Assembly: GCA_025351245.1 (NCBI GenBank)
Contig: JANXWH010000236.1
Location: 1 to 47,170, forward strand
DNA length: 47,170 nucleotides
DNA from: Chloroflexota bacterium
GTDB taxonomy: Bacteria; Chloroflexota; Limnocylindria; Limnocylindrales; CSP1-4
Direction of reading: 5' to 3'
Below, piece after piece: positions 1 to 47,170 of this stretch (its first letter is position 1; each line of letters starts with the position of its first letter). Below the pieces are notes generated by a model. It saw only the letters and a list, made by a program, of their open reading frames with translations. It was not told where the DNA came from and did not search any database. The translations under genes were made by a program, and so were the position numbers.

Positions 1-709
1 CGTCAGCGCCCGCCATGCCGGCATCGAAGTCGTCCATCAGCTCGAAGCTGCCGCCGGACCGCCGGGCATTCTCCGCCGCCTGCGCGACGATGTCTGCGGG
101 GAGCTTGAATTCCGGCGGATGGACCAGCCGCACGTGCATCCCGTAGCGGGTCGTGAGGAGCGACAGGTCCACGGGAACGCTGATCGGCTTCTGATAGCTG
201 GCCGCGTAGGCCCAGCTGATCGCGATCGTGCGGCCCCGCGGGTCGCCCTTCTTCTCCTGGATGGTCAGGAGGTCGGCGAGCGACTGGTGGGGGTGGAACA
301 GGTCGCACTGCATGTTGAGGACGGGCACCCGGCTGGCGGCCGCCACATCCCGGATGTACTGGTTCCCCACGCCCCAGTCGACGTTCCGGATGGCGATCCC
401 GTCGTTGTAGCGGCCCAGGATCTCGCCGATCTCCGTGGCCGTGTCCCCGTGCGAGATCTGGGTCGTGCGGCTCTCGATGAACTGGGCGTGACCGCCCAGC
501 TGGGCCATCCCGGCCTCGAACGAGGCCCGGGTGCGGGTCGAGGAGAAGAAGAAGAGCATGGCGAGGACGCGGTCCCGCAGGAGCGGGTGCCCGATCCCGA
601 GGGCCCGCTCCCGCTTCAGCTGGAGGGCGACGTCGAGGACGGTGTCGATCTCCTCCTTCGTCCACTCCTGGAGGCTGATGAGGTCGCGGCCGCGCAGGTT
701 CGTCTGCAT
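1..709 (-). CDS. ygeW: YgeW-like (knotted) carbamoyltransferase, 3' end cut by window
   Basis: About 236 residues are present; the C-terminus lies beyond the window start. The ATG at 709 has a good ribosome binding site (AAGGGGAC) and begins 9 nt after the stop of the upstream carbamoyltransferase, so the two are probably co-transcribed. The carbamoyl-phosphate motif STRTR is present (FFSSTRTRASFEAG), and HPHQSLADL stands where other members have HPCQ or HPTQ. The stretches ISHGDTATEIGEILGRY, NMQCDLFHP and ISWAYAASYQKPISVP, with NARRSGGSFE near the cut, resemble Escherichia coli YgeW rather than ornithine or aspartate carbamoyltransferase. The amine substrate of YgeW-type enzymes is not established to my knowledge; they are often found in purine or amidohydrolase catabolic loci. 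Assignment to the carbamoyltransferase fold is firm. The YgeW subgroup is likely, and the substrate is unknown. Confidence 0.8.
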   Translation of the reverse strand, partial: MQTNLRGRDLISLQEWTKEEIDTVLDVALQLKRERALGIGHPLLRDRVLAMLFFFSSTRTRASFEAGMAQLGGHAQFIESRTTQISHGDTATEIGEILGRYNDGIAIRNVDWGVGNQYIRDVAAASRVPVLNMQCDLFHPHQSLADLLTIQEKKGDPRGRTIAISWAYAASYQKPISVPVDLSLLTTRYGMHVRLVHPPEFKLPADIVAQAAENARRSGGSFELMDDFDAGMAGAD

Positions 710-718
710 GGCGTCCCC

Positions 719-1672
719 TTACTCCGCCGCGCCGAGGACGAGCGAGAGGAGCGACATCCGGAGGCAGACCCCGTTGAACGCCTCGACCCAGTAGCGCTGG
801 TGGCGCGTGGCGTCGACGTCCTCCGGCAGCTCGTCCATCCGCGGCAGGGAGTGGAGGATGATCGAGCTCCGCTTCGCCTTCTCGCGCAGGAGCTGGCGGC
901 TGACGACGTACTCCGGCGGCGTGAGGCCGGTCTCGCCGGTGCGCTCGACGCGCGAAGCCGTGTAGTCGGCCTGGACGACCGGCTCCATGTAGATGACATC
1001 GGCCTCGCCGATCACGTCGCGGACGTCGCCGGCCTCGCGGTAGGCCACGTTCAGCTCGTCGAGCTCGGCCTTGAACTCGGGCAGGAGCGACATGTCCGGC
1101 GGCCCGACCACGATCGCCTCGGCGTCGAACTGCGAGAGGGCGTAGAGGATCGAGTGCATCGTCCGCATCCGCATGTCGCCGACGAGGAGGTAGGTCAACC
1201 CGTCGAGCGTGCCCTTCTCCCGCAGGATCGTGTAGAGGTCGGTCAGGACCTGGGTCGGGTGCTCGCCCCACCCGTCGCCGCAGTTGATGACCGGGACCGA
1301 CGCCCACTTCGCGGCCTCGTGCGGGGCGCCCTGCAGGAAGTGCCGGATGGCGATGACGTCGGCGTAGTACTCCAGCATGTGGAAGGTGTCCTTGATCGAC
1401 TCCTGGTAGAAGTCGCCGGCGCGCGTCATCTTCGAGTCGGAGAAGCCGAGGACGTGCCCGCCCAGGCGGTGCATGGCCGCCTCCGTGGAGAGCCGCGTCC
1501 GGGTGCTGGGCTGGTAGAACGCGGTCAGCAGCGATTTGTGCTTCAGCAGGTCCGTGTTCCGGCGGTCCCGGGCGAACGGGGCCAGGTCGTCGGCGACCTG
1601 GAAGACCCGGAAGAACTCGTCCCGGCTGAAGTCCTTCAGCGAGAGGATGTCGCGGCCTGCAAAACTACGCAT
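719..1672 (-). CDS. pyrB: Aspartate carbamoyltransferase-like enzyme (PyrB family)
   Basis: 317 residues, the usual length of a catalytic ATCase chain. I prefer the ATG at 1672, because AGGAAGG sits about 8 nt before it; the GTG at 1681 directly abuts that site. Visible motifs are QPSTRTRLSTEAAMHRLGG (carbamoyl-phosphate binding), CGDGWGEHPTQVLTDLY, and HSLPRMDELPEDVD near the C-terminus. Odd points: the 80s loop reads SKMTRAGDFYQES, whereas E. coli PyrB has a Lys-bearing loop (LGKKGET) that completes the active site, and the usual HPLPR is HSLPR. The gene lies between a GntR/UTRA regulator and a YgeW-like paralogue, not with other pyrimidine genes. Either a biosynthetic ATCase or a catabolic carbamoyltransferase with another amine acceptor is possible. 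Confidence 0.82.
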   Translation of the reverse strand: MRSFAGRDILSLKDFSRDEFFRVFQVADDLAPFARDRRNTDLLKHKSLLTAFYQPSTRTRLSTEAAMHRLGGHVLGFSDSKMTRAGDFYQESIKDTFHMLEYYADVIAIRHFLQGAPHEAAKWASVPVINCGDGWGEHPTQVLTDLYTILREKGTLDGLTYLLVGDMRMRTMHSILYALSQFDAEAIVVGPPDMSLLPEFKAELDELNVAYREAGDVRDVIGEADVIYMEPVVQADYTASRVERTGETGLTPPEYVVSRQLLREKAKRSSIILHSLPRMDELPEDVDATRHQRYWVEAFNGVCLRMSLLSLVLGAAE

Positions 1673-1707
1673 TACTGGCACCTTCCTGTGGGTTCAATTG
1701 ATACGCC

Positions 1708-1723
1708 GGAAGCAACATCTTCC
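1708..1723. promoter_or_regulatory. Candidate operator between GntR gene and carbamoyltransferases
   Basis: The 80-nt gap between the regulator and the pyrB-like gene contains GGAAG-N6-CTTCC (GGAAGCAACATCTTCC), a perfect 5-bp inverted repeat, with CAATTG just beside it. GntR-family proteins bind short inverted repeats close to their own targets, so this is a plausible but unproven operator. Short repeats like this also occur by chance. Confidence 0.25.
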
Positions 1724-1761
1724 GACCCTGTCCACGCTTCCAACAAATGCGCCGACTCGAT

Positions 1762-2580
1762 TCACACACGTGCATCGACTGGCACCGCCACCGCAAGACC
1801 AACCGCCCGCCCATGTGGCGCTGGACCCTCGGAGACCTGGGGAGAGAGTTGGTTAACGCGGCGAATGATGTGAAAGCGGAAGTGACCGGGACTGAAGTAG
1901 CTGACCGAGTAGTCCACGACGCGCCCAGTTGCCGCGTAGAGCTGTGCGGAGAACTTGAGAAGGGGATCTCCGACACGCAGATGAAGCCGGTGTGCCATGT
2001 CGGTATCCGCCGCCTCCGCGCCCAGTTCCGTATGGGAGTGCTTGAGCGGTGGATCGCCGCGCCGTAGCAGGAAGTCCAGCACCGAACCGTCAAAAGAGTC
2101 CCCCAGCTCCTTCGGGTCCAGGACGTCGGTCGGGACCACGTCGATGAGGAAGGCAATTGGACGCTCGCCTGACATCATCACGCGCTGGACAGCCAGAACT
2201 GTGCTCGCTGGGGACATCTGCAGAGACTCCGCCTCGCCCGGCGCGGCCGCTCGCTCCCGGATCTCGCATTCGCCCATATGGATCTCCACCCCGATGCTCT
2301 GAGCGAGGGTTTCGATGCTTTGGAGCTCCTCCAGCCCCGCGACGACGAGGGGATGACGTGGGCCGACAAAGGTTCCGATCCCGTGGCGACGGACGATCAG
2401 GCCGCCCTGCTCCAGCTGCGAGAGTGCCTCCCGAAGAGTCGCTCGGCTCACGCCGATGCGTTGACTGAGCGTGGCTTCCGAGGGCAGAAGTCCGTCGTCG
2501 CCTGCCAACGCCCCCGACTGGATCCCCTCGGCGACTTCCTGGGCCGCTTGCCGGGCCAAGGTCAGATTACGGCGAACCAT
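1762..2580 (-). CDS. GntR/HutC-family transcriptional regulator with UTRA domain
   Basis: 272 residues from an ATG at 2580. The N-terminus is a winged helix-turn-helix: LLPSEATLSQRIGVSRATLREALSQLEQGGLIVRR followed by GIGTFV, the GntR signature, at about residues 30-70. Residues about 90-245 fit a UTRA effector domain (VLAVQRVMMSGERPIAFLIDVVP, then YSVSYFSPGHFRFHI). Members of the HutC subgroup usually repress a neighbouring catabolic operon until a small-molecule inducer binds the UTRA domain. The gene lies immediately upstream of, and on the same strand as, the two carbamoyltransferases, so it probably controls them. The last ~25 residues have no family resemblance I can see. Confidence 0.88.
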   Translation of the reverse strand: MVRRNLTLARQAAQEVAEGIQSGALAGDDGLLPSEATLSQRIGVSRATLREALSQLEQGGLIVRRHGIGTFVGPRHPLVVAGLEELQSIETLAQSIGVEIHMGECEIRERAAAPGEAESLQMSPASTVLAVQRVMMSGERPIAFLIDVVPTDVLDPKELGDSFDGSVLDFLLRRGDPPLKHSHTELGAEAADTDMAHRLHLRVGDPLLKFSAQLYAATGRVVDYSVSYFSPGHFRFHIIRRVNQLSPQVSEGPAPHGRAVGLAVAVPVDARV

Positions 2581-3028
2581 TTCACCTGCTTCGCGTGTAC
2601 GTGTAGGTGTCCCGCGTGTGGCATGCCGTGGAGACGATGCCTCGGCGGCCGGGTGTACGTGCGCCGGAAGGACGGCGGCTCACAGCGACATCGCGAGCGG
2701 GGCGCACCATGTCGCCGATTCAGCCGTGGCAGGCCAGCCGTGACATCCCGATCCGGGACACGAGACTGGTGCTGGCGAGAGCCGTTGAATCACGAGCTGT
2801 CACTCCAGACATCAGACGCTAGTCATCCGACATCCTCTCCGAGCCCGCATTGTGCCAAGCCAAGCCGCCCTGTCCAAAGTGCCATTCGGCCTGTTGACCG
2901 GTTGCCGACGATGCGTGTTCACCACACCGGAGATCGCCACACACTCCCGGCCGTCGAGCACTCCGGCACCGGCCATGCCGCACGCCGACCCGATGGGCGC
3001 GGAAGCGCGTCCTGGCAATGGCGGCCTC
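2581..3028. other. Intergenic stretch with no gene seen
   Basis: About 450 bp upstream of the GntR gene. Several open frames cross it on both strands, but their translations look random (rich in R, P and S, no recognisable motif) and none has a convincing ribosome binding site. I see no RNA gene, insertion sequence or strong terminator. It may contain the regulator's promoter. Confidence 0.4.
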
Positions 3029-3304
3029 TCAAGTTCGGCGGTCCCGCCGTCGTGTCACGCTCTCGCGGCTACGCACGCGCCCACGTGCATCGGCGCAGTC
3101 ATGGCAGTACCGCTGAACCGGCGAGCGCCGCTCGACGACCTGCCTGCAGTCCTGACACTCGAGCGGCGCGACCTTCAGCCACGCGCGGGAGCGGCCCGGG
3201 CGGGGGAGCGTTACTGTGGCCCGCCCCTCTCTGCGGATCCGCCTCGCTCTTTCAGTAGGCGTTACCCCGCCCACAGGCGGGAGGGTCCGGCCCGCCGGAG
3301 CCAC
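3029..3304 (-). CDS. Possible small zinc-ribbon protein
   Basis: 91 residues from a GTG, 4 nt after the stop of the preceding small ORF. The N-terminal half is basic and has no recognisable features. Residues about 48-72 contain CQDC-N14-CHDC (CQDCRQVVERRSPVQRYCHDC), the spacing of a treble-clef or zinc-ribbon finger like those in small phage and regulatory proteins. The tail is Arg-rich, which would suit nucleic-acid binding. There is no strong ribosome binding site, and the composition is close to random high-GC DNA apart from the finger. It may be a real small gene, or a remnant of a mobile element. Confidence 0.35.
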   Translation of the reverse strand: MAPAGRTLPPVGGVTPTERARRIRREGRATVTLPRPGRSRAWLKVAPLECQDCRQVVERRSPVQRYCHDCADARGRVRSRESVTRRRDRRT

Positions 3305-3308
3305 TCAC

Positions 3309-3530
3309 TTACTGAATCCCGCCGGTTAACACCTTCTCGGTCGCGGCCTTCCAGACGATGACCGCGTGGCTCTCGCGACTGCCGACGTCGATTCGCTCGA
3401 AGAGGTCGCGGACCCAAGCCACGGCGCCTCCTCCGAGCCATGCTCGGCTGCCGGCCGACGCACGAGGCCGTTCTATGCGTCCACCGTGGACCCCCATTTC
3501 CCGCCGCCGAGTGGCGACTGACATGCCCAC
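3309..3530 (-). CDS. Doubtful small hypothetical ORF
   Basis: 73 residues directly upstream of the possible zinc-ribbon ORF. The first half is basic and looks non-coding. The C-terminal part (VRDLFERIDVGSRESHAVIV, then WKAATEKVLTGGIQ) has a more protein-like composition and could form a helix-strand-helix. I do not recognise it. It may be the end of a decayed gene whose start is gone. Confidence 0.2.
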   Translation of the reverse strand: MGMSVATRRREMGVHGGRIERPRASAGSRAWLGGGAVAWVRDLFERIDVGSRESHAVIVWKAATEKVLTGGIQ

Positions 3531-3636
3531 CGTCCCGCTGTCGGGCCTCCCGGCCGTTGCGCTGCGAGTAGCGCTACCCCCGCGGCCCTATCGGCCACGC
3601 AACCCACCAACATCGACCGTGAGCCGGCTGTCCAGC

Positions 3637-5259
3637 TCAGTGAGTCGCCTTGAGCGCGGCCAGAAGTGCGGCCCCGTCCGGCCGGCCCAGCCCGGTGCAG
3701 GCGTCCCAGCCGAGTCCCGCCCCGTAGGCCCCATTGCCGCCGGCCGTGATGTCCCGGAATACGCTCGATGGAGCCCCGTAGAGCAGCGGATTCAGGAAGC
3801 CGACGGGCTTGTTCAGCTGCTGGTTGAGCTGCGCGACGAGGGCAGCCAGGAGTGGTGCGACCGCACTGGTCCCACCGATGACCATCTGCTGCCCGTCCAC
3901 GCGGACCTCGTACCCGCTGACCGGGCTGGCGTCACCGGCGACATCGGGCACGCCGCGGCCGACCCGCCCGCCGGGGTTGGCCGACCTGGGCACCGCTGCG
4001 CTCGCCTGATACGCGGGCAGATCGAAGTAGTCGCTGATCCCTCCACCCGTCGAGCCACCCTGGGCCCCGTCGTTCCAGGCCAGCTCGTCGCTGATCGAGG
4101 CCGTCGAGGCGATCAGGTGAGTCCCGCCGCAGGCGACGACATGCGGGCTGGAGGCCGGGAAGTCCGCGTGGGCGAGGCCATCCCCGACGGCGTCGTCCGA
4201 CCCGTTGTCGCCGGACGCACAGAGAACGGTGACCCCCACGAGAGCGGCTTCCTGGAATGCCTGGTCCATCGCCTGCATCGCCTGGGCGGTCCAATGCTGC
4301 TCCGCCCCTCCCCAGCTGATGGAGATGACAGATGGCTTGTTGACGTTGTCCTGGACCGCGGCGGTCACCGCGTCCAGGAAGCCCCGGTCCGTGTTCGGGG
4401 CGAAGTAGACCGCGATCCTGGCGCCCGGGGCCACCGATCCGGCCACCTCGATGTCCAGCATGACCTCCCCGTCGGCGCTGTTCGGCGTGGTCGGTCGGCT
4501 CTTCGCTCCGTCGACGGAGACTGCGACGATCTTCGGCGCGGAGATGCCCAGTTGCGCGAAGTACGCCTTCAGGTCGCCCCTTCGAAGTCCCCCGCCCAGC
4601 TCGATGATGGCGATGCACTGCCCGCTCCCCGTGGCGGCGGGCACGAAGTCGTAGAGGCGAGCGACCTGCGGTGGTGTGAACGACGTCGCGGCGACGGCCG
4701 GCGCCGCACGTGGCTGCAACGAACCGGCAAGCGAGACGGCGGGCTTCCCCTCGATCGGGAGCGAGCGGAAATGCGGCTTCGCCTGCGGCCGGTCGTCAAG
4801 GCCGAACACTCCCTCGACGATGGCGTCGAGTTCGGTGGGAATCGTCACGGGACCGGTGCGCCCGCGATACGTCCCCTGGGCGGACTGGTACCGCTGAAGC
4901 GTCACCCCGAACGCCGCGCTGACATTCTGGGCGGGACCGGCCAGGACGAGCTTCCGCTGGGCCCGATCGGCCTCGATGACCTCCAGCCCATGCTCCGCCG
5001 CGAACGACCTGACGGCGGCAATGTCGGCTGGGTCTGCGCCCAGGGTGGTGCGCAGCTCGTCCCGCGTCAGGTAGCGGCGTTCTCCTATGCTCTGGGACGA
5101 CACGGCAGGCGCCGCCGGAATCGTGGCCGAGGGGCGCGGTCGGACCCGCACCGTGACCTCGATGCGCTCGTCAGGATGGACATCGCCGATGACCTGAGCT
5201 CCCGGCATCGCCTCGCGGCCGCTGCCAGGAACCTGAACTCTCGCCTTCTCGGAAGTCAC
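3637..5259 (-). CDS. S53 (sedolisin/kumamolisin-like) serine-carboxyl peptidase
   Basis: 540 residues from a GTG at 5259 preceded by GGAAGGGGGG; the frame is open further upstream, but this start fits the ribosome binding site and the family N-terminus. Residues ~1-165 are the pro-domain (PDERIEVTVRVRPRP, later VSAAFGVTLQRY); the catalytic domain follows. Catalytic Glu265 and Asp269 lie in DGEVMLDIEVAG, the oxyanion Asp351 in SGDNGSDD, and nucleophile Ser465 in GGTSAVAP. The Ca-site pattern DITAGGNGAYGAG is near the end. All catalytic residues are present. There is no signal peptide, as in kumamolisin itself. The family cleaves proteins, usually at acid pH, after self-removal of the pro-domain. 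It is separated by a palindrome-rich gap from the upstream cysteine-ladder gene on the same strand. Confidence 0.93.
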   Translation of the reverse strand: MTSEKARVQVPGSGREAMPGAQVIGDVHPDERIEVTVRVRPRPSATIPAAPAVSSQSIGERRYLTRDELRTTLGADPADIAAVRSFAAEHGLEVIEADRAQRKLVLAGPAQNVSAAFGVTLQRYQSAQGTYRGRTGPVTIPTELDAIVEGVFGLDDRPQAKPHFRSLPIEGKPAVSLAGSLQPRAAPAVAATSFTPPQVARLYDFVPAATGSGQCIAIIELGGGLRRGDLKAYFAQLGISAPKIVAVSVDGAKSRPTTPNSADGEVMLDIEVAGSVAPGARIAVYFAPNTDRGFLDAVTAAVQDNVNKPSVISISWGGAEQHWTAQAMQAMDQAFQEAALVGVTVLCASGDNGSDDAVGDGLAHADFPASSPHVVACGGTHLIASTASISDELAWNDGAQGGSTGGGISDYFDLPAYQASAAVPRSANPGGRVGRGVPDVAGDASPVSGYEVRVDGQQMVIGGTSAVAPLLAALVAQLNQQLNKPVGFLNPLLYGAPSSVFRDITAGGNGAYGAGLGWDACTGLGRPDGAALLAALKATH

Positions 5260-5400
5260 AATGGTCCCCCCTTCCAGGACTATCCAGCACGTTCGCCACG
5301 GCTCCAACCCCGCAGGGTCCCACCGTCAGGTCCTTCGCCTCGTCACTGCCCGCGCATGCACCGGGCAAGGGCCGGCTCGCGGTGAGGGTGTTGCATCCTG

Positions 5401-5418
5401 GGCGACCGATCGGTCGCC
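5401..5418. repeat. 18-bp perfect palindrome
   Basis: GGCGACCGATCGGTCGCC is a perfect 18-bp palindrome lying in the 212-bp gap between the cysteine-ladder gene and the S53 peptidase gene, about 140 nt upstream of the peptidase start. It could be an operator for a dimeric regulator. Confidence 0.7.
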
Positions 5419-5424
5419 GCTTGT

Positions 5425-5460
5425 CGGGTTGCGACCGACCTCGTGGCCGGCCGCAACCCG
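5425..5460 (-). terminator. Hairpin just after the cysteine-ladder gene
   Basis: CGGGTTGCG and CGCAACCCG form a perfect 9-bp stem around an 18-nt loop that itself holds GGCCGGCC. It starts 11 nt after the stop codon of the cysteine-ladder gene. There is no T-run after the stem, so a classical intrinsic terminator is not certain. It could also stabilise the mRNA end or bind a protein. Confidence 0.4.
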
Positions 5461-5471
5461 ATCTCCAGGCG

Positions 5472-7478
5472 TTACCGCTTGCAGAACGCCATGTGGTCGG
5501 AGAAGGTGCCGAAGACCCCTCCGTAGCCAGAGGTGAGATTCAGCGTCGCCTCGAGCCACACGATATAGGCGCATGGCGTCAGGGCGGCGATGTTGAAGTC
5601 ATGCCCACCGCCCGGTGAGACCGCCTGACCATCCACCGAGATGGCCGGGTTGACCGGAGCAGGTGGCGGGATCCCCGGGCCCTCGAGCCGGACATCCAGG
5701 CTGGCGAGGTACGGGTGGTAGGCCGTGAAGACGACGTGGACGTGGGTGCTCAGCGGGACGCAGCCGCCGCCGCTGGCCTCTTCGACGATATCGACGGCGA
5801 GCACAGGGATCGTGCTCACGGGACCGCCAGCCCACTCCGGGTGCCGGATGTAGGTGTACAGGGTGTTGCTGAGGGCGATTTTGACGCGCTCGTTGGAGCT
5901 CACCGCCGCGCCGCCCACGACCTTGCGTGCGTCGAAGTAGATCTTGAAGTGCGGCTTCTCCGACTTCTGTCCGGCGGGCACGCTGTCGCCGGCCTTGAGG
6001 GGCAGCGGCGGTGCGTTGACCGAGAGGTCGAAGACTTCGCTCGTCAGCTTCGTCGTGTCAAGGTTGGCCAGGCCACCGGTCGGGATGAACCGCCCGAGCC
6101 CGCCGAAGGTCAGGCTGTTGTCGCGGGGGACCTCGATCCAGCCACCCGGCTTGACGTCCTTGTTGACCGGGACGGGCGTGGAGGCGCCAGGTCCGGTGTT
6201 GACCGTGGCGATCGCGCCTGGGTTGTTGACATAGTAGTTGGCCGACCGGAGCGTGTAGCTGAGCCCGTTCCAGTCCCAGTATTCGAGCTGGCCGATCACC
6301 GTGGCCGGGATCATCGCCGCGGTCACATCCTGGCGACCGCCGCCGAGTGGGTACTTCTCAGTCTGGAACCGATACTCCTCGGCCTCGGGCGCCGTGCCGT
6401 CGGGCAGGATGCCGATGAGCGGGATGGTCCCGGTGAAGGCGAGACCCCCGGCGGTCGTCGTGCCGTCGGCGGTGAAGTCGTTCCAAATCGGATCAACGCG
6501 ATACGAACCGACGTGGGTGAAGAGCGGGATCGTTGTCGGCGGTCGGCAGATGCAGAAGCAGAACCGCTCGCAGCTCTCGTAGCAGATCCAGTGGCAGAGC
6601 TGGTGGCAGAAGCGGGTGAGTTCGAGTTCCTTTACGAGCGCCGAGAACGCGGGCTCGTTTTGGGAGAGGACCGCCTCGGCGAGACGTTCGAATGCGCCCT
6701 CAACCTTGGCGACCCGAGCGACCGCCTGCGCGAAGGCGCGCATCTCCTCGATGGGTGATTCGATCGCCCGGGGCAGGTCGCCGCACAGACGGCGGCAGAC
6801 GAGCACGCAGCGCCAGCTGCAGAGCCACAGGCAGATATACTCGCAATCGCCTCGGTCGCCGACCAGATTCGCAACGCGCTCACAGTCGAGCTCGAGCGCC
6901 CCCTTGATCAGTTCGCCGAGCGAGTCGCGACTCTCAAGCAGGCGCCGAACGGCGGATCCGGCGACGCTCAGCTCCGCGACGAAGTTCCTCGGCTCGATCG
7001 GCCTGGGCGAGCAGACAATCCCGCAGCGGAGGCGACACCGCACCTGGCAGGCCCAGTGACACAGCAGGTGCGCGAAGCGTTCGCCTTCGACCTGCTTGAG
7101 TAGCCCAGAGAACGCATGCTGGTCGCGGTCCTCGACCGCATCCGCGAGACGCTCGACGAGTTCCTCGTCCTGGGTGATCTTGACCAGGATCTCGGCGAAC
7201 CTGGGCAGCTCGTCGACCGTTACCGGCTGCTCCGGCCAGGGCCCGGCGAGCTCCAGGCAGAGCAGCACGCACTCCTTGGCGCAGAACCAGTGGGATATCC
7301 CCTCGCAGTCGGCCGCCAGGCCGAACTGTCCGAGAAGGCGCTGGAAAGACTCGCCGTCCTCGCCCCGAAAGGCATCCAGGGCGGCCCTGAAGACCGTCTC
7401 GTCCTCCGCGATCCGGCCCATCGCCTCGCCAGATCGCCGGAGATCGTCGAACAACTGCTGCTTGTCTTCCAGAGGCAT
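5472..7478 (-). CDS. Unknown protein with four cysteine-ladder repeats and a beta-rich C-terminal half
   Basis: 668 residues, ATG preceded by GGAGGAGCG. I do not recognise the family. Residues 25-315 hold four ~80-residue repeats, each with a predicted helix (pattern FxxLxxAxxxxxxxAFxxLL) followed by cysteines at every fourth position. The positions are 58/66/70/74, 140/144/148/152/156, 212/216/220/224/228/232 and 291/295/299/303/307/311, with 309 also Cys. Trp often sits inside the ladder (CHWAC, CLWLC, CHWIC). Residues ~315-668 are Gly/Pro/Thr-rich, probably beta-sheet, with few cysteines. There is no signal peptide or membrane segment. Cysteines spaced i, i+4 would line one face of a helix, as in copper-storage Csp proteins, so metal or metal-cluster binding is conceivable; this is inference. 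It lies between peptidase genes, divergent from the M64-like one. Confidence 0.75.
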   Translation of the reverse strand: MPLEDKQQLFDDLRRSGEAMGRIAEDETVFRAALDAFRGEDGESFQRLLGQFGLAADCEGISHWFCAKECVLLCLELAGPWPEQPVTVDELPRFAEILVKITQDEELVERLADAVEDRDQHAFSGLLKQVEGERFAHLLCHWACQVRCRLRCGIVCSPRPIEPRNFVAELSVAGSAVRRLLESRDSLGELIKGALELDCERVANLVGDRGDCEYICLWLCSWRCVLVCRRLCGDLPRAIESPIEEMRAFAQAVARVAKVEGAFERLAEAVLSQNEPAFSALVKELELTRFCHQLCHWICYESCERFCFCICRPPTTIPLFTHVGSYRVDPIWNDFTADGTTTAGGLAFTGTIPLIGILPDGTAPEAEEYRFQTEKYPLGGGRQDVTAAMIPATVIGQLEYWDWNGLSYTLRSANYYVNNPGAIATVNTGPGASTPVPVNKDVKPGGWIEVPRDNSLTFGGLGRFIPTGGLANLDTTKLTSEVFDLSVNAPPLPLKAGDSVPAGQKSEKPHFKIYFDARKVVGGAAVSSNERVKIALSNTLYTYIRHPEWAGGPVSTIPVLAVDIVEEASGGGCVPLSTHVHVVFTAYHPYLASLDVRLEGPGIPPPAPVNPAISVDGQAVSPGGGHDFNIAALTPCAYIVWLEATLNLTSGYGGVFGTFSDHMAFCKR

Positions 7479-7971
7479 GGGACGCTCCTCCGCTGCGGCT
7501 GTCGCCGAGATCGCATCACCTGGACGGGCCTTGGCCGCTCCATGGCTGCCCGGGCCTCACGTCTCGCTGGTAGATCGCGAGAGCCGAGCCGGGCGCAGCC
7601 GCAACCCTCACCGACGGGTGGGCCAGAGTCGCGCGAGCGATGCATTCCGGTCGGGTCTTCGGGTCACAGGCGAAACCCGGAATCACTCGACCTCGCCCGG
7701 CTCCATCGCTTGCGGTTCGACCACGAGTCGGCCATCAGGTAGATGCCGTGTCGCTCACGTCATCTCTGGCGTGGCGAGATCTCGGTCCGAATTGGGCGTA
7801 GTGGGGCGCGCCGGACTGGCGGCCAGCGTATCGACGTTCGGGCAGGTCGTCAAGCGATGTGAACCGCCGTGTCACCGACGACAGGGTGCTCGAACCGGCG
7901 CTCAAACAGGGGGGTTGAAGTCTTGGGATCGTCGTCCTATCGTATGGTTTCGGAGTGGACGGGGGGTACAC
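7479..7971. other. Divergent intergenic region with a candidate promoter
   Basis: 493 bp between the cysteine-ladder gene (minus) and the M64-like peptidase gene (plus). No convincing ORF is seen. For the plus-strand gene, TTGAAG at 7915-7920 and TATCGT at 7938-7943 are separated by 17 bp and end about 28 nt before the start codon, a fair sigma-70-type promoter (4 of 6 matches in each box). I see no clear promoter for the minus-strand gene. Confidence 0.35.
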
Positions 7972-10044
7972 ATGCCGGACAGCGTTACTCAGATTCGGGC
8001 GGCCGGGCCGGTTGGCTCGAAGCGCAACCTCGTGGTCCTCGGGGATGGCTTCGGCAGCGCTGACCAGACGGCGTACAACAACTGGGTCCAGACAGCGCTG
8101 ATCGACGGCGTCTTCGGTCACGATTACTTCTACGAAGACGCGTCGGCGTGGAACATCTTCCGCGTCAACCTGGTCTCCACGGACTCCGGCGTGAACGTCC
8201 GCGTCTACGACGAACACGGAACCCCGGCCGACTCCAGCGACGACACCATCACCAGCACCACGACGCGCAACACGGCGCTCGACATGATCTTCAGCGGCTC
8301 GTGGTCGCACTGCTGGATGGAGTACGGCGCAAACACGGAGACCCGCATCCAGGCAGCGTTGAAGAAGTGGGTGCCGGACTATAACTTCGTCCTGATCGTC
8401 CTCAACTCCCCGGACTACGGCGGCTGTGGCGGAGGTGGTCGGGCCCACGTCACGCTCGGTGACGACTGGACGGTGATTGCCCACGAGTTCGGCCATGGCC
8501 TGGGCGGACTGGCCGACGAGTATTGCGTCGCGGGCAACTACACGGGCGGCGAGTCCGGTTCGGTGGATCTGACCATCAACACGGACCGAGCGACTCTCAA
8601 ATGGGGCAATTTCGTCAATCCCGGTACGCCGGTGCCCACCGGCAGCGGGACCTGTGCCGGCTTCAATCAGGGCACGAAACCCGCCACCTGGGACGACAAC
8701 CAGGACGTCGGCCTGTTCGAGGGCGGCGGCACGATGAACACCGGCATCTTCCGCCCGGTGATCAACTGCCGGATGCGCAGCAACAGTCCCGCCTACTGCC
8801 CGGTCTGCTACACGTCGTTCAAGCGCCAATACGACGGCTGGACGGGCCATGCCTTCATCAAGAGCTACGCCGGTGACTTCAACGGCGACGGCAAGAGCGA
8901 CGTGCTCGTTCACAGTGGTAACTCGATCCAGGTCTTTCGCTCGACCGGCACGCAGGCCGACCTGGTGTTCAGCGCCGTCGAGCGCGTGCCCGGATCGTGG
9001 CAGTTCCAGCCGAACGACAAGTTCTACATTGGCGACTTCAACGGCGACGGCAAAGACGAGGTCGCGGTCTTCAACGGCGTCGACTGGGTGATGCCGTACC
9101 TGGGTTTGCTCGCCGACGACGGCGCTGGCGGCCTTCGACTCATCGCTCGGTACGATGGTGACATTCCCGGCTGGGGCGGCCTCGCGAGGAACGACCAGTT
9201 CTACGTGGGCGACTTCACCGGCGATCATAAGCAGGATCTGTTCGTCTTCAACGGCGCCGACTGGTCGATGACCTACGTTGCCATGCTCCGCTCCACGGGC
9301 ACCGGCTTCGAGCTCGTGCACCGCTTCGATGGCGACATCCCCGGCTGGGGCGGTCTGGCCCGCAACGACCAGCTGTTCGTCGGCGACTTCAGCGGAGACG
9401 GAAAGGCCGACCTCTACATCTTCAACGGCGCCGATTGGGCCATGAGCTACGTGGGCATGTTCCGTTCGACGGCCACCAACCTGCAGATGACCTCGCGGTT
9501 CGACGGTGACATCCCAGGTTGGGGCGGCCTCGCCAGGAATGACCGCCTCTATGTCGGCGACTTCAACGGCGACCACAAGGCCGATCTCTACATCTTCAAT
9601 GGCGTCGACTGGAGCATGAGCTATCTCGGGATGTTCCGATCCACGGGAACCGGCCTCCAGATGGCCAACCGCTTTGACGGTGATGTGCCCGGATGGGGCG
9701 GGCTCGCCCGCAACGACCAGTTCCTCCCCGCCGATTTCAGCGGAGATGGCAAGACCGACCTCTTCGTCTACAACACCCAGGATTGGGCCACGGAATACCT
9801 CGGCCGCATGAGATCGACCGGGAGCGCCCTCACGGCCGACTTCGTCGGCGACTGGGTCGGGGAGTGGAACCTGAGCGGCGCAGACCGGTATGAGGTCTGC
9901 AACTTCGAGGGCCTGACGGGACAGCCGGACCTCTTCGTCCACAATCAGGACTGGTTTGGGATGATCCGTGGACGGAGATCACTCTCGCTCAACAAGATCT
10001 ACTCGCGCTGGATCCACAACTATCGCTATGGCCGTAACTGGTGA
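7972..10044 (+). CDS. M64-type zinc metallopeptidase with FG-GAP/VCBS repeat tail
   Basis: 690 residues. The ATG at 7972 follows GGGGGG by about 5 nt; the open frame extends far upstream, but that part reads as noise. Residues ~18-290 match IgA-peptidase M64-like enzymes: NLVVLGDGFGSADQ at the start, a HEFGHGLGGLADEY zinc motif at 171-184, then NCRMRSNSPAYCPVCYTSF. Residues ~300-670 are FG-GAP repeats (GDFNGDGKSDVLV, GDFSGDGKADLYI and others) with Ca-binding DxDxDG-like loops. Such repeats often form a beta-propeller. There is no signal peptide, which is unexpected for a presumably extracellular protease. The next gene follows after 12 nt and is probably co-transcribed. Peptidase family assignment is strong; the target is unknown. 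Confidence 0.88.
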   Translation: MPDSVTQIRAAGPVGSKRNLVVLGDGFGSADQTAYNNWVQTALIDGVFGHDYFYEDASAWNIFRVNLVSTDSGVNVRVYDEHGTPADSSDDTITSTTTRNTALDMIFSGSWSHCWMEYGANTETRIQAALKKWVPDYNFVLIVLNSPDYGGCGGGGRAHVTLGDDWTVIAHEFGHGLGGLADEYCVAGNYTGGESGSVDLTINTDRATLKWGNFVNPGTPVPTGSGTCAGFNQGTKPATWDDNQDVGLFEGGGTMNTGIFRPVINCRMRSNSPAYCPVCYTSFKRQYDGWTGHAFIKSYAGDFNGDGKSDVLVHSGNSIQVFRSTGTQADLVFSAVERVPGSWQFQPNDKFYIGDFNGDGKDEVAVFNGVDWVMPYLGLLADDGAGGLRLIARYDGDIPGWGGLARNDQFYVGDFTGDHKQDLFVFNGADWSMTYVAMLRSTGTGFELVHRFDGDIPGWGGLARNDQLFVGDFSGDGKADLYIFNGADWAMSYVGMFRSTATNLQMTSRFDGDIPGWGGLARNDRLYVGDFNGDHKADLYIFNGVDWSMSYLGMFRSTGTGLQMANRFDGDVPGWGGLARNDQFLPADFSGDGKTDLFVYNTQDWATEYLGRMRSTGSALTADFVGDWVGEWNLSGADRYEVCNFEGLTGQPDLFVHNQDWFGMIRGRRSLSLNKIYSRWIHNYRYGRNW
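9154..9849 (+). repeat. 174-nt in-frame repeats in the FG-GAP tail
   Basis: The linker DGD(I/V)PGWGGLARND starts at 9154, 9328, 9502 and 9676, a spacing of exactly 174 nt (58 codons) each time. Each linker is followed by a GDFxGDxKxDL loop, a short Trp-containing strand pair and an RSTG turn. The exact length conservation suggests recent expansion by unequal recombination, while silent differences show that the copies are not newly identical. Confidence 0.85.
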
Positions 10045-10056
10045 GGCGGGTGACGT

Positions 10057-10890
10057 ATGGCTGACAAGGCACTGCCATCGAAGCCAGAGCGGGGCACGCC
10101 GCTTGCGCCGTCGAGGGCCATGGGGTCGGTCAAGGGAGAAGCAGCCGGTTCGCGGCCACGTGCGCGGGGGCGGCTGAAGCTCAAGGCAGCGGCCACCAGT
10201 GATGAGCGGGTCGAACTGCGGATAGGCAAGGGTCCCGTCAAGGCTGAGGGTCGTGAGCCCCGGCCTCGTTCGGCGAGTCATGGGAAAGCCAAGCCGACCG
10301 ATAGCGGGGCTGCCGCGTCGACCAAGCAGACGTCGGGCCGGCGCGGTGGGCAGGACGACATGCCAGACCAGGTTGCTGTCCGACGACGTCGGGACCCTGG
10401 AGAGGGGCCGGGCCGCTACGTGCGGTTCCGCGTCCGGGTCGAAGACGGTGAGATGTCCATCGTCGACAGCCAGGTCGTGGATAGCGCCCTGGTGATGCCG
10501 CCGACTCTGCACGGCGACTACGCCTACGAGGTCACCGACGGCACCAGGCTCCTGCACGCCGACAGTCTTCCGGATCTTGGCGTCGTTCGATCGTTCAGTG
10601 ACCCGAACGGGACGCGTGAACAGCTGCGGCACCATACGTACCGGGAGTCGACCTACGAATTCGACGTCCGCGTCCCGGCGGAGGAGCTGACGCGAGCGGC
10701 CCTGTCGAAGATTGCGGTTGTCCTGTACCGCGTCAAAGAGCACGCACCCACCCGCAATCTGACGACCGCCCTGCCCCTCGGCGTCCAGTTCGAGCGCGAG
10801 CTCCGAGAGGTGACGCGAGTCTCACGGATTCCGCCCGACGCGCTCCCCAGTTCGCTGCGAAGGACACCTCGGGCTCGGTCGACGACGTAG
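10057..10890 (+). CDS. Unknown basic protein downstream of the M64-like peptidase
   Basis: 277 residues, ATG 12 nt after the peptidase stop, preceded by GGCGGGTGA. Residues ~1-115 are rich in K, R, A, S and P and look disordered. Residues ~120-235 look like a compact alpha/beta or beta-sandwich domain (YVRFRVRVEDGEMSIVDSQV, then GDYAYEVTDGTRLLHAD and KIAVVLYRVKEH). The last 40 residues are again basic. No signal peptide, membrane segment or known motif is visible. Its position suggests a partner, inhibitor or regulator of the peptidase, but this is inference only. Confidence 0.65.
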   Translation: MADKALPSKPERGTPLAPSRAMGSVKGEAAGSRPRARGRLKLKAAATSDERVELRIGKGPVKAEGREPRPRSASHGKAKPTDSGAAASTKQTSGRRGGQDDMPDQVAVRRRRDPGEGPGRYVRFRVRVEDGEMSIVDSQVVDSALVMPPTLHGDYAYEVTDGTRLLHADSLPDLGVVRSFSDPNGTREQLRHHTYRESTYEFDVRVPAEELTRAALSKIAVVLYRVKEHAPTRNLTTALPLGVQFERELREVTRVSRIPPDALPSSLRRTPRARSTT

Positions 10891-10980
10891 GCCAGGCCAC
10901 GTCTCAGGCTCCCACGCTGATTTCGTCCGACCCGTTGCCCCGGCCCGAAGTGGTCCGGCGGACGGCCCGTGCGACTGGGT

Positions 10981-11015
10981 GACCGTGGCTGGCCGGGTCG
11001 CGACGAGCCACGGTC
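10981..11015. terminator. Hairpin between convergent genes
   Basis: GACCGTGGCT and AGCCACGGTC form a perfect 10-bp stem with a 15-nt loop, in the 158-bp gap between the convergent plus-strand unknown gene and the minus-strand RlpA-like gene. A second, imperfect stem (CTCCGGCTG/CAGCCGGGAG) follows. No T-run is present. It may end transcripts from one or both sides. Confidence 0.4.
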
Positions 11016-11048
11016 GACGTCTCTCCGGCTGGCAGCCGGGAGCCGGCG

Positions 11049-11804
11049 TCAGAGGCGCCTGAGGTTGATGCGCACCGGCGCGGCCGGGCCGATCGCGCGG
11101 TGCACGGTCGTCCAGTTGATGGGGCCGGTGAAGCAGTGGCCGAGCGCCACGCAGAGCCCGCCGGAAAGATCCCAGACCCGGCCCGCGACGTACGGCCCGC
11201 GGTCGATCACCGGCGCGATCACGGTCCGGCCGCGGTAGGTGAATGCCACGAGCGAGCCGCATGGGAGCGTTCTGTGGGCGACGCCGACGACGGTGCGAGT
11301 GAACAGGACCCCGCAGGCCGTCAGCCTGGCCCGCGCGGACCGCCCGCGCTGCGGGAGGCACGCCTTCACGCGGTTCGAGACGCAGTAGAAGCCCGGGCCG
11401 TAGAACGAGACGCGAGACGCCTGCCATGCGCCAAGGCCAACGAATGCCGGCAGCTGGTATGGCTGCCCCTTCAGCGTCGCTACAGCGACGGCGCCCGGCG
11501 GCGGCGTGGGGCTCGGGGTTGATATCGGCGAGAGGGCCACAGGCGGTTCGGGCGACGCCGGCGCGGATGGTTCGGGCGAAGGGCTCGGGCTCGCCGCTGG
11601 CGCGCCGGACGCGCTCGGCACAGGGGAGGCGCTCGGCGCGCCGGACGCGCTCGGCGCAGGGGATGCGGCCAGGTCGGACGCGGCGGCGACGGCCAGCGTC
11701 GGCACGCCGGCGCTCGCCAGGACAACGACGCCGAGGAGCGTGATGGCCAGCCCCTTGAGGCGGCCGACGCGTTTCGAGGTCGGGGGATGGAAATGTGCAG
11801 GCAT
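11049..11804 (-). CDS. RlpA-like secreted double-psi beta-barrel protein
   Basis: 251 residues. The ATG at 11804 has GGGAGC upstream. Residues ~15-42 are a signal peptide (RLKGLAITLLGVVVLASAG, Ala-rich cleavage region). Residues ~45-105 are a low-complexity Ala/Ser/Pro linker. Residues ~120-250 resemble the RlpA/DPBB domain: SRVSFYGPGFYC, TACGVLF, VAHRTLPCG and VIDRGPYVAGRVWDLS. The His and Asp that are catalytic in Pseudomonas RlpA (lytic cleavage of naked glycan strands) are both present. Four to six cysteines could form disulfides, consistent with export. It probably acts on the cell wall as a lytic transglycosylase, though actinobacterial and Chloroflexota relatives are little tested. It is divergent from the phosphoketolase gene. 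Confidence 0.85.
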   Translation of the reverse strand: MPAHFHPPTSKRVGRLKGLAITLLGVVVLASAGVPTLAVAAASDLAASPAPSASGAPSASPVPSASGAPAASPSPSPEPSAPASPEPPVALSPISTPSPTPPPGAVAVATLKGQPYQLPAFVGLGAWQASRVSFYGPGFYCVSNRVKACLPQRGRSARARLTACGVLFTRTVVGVAHRTLPCGSLVAFTYRGRTVIAPVIDRGPYVAGRVWDLSGGLCVALGHCFTGPINWTTVHRAIGPAAPVRINLRRL

Positions 11805-12396
11805 GGACAGCTCCCTTCGAGCAGATGCGGAACGCTGCCCGGGAGGCCGCGCCGGCAGAGCGACGCGGGGATTGGAACGCGGCGGGCACCGGGAGGGCCA
11901 GGGACGCCGCAAGCCCGATGAGAGCGGCGCCCGGCGACCGGGCAGCGAGCGATTCGGTTCGACTCCACGTGCCCCCGCGGCATTGCGGGGATGGGTCTGC
12001 GACGGGTCGGCGCTCGGCCGTTCGAGACGGCACCGGCCCGTGCAGGCGTCCCCGTGGGGCGGGGACGAGGATTGCAGGCTCACCACCACGGGACCCGGTC
12101 CGCCAGTCGGCGACCGGTCGGTTCGCCCGTCATGGGGCGTCGCGGCGCGAGACCTGGGGCGCACCCGCCTGATGTGCAGGCACGTCCGACGGCGGAGTCT
12201 AGCCGACCTTTCGGAATGGCGCTCGTGGCGCGGCCGACGCTGATGGCGCTGATGGCGCTCGTGGCGCGGCGCGGGCCCGACCCCGCCAGCACGAACGAGC
12301 CGCCGAACGGCACGGCCGCCGGACCTGGAGGCTGGCCGGCCCCTCATGACCCTCAGCGTGCGGCCCCGCGCTACCCTGTGCGCGGAGGTCGATGCA
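11805..12396. other. Divergent intergenic region with short direct repeats
   Basis: 592 bp between the RlpA-like gene and xfp. No convincing ORF is seen: long frames cross it but read as Arg/Pro/Ala noise. An 18-bp direct repeat (ATGGCGCTCGTGGCGCGG) occurs at 12216-12233 and 12252-12269, with two copies of TGATGGCGC between. I see no clear promoter boxes. Confidence 0.5.
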
Positions 12397-14781
12397 ATGA
12401 CAGACCAGGGACGGACCAAGGTCGAGCCAATCGGGCCGCTCGCGGAGGCGGAGCTGGAGCAGATCGACGCCTACTGGCGCGCCGCGAACTACCTCTCGGT
12501 CGGCCAGATCTACCTGCTGGACAACCCGCTGCTCCGCGAGCCGCTTGCCCCCCGGCACTGCAAGCCGCGCCTGCTGGGCCACTGGGGCACCACACCGGGC
12601 CTGAACTTCATCTACGCGCACATGAACCGTGTCATCCGGAACTGGGACCTCGATGCGATCTACGTCATCGGGCCCGGGCACGGCGGCCCGGCGATCGTGG
12701 CGAACGCGTACCTGGAGGGAACCTACAGCGAGGTCTACCCGAGCATCACCCGGGACGCGGACGGCCTGCGCCAGCTCTTCCGGCAGTTCTCGTTCCCGGG
12801 CGGGATCCCCAGCCATGTCGCGCCGGAGACCCCCGGCTCGATCCACGAAGGCGGCGAGCTGGGCTACGCGCTCTCCCATGCCTACGGTGCCGCGTTCGAC
12901 AACCCGGACCTCATCGTCTGCTGCGTCGTCGGCGACGGCGAGGCGGAGACCGGGCCCCTTGCCACCAGCTGGCACTCGAACAAGTTCCTCGACCCCGTCC
13001 GCGACGGCGTCGTCCTCCCGATCCTCCACCTCAACGGCTACAAGATCGCCAATCCCACGGTCCTCGCCCGGATCCCGGAGGACGAGTTGCGGGCCCTCAT
13101 GGAGGGCTACGGGCATCACCCGTACTTCGTCGAGGGGGACGATCCGGCCCTCATGCATCAGCAGATGGCGGCCGTGATGGACGCCGTGGTCGCCGAGATC
13201 CAGGAGATCCAGCGCGCGGCCCGCGGCGGCGATGCCACCGAGCGCCCGCGCTGGCCGATGATCGTGCTCCGAAGCCCGAAGGGCTGGACCGGCCCGAAGG
13301 AGGTCGACGGACTGCCCGCGGAGGGCTCCTGGCGCTCGCACCAGGTCCCGTTCGGGGAGGTCCGCACGAACCCCGAGCACCTCGCCCTCCTCGAGACCTG
13401 GCTCCGGAGCTACCGGCCGGAGGAGCTCTTCGATGCCGACGGCGCGCTCATCTCGGAGCTCGCCGAGCTGCCCCCCAGGAGCTACCGGCGGATGAGCGCC
13501 AACCCGCACGCGAACGGAGGGCTCCTGCTGCGCGACCTTGCGCTGCCCGACTTCCGCGACTACGCCGTGGACGTGCCCACGCCGGGCGCCACCACGGCCG
13601 AAGCGACGCGCGTGCTCGGCACGTTCCTCCGCGACGTCATCGATCGAAACCGCGAGACCTTCCGGATCTTCGGTCCAGACGAGACGTCGTCGAACCGGCT
13701 GGGCGCCGTGTTCGAGGTGACGGACCGCCAGTTCGACGCCCAGATCCTGCCGACGGACGAGCACCAGGCGCCGGAGGGCCGGGTGATGGAGGTCCTCTCA
13801 GAGCACCAGTGCGAGGGCTGGCTGGAGGGGTACCTCCTCACCGGCCGGCACGGCCTCTTCAACTGCTACGAAGCCTTCATCCACATCATCGACTCGATGT
13901 TCAACCAGCACGCCAAGTGGCTGAAGGTGACGAACGGCATCCCGTGGCGGCGACCGATCGCCTCGCTCAACTACGTCCTCAGCTCGCTCGTCTGGCGCCA
14001 GGACCACAACGGCTTCAGCCACCAGGACCCGGGCTTCATCGACCACGTGGTGAACAAGAAGTCCGAGGTCATCCGGGTGTACCTGCCGCCGGACGCGAAC
14101 ACGCTGCTGTCCGTGGCCGATCACTGCCTGCGCAGCCGCCAGTACGTCAACGTCATCGTGGCGGGCAAGCAACCCGCCCCGAACTGGCTCTCGATGGACC
14201 AGGCCGTGCTCCACTGCACCCGTGGCATCGGCATCTGGGACTGGGCCAGCAACGACCAGGGCGGCGAGCCCGACGTCGTCATGGCCTGCTGCGGCGACAC
14301 GCCGACGCTGGAGACGCTGGCCGCCGTCGACATGATCCGCCAGCACCTGCCGGACCTGAAAGTGCGGCTTGTCAATGTCGTCGACCTGATGCGCCTCCAG
14401 CCGGCGACGGAGCACCCCCACGGGATGTCGGAGACCGAGTTCGATTCGCTGTTCACCCGCGACAAGCCGGTCATCTTTGCCTATCACGGCTACCCGTGGC
14501 TGATCCACCGCCTCACCTACCGCCGGGCGAACCACGTCAACATCCACGTCCGCGGCTACAAGGAAGAGGGCACGACGACCACGCCGTTCGACATGGTCAT
14601 GCTCAACGACCTCGACCGGTTCCACCTCGTGATGGACGTGATCGACCGCGTGCCGGGCCTGGGGCCACGGGCCGCGCACGTCCGCCAGCTGATGGTCGAC
14701 CGGCGCCTGGTCGCGCGGGCGCACACGCGCCTGGAGGGCGAGGACGCGCCCGAGATCCGGGCCTGGTCCTGGCCGCACTGA
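12397..14781 (+). CDS. xfp: Xylulose-5-phosphate/fructose-6-phosphate phosphoketolase
   Basis: 794 residues, the normal family length. The ATG at 12397 has GGAGG 7-10 nt upstream; the frame is open for 17 codons before it. This TPP enzyme splits xylulose-5-P (or fructose-6-P) with phosphate into acetyl-P and glyceraldehyde-3-P (or erythrose-4-P). Visible signatures are [23 protein letters not shown], the TPP/Mg motif [19 protein letters not shown], and the C-terminal region [15 protein letters not shown]. The acetate kinase gene follows after 13 nt, so acetyl-P can be converted to acetate with ATP gain. No truncation or missing motif was found. Confidence 0.97.
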
Positions 14782-14794
14782 CCCCAACCATCCG

Positions 14795-15907
14795 ATGCGC
14801 ATCCTCGTTGTCAATGCCGGGTCCAGCAGCCTGAAGCTCCGGGTGCTCGACCCGGACGATCGGATCGTGGGGGCCCAGGACCTGCCCGCGCCCCGCGGGA
14901 AGGCCGACATCGTCGCGGTTGCGCGTGCCATCGAGGGGTTCGGGGCCGTTGACGCGGTCGGCCACCGGATCGTCCACGGCGGGACGCTCTACACGCAGCC
15001 GGTCCGCATCGACCGCGAGGTGGTGGAGCACCTCCGGGCGCTCACTGATCTCGCCCCGCTCCACCAGCCGAAGTCCCTCGCCGCCCTCGAGGTGGTCGAG
15101 GCGGCCCTCCCGGACGTGCCGGCAGTCGCCTGCTTCGACACGGCCTTCCATGCCGCCATGCCCGCGGCGGCGTCCACGTACGCGATCCCACCCGAGTGGC
15201 GGAAGCGTTGGGACCTTCGCAAGTACGGCTTCCACGGCCTGTCGCATGCGTATGCGTCGCGGCGCGCGGCGGAGCTCCTCGGACGTGCCCTCGATGGCGT
15301 TCGGCTCGTCAGCTGCCACCTGGGCGCGGGGGCGTCGCTGGCCGCCGTGCGCGACGGCCGCTCCGTGGACACGACGATGGGGTTCACGCCGCTCGACGGG
15401 CTGGTGATGGCGACCCGGTCCGGGAGCATCGATCCCGGCCTGGTCCTCTGGCTGGCCGAGCACGTGCGGATGCCGCCGGCCGAGCTCGCCGCAACGCTGG
15501 AGCACCGTTCGGGCCTGCTGGGCCTGGCGGGCACGGCCGACATGCGGGCGATTCTTGACGCGGCCGGCGCCGGCGAGCCGGACGCCGTGCTTGCGCTGGA
15601 CGTCTACCACCACCGGCTGCGGGGGGCGGTCGCCGCGATGGCGGCGGCGCTGAGTGGCCTCGACGTCCTCGTCTTCACCGGCGGAGTGGGGGAGAACGCG
15701 CCGGCCGTCCGCGAGCGCGTCGCGCGCGATCTCGCCTTCCTCGGCGTCGAGGTCGATCAGGCGCGCAACCGGGCGGGCGGCGACGATCGCGAGATCGGCT
15801 CGCCCGGCGCCGCGGTTCGCACGTTCGTCATCGCGGCCCGCGAGGATGTCCAGATCGCCCACGAGGTCCGGGACGTGCTCGCGGTCACTGGCTCGCCGGC
15901 GTCGTGA
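14795..15907 (+). CDS. ackA: Acetate kinase
   Basis: 370 residues, slightly short for the family (about 400). It converts acetyl-P + ADP to acetate + ATP. Motifs: NAGSSSLK at the N-terminus, VGHRIVHGG, KYGFHGLSHAY, CHLGAGASLAAV, TPLDGLVMATRSGSIDPG and FTGGVGENAP. The start ATG has only a weak ribosome binding site, consistent with translational coupling to xfp. Its 3' end overlaps the convergent hydrolase gene by 23 bp. Confidence 0.96.
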   Translation: MRILVVNAGSSSLKLRVLDPDDRIVGAQDLPAPRGKADIVAVARAIEGFGAVDAVGHRIVHGGTLYTQPVRIDREVVEHLRALTDLAPLHQPKSLAALEVVEAALPDVPAVACFDTAFHAAMPAAASTYAIPPEWRKRWDLRKYGFHGLSHAYASRRAAELLGRALDGVRLVSCHLGAGASLAAVRDGRSVDTTMGFTPLDGLVMATRSGSIDPGLVLWLAEHVRMPPAELAATLEHRSGLLGLAGTADMRAILDAAGAGEPDAVLALDVYHHRLRGAVAAMAAALSGLDVLVFTGGVGENAPAVRERVARDLAFLGVEVDQARNRAGGDDREIGSPGAAVRTFVIAAREDVQIAHEVRDVLAVTGSPAS

Positions 15908-16754
15908 AGACCACCTCCGCGAACTGGCGGATGGCCGCATTGAAGGCCTCCGGCTGCTCGCTGTTGACCAGGTGCCCGGCGCCCTCGATGACGCGCAGCC
16001 GCCCCTCGCGGCAGGCAGCCAGGAACGTGCGCTCGCTGCGCCGGAAGAGCGGGTCGTCGGCGCCGTTCACCAGCAATACCGGGCCCGGGTACGCCGCCAG
16101 CCGGGGCAGGAACGAGGTTCGGAGCGCCGTCACCACCGCTCGGTAGCCGCCCTTGAAGAGCCAGCCGTTGGTCGCGCGGGGCGCCGGCCCGGAGGTGGGC
16201 CCGCCGGCGTGCACCGGAGCGCCGCGCCCCAGGTATCGCTCGCCGACTCGGTCGGCAAGGTAGACGCCCACGGTCCGCGGGGCGCGCCGCGCGACGGTTC
16301 GCGGCTCCGCGCTGGAGTTGCAGAGGACCAGCCCCGCCACGTGCCCGGGGTGGGCGGCGGCGAGCTCCATGGCGACGTATCCGCCCAGCGATTGCCCGAC
16401 CACGATCGCGCGACCGCCGTTTCGGTCGATGACGGACCGCGTGATGGCGACCGCGCGCGGCATCCGGAAGGGCATGTCGGCGAAGACGCCGTGGCCGGGC
16501 AGGTCCACGGTCACGACGCGGTACCGGTCGGTCAGGGCGGCCACCTGCGGATCCCACATCGCGCGCGTGACGCGCGTGCCGTGAAGGAAGACGAGCGTCG
16601 GTGCGTCCTCGGGGCCGGCCACGTCGAAGGCTGCCGAGACGTCGAGACGGTCGGCCGGCTCGGCAGCGGCGGCAGGCTCGGCCACGGCGACCGTCTCGGC
16701 CGCGGTGGCCGCAGCGGAAGGCAGCCCGTCACCGCCGGACGCGGTCGTCTCCAT
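15885..16754 (-). CDS. Alpha/beta-hydrolase fold protein
   Basis: 289 residues from the ATG at 16754, preceded by a strong GAGGGAGAGGGAGCG; a start 14 codons upstream lacks this. The first ~35 residues are Ala-rich and not part of the fold. Fold motifs: FLHGTRVTRAMWDPQ (oxyanion loop), VDLPGHG, nucleophile Ser in VVGQSLGGYVAMELA, acid Asp in VNGADDPLF, and His in IEGAGHLVN. A complete triad is therefore present. The substrate cannot be told; an esterase or lactonase-like enzyme is likely. It is downstream of the envelope-stress-like genes on the same strand. Confidence 0.88.
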   Translation of the reverse strand: METTASGGDGLPSAAATAAETVAVAEPAAAAEPADRLDVSAAFDVAGPEDAPTLVFLHGTRVTRAMWDPQVAALTDRYRVVTVDLPGHGVFADMPFRMPRAVAITRSVIDRNGGRAIVVGQSLGGYVAMELAAAHPGHVAGLVLCNSSAEPRTVARRAPRTVGVYLADRVGERYLGRGAPVHAGGPTSGPAPRATNGWLFKGGYRAVVTALRTSFLPRLAAYPGPVLLVNGADDPLFRRSERTFLAACREGRLRVIEGAGHLVNSEQPEAFNAAIRQFAEVVFTTPASQ

Positions 16755-16808
16755 CGCTCCCTCTCCCTCGTCGATGCCGATCCCGGTCGGCGCCACGTGC
16801 CCGCCAGT

Positions 16809-17054
16809 CTACCGAGCCGTGTCTCCCCCGTTCGGGCGCGGGTTCTCCGGGGCCCGCAGCTCGATCGAAGGGCGCTGCTCGGCGGCCGGTTCGGCGTCGA
16901 AGAAGGCACGCGGCATCCAGCCAAGGAGCCGCGCCAGGACCACCGCCGGGACCTGCGCGATGGTCGCGTTGTACCGGTAGACCTGGTCGTTGTAGAGCTC
17001 GCGCCGGTCGGCGATCTGCTGCTCGAGCCGCTCGATCTCACCCTGGAGGCGCAT
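16809..17054 (-). CDS. Mini-LemA: protein matching only the C-terminal part of LemA
   Basis: 81 residues. ATG with an excellent AGGAG 6-7 nt upstream. The sequence MRLQGEIERLEQQIADRREL, then YNDQVYRYNATIAQVPAVVL and LLGWMPRAFFDAE, matches the end of LemA (helix, YNxxVxxYN motif, hydrophobic segment, F-x-A). The usual N-terminal membrane helix and long coiled coil are absent. The frame stays open upstream back to the PspC gene's stop, and the 18 intervening codons (ending RQVRSQENA) still look LemA-like, so the gene may have been longer once. It may be a decayed remnant or a functional short form. Confidence 0.6.
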   Translation of the reverse strand: MRLQGEIERLEQQIADRRELYNDQVYRYNATIAQVPAVVLARLLGWMPRAFFDAEPAAEQRPSIELRAPENPRPNGGDTAR

Positions 17055-17108
17055 GGCGTTCTCCTGCGAGCGTACCTGCCGCCACGATGACGACGGCCGG
17101 GGCGTTCG

Positions 17109-17771
17109 TCACCCGGAGCGGGGTCGGACTGCGGCGATGAGAACGACGACGCCGAACGAGATGACGGCGACCGGCCAGACGACCGCCCAATCGATGTCGA
17201 AGGTGTTGCGCAGGAGAAAGAACGCCCCCAGGGCCACGAGGAAGAGGCCAGCGATGATCGCGGGGATCGGGTCGCTGCGCCGATCCGCTCGACGCGCCGC
17301 CCGCTCGGCATGCCGGGCCGCGCGGTCCGCGCTGCGCTGGTCGCGCCAGCTCCCGGCATCCCAGCCTCCGGGCACCCCGGGAGGGATCCAGCCGGGGACG
17401 GCGCCGGGGGCGGTTGGCATCGTCGGGGTGGGTGCCGCGGCCGTCGGTGCGGCGGCATCGCCGGGCATCCCCGCGGCCGGGGCCGCGGCGTCCGCGGGCG
17501 TGCTGGCGTTCGCGGGCGTGCCGGCAACCGTCCAGCCCGGGCCCGTGGGTTGCGGGCCAACGGGCCGCACGCCCGTCCAGCTCGGCCCTTCCGGGATCAC
17601 GACGACCATGACGACGTAGAGGACCAGCAGCGGGAAGATGCCGCTCAGCAGCGCGAGGATCGCGTACCCGATCCGGACAAGTGCCGGGTCCAGGTCGAGT
17701 CGATCAGCCAGGCCCGCGCAGACGCCGGCGAGAACCCGGTCGTCGGCCGAGCGGTACAGACGGTCGTTCAC
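17109..17771 (-). CDS. PspC-domain membrane protein
   Basis: 220 residues from a GTG at 17771 that overlaps the upstream stop by 4 bp (GTGA), with GGAGGG 6 nt before it; an ATG two codons earlier lies directly against that site and is less likely. Residues ~3-60 are a PspC domain (RSADDRVLAGVCAGLADRLD, then LVRIGYAILALLSGIFPLLV, a membrane segment). A Pro/Ala-rich linker and a charged Arg/Ala segment follow. Two further membrane segments end the protein (IPAIIAGLFLVALGAFFLL; VVWPVAVISFGVVVLIAAV). PspC proteins act in envelope-stress sensing, and the neighbour is a LiaF-like protein. Confidence 0.88.
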   Translation of the reverse strand: MNDRLYRSADDRVLAGVCAGLADRLDLDPALVRIGYAILALLSGIFPLLVLYVVMVVVIPEGPSWTGVRPVGPQPTGPGWTVAGTPANASTPADAAAPAAGMPGDAAAPTAAAPTPTMPTAPGAVPGWIPPGVPGGWDAGSWRDQRSADRAARHAERAARRADRRSDPIPAIIAGLFLVALGAFFLLRNTFDIDWAVVWPVAVISFGVVVLIAAVRPRSG

Positions 17772-18754
17772 CGACATCCCTCCGAAGGATTGAGCGTGAA
17801 GTTGGCGGCCGCGCCGTCGAGGGTGAGATCGATGACGTGCGCTGCCGAGCCGATGCCCGGCGACTCCCATGTCGTACCGGAGCGGACCAGTCCGGCAGCG
17901 GCGAAGTTGTCGCCCGTCACGGCCGACGTGTTCCGCAGCCGAAGCCCGGTGCCGGGATCGGCGCACAGCGTGACGGAGGCCGCGTTGGCCTGGATCCGGC
18001 CCATGAAACCGGCCGTCGCGGGCAGCGCGATCTTCAGGTCACCGGCGTTGACCTGCACGTCGAGGCGGCCGACGGTCGCGTCGTGCAGGAGCAGCCGCGA
18101 GTTGCCGACGGCATTGCCCTGTGCGGTGAGCGTCTCGACCCGGAGGCCCGCCAGATCGATGTTCGCCTCGCCGGCGTTGAGGTTGACGTCGAGCACATAG
18201 GCGACGTCGGTCCCGAGCGTGACATTCCACTGGGAGCGCCGTCCGTCCGCGAACGGGAGGACGACCGCCGCGTCGGGCGACTGAACCTCCAGGCGTTCCG
18301 CCGCCCGGTCCAGATATGGTCGCGCGTCGGCCTTCCCGGCGACCGTGACGCCCCAGGCGGCGCCCGAGACCGGCACGACCGACAGGCTCGCGCAGGTCGC
18401 GCGCAGGACGACGCTGGTGGTTCCACCCACGAAGGTGCCATGCTCGTCGAGGATCAACGGGTCGGTGGCCGCGTCCGCGTTCCCGCAGCCCACGGCGCCC
18501 AGGCTGAGGCCGCCCGCGAGGAGCGCGCCGAACATGGTCCCGAACGTCGCGGCGACCAGGAGGCCTCCCACGAAGTGGAACGGCGTGCGCCGCAGGATCA
18601 GCCCGATCCCGATGCCGATGAGGATGAGCGGCCACAGCTCCCACGCGTGCGAGATGGTCTCGCGTGCGATCCAGCCCTGGCTGTCCGCCAGCGGGATGGC
18701 GCCCAGGATCAGCAGGAAGACGCCCAGGTTGACGAGGCGACGATCGACGGACAT
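17768..18754 (-). CDS. LiaF-like membrane protein with toast-rack-type beta domain
   Basis: 328 residues, ATG preceded by GGGGAGG. Residues ~5-100 contain three or four hydrophobic segments (NLGVFLLILGAIPLA, LWPLILIGIGIGLIL, FVGGLLVAATFGTMFGALLA) like the LiaI/LiaF/DUF5668 N-terminus. Residues ~115-328 are repetitive beta-strands (VDVNLNAGEANIDLAGLRVE, DVQVNAGDLKIALP), typical of the LiaF C-terminal or toast-rack fold. Such proteins sit in the membrane and tune envelope-stress responses. It forms a coupled unit with the PspC gene. Confidence 0.82.
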   Translation of the reverse strand: MSVDRRLVNLGVFLLILGAIPLADSQGWIARETISHAWELWPLILIGIGIGLILRRTPFHFVGGLLVAATFGTMFGALLAGGLSLGAVGCGNADAATDPLILDEHGTFVGGTTSVVLRATCASLSVVPVSGAAWGVTVAGKADARPYLDRAAERLEVQSPDAAVVLPFADGRRSQWNVTLGTDVAYVLDVNLNAGEANIDLAGLRVETLTAQGNAVGNSRLLLHDATVGRLDVQVNAGDLKIALPATAGFMGRIQANAASVTLCADPGTGLRLRNTSAVTGDNFAAAGLVRSGTTWESPGIGSAAHVIDLTLDGAAANFTLNPSEGCR

Positions 18755-18903
18755 ACCAGAACAGACCTCCCCAGGCAGGCGAGGATACGGTTTGGCCGGG
18801 CCGGTTGTGAACGGCCGGACGGCCCCTCCAGTGGGGGCCCGTGGTAGCCTTCGGACCGTCCACGCGCCACGCGCGTTCGAGCAGCGGGAGGAGCGGCCCA
18901 CCA

Positions 18904-19362
18904 ATGCGGCTCAGCGAATGGAGCGCCGTGGCGCCGACCCGGGAAGCGGCCGGGCCCAGGGTTCTCGCCGTTGCTGAGGCGGTGCTCGCGACGCTGGGAG
19001 CGACTCCCGATTCGGACTGCTGGGTCAGCTGGGGCGACGACCCCGGGGTTCGCTGGGCGGTCCTCGTCCCCACTCCAGCCGGCCTCGTCATGGCCCATGT
19101 CCGGGTCAACGTGCCACAGGAGGGTCCGCGGGCAGCCGGGAAGCTGGTCCGCTGGAGTCGCGTCCAGCTCGGCGAGATCGCGGCGGAGGTCCAGGGCGGG
19201 CGCCGGATCATCAGCTCCACCGTGGAGGGCGTGGTCCTGCGCGGCACGGACGCGGATGCCGACGCTGTCGGTGCCTTCCTCCAGGTGGTCCTTGCGGCGA
19301 TCGACGGGCGCCCGCTGCCCGCCCGCGTGGCGTCTCCTCCGTCCGTCACCGCAGAGGCATGA
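18904..19362 (+). CDS. Conserved-looking hypothetical protein
   Basis: 152 residues from the ATG at 18904 (GGGAGGAG upstream; the frame is open 21 codons further back). Predicted mixed alpha/beta: AVLATLGATPDSDCWVSWGD, then VRWAVLVPTPAGLVMAHVRV and NVPQEGPRAAGKLVRWSRVQ, EIAAEVQGGRRIISSTVEGV. No signal peptide or membrane helix. I do not recognise a domain. The stop overlaps the HAD gene start by ATGA, so both are translated from one mRNA. Confidence 0.75.
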   Translation: MRLSEWSAVAPTREAAGPRVLAVAEAVLATLGATPDSDCWVSWGDDPGVRWAVLVPTPAGLVMAHVRVNVPQEGPRAAGKLVRWSRVQLGEIAAEVQGGRRIISSTVEGVVLRGTDADADAVGAFLQVVLAAIDGRPLPARVASPPSVTAEA

Positions 19363-20036
19363 CGCCTGACGCCGAGCGGCCGTCCGCGATCGAGGCGGTG
19401 CTCTTCGACCTCGACGGTGTCATCGTCGACTCCGAGCCGTGGTGGCATGCCGTCCGCGTCGATTGGGCGGCCGCGCGCGGCCTGACCTGGACCGAGGCCG
19501 ACACTCGCGCGTGCATGGGACGCAACTCGCGGGATTGGGCCGGGATCATGCAGGAGCGTCTGCGCCTGGACCTCGCGACCCCGGAGATCGAGCGTGCCGT
19601 GGTGGACGCGCTCGTCGAGAAGTACGCCCGCGAACCGGTGCCGCGCGTGCTTGGCGCGGTAGCGGCCGTCAGACGGATCGTGGCCGCGTTTCCCTGCGCG
19701 ATCGCATCGTCGGCCCACCCGGCCGTGATCGAGGCCGCGCTGCGCGCCGTCGGGCTGGTCGGGTGCTTCGGCGCGGTGGTCTCGTCGGACGACGTCGCGG
19801 TTGGGAAGCCCGCGCCAGACGTCTACCTGGAGGCGGCACGCCGCCTGGGCGTCCCCGGCGACCACTGCCTCGTCGTAGAGGACTCGCTCAACGGCGTACT
19901 GGCCGGACGTGCGGCGGGGATGACGGTGATCCTCGTCCCGAACGCGAGCTTCCCGCCGGGGGAGGGAGCGGCGGAGGCCGCGGACCACGTGATCGCGCGA
20001 CTCGCTGACCTCGACCCGCAGCGGCTGCCCGGCTGA
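19359..20036 (+). CDS. HAD-superfamily phosphatase (subclass IA)
   Basis: 225 residues. Motif I LFDLDGVIVDSEP (nucleophile Asp), motif II IASSAHPAV, motif III Lys in VGKPAPDVYLEAA, motif IV VVEDSLNGVLAGRAAGM. A helical cap lies between motifs I and II, as in beta-phosphoglucomutase/phosphoglycolate phosphatase-like enzymes. The substrate cannot be fixed. Start and stop overlap both neighbours (ATGA, then TGATG), which points to one operon with the acyltransferase. Confidence 0.92.
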   Translation: MTPDAERPSAIEAVLFDLDGVIVDSEPWWHAVRVDWAAARGLTWTEADTRACMGRNSRDWAGIMQERLRLDLATPEIERAVVDALVEKYAREPVPRVLGAVAAVRRIVAAFPCAIASSAHPAVIEAALRAVGLVGCFGAVVSSDDVAVGKPAPDVYLEAARRLGVPGDHCLVVEDSLNGVLAGRAAGMTVILVPNASFPPGEGAAEAADHVIARLADLDPQRLPG

Positions 20037-20773
20037 TGGCCGCGTCGGTGGCGATCCGGCGGCCGGGCCGCGTGCCCTACTGGTTCACGACGCTCGGGAT
20101 CCGCGTGCTCGTTGGTGCGTACCTCCGCGTCCGCGTCGAGGGCCAGCCGTTGCCGCCGGGCCCGGCGATCCTCTGCTTCAGCCACCAGAGTTGGGCGGAC
20201 CCGTTCGTCGCGGTCGCGGCCCTGCCGGCACGCCCGGATCTCTGGTTCTTCGGCCCGAAGGAGGCCCACATGTCCGCTGGCATGCGCAACCGGTTGATCA
20301 CCTGGTCCGGTCGGGCCGTGCCCTTCAATCCCGAGCGAACCAACCTCCTGGAGACGACCCGCCGGGTGGAGGCCGTGCTCGCGAGCGGCGCGCACCTCGC
20401 GATCGCGCCGGAGGGCCGGATCCACGTCGGCGAGCGCGCGCTCCTGCCGATCAACGAGGGCGTGGCGTTCTTCGCGCTGCGCGCGGGCGTCCCGATCGTC
20501 CCGGTTGGCCTCACGGGAACCGGTTGGCTGCGCCTCGGCAAGACGATCCGGGTCCGGGTGGGCGCGCCGATCGCCCCGGCCGGCCGGCCGACCCGCGACG
20601 CTGTCGACGCGCTCACCGAGGAGGTCCGGACCGCGCTGCTCGCCCTCGTATCGGACGGGCGCGACGAGGCGCCGCCGGGACCGGTGGGTCGGTGGGTGAC
20701 GGAGCTGTTCAACGATTGGCCCGAGGGCCGTCGGCCAGCCCTGCCCGGGGTTGCGGGAGAGGCGGAGCGATAG
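20036..20773 (+). CDS. 1-acylglycerol-3-phosphate acyltransferase-like protein (PlsC family)
   Basis: 245 residues. The acyltransferase motif I is FSHQSWADPF (HxxxxD), and motif III is IAPEGRI; VPIVPVGLTGTG fits motif IV. An N-terminal hydrophobic stretch (YWFTTLGIRVLVGAYL) probably anchors it in the membrane. The family moves an acyl chain to lysophosphatidic acid or similar acceptors in phospholipid synthesis. The HAD phosphatase before it and UbiA-type enzyme after it suggest a lipid-related operon. Confidence 0.9.
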   Translation: MAASVAIRRPGRVPYWFTTLGIRVLVGAYLRVRVEGQPLPPGPAILCFSHQSWADPFVAVAALPARPDLWFFGPKEAHMSAGMRNRLITWSGRAVPFNPERTNLLETTRRVEAVLASGAHLAIAPEGRIHVGERALLPINEGVAFFALRAGVPIVPVGLTGTGWLRLGKTIRVRVGAPIAPAGRPTRDAVDALTEEVRTALLALVSDGRDEAPPGPVGRWVTELFNDWPEGRRPALPGVAGEAER

Positions 20774-20867
20774 AACAGGTGTTCGGTAACGCTCGCCATG
20801 GCGAGGCCGCGGTCCGTTCTGCGATACTCGCGCCGACGAACGCACGCCGACAGGAGGCAGGCCAGAC

Positions 20868-21233
20868 GTGGGAGCCACGGGACTCGCGGCGAACCAGGAC
20901 GAGTACCGCTCTCGGCTGGGCGAGCAGCCGGATGCCCAGATCGACGCCTGGGCCGCGGAGGCCATGCGGGACATCTCGATCCGCCGGGGCGTCCTCGCGG
21001 TGCTCCACGACTACCGCGCCGCGACCGGCGCCGATGACCGCCTCATCGGGAAAGTGTTCGCGGCCGGCGGCGGTCCGCCCGCGGTGGTCGGGCGCGACGA
21101 GCAGGGCCGGCTCCTCGTCCCGGCGATCGCGCTCCATTGCCTCGTGGCCGGCACGCGGGCCGTGCTCCCGGAGCCGCGCGAGAAGCTCATCGAGTACCTC
21201 GTGGAGAACTTCGAGGAGCTCGTCTACCTCTGA
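20868..21233 (+). CDS. Small hypothetical protein
   Basis: 121 residues from a GTG with GGAGG about 11 nt upstream. Mostly helical: DEYRSRLGEQPDAQIDAWAA, ISIRRGVLAVLHDYRAATGA, EKLIEYLVENFEELVYL, with a central VVGRDEQGRLLVPAIALHC. It is soluble, acidic and without a known domain. Only 6 nt separate it from the UbiA-type gene. Confidence 0.7.
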   Translation: MGATGLAANQDEYRSRLGEQPDAQIDAWAAEAMRDISIRRGVLAVLHDYRAATGADDRLIGKVFAAGGGPPAVVGRDEQGRLLVPAIALHCLVAGTRAVLPEPREKLIEYLVENFEELVYL

Positions 21234-21239
21234 TCCGGC

Positions 21240-22076
21240 ATGAACCGAATGCTCTCCGGGGTGGTCCGGCTCGTCCATCCCTTCCCGTCTGCGCTCGACG
21301 CCGCGGTCACGTTCGCGCTTGCGCTCGTCGCCGGCGCGACGGCCGGCCGGGCCGCGCTCCTGGGGGTGGCGATGCTCACCATCCAGTTCTCGATCGGGAC
21401 CTTCAACGACGTCCTCGACGCGCCGGCAGACGCGGTTGCTGGCCGATCCAAGCCCCTGGTGGACGGCCGCATCCCGGCCCGAGTGGCCCTCGGGGTCGCG
21501 GCTGTGGCGGGGACGGCGGGGCTGATCCTCGCCGCGCTGGCCGGCCCGGCTGCCGCGCTCGTCGCCCTGGCGGGCTACGGCATCGGGCTCGTGTATGACC
21601 TTCGACTCAAGGCTTCGCCGTGGTCATGGCTCCCATATGCGATGGGCATCCCCCTCTTGCCGGTCTTCGCGTGGGTGGGTGCGGCCGGGGACCTGCCGGT
21701 GCCGATCCTCGCGCTCGCTGGCCTGGGCGTGCTCGCCGGCACGGCCCTCGCGATCGCGAACTCGCTGGCCGACGCGGAGCGAGACACGGCCAGCCGGACG
21801 GCGACGGTTGCGAGGACGCTCGGCCGCGCGCGATCGATCCGGCTGGGTGCGCTGCTGAGCTTCGTCGTGGCCGGCATCGCGACGACCTCCGCGGTCGTGC
21901 TGGCCGGGTCGATCCCCGGGACCTGGTTGACCTGTGCCGGTGCCGCGACGCTGGCTGCGGGCGTCGGGATGGGGGTTCTCGGCCACCTCCAGCGCGCATG
22001 GGAGGTCCAGGCGATCGGGCTCGGGATCCTCGCGGCCGGCTGGGTGGCCTCGCTCGCCGCGGCCCGCCTCCTTTGA
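21240..22076 (+). CDS. UbiA-superfamily prenyltransferase
   Basis: 278 residues with about eight membrane helices. The two Asp-rich motifs that bind Mg-prenyl diphosphate are present: NDVLDAPADAVAGRSKPL and NSLADAERD, with YDLRLK between. Family members attach a prenyl chain to an aromatic or other acceptor (quinones, haem O, archaeal-type lipids, decaprenylphosphoryl sugars). No quinone or haem genes are adjacent, so the acceptor is unknown. Confidence 0.88.
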   Translation: MNRMLSGVVRLVHPFPSALDAAVTFALALVAGATAGRAALLGVAMLTIQFSIGTFNDVLDAPADAVAGRSKPLVDGRIPARVALGVAAVAGTAGLILAALAGPAAALVALAGYGIGLVYDLRLKASPWSWLPYAMGIPLLPVFAWVGAAGDLPVPILALAGLGVLAGTALAIANSLADAERDTASRTATVARTLGRARSIRLGALLSFVVAGIATTSAVVLAGSIPGTWLTCAGAATLAAGVGMGVLGHLQRAWEVQAIGLGILAAGWVASLAAARLL

Positions 22077-22204
22077 CCGGGCCGGACGAAGGTACCCGCC
22101 CAGCGCGTGCCGGAAGTTCGGGCCCGACCCCTAACGGAAGACGGTGCCGCGTCGTTCCCCTTGGTACGCGGCGAAAAGCCGCCCGCACCCGGAGATCATG
22201 ACCC

Positions 22205-22645
22205 ATGCATCGAGCCAAGAGCATCCTGGCGGCCCTCGCCGCTGTCGCCCTGTCCGCCACGGCCGTCTTCGCGGCCGCCGGGACGGCGCCCGCCGACGCC
22301 GCAAAGGACGGGCTCGCACGGGCCGCCACTGCGTCAACGCCGATCGCCCCCGTACGAGCGGACAGCGCGGACACGGCCGCGACACACGAGCGGAACAAGG
22401 CGCCGGAGGCCGGCGAGTCGCCGGACCCCGGCGAGTCGCCCGATGTCGCCACGACGAAGGCGGCGGACACCGTGCACCCCGACAACCATGGAGCGCTCGT
22501 CTCCGCCGCGGCAAAGGCCGTGACCCCGGTCGCGTTCGCGAATCACGGCGCCTACGTCAGCTCGATCGCGATTCAGAACCACGGCCACGGGGCGGCGTCG
22601 GCGAAGACGCACGGCAAGTCCGGCGAGACGCACCCCGCGAACTGA
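22205..22645 (+). CDS. Small exported His-containing hypothetical protein
   Basis: 146 residues, ATG preceded by GGAGATC. Residues 1-33 are a signal peptide (AKSILAALAAVALSATAVFA, AxA cleavage sites). The mature part is low-complexity: Ala/Thr/Asp first, then GESPDPGESPD, then His/Asn/Gly-rich (HPDNHGALV, NHGAYVSS, NHGHGAASAKTHGKSGETHP). Eight or so His could bind metal. A terminator hairpin follows. Confidence 0.65.
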   Translation: MHRAKSILAALAAVALSATAVFAAAGTAPADAAKDGLARAATASTPIAPVRADSADTAATHERNKAPEAGESPDPGESPDVATTKAADTVHPDNHGALVSAAAKAVTPVAFANHGAYVSSIAIQNHGHGAASAKTHGKSGETHPAN

Positions 22646-22702
22646 CGCGCGTCGCTCGACCGCCGGGGCACGCCCCCGCCGTCGACCCGATTCAAGCAAG
22701 AA

Positions 22703-22728
22703 GCCGGCGCCAGGGCGCCGGCCTCTTT
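22703..22728 (+). terminator. Intrinsic terminator after the exported protein gene
   Basis: GCCGGCGCC-AG-GGCGCCGGC is a perfect 9-bp stem (effective loop of about 4 nt) followed by CTCTTTG. It lies between convergent genes, 57 nt after the plus-strand stop and 55 nt from the parB stop. The T-run is short but the stem is very stable. Confidence 0.75.
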
Positions 22729-22782
22729 GCGTTGCGGGGTGGGGGAGGGGATCCCCGGCCGTGGCCCGGAACGCCCCGGTCG

Positions 22783-23769
22783 TCAGTCGCGCACCCCGGG
22801 TCCGCGGACAACGGTGATCACGTTCTCGAGCGTGAGCTTCGAGATCGTCAGGTACTTGGCCAGGTTCTGGCGATCGACCGGCGAGGCGGCCGCGGTGAAC
22901 TCCTGGCTCCGGAGCACGGCGATGAGGCTTGCGAGGGCGTCGTGGAACTGGGCCTTCGCGACGATGAGGGCATCGTCGCCCGTCGGGGCCGCAGGAGATC
23001 CGGCGGGGTCCTGCGCGTCTACCTCGCCTGCGATGGCGCGTCCCTGCCCATCGTCCATCGCCGCCGCCCGCGCGGGCCGGCCCTCGATCTTCTCGCGCAG
23101 CTTGACGAGCGATAGCTCCCCGCGGGCAACCTGGCCGGCCAGGCGCCGGCGCTTCTTCGGATCCTCGATCTTCATCAGCTCGTAGGCGTGCGACAGGGTG
23201 TCTTTGCGCACAGACACCAGGTCCCGGATCTCCTCGGGCGCGTCCGCGAGCCGAAGCCGGTTCTCCAGGTACCCCTTGTCCTTGCCGAGCTTCTGGGCAA
23301 GCTTGCGGACGCTGTAACCATGGTCCTTGATCATTCGGTCGTACATCGAGGCTTCCTCCAGCGGCGAGAGATCCTCGCGCTGCAGGTTCTCGATGATTGC
23401 GATCTCGAGCGCGACGTCGTCGTCGAGCTCTTCGATGATCGCGGGGACTGCGGCGAGCCCGGCGATCCGCGCCGCCCGCCAGCGACGCTCACCGGCAACA
23501 AGCTGGAACTGGTTCGGCCCATGCGGCCGGACGAGGACCGGCTGGAGGATGCCGTGCTCGCGGATCGAGGCGGCAAGCTCCTCGAGGGCGGACGGTTCGA
23601 AGACAAGGCGCGGGTTCTCCGGGTTGGCCTCGATCCGGTCGATCGGGACATTGCGAATACCTGTCGTCCGGCCACCCTCGGCGGAGAGGAGGCTGACGAT
23701 GGACGGCGAGAGCTCGCGCTCCTCGGAGAGGCGACGCGCCGCGTACGCGCGGAAGTCAGGCCTGGCCAA
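22783..23769 (-). CDS. parB: Chromosome-partitioning protein ParB (Noc/Spo0J family)
   Basis: 328 residues. The start is TTG at 23769 with AAGGAGG 8 nt upstream; it overlaps the parA end by 14 bp. The N-terminal domain has the CTPase/ParB motifs (ENPENPR, VAGERRWRAARIAGL, ENLQREDLSPLEEA). A helix-turn-helix follows (YSVRKLAQKLGKDKGYLENR). A variable linker and C-terminal dimerisation region end it. ParB binds parS and spreads as a CTP clamp, working with ParA. Confidence 0.95.
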   Translation of the reverse strand: MARPDFRAYAARRLSEERELSPSIVSLLSAEGGRTTGIRNVPIDRIEANPENPRLVFEPSALEELAASIREHGILQPVLVRPHGPNQFQLVAGERRWRAARIAGLAAVPAIIEELDDDVALEIAIIENLQREDLSPLEEASMYDRMIKDHGYSVRKLAQKLGKDKGYLENRLRLADAPEEIRDLVSVRKDTLSHAYELMKIEDPKKRRRLAGQVARGELSLVKLREKIEGRPARAAAMDDGQGRAIAGEVDAQDPAGSPAAPTGDDALIVAKAQFHDALASLIAVLRSQEFTAAASPVDRQNLAKYLTISKLTLENVITVVRGPGVRD

Positions 23770-24529
23770 GTTCGACGACCTCCTTCGCGAGTTCTCGGAA
23801 TTCCCGGGCGGCCTCGGAGCTGCCCGCGTAGGCGGTGATCGGGCGACCGGTGAGTGGCGCCTCGCCGAGCTTCACGGTGCTCCGGATGATCGTGTGAAAA
23901 ACGTGATGCTCGCCGAGCTCTCGCAGCTCGTCGAGCATTTCACGTCCGAGGATGGTGCGCCCGTCGTAGAACGTGGGGAGCAGGCCGAGAATTCGAAGAT
24001 CGCGGTTCAGCTTCGTCCGGATCGTGTTGATGACTTTCACCAGCGCCGTCAGGCCCTTCAGCGCGTAGTACTGCGTCTGCACCGGGATGATCACGCTGCC
24101 TGCCGCGACGAGGCCGTTGATGGTCAACAGGCCAAGTGTCGGCGGGCAGTCGATAAGGACGTAGTCGTAACGCTCCCGGACCCCGTGGTCCAGCGCCTCC
24201 CGGAGCGCGTACTCGCGGCCGATCGCGGAAAAGAGCTCGACTTCCGTGGATGCGAGCTCGAGCGTCGATGGGACAACGTCGATCCGCTCCGTCTGGCTCG
24301 CCAGGATGACGCTCTCGACGTTCGAGTCCCCGTCGTCGAGGATGTGGGCGATGGATCGCTCGACCTGGCCCAGGTTGATCCCGAGGCCGACCGTCAGGTT
24401 GGCCTGGGGATCCATGTCCACGGCGAGGACTCGATAACCCAGCTCGGCCAGCGCGCCCGCCAGGTTGATCGCTGTGGTCGTCTTGCCGACGCCGCCCTTC
24501 TGGTTCGCGATCGCGATGACCTGTGCCAC
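23756..24529 (-). CDS. parA: Chromosome-partitioning ATPase ParA
   Basis: 257 residues. Deviant Walker A KGGVGKTTTAINL at residues ~11-23; VDMDPQANLTVGLG and LIDCPPTLGLL (Walker B-type) follow. No N-terminal DNA-binding extension, so it is of the chromosomal Soj type. It forms dimers on the nucleoid and moves ParB-bound DNA. It is coupled to parB. Confidence 0.96.
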   Translation of the reverse strand: MAQVIAIANQKGGVGKTTTAINLAGALAELGYRVLAVDMDPQANLTVGLGINLGQVERSIAHILDDGDSNVESVILASQTERIDVVPSTLELASTEVELFSAIGREYALREALDHGVRERYDYVLIDCPPTLGLLTINGLVAAGSVIIPVQTQYYALKGLTALVKVINTIRTKLNRDLRILGLLPTFYDGRTILGREMLDELRELGEHHVFHTIIRSTVKLGEAPLTGRPITAYAGSSEAAREFRELAKEVVELGQA

Positions 24530-24623
24530 CAGGAATCACCTCTCCGTGTCAGCCGGCCGCGTATCTCGTGGCGTGGCGCGGACCATGAATGCTACCCCAC
24601 CATCGCCGGTCCGCGGGCGCGCA

Positions 24624-24665
24624 TTGTCCACACTTCCGCCGAGATATTCACCATTGTGTGGATAA
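24624..24665. promoter_or_regulatory. Pair of DnaA-box-like 9-mers upstream of parA
   Basis: TGTGGATAA at 24657-24665 is the exact reverse complement of the consensus DnaA box TTATCCACA. TTGTCCACA at 24624-24632 differs from it by one base and faces the other way, 24 nt apart. They lie in the 233-bp gap between parA and pccB, which also has a relatively AT-rich patch (GATATTCA). Many bacterial origins lie near parAB. Two boxes are few for a full origin, so a regulatory role is equally possible. Confidence 0.5.
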
Positions 24666-24762
24666 CAGCCCTGTCACTCGCTCCCTGATTGCGTCTCGCT
24701 GCGTATGATGTCGCCCCTGCGCGCCCGATGGCGCGAGGTCGAGGCGCCGCGAGGAGGTCGAC

Positions 24763-26316
24763 GTGCCCACGAGCGACGAACGGCTCGAGCAACTCAAGCG
24801 AATGCGAAGCGAGGCGCTCATCGGCGGGGGACCCGTCCGGATCGAGCGACAGCATACGTTCGGCAAGCTGACGGCGAGGGAGCGCCTGGACCTGTTGCTG
24901 GACCCGGGGTCGTTTGTCGAGCTGGATGCGTTCGTGACGCACCGGGCGACGGAGTTCGGCCTGGATCGCCAGCACGTCCTCGGCGACGGCGTGGTCACCG
25001 GGCACGGCACCATCGACGGGCGCCTCGTCTTCGTCTTCAGCCAGGACTTCACCGTCTTCGGCGGCTCGCTCTCGGAAGCCTATGCCGAGAAGATCTGCAA
25101 GATCATGGACCTCGCGATGAAGGTTGGCGCCCCGGTTGTCGGGCTCAACGATTCGGGTGGTGCGCGGATCCAGGAGGGCGTCGCCTCGCTTGGCGGCTAT
25201 GCCGAGATCTTCCTGCGCAACGTCCTCGCCTCGGGCGTCGTGCCGCAGGTCAGCGTGATCATGGGGCCGTGCGCGGGCGGCGCCGTCTACTCGCCGGCGA
25301 TGACCGACTTCACGATCATGGTCGAAGGCACGAGCTACATGTTCGTGACCGGGCCGAACGTCGTGAAGACCGTGACGCACGAGGAGGTCGATTCGGAGTA
25401 CCTCGGTGGCGCCGCGACACACACGACGATCTCCGGGGTCGCCCATCTAGCCGCGGCGGACGAGGCAACCGCCATGGACCATGTCCGGCGCCTCCTGGCG
25501 CACCTTCCGCAGAACAACCTGGGCGAGCCGCCCCGGATCCCATCGCACGACCCGGTGGATCGGCGAGACCCGGAGCTGGACCACGTCGTGCCCGACGATT
25601 CGCAGAAGCCGTACAACATGCACGACGTGATCCGGCATGTCGTGGACGATGCCGACTTCTTCGAGATCCAGCCCGGCTGGGCGCCGAACATCCTGATCGG
25701 CTTCGCGCGCCTGGGGGGACGAAGCGTGGGCATCGTGGCGCAGCAGCCCGCCGTCCTCGCAGGCGCGCTGGACATCGACGCGTCGATCAAAGCCGCGCGC
25801 TTCGTGCGGACCTGCGACTGCTTCAACGTCCCGCTCGTCACGTTCGTTGACGTTCCGGGCTTCCTGCCCGGCGTTGGCCAGGAGCACGGCGGCATCATCA
25901 AACACGGGGCAAAGCTGCTCTACGCCTACTGCGAGGCGACCGTCCCGAAATTGACGGTGATCACGCGGAAGGCCTATGGGGGCGCCTACGACGTCATGAG
26001 CAGCAAGCACATCCGCGGCGACATGAATTTCGCGTGGCCAACCGCGGAGATCGCGGTCATGGGCGCCGCCGGAGCGGTCAACATCATCTTCAAGGCGGAG
26101 ATCGCGGCATCGACCGATCCGGTCGCGGAGCAGCGTCGCCTTGTGGCCGAGTACGAGGCGGAGTTCAACAACCCGTACGTCGCGGCCGCCCGCGGCTACA
26201 TCGACGATGTCATCGCCCCGTCTGACACGCGTCCGCGACTGATCCGCGCCCTGGAGATGCTGGCCGACAAGCGCGACACGAACCCCCGCAAGAAGCACGG
26301 CAACATCCCGCTGTGA
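24763..26316 (+). CDS. pccB: Propionyl-CoA (acyl-CoA) carboxylase carboxyltransferase subunit
   Basis: 517 residues, GTG start with GAGGAGG 6 nt upstream. Both halves of the carboxyltransferase fold are present: [42 protein letters not shown] (acyl-CoA site), [16 protein letters not shown], then [20 protein letters not shown] (biotin/CoA site) and [14 protein letters not shown]. It transfers CO2 from carboxybiotin to propionyl-CoA (or acetyl-CoA), giving methylmalonyl-CoA. The mutase and epimerase downstream favour propionyl-CoA. It heads the operon with accC and the carrier. Confidence 0.95.
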
Positions 26317-26346
26317 GAAGTGGGGGAGACGAGGGCGCCCGGGATC

Positions 26347-26378
26347 GCCGGCGTGTCTTTGCGCAAAGACGTGCCGGC
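26347..26378. promoter_or_regulatory. Long palindrome between pccB and accC
   Basis: The core GTCTTTGCGCAAAGAC (26355-26370) is a perfect 16-bp palindrome. Flanking GCCGGC copies and two G-T pairs extend it to 16 paired positions on each side. It sits 30 nt after the pccB stop, 35 nt before accC. It contains TTTGC and GCAAA, the halves of the sites bound by RamB/PccR-type regulators of acyl-CoA metabolism (usually TTTGCAAA). It could be an operator or an mRNA hairpin that tunes pccB versus accC. Confidence 0.5.
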
Positions 26379-26413
26379 ACGACTCCGGCTTTCGGGCCGC
26401 GATCAGGCAGGCC

Positions 26414-28009
26414 GTGACCCCGCCGTTCAACCGGATCCTCGTCGCGAACCGCGGCGAGATTGCGCTCCGTATCATCCGGGCCGCTCACGAGATGGGGATG
26501 CAGGCGGTCGCGGTCTACTCCGACGCGGACGCGACCGCCGCGCACGTCCGAGCTGCGGATGCGGCGGTCCGACTGGGACCGGCGGCGCCCGCGGAGAGCT
26601 ACCTGCGGATCGACGCGGTGGTATCGGCAGCCCTGGAATCCGGCGCCCAGGCAGTCCACCCCGGGTACGGCTTCCTGTCCGAACGGGCGGGGTTCGCCCG
26701 GGCGGTCGAGGACGCGGGGCTCGTCTTCGTGGGTCCGTCAGCGGCCACGATCTCGGCGCTCGGCGACAAGCTCGCGGCCCGACGGACGGCACGCGCCGTC
26801 GACGTCCCGCACGTGCCCGGTACGCTCGCGCCCGCTCCCGTCGACCGACCCGATCAGCTGGAGGCGGTGCTCGCCGCCGCGGAGGCCGTCGGTTTCCCGC
26901 TCCTCGTCAAGGCGGCTGCCGGCGGCGGCGGTCGAGGGATGCGGCGCGTCATGGCGGCGAACGAGCTGCCCGCGGCGCTGATCGCCGGCTCGCGCGAGGC
27001 TGCCGCTGCCTTCGGCGACGGCACCGTCTACCTGGAGCGCGAGATCATGCCCGCGCGCCACATCGAGGTCCAACTCCTCGGCGACTCAACCGGGCAGGTG
27101 GTCGCGCTGGGCGAGCGGGACTGCTCGACGCAGCGACGCCACCAGAAGCTCATCGAGGAAGCGCCCGCGCCGGGCCTGACGGAGACCGAGCGGCGCCGAC
27201 TCCACGCGATGGCCGTTCGCCTGGGCATCGCGGCCGGGCTGCAGAACGCGGCGACCGCCGAGTTCCTGTACGACCGGGACGGCCGCTTCTGGTTCCTCGA
27301 GGTGAACACGCGGCTCCAGGTGGAGCACCCCGTGACGGAGCTGGTGGCGGGCCTCGACATCGTCCAAGAGCAGTTCCGTCTTGCCGGCGGGGCGCCGCTC
27401 TCGCCCGGTGCCCTCGCGGCGGCGGACCGCGCGGCCCGCCCGACGAGCCACGCGATCGAGCTCCGGATCTCTGCGGAGGATCCGGCCCGCGTTTTCGCGC
27501 CGACGCCTGGGCGGATCACCCGCTGGGTGATGCCGGCCGGGCCCGGCGTTCGGGTCGACACGGCCGTTGAAGCGGGCGACCGAATCCCCGCGGAGTACGA
27601 CCCGCTCATCTGCAAGCTCATCGTCCACGCCGCGGATCGGCCGGCAGCACTCGGACGCCTCCGCCGAGCGCTCGACGAGACGGAGATCGGCGGCATCCAG
27701 ACCACCCTGCCGTTCCATCGGGCGATGCTCGCACAGCCCGGTTTTCTCGACGCGACTGGGCTCTCCACGACCTGGGTCGATGCACACTGGGACGGCCCGG
27801 CCTCCCGCGCGAGGGCCGTTCGCGTTGCGTCGCTGGCCGCCGGCCTCGCGGAGCTCGGGGAGGCGGCAACGGGCGAACAGGGTGGCAGTCTCTCGCTGGC
27901 CGGGCCGGACGGGCCCCACCACGCGGCGGATCCTGCGAATCGGGACGGCAGCGTCCCAGCCTGGCGAACCGCCGGCCGCGCGCTCGCCACGGACCGGTGG
28001 CCGGGATGA
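26414..28009 (+). CDS. accC: Biotin carboxylase subunit of acyl-CoA carboxylase
   Basis: 531 residues, GTG start (weak CAGGCAGG upstream). N-terminal biotin carboxylase domain FNRILVANRGEIALRIIRAA; HPGYGFLSE; ATP-grasp Gly-loop KAAAGGGGRGMRRV; active site EERDCSTQRRHQK-type (GERDCSTQRRHQKLIEEAP); FLEVNTRLQVEHPVTE. The C-terminal domain ends at about residue 445. About 85 residues of low complexity follow. It carboxylates biotin with ATP and bicarbonate. The carrier is a separate, overlapping gene, whereas actinobacterial enzymes usually fuse the two. Confidence 0.95.
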   Translation: MTPPFNRILVANRGEIALRIIRAAHEMGMQAVAVYSDADATAAHVRAADAAVRLGPAAPAESYLRIDAVVSAALESGAQAVHPGYGFLSERAGFARAVEDAGLVFVGPSAATISALGDKLAARRTARAVDVPHVPGTLAPAPVDRPDQLEAVLAAAEAVGFPLLVKAAAGGGGRGMRRVMAANELPAALIAGSREAAAAFGDGTVYLEREIMPARHIEVQLLGDSTGQVVALGERDCSTQRRHQKLIEEAPAPGLTETERRRLHAMAVRLGIAAGLQNAATAEFLYDRDGRFWFLEVNTRLQVEHPVTELVAGLDIVQEQFRLAGGAPLSPGALAAADRAARPTSHAIELRISAEDPARVFAPTPGRITRWVMPAGPGVRVDTAVEAGDRIPAEYDPLICKLIVHAADRPAALGRLRRALDETEIGGIQTTLPFHRAMLAQPGFLDATGLSTTWVDAHWDGPASRARAVRVASLAAGLAELGEAATGEQGGSLSLAGPDGPHHAADPANRDGSVPAWRTAGRALATDRWPG

Positions 28010-28710
28010 GCAAGGAACGTCGACTCGCACCTCCGACGATGATCGCCGGACCAACGCGGGAGGCCGGCGAGCCGGCCGTGCCCGACCTCCGGATCGACCC
28101 GCGCGCCGTCCGGGTCGGGGTTGCCGCGTCATCAGGACTCGAGGGTGACCCGGCGATCACCCTGTCGCCGGCGCCCGATCCGGCGACCCGATTGCCGCAG
28201 TATGGTGTCGCCGGTCCCGATCTCCCGCTCATCGATGGCGTCGCGACCGCGGTCAGCCTCGAGCGGTTCGGCGACGTCCGTGCCCGCCTCATCGAGCCGG
28301 CGGTCGCTGGCTCCACCGGGCCGGCCGTCCGGACGAATCTCCTCCTGGGCCCGGTCCGCATCGACCGCGCCCACGGTACGCGCCTCCGCGAGGTGGTCGT
28401 GGACGGGTGGCGGATCGACGTGGAGCTGGAGTTCGAGCGCCGCGCCGCCCTCCGCGAGCGGGCGCGCCGCGGTTCCGGCACGGCCTCGCGGGGTGGGCCC
28501 GTCGAGGTCCGGGCGATCATCCCCGGTCGCGTCGTGGCCGTCCTGGTGGCTGCGGGTGACAGCGTCGAGGCCGGCCAACAGGTCCTCGTCGTCGAGGCGA
28601 TGAAGATGCAGAACGAGCTGCGGGCGCCCCGCGAGGGCTCGGTGGAGCGCGTTGGGGTTGCCGTTGGCGATACGATCGAGGTCGGCGATCTCCTGATCGT
28701 GATCCACTGA
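28006..28710 (+). CDS. Biotin carboxyl carrier subunit of acyl-CoA carboxylase
   Basis: 234 residues. The ATG overlaps the accC stop (ATGA); a GTG three codons earlier is possible. Residues ~165-234 are the biotinyl domain, with the biotinylated Lys in [13 protein letters not shown]. Residues ~60-150 ([20 protein letters not shown] at the end) resemble the linker or BT region between carboxylase and carrier in propionyl-CoA carboxylase alpha chains. Together with accC it makes up one split alpha subunit. Confidence 0.9.
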
Positions 28711-28721
28711 GCGGAGCATCC

Positions 28722-30410
<1,689 letters not shown>

Positions 30411-30462
30411 AGGCGAGCAGCGACGAAGCACGCAGCGTCCTTGTCCGCGGGCCCCTGCCTGG

Positions 30463-30504
30463 GTCGGCGGCACAAGATCTGGAGTCGGCGGCACAAGATC
30501 TGGA
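30463..30504 (+). repeat. Perfect 21-bp tandem duplication before the epimerase gene
   Basis: Two identical 21-nt units (starting GTCGGCGGCAC) lie head to tail at 30463-30483 and 30484-30504. The second copy runs into the GGAGGAA ribosome binding site of the epimerase. The unit is 7 codons long and in frame with it (SAAQDLE twice). Perfect identity suggests a recent duplication. Confidence 0.95.
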
Positions 30505-30514
30505 GGAACCCCCG

Positions 30515-31012
30515 ATGCCCGAGCCGCTTGCCGGTCTGCCGACGACGATCCATCGGGTTGGCCGTATCCACCACGTCGCCGTCGTCGTCCGCGAGATGAA
30601 CGCAGGGCTCGGCTTCTACCGGGACATCCTGGGGCTCGCGCCCGGCCCGGTGGTCCCCATCCCCGCGGACCGCGTCAACATCGCGTTCCTCCACGTCGGG
30701 GAGGTCAGGATCGAGCTGGTGGAGCCGACCGACCTCACGACCGGCGTCGCACGCTTCCTGGCGACCCGCGGTGAGGGTTTCCACCACGTCTGCTTCGAGG
30801 TCGCGGACGTCTCGGCGACCCTGACCCGGCTGGCGGTCGACGGCGTGGAGCTCATCGACACGGCGCCGCGCGCCGGCGCCGAGGGGCCCGTCGCGTTTCT
30901 CCACCCGCGGAGCTGCCACGGCGTGCTCGTGGAGCTCATCGAAGCGCCCGGCGGGCCGGCGTGGGCCTCGCTCTATCCGGCGGGGTTCCGGGCGCCCGGC
31001 GCGGCCGGCTGA
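30515..31012 (+). CDS. mce: Methylmalonyl-CoA epimerase (VOC/glyoxalase fold)
   Basis: 165 residues from the ATG at 30515, with GGAGGAA upstream. An in-frame GTG at 30407 that overlaps the mutase stop (GTGA) would add 36 residues and include the 21-bp repeats; I cannot exclude it. Two VOC units with metal ligands: IHHVAVVVREM, FHHVCFEVADVSATL, and the terminal Glu in VLVELIE. It interconverts (S)- and (R)-methylmalonyl-CoA, linking the carboxylase product to the mutase. Confidence 0.92.
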   Translation: MPEPLAGLPTTIHRVGRIHHVAVVVREMNAGLGFYRDILGLAPGPVVPIPADRVNIAFLHVGEVRIELVEPTDLTTGVARFLATRGEGFHHVCFEVADVSATLTRLAVDGVELIDTAPRAGAEGPVAFLHPRSCHGVLVELIEAPGGPAWASLYPAGFRAPGAAG

Positions 31013-31015
31013 CGG

Positions 31016-31490
31016 TCAGCCGCCGGCACCCGCCTGCGCCTCCGCGAAGAAGATCAGGTCGGGATCGCCCGGCGAGTGGCCCGCGGCGGTGAGGAGCGCG
31101 CCAGCCTCGCTGCGGTCCTGCGTGCCGTGGTTCACGACGTGGGCCAGCATCTGCCACATCGGGACGCCCTCGTCGGTCGTGGCGCGCCACCCGTCGTCGA
31201 CGCTCGCCAGCCAGGCATCGAGGGCGGTCCGCTCGGCCTCCCAGGCGGCGGCCGGCGCGGCCACGGTCGGCAGCGGCTCGTGCTCAGGCCGCGGCTGATC
31301 TTCGCTGCCGGACAGCCCGTGGCGCCTGCTCTGGTGCGCCCCGAGGGCGTAGACCAGGATCTCCCGAGATGACGCGGACCGATCGCCTCGCCAGCCGGCC
31401 ACTGCTCCTGGGTGACACCGCAGCCTTCAGGACCTTCCGGGTGGCCCACCGGTCGTAGACGAAGAGGAAGCGGATGTCGTCGACCAGCAT
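31016..31490 (-). pseudogene. DinB-family protein, broken by two single-base shifts
   Basis: The start MLVDDIRFLFVYDRWATRKV (from ATG 31490) is in one frame, GVTQEQWPAGEAIGPRHLG in a second, and EILVYALGAHQSRRH through HVVNHGTQDRSEAGALLTAA to the stop at 31016 in a third. Joined, they give about 158 residues, the normal DinB_2 length, with its His positions. Each break can be mended by adding one G to a short G-run, near 31422 and near 31375. It may be a true pseudogene or consensus errors in the assembly. DinB proteins are metal-binding four-helix bundles, often linked to thiol chemistry. Confidence 0.8.
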
Positions 31491-31828
31491 CGCCGGATGG
31501 TAGCGGCTGGATGGGCTCCGGACGAGGGGGAGCAGTGTCCGGGGTGGCGCTGCGGCCGGATCCCGGCCACGGATCCCGGCCACGGATCCCGTCAGATGCT
31601 CGCCTGGCAAACACACAAGCGATCCATTCGCGGCCCGGGGTCTGATCGGGGCCTGATCATCGCGGGATATCGGGTGAGCCGATCAGATACGGGAGCCACG
31701 AGCGTGCAAACGCGGCGAAACCCGAGGTTGGCCGCGTTGCGGAGCGTGGACCGGGCGATCCTGATCGGCTGAGCCGACTTCTCTCGCCGTCCGGATCGAG
31801 GCGAACAGCGGGCGACAGCGCACGTCGC
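31491..31828. other. Intergenic region with 13-bp tandem repeats
   Basis: 338 bp without a gene. GGATCCCGGCCAC is repeated 2.5 times at 31558-31590. CTGATCGG (31642-31649) and CCGATCAG (31679-31686) form an 8-bp inverted repeat. The stretch 31600-31760 is rich in GATC and less GC-rich than its surroundings. I see no RNA gene. Confidence 0.6.
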
Positions 31829-32713
31829 TCATCCCCGGTAGCCCGCCTCCCGGAGGAGCGCCGGCAGCTCGGTCGGGGAGCCCGCGACGCGGATCCCGGC
31901 CGCTTCGAGCGCCGTCACCTTCTCCGCGGCCGTCCCGCGGCCGCCCGAGATGATCGCGCCTGCGTGGCCCATGCGCTTGCCCTCGGGCGCGGTCCGGCCG
32001 GCGATGAAGGCGGCCATCGGCACGCCCCGCAGGTGCTCCGCCGCCCAGGCTGCCGCCTCCTCCTCGGCCGATCCGCCGATCTCACCGATCAGGACGATCG
32101 CCTCGGTCTCGGGGTCCGCGGCGAAGAGCTGCAGGACGTCGAGGAACGTGGTCCCGATGATCGGGTCGCCGCCGATCCCGACGCAGGTGGACTGGCCGAT
32201 CCCCGCGTCGGTCATCGCCTGGACCGCCTCGTAGGTGAGCGTGCCCGACCGCGACACCACGCCCACGTGCCCCTCGCGATGGATGGAGCCTGGGATGATC
32301 CCGACCTTCGCTTGGCCCGGCGACGTGGCGCCCGGACAGTTCGGGCCGATGAGCCGGGCGCCGGCCGCTCGGACGACCTCCACGACGGGGAGCATGTCCA
32401 GGGCCGGGATCCCTTCCGTGATGCAGAAGACGGTCCCGATGCCAGCCCCAATGGCCTCCAGAACGGCGTCCGGAGCCCCAGCGGCAGGGACGAAGATGCA
32501 GGATGTGTTCGCGCCCGTCTGGCGCACGGCCTCGGCGACCGTGTTGAAGACGGGGACCCGGTTCTCCAGCGCGTGGAGGCCGCCCTTGCCCGGCGTCATG
32601 CCCGCCACGATGCGGGTGCCGTACTCCAGCATCTGGCGTGAGTGGAACTCGCCCTCGCGGCCGGTGATGCCCTGGACCACCAGCCGTGTCTCCCGACCGA
32701 TCAGGATGCTCAC
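31829..32713 (-). CDS. sucD: Succinyl-CoA synthetase alpha subunit
   Basis: 294 residues, GTG start overlapping the sucC stop by 4 bp. CoA-binding Rossmann part ([34 protein letters not shown]), [11 protein letters not shown], and the phospho-His loop [16 protein letters not shown]. It works with SucC to make succinate and NTP from succinyl-CoA, here probably linking the mutase product to succinate dehydrogenase. Confidence 0.96.
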
Positions 32714-33894
32714 GCTGCGCCTCCCGTCGCCTGCCCGGCCGCGGCGACCGCCTTCGCGGCCGCCTCGTCGAGCGTTGCGGCCGTCTCGAAGGCCGCCTCC
32801 CGCAGGAGGCGCGCCGCCTCTTCTGCGTTCGTGCCGACGATCCGGACGACCATCGGCACCTCGCGCTCCTGGCGAGCCCGGGCGTCGATCAGGCCGCGGG
32901 CGACCTCGTCGCCGCGCGTGATCCCGCCGAAGATGTTGACGAGGATCGCGCGCACCTTCGGGTCCGCGAGGATCAGGCGCATCGCCGCGGAGACGCGGTC
33001 CGCCTTGGCGCCGCCGCCGATGTCGAGGAAGTTGGCCGGCGCGCCGCCCGCCCGGTTCACGAGGTCCATCGTCGTCATCGCCAGGCCCGCCCCGTTGACC
33101 ATGCAGCCGATCGAGCCGTCGAGGTGGATGAAGCTGATGTCGTAGTGCCGCGCCTCGGCGTCGGCCGGGTCCTCCTCGTCGAGGTCGCGCAGCTTCTCCA
33201 GGTCGGGATGGCGGGGGAGCGCGGAGTCGTCCAGGGTCACCTTCGCGTCGAGGCAGGCGAGGCGCTCCACGTGGCCCTCTGGACCGCTCTCGCGGATGAT
33301 CGCGAGCGGGTTCACCTCCACGAGGTCCGCGTCGTTGGCCCGCATCGTGGCGACGAGGCCCTTGGCGATCTTCACGAAGTCGCGCAGGTGCGGCCCGGCC
33401 AGGCCCACGGCGAAGGCGAGCTCGCGTGCCTGCCAGTCCAGCAGCCCGAGGAGCGGATGCGCCTCCACGCGGTGGATCGCCTCCGGGGTCGCCTTCGCGA
33501 CCTCCTCGATCTCCACGCCGCCCTCGGCCGAGGCCATCAGCACGATCCGTCGCGACGCGCGGTCCAGGATGGCGCCGAGGTAGAACTCCTTGACGATCAC
33601 GGCCGCCGGCCCGACGAGCACCTTGCGGACGGGGATCCCCTTGATCTCCATGCCGAGAATTCGACCGGCGACCTCCTCCGCCTCGGCCGGCGAGCCCGCG
33701 AGCTTCACGCCGCCGGCCTTGCCGCGTCCGCCGACGAGGACCTGTGCCTTGATCACGACCCGGCCCGCGCCGTGGGCGAGGAATCGCTCAGCCGCCGCGC
33801 GCGCCTCGGCGGGGGTCCGGGCGACGGCCCACGGAGGGACAGGCAGGCCCTGCGCGGCGAGCAGCGACTTCGCGTCGGCTTCCTGGATCTTCAC
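32710..33894 (-). CDS. sucC: Succinyl-CoA synthetase beta subunit
   Basis: 394 residues, GTG start with AGGAG 6 nt upstream. ATP-grasp domain ([40 protein letters not shown]), EVNPLAI for metal, and a C-terminal Rossmann domain ([36 protein letters not shown]). It is divergent from sdhCDAB, 212 bp apart. Confidence 0.96.
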
Positions 33895-33979
33895 GGCGGC
33901 TCCTGCGTCTGGGTGGGCGTGGCGCGAGCCGATGGTACCCCGCGGCGTGTCCTCGGCGACGGGCGCCGACGACGCCCAC

Positions 33980-34015
33980 CGCGCGGTCCGCGCCCGCCGC
34001 GCGGTCCGCGCCCGC
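33980..34015. repeat. 18-bp perfect tandem repeat in the suc/sdh divergent region
   Basis: CGCGCGGTCCGCGCCCGC occurs twice head to tail (33980-33997, 33998-34015) between the divergent sucC and sdhC genes. TACAAT at 34025-34030 follows and could be the sdh -10 box, though I see no good -35. Repeats here could affect promoter spacing. Confidence 0.85.
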
Positions 34016-34106
34016 CCGACCCCCTACAATGCGGAGGTCCACCCGGACGAGCCCGGCCACCGCGTGTCGGCTGCGTCCCCGGCCCACCACGGAGGCGAGT
34101 CTCCCG

Positions 34107-34478
34107 GTGCGATACCTGCAGTACCGAGGCGGCGAAGGAATGCTCGCGTGGGCATTCCACCGGATCTCCGGCGTCGCCATCTGGGCGTTCGTCCTCCTCC
34201 ACGTCCTGGACATCTGGCTGGTGGGCGCGAACCGGGGCCTCTACGACGACGTCCTGAAGTTCTACGCCAGCCCGGTCGGCCGGGTGGGGGAGACGCTTCT
34301 GGGCGCGGCGCTCCTCTACCACGCGCTCAACGGCCTGCGGATCATCGTGATGGACTTCTGGCCCGCCACGACCGTCTTCCACAAGCAGCTCTGGTACGCG
34401 AGCTGGGTGGTGTTCGTGGTCGTCGGCCTGCCCGGCGCGTACATCATCCTTCGCCCCATCTGGGCGGGAGCGTCGTGA
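34107..34478 (+). CDS. sdhC: Succinate dehydrogenase cytochrome b subunit SdhC
   Basis: 123 residues from a GTG at 34107 (GGAGG about 12 nt upstream; the open frame before it looks non-coding). Three membrane helices. The signature AWAFHRISGVAIWAFVLLHV holds conserved His, and LLYHALNGLRIIVMD the second; these would bind haem b and the quinone site. Its stop overlaps the sdhD start by one base. Confidence 0.93.
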   Translation: MRYLQYRGGEGMLAWAFHRISGVAIWAFVLLHVLDIWLVGANRGLYDDVLKFYASPVGRVGETLLGAALLYHALNGLRIIVMDFWPATTVFHKQLWYASWVVFVVVGLPGAYIILRPIWAGAS

Positions 34479-34867
34479 TGGCGGTCTACACCCGGTCCGG
34501 CCGGGCGCGCCCGCATGGCAGTGGGTTCGAGCTGGGCATCTGGTACCTGATGCGCCTGTCGGGGCTCGCCCTGTTCGTGCTCGCGCTGGGCCACTTCTCG
34601 ATCACGCATTTCGTCTTCGACCCGGCCACCCAGACGGCCCAGTGGATCGTCGACGAGCGGTGGGGGAATGTCCTGTGGCGGACTGTCGACTGGCTGATGC
34701 TCACGATGGTGGTCCTCCACAGCTTCATGGGCGTCCGGACGGTGGTCCAGGACTACACCCACGGCGGGGCTCGAACCGCCCTGACGATGCTGCTCTACCT
34801 GACCGGGATCGTGCTCTTCCTGATGGGGACGATGGCGGTCATGACCCTCCCGTTCCCGGTCAAGTAG
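34478..34867 (+). CDS. sdhD: Succinate dehydrogenase membrane anchor SdhD
   Basis: 129 residues with three membrane helices (WYLMRLSGLALFVLALGHFS, VDWLMLTMVVLHSFMGVRTV, MLLYLTGIVLFLMGTMAVM). His residues in helices 1 and 2 could ligate haem. Its place between sdhC and sdhA settles the call, since anchor subunits diverge strongly. Confidence 0.9.
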   Translation: MAVYTRSGRARPHGSGFELGIWYLMRLSGLALFVLALGHFSITHFVFDPATQTAQWIVDERWGNVLWRTVDWLMLTMVVLHSFMGVRTVVQDYTHGGARTALTMLLYLTGIVLFLMGTMAVMTLPFPVK

Positions 34868-34879
34868 GAAGGCCGCTGG

Positions 34880-36628
<1,749 letters not shown>

Positions 36629-36644
36629 GTCCGGGAGCCGCGTG

Positions 36645-37343
36645 ATGCAGGTCGACCTCCGCATCCTCCGCTTTGATCCCGAGCGCGACACTGCGCCGCA
36701 CTGGGAGTCCTACCGCGTCGAGGCGGAGCCGATGGACCGCGTCCTCAACCTCCTGACCACGGTCAAGGCGGAGCAGGACGGCACGCTCACCTTCCGGCGT
36801 TCATGCGCCCACGGCATCTGCGGCTCTGACGCCATGCTCATCAATGGCCGCAATCGGCTGGCCTGCAAGATCCGCGTGGACCAGCTGGGGAAGAAGATCA
36901 CCGTCGCGCCGCTGACCGGCCTCCGGGTCGTGAAGGACCTCGTCGTCGACATGGACACCTTCTTCTCGAAGTACCGCAGCGTCATGCCCTTCCTGATGAC
37001 AGACTCGCCCGCCCCCGAGCGCGAGCGGCGCCAGAGCCAGGCCGACCGTGCGCGCTACGACGACACCACGAAGTGCATCCTGTGCGCGGCCTGCACCACC
37101 GCGTGCCCGTCCTTCTGGGCGCAGCCCTCGTACGTCGGCCCGGCCGCGATCGTGAACGCCCACCGTTTCATCTTTGACTCGCGCGACGACGCGGGCGATG
37201 AGCGGCTGGAGATCCTGGCCGACAAGGACGGCGTCTGGCGCTGCCGGACCATCTTCAATTGTGTCGACGCGTGCCCGCGCGGCATCAACATCACCCGCGC
37301 GATCCTGGAGGTCTCGCGCGCGGTGGTGGAGCGCTCGGTCTGA
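36645..37343 (+). CDS. sdhB: Succinate dehydrogenase iron-sulfur subunit SdhB
   Basis: 232 residues from the ATG at 36645 (GGGAGCC upstream; a GTG is one codon earlier). The [2Fe-2S] domain has RRSCAHGICGSDAMLINGRN and LACK. The C-terminal domain has CILCAACTTACPSFW and NCVDACPRGI for the [4Fe-4S] and [3Fe-4S] clusters. Electrons pass from SdhA through it to quinone at SdhC/D. Confidence 0.97.
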   Translation: MQVDLRILRFDPERDTAPHWESYRVEAEPMDRVLNLLTTVKAEQDGTLTFRRSCAHGICGSDAMLINGRNRLACKIRVDQLGKKITVAPLTGLRVVKDLVVDMDTFFSKYRSVMPFLMTDSPAPERERRQSQADRARYDDTTKCILCAACTTACPSFWAQPSYVGPAAIVNAHRFIFDSRDDAGDERLEILADKDGVWRCRTIFNCVDACPRGINITRAILEVSRAVVERSV

Positions 37344-38722
37344 GCGGAGCCGCGGCCGGCGGCGTCCGCCGGCTGATCATCCGGACCGACGGCGCGGCGC
37401 GGGGGAACCCGGGCCCGGCGTCCGCGGGGGCGGCCCTCATCGACGCGGACCGGCCCGGCGCCGAGCGGCCCGACGCGCCGCCCCTCGCCACGATCTCCGA
37501 GGCGTTGGGACGGCAGACCAACAACGTTGCCGAGTGGACGGCCGTGGTCCGCGCGCTCGACCTCGCCGCCGAGCTCGGCGCGGAGGAGGTGCTCCTCCTG
37601 CTCGACTCGATGCTCGTCGTCGAGCAGCTTCGCGGGCGCTGGCGGGTGAAGGACGCGAAGCTCGCCCCGCTCCATGACGAGGCGATCGCCGGGCTGCGGC
37701 GATTCCGGCGCTGGAGCGCCCGGCACGTTCCGCGCAGCGAGAACGCGACGGCAGACGCGCTGGCGAACGAGGCGCTGGACCGGGTCGCGGCCGGCGGGCC
37801 TGCGCTCGTCGTGCGGCGGCCGCCGACGGGATCGGGCGGCGCGGCCGCCTCGTCCACGCAGCTGGGCATGGAGCTCGGTACCGGCGACGCGCCGGGAGGG
37901 ACGATCGCGCTGGAGGCGGGCTTCGATCCCGGTGACGCGGGGCCCGACCCGGGCCGCCTCATCGTTCGCTTCCTGGGCAGCGGCACGAGCCAGGGGATCC
38001 CGCGGATCGCCTGCGACTGCGCCGTCTGCACCTCCACCGACCCGCGCGATCGCCGCTACCGGGCGTCGGCGCTGCTCGCGTTCGGGGAGCGGCGGGTCCT
38101 GGTGGACTGCGGCCCGGACATCAAGTGGCAGGCGCTCGCGGCGGACCTGCGGCGGCTGGACGCGGTGCTCCTGACCCACGAGCACCAGGACGCGATCGGG
38201 GGCCTTGACGAGCTCCGTCGCTTCAACGAGCTGCACGGCGAATATCTGCCGGTCCACGCACGGCCGGAGGACCTGGACGTCATCGTGGGTCGGTTCGAGT
38301 ACGCCTTCCGCCCCGGCCAACGGGCGTTCGTCGGGGTCCCGCAGCTTCGGCCGGTTGGGCTGGACGGGCCGTTCCTCGTCGGCGGGAGGCGCTTCATTCC
38401 CGTCCCGGTGATCCATGCCGACCGGGTGATCACCGGCTATCGCACCGGCGGCTTCGCGTACTGCTCGGACGTGCAGCGGATCGACGCGGACGGCCGGGCG
38501 CTCCTCCGCGACCTCGACGTCCTGGTGATCTCCGCCCTGCGCGACCTCCCGCACCCGACCCACCAGACGGTCGCGGAAGCTCTTGCGGTCATCGAGGCGC
38601 TGCGACCGAGGCGCGCCTACCTAACCCATCTCGACCACGAGCTGGGCCACGCCGCGCTCACGGCGCGCCTTCCCGCCGGCGTCGAGGTGGCCTGGGACGG
38701 GCTCGAGCTCGAGGTGCCGTGA
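37340..38722 (+). CDS. RNase HI / metallo-beta-lactamase fusion protein
   Basis: About 460 residues. The start is unclear: no ATG, GTG or TTG lies between the sdhB stop and the first motif. CTG at 37340 overlaps that stop (CTGA) and has TGGAG upstream; TTG or GTG starts inside sdhB (37259, 37271) are alternatives. Residues ~10-150 are RNase HI with its acidic residues: Asp17 (RTDGAARGNPGPA), Glu65 (NNVAEWTA), Asp89 (LLLDSMLVVEQL) and Asp139 (NATADALANEA). After a linker, residues ~205-460 are a PhnP-like metallo-beta-lactamase domain (FLGSGTSQGIPRIACDCAVC, LTHEHQDAIGGLDELRRFNE, YCSDVQRID, AYLTHLDHELGH). The motif is HEHQDA where HxHxDH is expected, so one metal ligand is Ala285. The two parts may process RNA-DNA hybrids and a phosphoester. 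Confidence 0.85.
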   Translation: MSGAAAGGVRRLIIRTDGAARGNPGPASAGAALIDADRPGAERPDAPPLATISEALGRQTNNVAEWTAVVRALDLAAELGAEEVLLLLDSMLVVEQLRGRWRVKDAKLAPLHDEAIAGLRRFRRWSARHVPRSENATADALANEALDRVAAGGPALVVRRPPTGSGGAAASSTQLGMELGTGDAPGGTIALEAGFDPGDAGPDPGRLIVRFLGSGTSQGIPRIACDCAVCTSTDPRDRRYRASALLAFGERRVLVDCGPDIKWQALAADLRRLDAVLLTHEHQDAIGGLDELRRFNELHGEYLPVHARPEDLDVIVGRFEYAFRPGQRAFVGVPQLRPVGLDGPFLVGGRRFIPVPVIHADRVITGYRTGGFAYCSDVQRIDADGRALLRDLDVLVISALRDLPHPTHQTVAEALAVIEALRPRRAYLTHLDHELGHAALTARLPAGVEVAWDGLELEVP

Positions 38723-38820
38723 GCACGGACCCGCCGACGATCGTCAGGACCGGCGAGCTGCCCTCGTGCGGGGCCGACTCCGCGACGGCCCGGTCCGACC
38801 GCGCGGGGTAGACTTCGTTC

Positions 38821-39172
38821 GCCAGCGAGGCGGCTGGACGGTCGCGCGTCGGCGGGCAACCGCCGGCGTGAGGAACGTCCGGGCTCCCAGGCGCAGGGTA
38901 GCGGGTAACGCCCGTCCGCCGCGAGGCGAGGACCAGCGCCACAGAGACGAGTCCGCCGCCGGGCAACCGGCGGCGGGGTGAAACGCGGCAAGCTCTACCC
39001 GGAGCAAGGCCAAGTAGGAGGGCATGTCCCGGTTCGCCGGGGCAGCGGCGCGCCGCCGCGGTCCCTCGGGTCGGCCGCATGAGCCGTCGGGCAACCGGCG
39101 GCCCCAGATGGATGACCGTCGCCGTGCCCTCGGGCGCGGTACAGAACCCGGCGTACAGGCCGCCTCGCTGGC
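38821..39172 (+). ncRNA. rnpB: RNase P RNA, bacterial class A
   Basis: The ends pair perfectly: GCCAGCGAGGCGGC at 38821-38834 with GCCGCCTCGCTGGC at 39159-39172 (helix P1). Between them are the conserved core blocks GAGGAACGTCCGGGCTCC (P3/CR-I), CACAGAGACGAGTCCGCC (CR-II region), GGGTGAAACGCGGCAAGCTC, AGATGGATGACCGTCGCC, and GGTACAGAACCCGGCGTACA (CR-V). TAGACT at 38809-38814 ends 6 nt before the 5' end and is a good -10 box. This RNA matures tRNA 5' ends. Confidence 0.96.
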
Positions 39173-39205
39173 GCCCTCGCCGGGCCCGCTCGCAGGTTCG
39201 GTCCG

Positions 39206-39478
39206 TCAGTCCTCGTCGGCCCGGAAGATGTGCGATCCCGTGCAGGCGTTGCAGATGGGCGTCGCCGCCTCCAGGTCTCCGAGCGGGAGCGGGATTGCCC
39301 GGTCCGGGTAGAGGCAGTCCACGTCATAGACGCGTCCGCTGGCCCGATCCACGGCGATCAGCCGACGGAAGGTGCAGCGGCGGATCCGCACGGCAGCCAA
39401 CGGCTGCGACCGCGTCCCTGGATCTCCCCCGGGAGACGGCGAGAAGCCGAGATCTGCGGTTCGCGGCAGGGCGGTCAT
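39206..39478 (-). CDS. Small hypothetical protein with paired cysteines
   Basis: 90 residues, ATG at 39478, weak ribosome binding site. The C-terminal part is protein-like: RRCTFRRLIAVDRASGRVYD, then VDCLYPDRAIPLPLGDLEAA and TPICNACTGSHIFRADED. It has four cysteines, including CNAC, which may bind zinc together. The first 30 residues are Pro/Gly-rich and may not be translated. I do not recognise it. It lies convergent to rnpB. Confidence 0.5.
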   Translation of the reverse strand: MTALPRTADLGFSPSPGGDPGTRSQPLAAVRIRRCTFRRLIAVDRASGRVYDVDCLYPDRAIPLPLGDLEAATPICNACTGSHIFRADED

Positions 39479-39667
39479 CTGCGGGTGCTGTCCTCGGGAG
39501 TCTGGACGACCTTGTTCGGCGGCGGAGCCTACACCCGGCTGCAGGACGCCCGCAAGTCGCCACTCGTACTACCACGCTGGTCGCTCTCCGCCGGACGGGC
39601 CCCGCGACGGCGGCGGAGGGCAGCCTGATCGTCGGCCCGATCACCCCACCGCGTGGCGAAATCGGCG

Positions 39668-39695
39668 TTGACGCGCGCTCGGCCCGGTGTATGAT
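39668..39695 (+). promoter_or_regulatory. Sigma-70-type promoter of the dcw cluster
   Basis: TTGACG at 39668-39673 and TATGAT at 39690-39695, 16 bp apart: five of six matches in each box. Transcription would start near 39702, giving an mraZ leader of about 150 nt. Confidence 0.75.
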
Positions 39696-39714
39696 GCCCA
39701 TCTAGTCCCACGAA

Positions 39715-39730
39715 GTGGGGATAGGTGGTG
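39715..39730 (+). promoter_or_regulatory. Probable MraZ boxes
   Basis: GTGGGG at 39715 and GTGGTG at 39725 are spaced by exactly 10 bp, just downstream of the promoter. MraZ proteins bind short GTGG-type direct repeats, spaced by about one helical turn, in front of their own gene. Autorepression of the cluster is therefore likely. Confidence 0.6.
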
Positions 39731-39733
39731 AAT

Positions 39734-39770
39734 CCCGGCGGCGGACGAAGGGCACTCGACTGCCGCCGGG
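39734..39770 (+). other. Hairpin in the mraZ leader
   Basis: CCCGGCGGC (39734-39742) and GCCGCCGGG (39762-39770) form a perfect 9-bp stem with a 19-nt loop in the untranslated leader, 80 nt before mraZ. No T-run follows. It could be a structural or regulatory element in the transcript. Confidence 0.5.
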
Positions 39771-39849
39771 GGCACCGGGCCACGCACAGGCGGATCCACG
39801 GGCACAAGGCCCGCGGACAGCGCACATGAAACACAGGGAGCCCGGGTAG

Positions 39850-40281
39850 GTGTTCACCGGCGAGTACCGGCACACGGTGGACGCGAAGGGACGGCTTGCC
39901 GTGCCTTCGAAGTTCCGGGCGCAGCTTTCCGGCGGCGCGGTCGTTTCGCGCTGGCTGGACCTCTGCCTGGCGATCTGGCCCCGGGATGGATGGGAGCGCC
40001 TCGCGAGCAAGGTCGCGGCGCTGCCGATCGTCGAGAACGCCGGAGCCCGTGCCTTCAGCCGGTTCGTCTTCGCGAGCGCCGTAGAGATCGAGTTCGACGC
40101 CCAGGGTCGCTTCGTCCTTCCGGGCTACCTCCGCGAGGCGGCCGGGCTGGAGGGCGAGGCGGCGGTCGTCGGCTCGCTCGACCACGCAGAGATCTGGACG
40201 CCCGTCCGGTGGGACGACTACCGGAAGGCGCTCGAGGCGCCGGATGCGCTCGCGCAGCACCTGGCTGGGCTGGGTATCTAG
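39850..40281 (+). CDS. mraZ: Transcriptional regulator MraZ
   Basis: 143 residues, GTG start preceded by GGGAGCC. Two AbrB-like halves: FTGEYRHTVDAKGRLAVPSK and VEIEFDAQGRFVLPGYLR, each with the DxxGR motif. MraZ forms a ring that binds DNA repeats and represses the dcw operon. It is the first gene of that operon, as is usual. Confidence 0.97.
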   Translation: MFTGEYRHTVDAKGRLAVPSKFRAQLSGGAVVSRWLDLCLAIWPRDGWERLASKVAALPIVENAGARAFSRFVFASAVEIEFDAQGRFVLPGYLREAAGLEGEAAVVGSLDHAEIWTPVRWDDYRKALEAPDALAQHLAGLGI

Positions 40282-40339
40282 GCCACCACATGCGCTTCCA
40301 GGGTCCGCTCGGGATCCGCTCGTCGTCGGTGAGGTAGAC

Positions 40340-41284
40340 ATGGAGCTTGGGCACCTGCCGGTGCTCGCGGAGGAGGTCATGCAGATGCTCGCCCCGCGCC
40401 CCGGCAGCCTTCATGTCGACGGAACCGTTGGCGGCGGTGGGCACACCGAGCGGATCCTGGAGGCCGCCAGCCCGGACGGCCGCGTCCTCGGGCTTGACGC
40501 CGACCCCGCCGCGATCGCGCGGGTGGGGGAGCGGCTCGCCCGGTTCGGCGATCGGCTGGTCCTCCGGCAGGCGAACTTCCAGGATCTCGCGACCGTCGCA
40601 CCAGAGGCCGGGTTCCCGGCGGTTGACGGCATCCTGCTGGACCTCGGCCTGAGCTCGTTCCAGCTCGCCGACCCGGCGCGCGGGTTCAGCTTCCGCGCCG
40701 GCGGCCGGCTCGACATGCGCTTCGACCCGGGCACGGGCCGGCCCGCCGCGGAGCTGCTCGCGGAACTCGACGAAGGGGAGCTCGGAGACCTCTTCCGGCG
40801 CTACGGAGAGGAGCCGCATGCCCGACGCATCGCGCGCGCCGTCGTCGAGGCGCGCCGAGCGGCCCCGGTCACCACGGCCGAGGCATTCGCCTCGCTCGTC
40901 GAACGGGTCGTCCCGCGCCGTCCCGGCCGGGCTGGGCGGATCCATCCCGCCACCCGCGTCTTCCAGGCGCTCCGGATCGCGGTCAACGGCGAGCTCGATG
41001 CGCTCGAGGTCGCCCTCGACGCGGCGGTCGCGCTGCTTCGTCCGGGCGGTCGACTGGTCGTGCTGGCCTACCACTCGCTCGAGGATCGACTCGTCAAGCG
41101 CTTCGTCGCGGCCGAGCGCCGCGGCTGCACCTGCCCACCCAGCTTTCCCGTCTGTGTCTGCGGCCGGGCCCCCCGTCTCCGCCCCGTCGGCCCCCAGCCG
41201 GCAATGCCCACGGAGGCGGAGGTCGCCGCGAATCCCCGCGCCCGGAGCGCCCGGCTCCGGACCGCGGAACGGCTCGCCGCATGA
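40340..41284 (+). CDS. rsmH: 16S rRNA (cytosine1402-N4)-methyltransferase RsmH
   Basis: 314 residues from the ATG at 40340, with GAGGT upstream; the frame is open 32 codons further back but reads as noise. SAM-binding VDGTVGGGGHTERIL and LGLDADPAAI, then ILLDLGLSSFQL, GRLDMRFDP, ATRVFQALRIAVN and LAYHSLEDRLVKRF. A CTCPPSFPVCVCG zinc-like motif is near the end, as in the family. It methylates C1402 in the ribosomal P-site. Confidence 0.96.
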   Translation: MELGHLPVLAEEVMQMLAPRPGSLHVDGTVGGGGHTERILEAASPDGRVLGLDADPAAIARVGERLARFGDRLVLRQANFQDLATVAPEAGFPAVDGILLDLGLSSFQLADPARGFSFRAGGRLDMRFDPGTGRPAAELLAELDEGELGDLFRRYGEEPHARRIARAVVEARRAAPVTTAEAFASLVERVVPRRPGRAGRIHPATRVFQALRIAVNGELDALEVALDAAVALLRPGGRLVVLAYHSLEDRLVKRFVAAERRGCTCPPSFPVCVCGRAPRLRPVGPQPAMPTEAEVAANPRARSARLRTAERLAA

Positions 41285-41321
41285 GCCGTCCGGGCGTCGA
41301 CGCGACGGAGGCTTCGCACCG

Positions 41322-41519
41322 ATGAGCAAGCGCCACCAGACCCAGCGGCGGAGGTCGTACGGTCGCCGGGAGCACGAGATTCGCGAGCGGCGCGACCGGA
41401 CCTGGTCCGGGCTCGACGAGGTGCGCGAGCTGGGCGAGGAGTCGTTCGCCGGGATGGACGTTGCCGTTCGAGAGCTGGGCCTGCCCGCCTACGGCAGCGC
41501 CTATCTCGGGGCGGACTGA
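41322..41519 (+). CDS. Small charged protein between rsmH and the ftsL-like gene
   Basis: 65 residues, ATG with GGAGG about 11 nt upstream. The first half is strongly basic (MSKRHQTQRRRSYGRREHEI); the second is acidic and helical (LDEVRELGEESFAG). No known domain. Its stop overlaps the next start by one base (TGATG), so it is probably translated. It lies where the dcw cluster normally has nothing between rsmH and ftsL. Confidence 0.6.
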   Translation: MSKRHQTQRRRSYGRREHEIRERRDRTWSGLDEVRELGEESFAGMDVAVRELGLPAYGSAYLGAD

Positions 41520-41941
41520 TGGCGGGCTATGCCGGGGCGCGGCCGCGGTCCGGCATCCTGGCGCCGCGCCGCCGCGCAGAGACGGCCGTGGAGCGGCACG
41601 GCACCCCCCGATCGGACCGGGCCGCCGACCTCCCGCGCCGCAGCGTCCGGGGCGCTTCGGCGGTCCGTTCTCGTCGCCGCCAGGGCCGGGTCGGCCTCGC
41701 GATCGTGGGCATCGTGGTCATCTTCCTGCTCGGGCTCTTCTCGCTCTCCCAGACGGTCAGGGTCTCCGCAACCGACTTCGACGTCGACCGCCTGATCGCG
41801 GCCCGCGCTGAACTCCTCGCGAACGAGCGCAACATGGTTGCCGACCTGTCGCGCCTGGGCCGCGAGCCGGCCATCCGGAAGCTGGCCCTCGACGCTGGCC
41901 TGGGCCAGCTCATTGATCCGCTCGTGGTCCCCGCGCGCTAG
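41519..41941 (+). CDS. FtsL-like divisome protein
   Basis: 140 residues: a basic cytoplasmic N-terminus (~55 residues), one membrane helix (VGLAIVGIVVIFLLGLFSLS), and a short extracellular helix with heptad-like leucines (DFDVDRLIAARAELLANERN). Size, topology and position just before ftsI are those of FtsL, which forms a complex with FtsB/FtsQ and activates FtsWI. FtsL sequences diverge too much for a motif-based call. Confidence 0.7.
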   Translation: MAGYAGARPRSGILAPRRRAETAVERHGTPRSDRAADLPRRSVRGASAVRSRRRQGRVGLAIVGIVVIFLLGLFSLSQTVRVSATDFDVDRLIAARAELLANERNMVADLSRLGREPAIRKLALDAGLGQLIDPLVVPAR

Positions 41942-41985
41942 CCCGCCCGATCGCCCGATCGCCCGACAAGGAGGAACCACGTCTG

Positions 41986-43833
41986 ATGCTCGGCCGGACC
42001 GACAGCCGCCCGCGGAGCCTGCTCGTGCTCGCGCTGCTCGCCACCTTCGGCATCGCGTGCATCGGGCGGCTGGGCTACTGGCAGTTCGTGCGCCACGATG
42101 AGCTGGTGGCGCGTGCGCGCGCACAGGTGACCGCGCGGATCGAGGTCCCGCCGGTCCGGGGGACCATCTACGACCGGAGCGGGACGGTCGTGCTCGCCAC
42201 GTCCGTGGAGCGTGACCGCCTCAGCGCGTTCCCGGCCCAGATGACCGGGCCGACCGACGCCGTCACGGCGGCCCTGCGCGAGCGTGTGGCCGCGAAGCTC
42301 GTCGAGATCCTGGGCCTGGTCCCGACCGAGGCCGACGCCCTTCGAGCGAAGATCAGCGACGGGAAGGCGTTCGTGGTCCTGGCCCACGACCTGACGCCGG
42401 TCCAGTCGAGCGCGATCAAGGCCGGCCTTGCCGACCGGTCGCTCGTGCAGGTGCGCCTCGAGCCGGAGCCGGTCCGGGTCTACCCGCTGGCGGGGGGTGC
42501 CACCGGCACGACCCTCGCCGCGCACCTGCTCGGGTTCGTCAACCGCGACGGGGCCGGCCAGTACGGGGTCGAGGGCCGCTGGCAGGACCTGCTCGGCGGC
42601 AGCCCGCAGGTGCTCCTGGCCGAGCGCGACGGGTCGGGGCGCCCGATCCTGGAGAACGCGCAGACGGTTGAGCCGGGCTCGCCGGGCACCTCGCTCACGT
42701 TGACCCTCAATGCGAGCCTCCAGCTCAAGCTGGAGCAGGAGGTCTACGGGGCGTGGGTCGCGAACCATGCGAAGAGCGTCTCGGGCCTGGTGATGGACCC
42801 GAAGACCGGCGAGATCCTCGCGTCCGCGACCTACCCCAGCTACGACGGCAACGACTACCGCGCCATCGCCGCGAACGATCCCTCGCGCTTCATCGACCCG
42901 GTCGTCTCGAGCGTCTACGAGCCGGGCTCGGTCTTCAAGCTGCTGACCGCGACCGCCGCCCTGGAGGCCGGGGTCGTCACGCGCACGACGATGCTCCGCG
43001 ACCAGGCTGTCCTCACGCTCGACGGTGGGCGGTCGAGCGTCCGGAACGCCGATCGAGGAAGCAAGGGCGCGCTCACCTTCCAGGACGCCGTGGCGTGGTC
43101 CCGCAACGTCGTCATGTCGAAGGTCGCCCTCATGCTCGGCCCGACCACCAGCCAGGCCGCTGCCGTCCTCCACGGGGCGTGGACCCGCCTGGGCTTCGGC
43201 GCCCGGACGGGCATCGACGTGGCGGGAGAGGTGCCCGGCCTCGTCCGCGACCCGGCAGTGCAGCCGTGGAAGCAGATCGACCTGGCGAACGGCGCGTTCG
43301 GCCAGGGGATCGCCGTGACGCTCCTCCAGCTGGCGACCGCGTTCAGCGCGATGGTGAACGGCGGGACGCTCCCGACGCCCCACGTCGTGAAGGCAACCGG
43401 CGACTCGCCCACGACGACGGCCGACCGTGGCCGCGTCATGACGCCCGCCCTCTCGGCCAACCTCACCGCGATCATGGAGCGGGTGGTGAACGTCGTGCCG
43501 TTCTACCGGGATCGCACGCTCATCCCGGGGTACCTGGTGGGGGGCAAAACCGGCACGGCCCAGATCTGGGATGCCAAGGCCAGGCGCTTCCGGACCGACG
43601 TCTACAACTTCTCGTTCGTCGGGTTCGTCGGCCGGACCGCGCCGGAGCTGGTGGTTGCCGTCAGCGTCAACGAGGGCAAGCCGCTCGTGAACAGGCCCGG
43701 CAACCTGGCGATGGCGGTCGAGTCATTCGAGCTCTTCCGGCGGATCGCGACCGACGCCATGGCGACCCTCGACCTGCCGCCCGTCCGCCCGGCTGCCTCG
43801 GCGTCGGCGCAGGCCGCGTCGGCGCACCCGTGA
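41986..43833 (+). CDS. ftsI: Penicillin-binding protein FtsI (class B transpeptidase)
   Basis: 615 residues, ATG with AGGAGG 10-15 nt upstream. One N-terminal membrane anchor (SLLVLALLATFGIACIGRLG), a pedestal domain (VPPVRGTIYDRSGTVVLATS), and a transpeptidase domain with Ser315-Val-Phe-Lys318 (nucleophile), SRN near residue 370, and KTGTA at 521-525. No PASTA domains. An Ala/Ser/Pro tail ends it. It cross-links septal peptidoglycan and is directly coupled to murF. Confidence 0.93.
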   Translation: MLGRTDSRPRSLLVLALLATFGIACIGRLGYWQFVRHDELVARARAQVTARIEVPPVRGTIYDRSGTVVLATSVERDRLSAFPAQMTGPTDAVTAALRERVAAKLVEILGLVPTEADALRAKISDGKAFVVLAHDLTPVQSSAIKAGLADRSLVQVRLEPEPVRVYPLAGGATGTTLAAHLLGFVNRDGAGQYGVEGRWQDLLGGSPQVLLAERDGSGRPILENAQTVEPGSPGTSLTLTLNASLQLKLEQEVYGAWVANHAKSVSGLVMDPKTGEILASATYPSYDGNDYRAIAANDPSRFIDPVVSSVYEPGSVFKLLTATAALEAGVVTRTTMLRDQAVLTLDGGRSSVRNADRGSKGALTFQDAVAWSRNVVMSKVALMLGPTTSQAAAVLHGAWTRLGFGARTGIDVAGEVPGLVRDPAVQPWKQIDLANGAFGQGIAVTLLQLATAFSAMVNGGTLPTPHVVKATGDSPTTTADRGRVMTPALSANLTAIMERVVNVVPFYRDRTLIPGYLVGGKTGTAQIWDAKARRFRTDVYNFSFVGFVGRTAPELVVAVSVNEGKPLVNRPGNLAMAVESFELFRRIATDAMATLDLPPVRPAASASAQAASAHP

Positions 43834-45317
43834 GCGCAGCCTGTGCGACACTCCCCGGCGTGACGACCGTGCCGGCGCCCGGCCAGGGCGGCGATCCGAC
43901 CAGGCTGGCTGCCGCCCCCGCGCTGCGTGCCGCCGACCTAGTCGCGGCGACCCGTGGAACGCTGCTCCGCGACGCCGACCGTCCCATTCGCGGCGGGGCC
44001 GTCGACTCGCGCGCCGTGGAGCCGGGCAACCTGTTCGTGGCCCTGTCCGGGGAGCGGACCGACGGGCACCGTTTCCTCGAAGCTGCGGTGGCCGCCGGGG
44101 CGGCGGCCCTGCTCGTGAGTCGCCCGCTGGACGCAGCGGCGCTCGAAGCCCTCGGCAGCGTTACCGTCGTCCAGGTGCCCGACGCGCTCCTCGGCCTCCA
44201 GGCCATCGGGGCCGCCTGGCGTGCCCGATTCGACCCGCTGGTGGTCGGGATCACCGGCAGCGTCGCGAAGACGTCAACCAAGGACGCGACAGCCGCCGTC
44301 CTCGCCATTGCGCTCCCGACGCTGAAGAGCGAGGGCAACGCGAACAACGAGATCGGCCTCCCGCTCACGCTGCTGCGCCTGGGGCCGGAACACCGCGCCG
44401 CGGTCCTCGAGATGGGGATGTACGTCGGGGGCGAGATTGCGACGCTTGCCCGGCTCGGCCGGCCGGAGATCGGCGTCGTGACCGCGGTCGCGCCCGTGCA
44501 CCTGGAACGGGCCGGCAGCCTGGCGGCGATCGAGAACGCGAAGGCCGAGCTGGTCGAGGCCCTGCCGCCCGACGGCACTGCGGTCCTCAACGCGGACGAC
44601 GCCCGGGTGCGCACGTTCGGGTCGCGCACGCGGGCCTCCGTGATCCGCTACGGCTTCGCGGCCGATGCCGACGTGACCGCAGAGCGCGTCGTCAGCCGCG
44701 GCGTCGCCGGGATGACATTCGAGGTGGTGGCGCGCGCCCCGCGGCGGACGCGGTTCGGGGCCGAGATCGTCGCGCTGGGTCGCCACAGTGTCCAGAACGC
44801 GTTGGCCGCCGCGGCCGTCGGGCTCCTGGCGGGGCTCCCTGACGAGGCGATCGCGGCCGGCCTGGCGACCGACTGGGCGGCCGCGTCCGCGCATCGGGGC
44901 GCCATCGTGGAGGCGCCGGGCCTCACGATCCTCGACGACACGTACAACGCCTCGCCACCGGCGGTCCTCGCGGCGCTCGACCTGCTCGTGTCGCTGCCCG
45001 GCCGGCCCGTGGCGGTCCTCGGCGAGATGCTCGAGCTGGGCGACGCGCACGCGGCGAGCCACCGCACCGTCGGCGAAGCCGCCGGCCGGGCCGTAGCCGA
45101 GCTGGTCGTGGTCGGGCGTGGCGCTGCGGGCATCGCCGAGGGCGCCCTGGCTGCCGGGCTGGCGGCCTCGCACGTGTACCACGTCCGCGACCGCGCGACC
45201 GCGATCGAGCTTCTCGCGTCGGTGCTCCGCCCGGGAGACGTCGTTCTCGTCAAGGCCTCGCGGGGCGCCGCCCTCGAGGCGATCGTGGATGCTCTCCGGG
45301 CGGGGATCCCGGCGTGA
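43830..45317 (+). CDS. murF: UDP-MurNAc-tripeptide:D-Ala-D-Ala ligase MurF
   Basis: 495 residues from a GTG overlapping the ftsI stop (GTGA); another in-frame GTG at 43860 is possible. Mur ligase domains: GGAVDSRAVEPGNLFVALSG, ATP site GITGSVAKTSTKD (140-152), GNANNEIGLPLTLLRLG and EMGMYVGGEIATLARL, which are MurF-specific, then LDDTYNASPPAVLAALD. The P-loop has Ala146 where Gly is usual (GKT/S). It adds D-Ala-D-Ala to the cell-wall precursor. Confidence 0.94.
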   Translation: MSAACATLPGVTTVPAPGQGGDPTRLAAAPALRAADLVAATRGTLLRDADRPIRGGAVDSRAVEPGNLFVALSGERTDGHRFLEAAVAAGAAALLVSRPLDAAALEALGSVTVVQVPDALLGLQAIGAAWRARFDPLVVGITGSVAKTSTKDATAAVLAIALPTLKSEGNANNEIGLPLTLLRLGPEHRAAVLEMGMYVGGEIATLARLGRPEIGVVTAVAPVHLERAGSLAAIENAKAELVEALPPDGTAVLNADDARVRTFGSRTRASVIRYGFAADADVTAERVVSRGVAGMTFEVVARAPRRTRFGAEIVALGRHSVQNALAAAAVGLLAGLPDEAIAAGLATDWAAASAHRGAIVEAPGLTILDDTYNASPPAVLAALDLLVSLPGRPVAVLGEMLELGDAHAASHRTVGEAAGRAVAELVVVGRGAAGIAEGALAAGLAASHVYHVRDRATAIELLASVLRPGDVVLVKASRGAALEAIVDALRAGIPA

Positions 45318-46291
45318 CCGTCCAGCTGATCCAGGCGATCCTGCTGGCCTTCGCCGTCGTCGTGATCCTCATGCCCGGGTACATCCGGCTCATCCGCTGG
45401 GCCGGCTTCGCCAAGCGGATCCGGATCGAGGGACCGGAGACGCACCAGGTCAAGGGCGGCACGCCCACCGCCGGGGGAGCGCTCCTGATCGGGGTCGTCG
45501 GTGCGCTGGCGCTCGTTTTCAACCTGGTGGACGCCTCCACCTTTGCCCCACTCGCGGCGCTGGGGCTCGTGGGCGCCCTTGGCTTCGCCGACGACTGGCT
45601 CAACGCGAGCACGGGCGACGGGATCCGCGCCCGCCAGAAACTCCTGTGGCAGACGGCCGTCGCGGTATTCGCGGCCTGGCAGATCCAGCGCACCTACGAC
45701 ATCGTCGCGGTGGGCGTCCCGTTCGTGGGTGCCGTGCGCATCGAGCCGTGGCTCTACATCGCGTTCGCGGCCTTCGCGATCGTGGCGATGAGCAACGGCG
45801 TCAACCTGACGGATGGCCTGGACGGGCTGGCGGGGGGCACCCTCATCTTCGCCTTCGTCGCGTTCCTGATCATCGCCCTGCTCAACAGCCCCGCTCAGCC
45901 GAACCTCGCGATCCTGTGCTCGCTCCTCATCGGCGCGCTGCTGGGCTTCCTCTGGTTCAACGTCCACCCGGCCCAGGTGTTCATGGGCGACTCGGGCTCG
46001 CTGAGCCTGGGGGCGACGCTGGCTGTCGTCTCGCTCATCACGGGCCAGATCCTGATCCTCCCCCTGATCGGGATCATCTTCGTCGTGGAGGCGGGCTCGG
46101 TCCTGCTCCAGGTCGCCTATTTCAAGGCCACGGGCGGCAGGCGGATCTTCCGGATGAGCCCGCTTCATCACCACTTCGAGCTGGGCGGCTGGCCGGAGAC
46201 GAAGATCACGCTCCGCTTCTGGATCGTCGCCGCGCTCGCCGGCCTGATGGGCGTGACGCTCTTCCTCGCCACCCTGCAGCGGCTGGTCTGA
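45314..46291 (+). CDS. mraY: Phospho-MurNAc-pentapeptide transferase MraY
   Basis: 325 residues, GTG start overlapping the murF stop (GTGA). About ten membrane helices. Conserved motifs: KGGTPTAGG, FADDWLN, NGVNLTDGLDGLAGG, FNVHPAQVFMGDSGSLSLG and MSPLHHHFELGGWPETKI. It transfers phospho-MurNAc-pentapeptide to undecaprenyl phosphate, forming lipid I. Confidence 0.97.
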   Translation: MTVQLIQAILLAFAVVVILMPGYIRLIRWAGFAKRIRIEGPETHQVKGGTPTAGGALLIGVVGALALVFNLVDASTFAPLAALGLVGALGFADDWLNASTGDGIRARQKLLWQTAVAVFAAWQIQRTYDIVAVGVPFVGAVRIEPWLYIAFAAFAIVAMSNGVNLTDGLDGLAGGTLIFAFVAFLIIALLNSPAQPNLAILCSLLIGALLGFLWFNVHPAQVFMGDSGSLSLGATLAVVSLITGQILILPLIGIIFVVEAGSVLLQVAYFKATGGRRIFRMSPLHHHFELGGWPETKITLRFWIVAALAGLMGVTLFLATLQRLV

Positions 46292-46293
46292 GG

Positions 46294-47170
46294 ATGCCGA
46301 ATCCCGTCGACCTCGATGCCCTGACGGTGGATGCGGTCCGCGCCGGGGCTCTGGCCGGCGTCCCGGTGACGGTCCTGGGGCTGGCTCGAACGGGGGTCGC
46401 GCTGGCCCGATTCTTCGACGACGCCGGCGCCGTCGTCACGATCTACGACGGCAAGCCGGTGGCCGCGCTCGCCGACCGGCTGGCGGAGTTGGGCGGCCGG
46501 TCGATCCGGCTTCGCGCCGGGCCGGAGGTGGACCCGGCGTCCGCGTGGGCGGATGCGGCCCTGGTCGCGTTCTCGCCATCGATCACGCCCGGCTTCCCGA
46601 CCACGGAGCCCCGACTCCGCGCCGCGCTCGATAGCCTCGCGGCCCGACGGGCGAGCGGCGACCCGGACGCGCCGGCGCTCGTCTCCGAGCCGGACCTGAC
46701 GCTTCGCCTGTGCTCCGCGCCGACGATCGGCGTCACCGGGACGAAAGGGAAGACGACCACCGCGTCACTCATCGCACATCTCCTTGCCGTGGACCCGGCT
46801 CACCCGGTGGTGCTGGGCGGGAACATCGGCCTGCCGCTCATCGACCGGGTGACCGAGCTGACCCGGGCCCACCGGGTCGTCCTGGAACTCTCCGAGCTGC
46901 AGCTGCCCAGCCTGACCCGCGGGACGACCGTGGCGGTCTACACGAACGTCACCGCCGACCATCTCGATCGCCACGGGTCGGTGGCGGCGTACCGTGCGGT
47001 GAAGGGACGGCTGGCCGAGCTGGTGGATCCGGCGGGAGCGCTCGTCCTCAATCTCGACGATCCGGTCGTGGGCGGCTACCCTGGCCTCGGGACCGCGCCC
47101 TCGGTCTGGTACCGGCTGGACCGGCCGATTCCCGGCGGGGTCGGGATCGTGGACGGCTGGGTGGTCGCGG
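46294..47170 (+). CDS. murD: UDP-MurNAc-L-Ala:D-Glu ligase MurD, 3' end cut by window
   Basis: 292 residues present. The N-terminal Rossmann domain (VTVLGLARTGVALARFFDDA), Mur-ligase ATP site GVTGTKGKTTT (146-156), GGNIGLPL, ELSELQLPSL and NVTADHLDRHGS are all seen. It adds D-Glu to UDP-MurNAc-L-Ala. Start ATG is 2 nt after the mraY stop. The C-terminal domain lies beyond the window. Confidence 0.95.
   Translation, partial: MPNPVDLDALTVDAVRAGALAGVPVTVLGLARTGVALARFFDDAGAVVTIYDGKPVAALADRLAELGGRSIRLRAGPEVDPASAWADAALVAFSPSITPGFPTTEPRLRAALDSLAARRASGDPDAPALVSEPDLTLRLCSAPTIGVTGTKGKTTTASLIAHLLAVDPAHPVVLGGNIGLPLIDRVTELTRAHRVVLELSELQLPSLTRGTTVAVYTNVTADHLDRHGSVAAYRAVKGRLAELVDPAGALVLNLDDPVVGGYPGLGTAPSVWYRLDRPIPGGVGIVDGWVVA

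Follow-up and report, generated by a model that had tools for sequence, protein, structure and literature searches.

A family of bacterial proteins with paired cysteine-ladder helices: a putative antiparallel cysteine zipper

Closest described systems and the cysteine-ladder protein

The copper-storage proteins Csp1 and Csp3 carry Cys-rich helices with many CXXXC spacings, and Csp3 is cytosolic, a likeness to the proteins described here, which have no signal peptide. Csp proteins are tetramers in which each four-helix bundle has a core lined by Cys residues of its own helices; in MtCsp3, most Cu(I) sites have two Cys ligands, which belong to adjacent helices at some sites and to a CXXXC motif at eight (PMC5171941). 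In the plant α-hairpinins, two antiparallel CXXXC helices are joined via Cys1–Cys4 and Cys2–Cys3, and a redesigned hairpinin contains a π-cation contact of Tyr with Lys (PMC7191063). α-Hairpinins are small secreted plant peptides, in which the helices are connected by a short loop.

The window, i.e., the whole stretch of 47,170 nucleotides that was analysed, encodes a 668-aa protein with similarities to both systems. It belongs to an undescribed family built from pairs of ~78-residue units. The leading reading, given a probability of about one half, is a scaffold in which antiparallel Cys rungs are stapled by disulfides. Each unit is predicted to consist of three helices followed by a ladder helix of ~21–23 residues, in which Cys recurs at every fourth residue. 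A full ladder has six positions, its register being set by an aromatic residue, mostly W, that follows position 2 at a distance of two residues. The features are listed below, with L002 denoting the closest relative (88% protein identity).

5472..7478 (-): whole gene, 668 aa, four helical Cys-ladder units and a beta-rich C-terminal half (ORF, Cys count, comparison with L002)
6543..7478 (-): helical Cys-ladder domain, residues 1-312, four units as two pairs, 1+2 and 3+4 (AlphaFold2 block, pLDDT mostly 75-93 over residues 5-312; pair-level tree)
7245..7472 (-): unit 1, residues 3-78 (profile E 3.4e-27; predicted helices 3-24, 27-38, 42-51, 55-78)
7245..7307 (-): ladder 1, residues 58-78, with C58, S62, C66, C70, C74, A78 (Cys positions)
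7011..7217 (-): unit 2, residues 88-156 (profile E 5.2e-29; predicted helices 88-102, 105-116, 120-129, 133-155)
7011..7073 (-): ladder 2, residues 136-156, with A136, C140, C144, C148, C152, C156; putative antiparallel partner of ladder 1 (co-loss under k + k' = 7)
6783..6983 (-): unit 3, residues 166-232 (profile E 7.5e-21; predicted helices 166-181, 184-195, 199-206, 212-232)
6783..6845 (-): ladder 3, residues 212-232, six Cys (Cys positions)
6546..6755 (-): unit 4, residues 242-311 (profile E 8.5e-28; predicted helices 242-256, 262-271, 275-284, 288-310)
6546..6608 (-): ladder 4, residues 291-311, six Cys, putatively paired with ladder 3 (pair duplication, not co-loss)
6882..6884 (-): C199 in unit 3, outside the ladder, proposed partner of C309 (joint presence or absence in four-unit proteins)
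6552..6554 (-): C309, a further Cys in ladder 4, between its final two rungs (Cys positions)
5475..6542 (-): beta-rich C-terminal half, residues 313-668, with conserved C573, C636 and C666 (AlphaFold2 strands, family alignment)

The Cys residues of the helical domain are located at positions 58, 66, 70 and 74 (unit 1), 140, 144, 148, 152 and 156 (unit 2), 199, 212, 216, 220, 224, 228 and 232 (unit 3) and 291, 295, 299, 303, 307, 309 and 311 (unit 4), while the C-terminal half contains Cys at 573, 636 and 666. The ladders hold 4+5+6+6 = 21 Cys with C309 as an extra, which corrects the 22 (plus Cys309) given in a preliminary description of this DNA. That description had also proposed four Cys ladders with exact four-residue spacing in an otherwise unrecognised protein. 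The ladders are real: residues 1-320 contain 16 Cys–Cys pairs at spacing 4, whereas 20,000 shuffles of the same residues gave 1.56 such pairs on average and never more than 7. A unit profile, constructed from 12 units of four family proteins including the window protein's own units, finds four matches in the gene (E 7.5e-21 to 5.2e-29 in a search of the host genome) and no further match in this genome below E 0.06. The exact spacing applies overall, but is broken in ladder 1, where position 62 is Ser in the window protein and Cys in L002. A dN/dS value of 0.166 relative to L002 demonstrates purifying selection on the gene, with 138 of 217 differences residing at third codon positions.

An AlphaFold2 prediction based on four sequences shows confident helices for residues 5-312 and no confidence beyond residue 313. 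The ladders lie on unbroken predicted helices (55-78, 133-155, 212-232 and 288-310), in line with their earlier assignment to helices. When the C-terminal half was modelled alone from seven sequences, almost only strands were predicted, at a mean pLDDT of 56; the beta-rich nature suggested before is thus retained in a poorly resolved model, in which the half probably comprises two beta-sandwich-like parts. Neither the helical-domain model nor the low-confidence beta-half model had a Foldseek match in the PDB at E <= 0.001, and for the latter a viral structure library also gave none at this threshold.

No family in Pfam, NCBIfam, PHROG or the PDB covers the 668-aa protein, as the preliminary description had anticipated. 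Csp-type families are absent at E <= 1 and the unit profile retrieves no Csp chain at E <= 10. In Csp proteins, the helices of a single four-helix bundle share 13-19 Cys that point into a common core, whereas the Cys residues of the helical half are confined to the fourth helix of each unit, with C199 as the exception; the units are paired and followed by a beta-rich half. The view that the layout differs from that of Csp is therefore upheld, and membership in the Csp copper-storage proteins was rejected because of the wrong layout and the lack of profile or structure matches. De novo designed ABLE-type helical bundles (PDB, best E 0.0002) cover the plain helices preceding the ladder and were dismissed as generic helix similarity. 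A halocin C8-like domain (TIGR04449) matches 24 residues of ladder 4 in the Methylophilaceae relative (E 0.034, 15.1 bits versus a cut-off of 24); this match is below cut-off, limited to one relative and most likely caused by cysteine composition.

The likeness to α-hairpinins concerns the pairing logic, i.e., k + k' = constant, which co-loss supports in the present family and which covers two rungs in the hairpinin; the antiparallel packing and the disulfides of the present family are putative. In contrast to these small secreted peptides with a single four-Cys motif, the family proteins are large bacterial proteins of 437-742 aa without signal peptide, and their six-position ladders would provide six rungs between the ladder helices of separate ~78-residue units. 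By analogy, the proposed zipper resembles an elongated α-hairpinin staple in the way it works, without membership in or sequence relation to the hairpinins.

Relatives and the pairing of ladders 1 and 2

A search for homologues that keep the spacing, as had been recommended, was productive and revealed 11 relatives with Cys ladders in Actinobacteria, Armatimonadota and one Methylophilaceae genome, three by a genome-contig scan and eight by whole-genome profile searches. Four units are present in L002 (genome G434), in the Methylophilaceae protein L003 (genome G432, 49% identity), and in proteins from G333, G999, G1036 (G1036a) and G1057. Two units are found in L004 (genome G433) and G440, which represent the phylum of the Armatimonadetes MAG, in a second G1036 gene (G1036b), and in G1276 and G1151. 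The unit number in the 12 proteins is two or four, never one or three, and a tree places unit pairs 1-2 in a different clade from unit pairs 3-4. Taken together, these observations suggest that the four-unit form is a duplicated pair. The family is rare, with 2/350 genomes in the sample of the window's phylum, 2/43 in the phylum of L004 and 1/369 in the class of L003; none of 106 other genomes of the window's own family contains the gene. Single weak matches in G862 and G1645 were judged to be chance.

For analysing Cys losses, each ladder was coded as six positions and position k of unit 1 was matched with position 7-k of unit 2. Under this rule, k + k' = 7, both partners are lost in 10 of the 13 rungs that bear any loss (10 protein sequences), with p = 1.5e-5 when positions are shuffled within ladders for the eight distinct patterns. 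Shifted antiparallel registers account for at most two double losses. The parallel offset -5 reaches 5/5, consisting of the same end-rung (6-1) losses, and all other parallel offsets give at most four.

Both the window protein and L002 lack unit 1 position 6 and unit 2 position 1 (Ala, Ala), while the Methylophilaceae protein has lost positions 1 and 6 (Arg, Tyr). Positions 3 and 4 are lost in G333 and G1057 (Arg, Tyr). The same rung is missing in G999 (Arg, Phe) together with 6/1 (Ser, Ser), and in G1036a (Arg, Tyr) together with 6/1 (Ala, Ser); the two-unit protein G1036b has lost 6/1 (Ala, Trp). The replacements of lost Cys pairs are matched, occurring as Arg-Tyr/Phe, Ala-Ala, Ser-Ser, Ala-Ser or Ala-Trp. 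The rule was recognised in the earliest relatives and was then obeyed by those found later, namely G999, G1036b, G1057 and, for the most part, G1036a, which amounts to a partial independent test.

Since related sequences share losses, events were also counted on a tree. This resulted in approximately five paired and three single losses, with a chance of 1.3e-4 for all five falling on complementary rungs; the count of five is an estimate, as the inner forks among four-unit proteins are weakly resolved. The paired events are a loss of 6-1 (AA or SS/AS) in the window/L002 and the G999/G1036a lineages, a loss of 6-1 (AW) in G1036b, a loss of 1-6 (RY) in the Methylophilaceae protein and a loss of 3-4 (RY or RF) shared by G333, G1057, G999 and G1036a. 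The unpaired losses, which leave an orphan Cys, are S62 in the window protein, position 2 of unit 4 in G999 and position 4 of unit 1 in G1036a.

Joint loss with matched replacement is most simply explained by contact between the partner residues, and the k + k' = 7 register indicates antiparallel ladder helices. It is therefore most likely, and strongly suggested by the family sequences, that ladder helices 1 and 2 touch in antiparallel orientation, Cys against Cys, over six rungs. The co-loss of opposite Cys suggests that the paired helices are fastened rung by rung like a zipper. In the proposed architecture, the ladder helices of a pair would lie side by side with Cys k facing Cys 7-k, so that a pair would have up to six Cys–Cys rungs and a four-unit protein up to twelve. 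For units 3 and 4, pairing is inferred by analogy and from pair duplication, as the sole loss in these units is unpaired. C199 and C309 are both present in six four-unit proteins and both missing in G1057, and are proposed to behave as another pair.

A coiled-coil scan with ideal helices, which is a feasibility check rather than a model and uses textbook backbone parameters, places six rungs at Cb–Cb <= 5 A only in a tight right-handed antiparallel coil that winds by 6-10 degrees per residue. With straight helices two rungs come this close, and in a left-handed coil none does. The right-handed twist needed for six rungs is unusually strong.

Chemistry of the rungs and possible roles

The preliminary description had envisaged four equal repeats with thiols freely available in the cytoplasm. 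This picture is not supported by proteins that contain only two or four units and specific partners between ladder 1 and ladder 2. Specific antiparallel partners point to Cys–Cys rungs, formed by disulfides or two-coordinate metal, and not to a generic thiol-lined metal store. As single rungs are lost while their neighbours are kept, a two-Cys rung appears to be an independent unit, which suits either of these chemistries.

Disulfides are considered the leading chemistry with moderate confidence. In the mature protein they would generate a right-handed, stapled and protease-resistant helical scaffold. Attached to this scaffold, the beta-rich C-terminal half would serve for binding, and the protein would function extracellularly, having been exported or released independently of a signal peptide. 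That the protein is an extracellular scaffold or stalk with a beta-rich binding part is weakly suggested by the tail-fibre-type domain of the G333 relative and by the flanking S53 and M64 peptidases. The complete proposal, a new architecture in which pairs of helical units are held together by a right-handed antiparallel disulfide zipper of six rungs (twelve in tandem), encoded by a single gene that spreads between phyla and matured or exported without signal peptide, is tentative and falls somewhat short of even odds.

The earlier statement that the protein lacks a signal peptide extends to the family. No signal peptide was found in any of the 12 proteins: all of them begin directly with unit 1, and within the first 40 residues the 15-residue segment of highest hydrophobicity has a mean Kyte-Doolittle value of 0.4-1.3. 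Disulfides would thus require a non-Sec route or an oxidising compartment, and metal-bridged thiols stay their main rival. In a cytosolic metal-thiolate protein, the antiparallel rungs would stay reduced and each would hold a two-coordinate metal, e.g., Cu(I), making the protein a Csp-like store or buffer that is unrelated to Csp. The missing signal peptides and the predominance of two-Cys Cu(I) sites in MtCsp3 (PMC5171941) are consistent with this explanation, and two-Cys metal sites would likewise vanish as pairs. However, Csp sites share bridging Cys, for which an exact loss of one partner is not specially expected, and replacement by Arg-Tyr/Phe would place bulky charged residues inside a metal core. 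There is also no match to Csp families or structures, no copy is adjoined by a recognised copper, zinc or other metal-handling gene, and one neighbour shows only a weak, below-cutoff match to a cation-efflux protein. A metal-thiolate function is therefore regarded as unlikely, although it ranks first among the alternatives.

The loss of single rungs also bears on structural zinc or iron-sulfur sites, in which four Cys of two neighbouring rungs would bind one metal site. CXXXC motifs on two helices could form such sites, and six rungs would correspond to three sites per pair. Yet lone rungs (6-1, 1-6, 3-4) are lost with the neighbour kept, except in G1036a, which would leave half sites and renders this assignment highly improbable. 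Rung loss is also tolerated without visible loss of the rest, an observation that is difficult to reconcile with a cytosolic dithiol/disulfide switch or redox sink, in which rung cycling would alter the exposure of the beta-rich half. Paired Cys and a cytosolic-looking N-terminus would fit a redox switch, but twelve equivalent rungs are rarely needed for this purpose and no thioredoxin-like or redox genes were found around the copies examined; this role is considered improbable.

Export without a signal peptide could be explained if a contractile injection system carried the protein as cargo or contained it as a component. A sheath-family gene is present in the window's genome and in two or three other hosts, and both the beta-rich half and the tail-fibre-like insert of one relative would be compatible with such a role. 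The sheath match is located on contig C110, however, while the window is on C161, and it is absent in 7/11 host genomes including that of the close relative (G434), where absence is no proof, as the hosts are largely metagenome assemblies. As no more than 3-4 of the 11 hosts have sheath genes, the explanation was rejected and is given the lowest probability of all readings.

If the disulfide-stapled scaffold is correct, the two-rung staple of a plant peptide would be extended to six rungs in a bacterial protein, which would give structural biology a natural example of a long right-handed Cys zipper that could be tested and copied, and would raise the question of how a disulfide-rich protein without signal peptide matures. 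Rungs that hold metal would instead define a metal-thiolate scaffold unrelated to Csp. For either chemistry, the pairing rule yields specific and cheap predictions for an otherwise unannotated family.

Gene surroundings and mobility

The DNA homology between the window and L002 (87%) begins 12 nt before the ATG and is absent outside the gene, suggesting that the gene moves alone. A viral or plasmid origin was rejected, as no match emerged at the protein level from viral contigs, from plasmids or from phages. A degenerate Cys-ladder DNA pattern retrieved 99 viral stretches, whose best profile scores of ~17 bits correspond to chance Cys-rich matches.

No neighbourhood that could hint at function recurs across the family copies examined. 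In the window, the gene is flanked by an S53 (kumamolisin-type) peptidase gene on the same strand, at 3637-5307 (-), and on the other strand by a gene for an M64 peptidase with FG-GAP repeats, at about 7972-10044 (+). Members of the S53 and M64 families are usually secreted. Both neighbours appear to start without a signal peptide, with start codons inferred by eye. The sheath-family gene of the window's genome (G000:C110:28492-28917, E 9.4e-26) could belong to a contractile injection system or a prophage. In Methylophilaceae (L030, 5696-12417), the relative is positioned between a papain-family peptidase gene and genes for weak trypsin-like and DUF2278/LTD proteins.

Upstream of L002 (JADGPN010000269.1, 102-3845) are genes for a BTAD (SARP-type) regulator and an ATP-grasp peptide maturase (TIGR04187, E 3.6e-45, which is below the model's cut-off), and a second BTAD gene occurs near the G1057 copy. 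A radical SAM gene is located ~460 nt downstream of the two-unit gene in G1276 (L158, G1276:C394, 2941-3966). A link to RiPPs was rejected, since the other copies examined are not accompanied by genes similar to the ATP-grasp gene of L002 or the radical SAM gene of G1276. An overlapping gene at the L002 locus encodes a protein of 145 aa whose middle is rich in Lys, Glu and Phe (FEIKEFKFEKIEKFEKLEHEKWW); it resembles a precursor of the graspetide type and is a possible candidate for one.

The G333 protein (L028, G333:C486; 742 aa) contains a phrog_38058 tail-fibre-type domain at residues about 390-470 (E 1.2e-9), which was detected in this relative only. The two-unit gene of G440 (L029 / L026, G440:C133) shows an apparent frame change in its C-terminal half; similarity seems to continue in another frame beyond its 370-aa open frame, so that the gene is either broken or affected by an error in sequencing.
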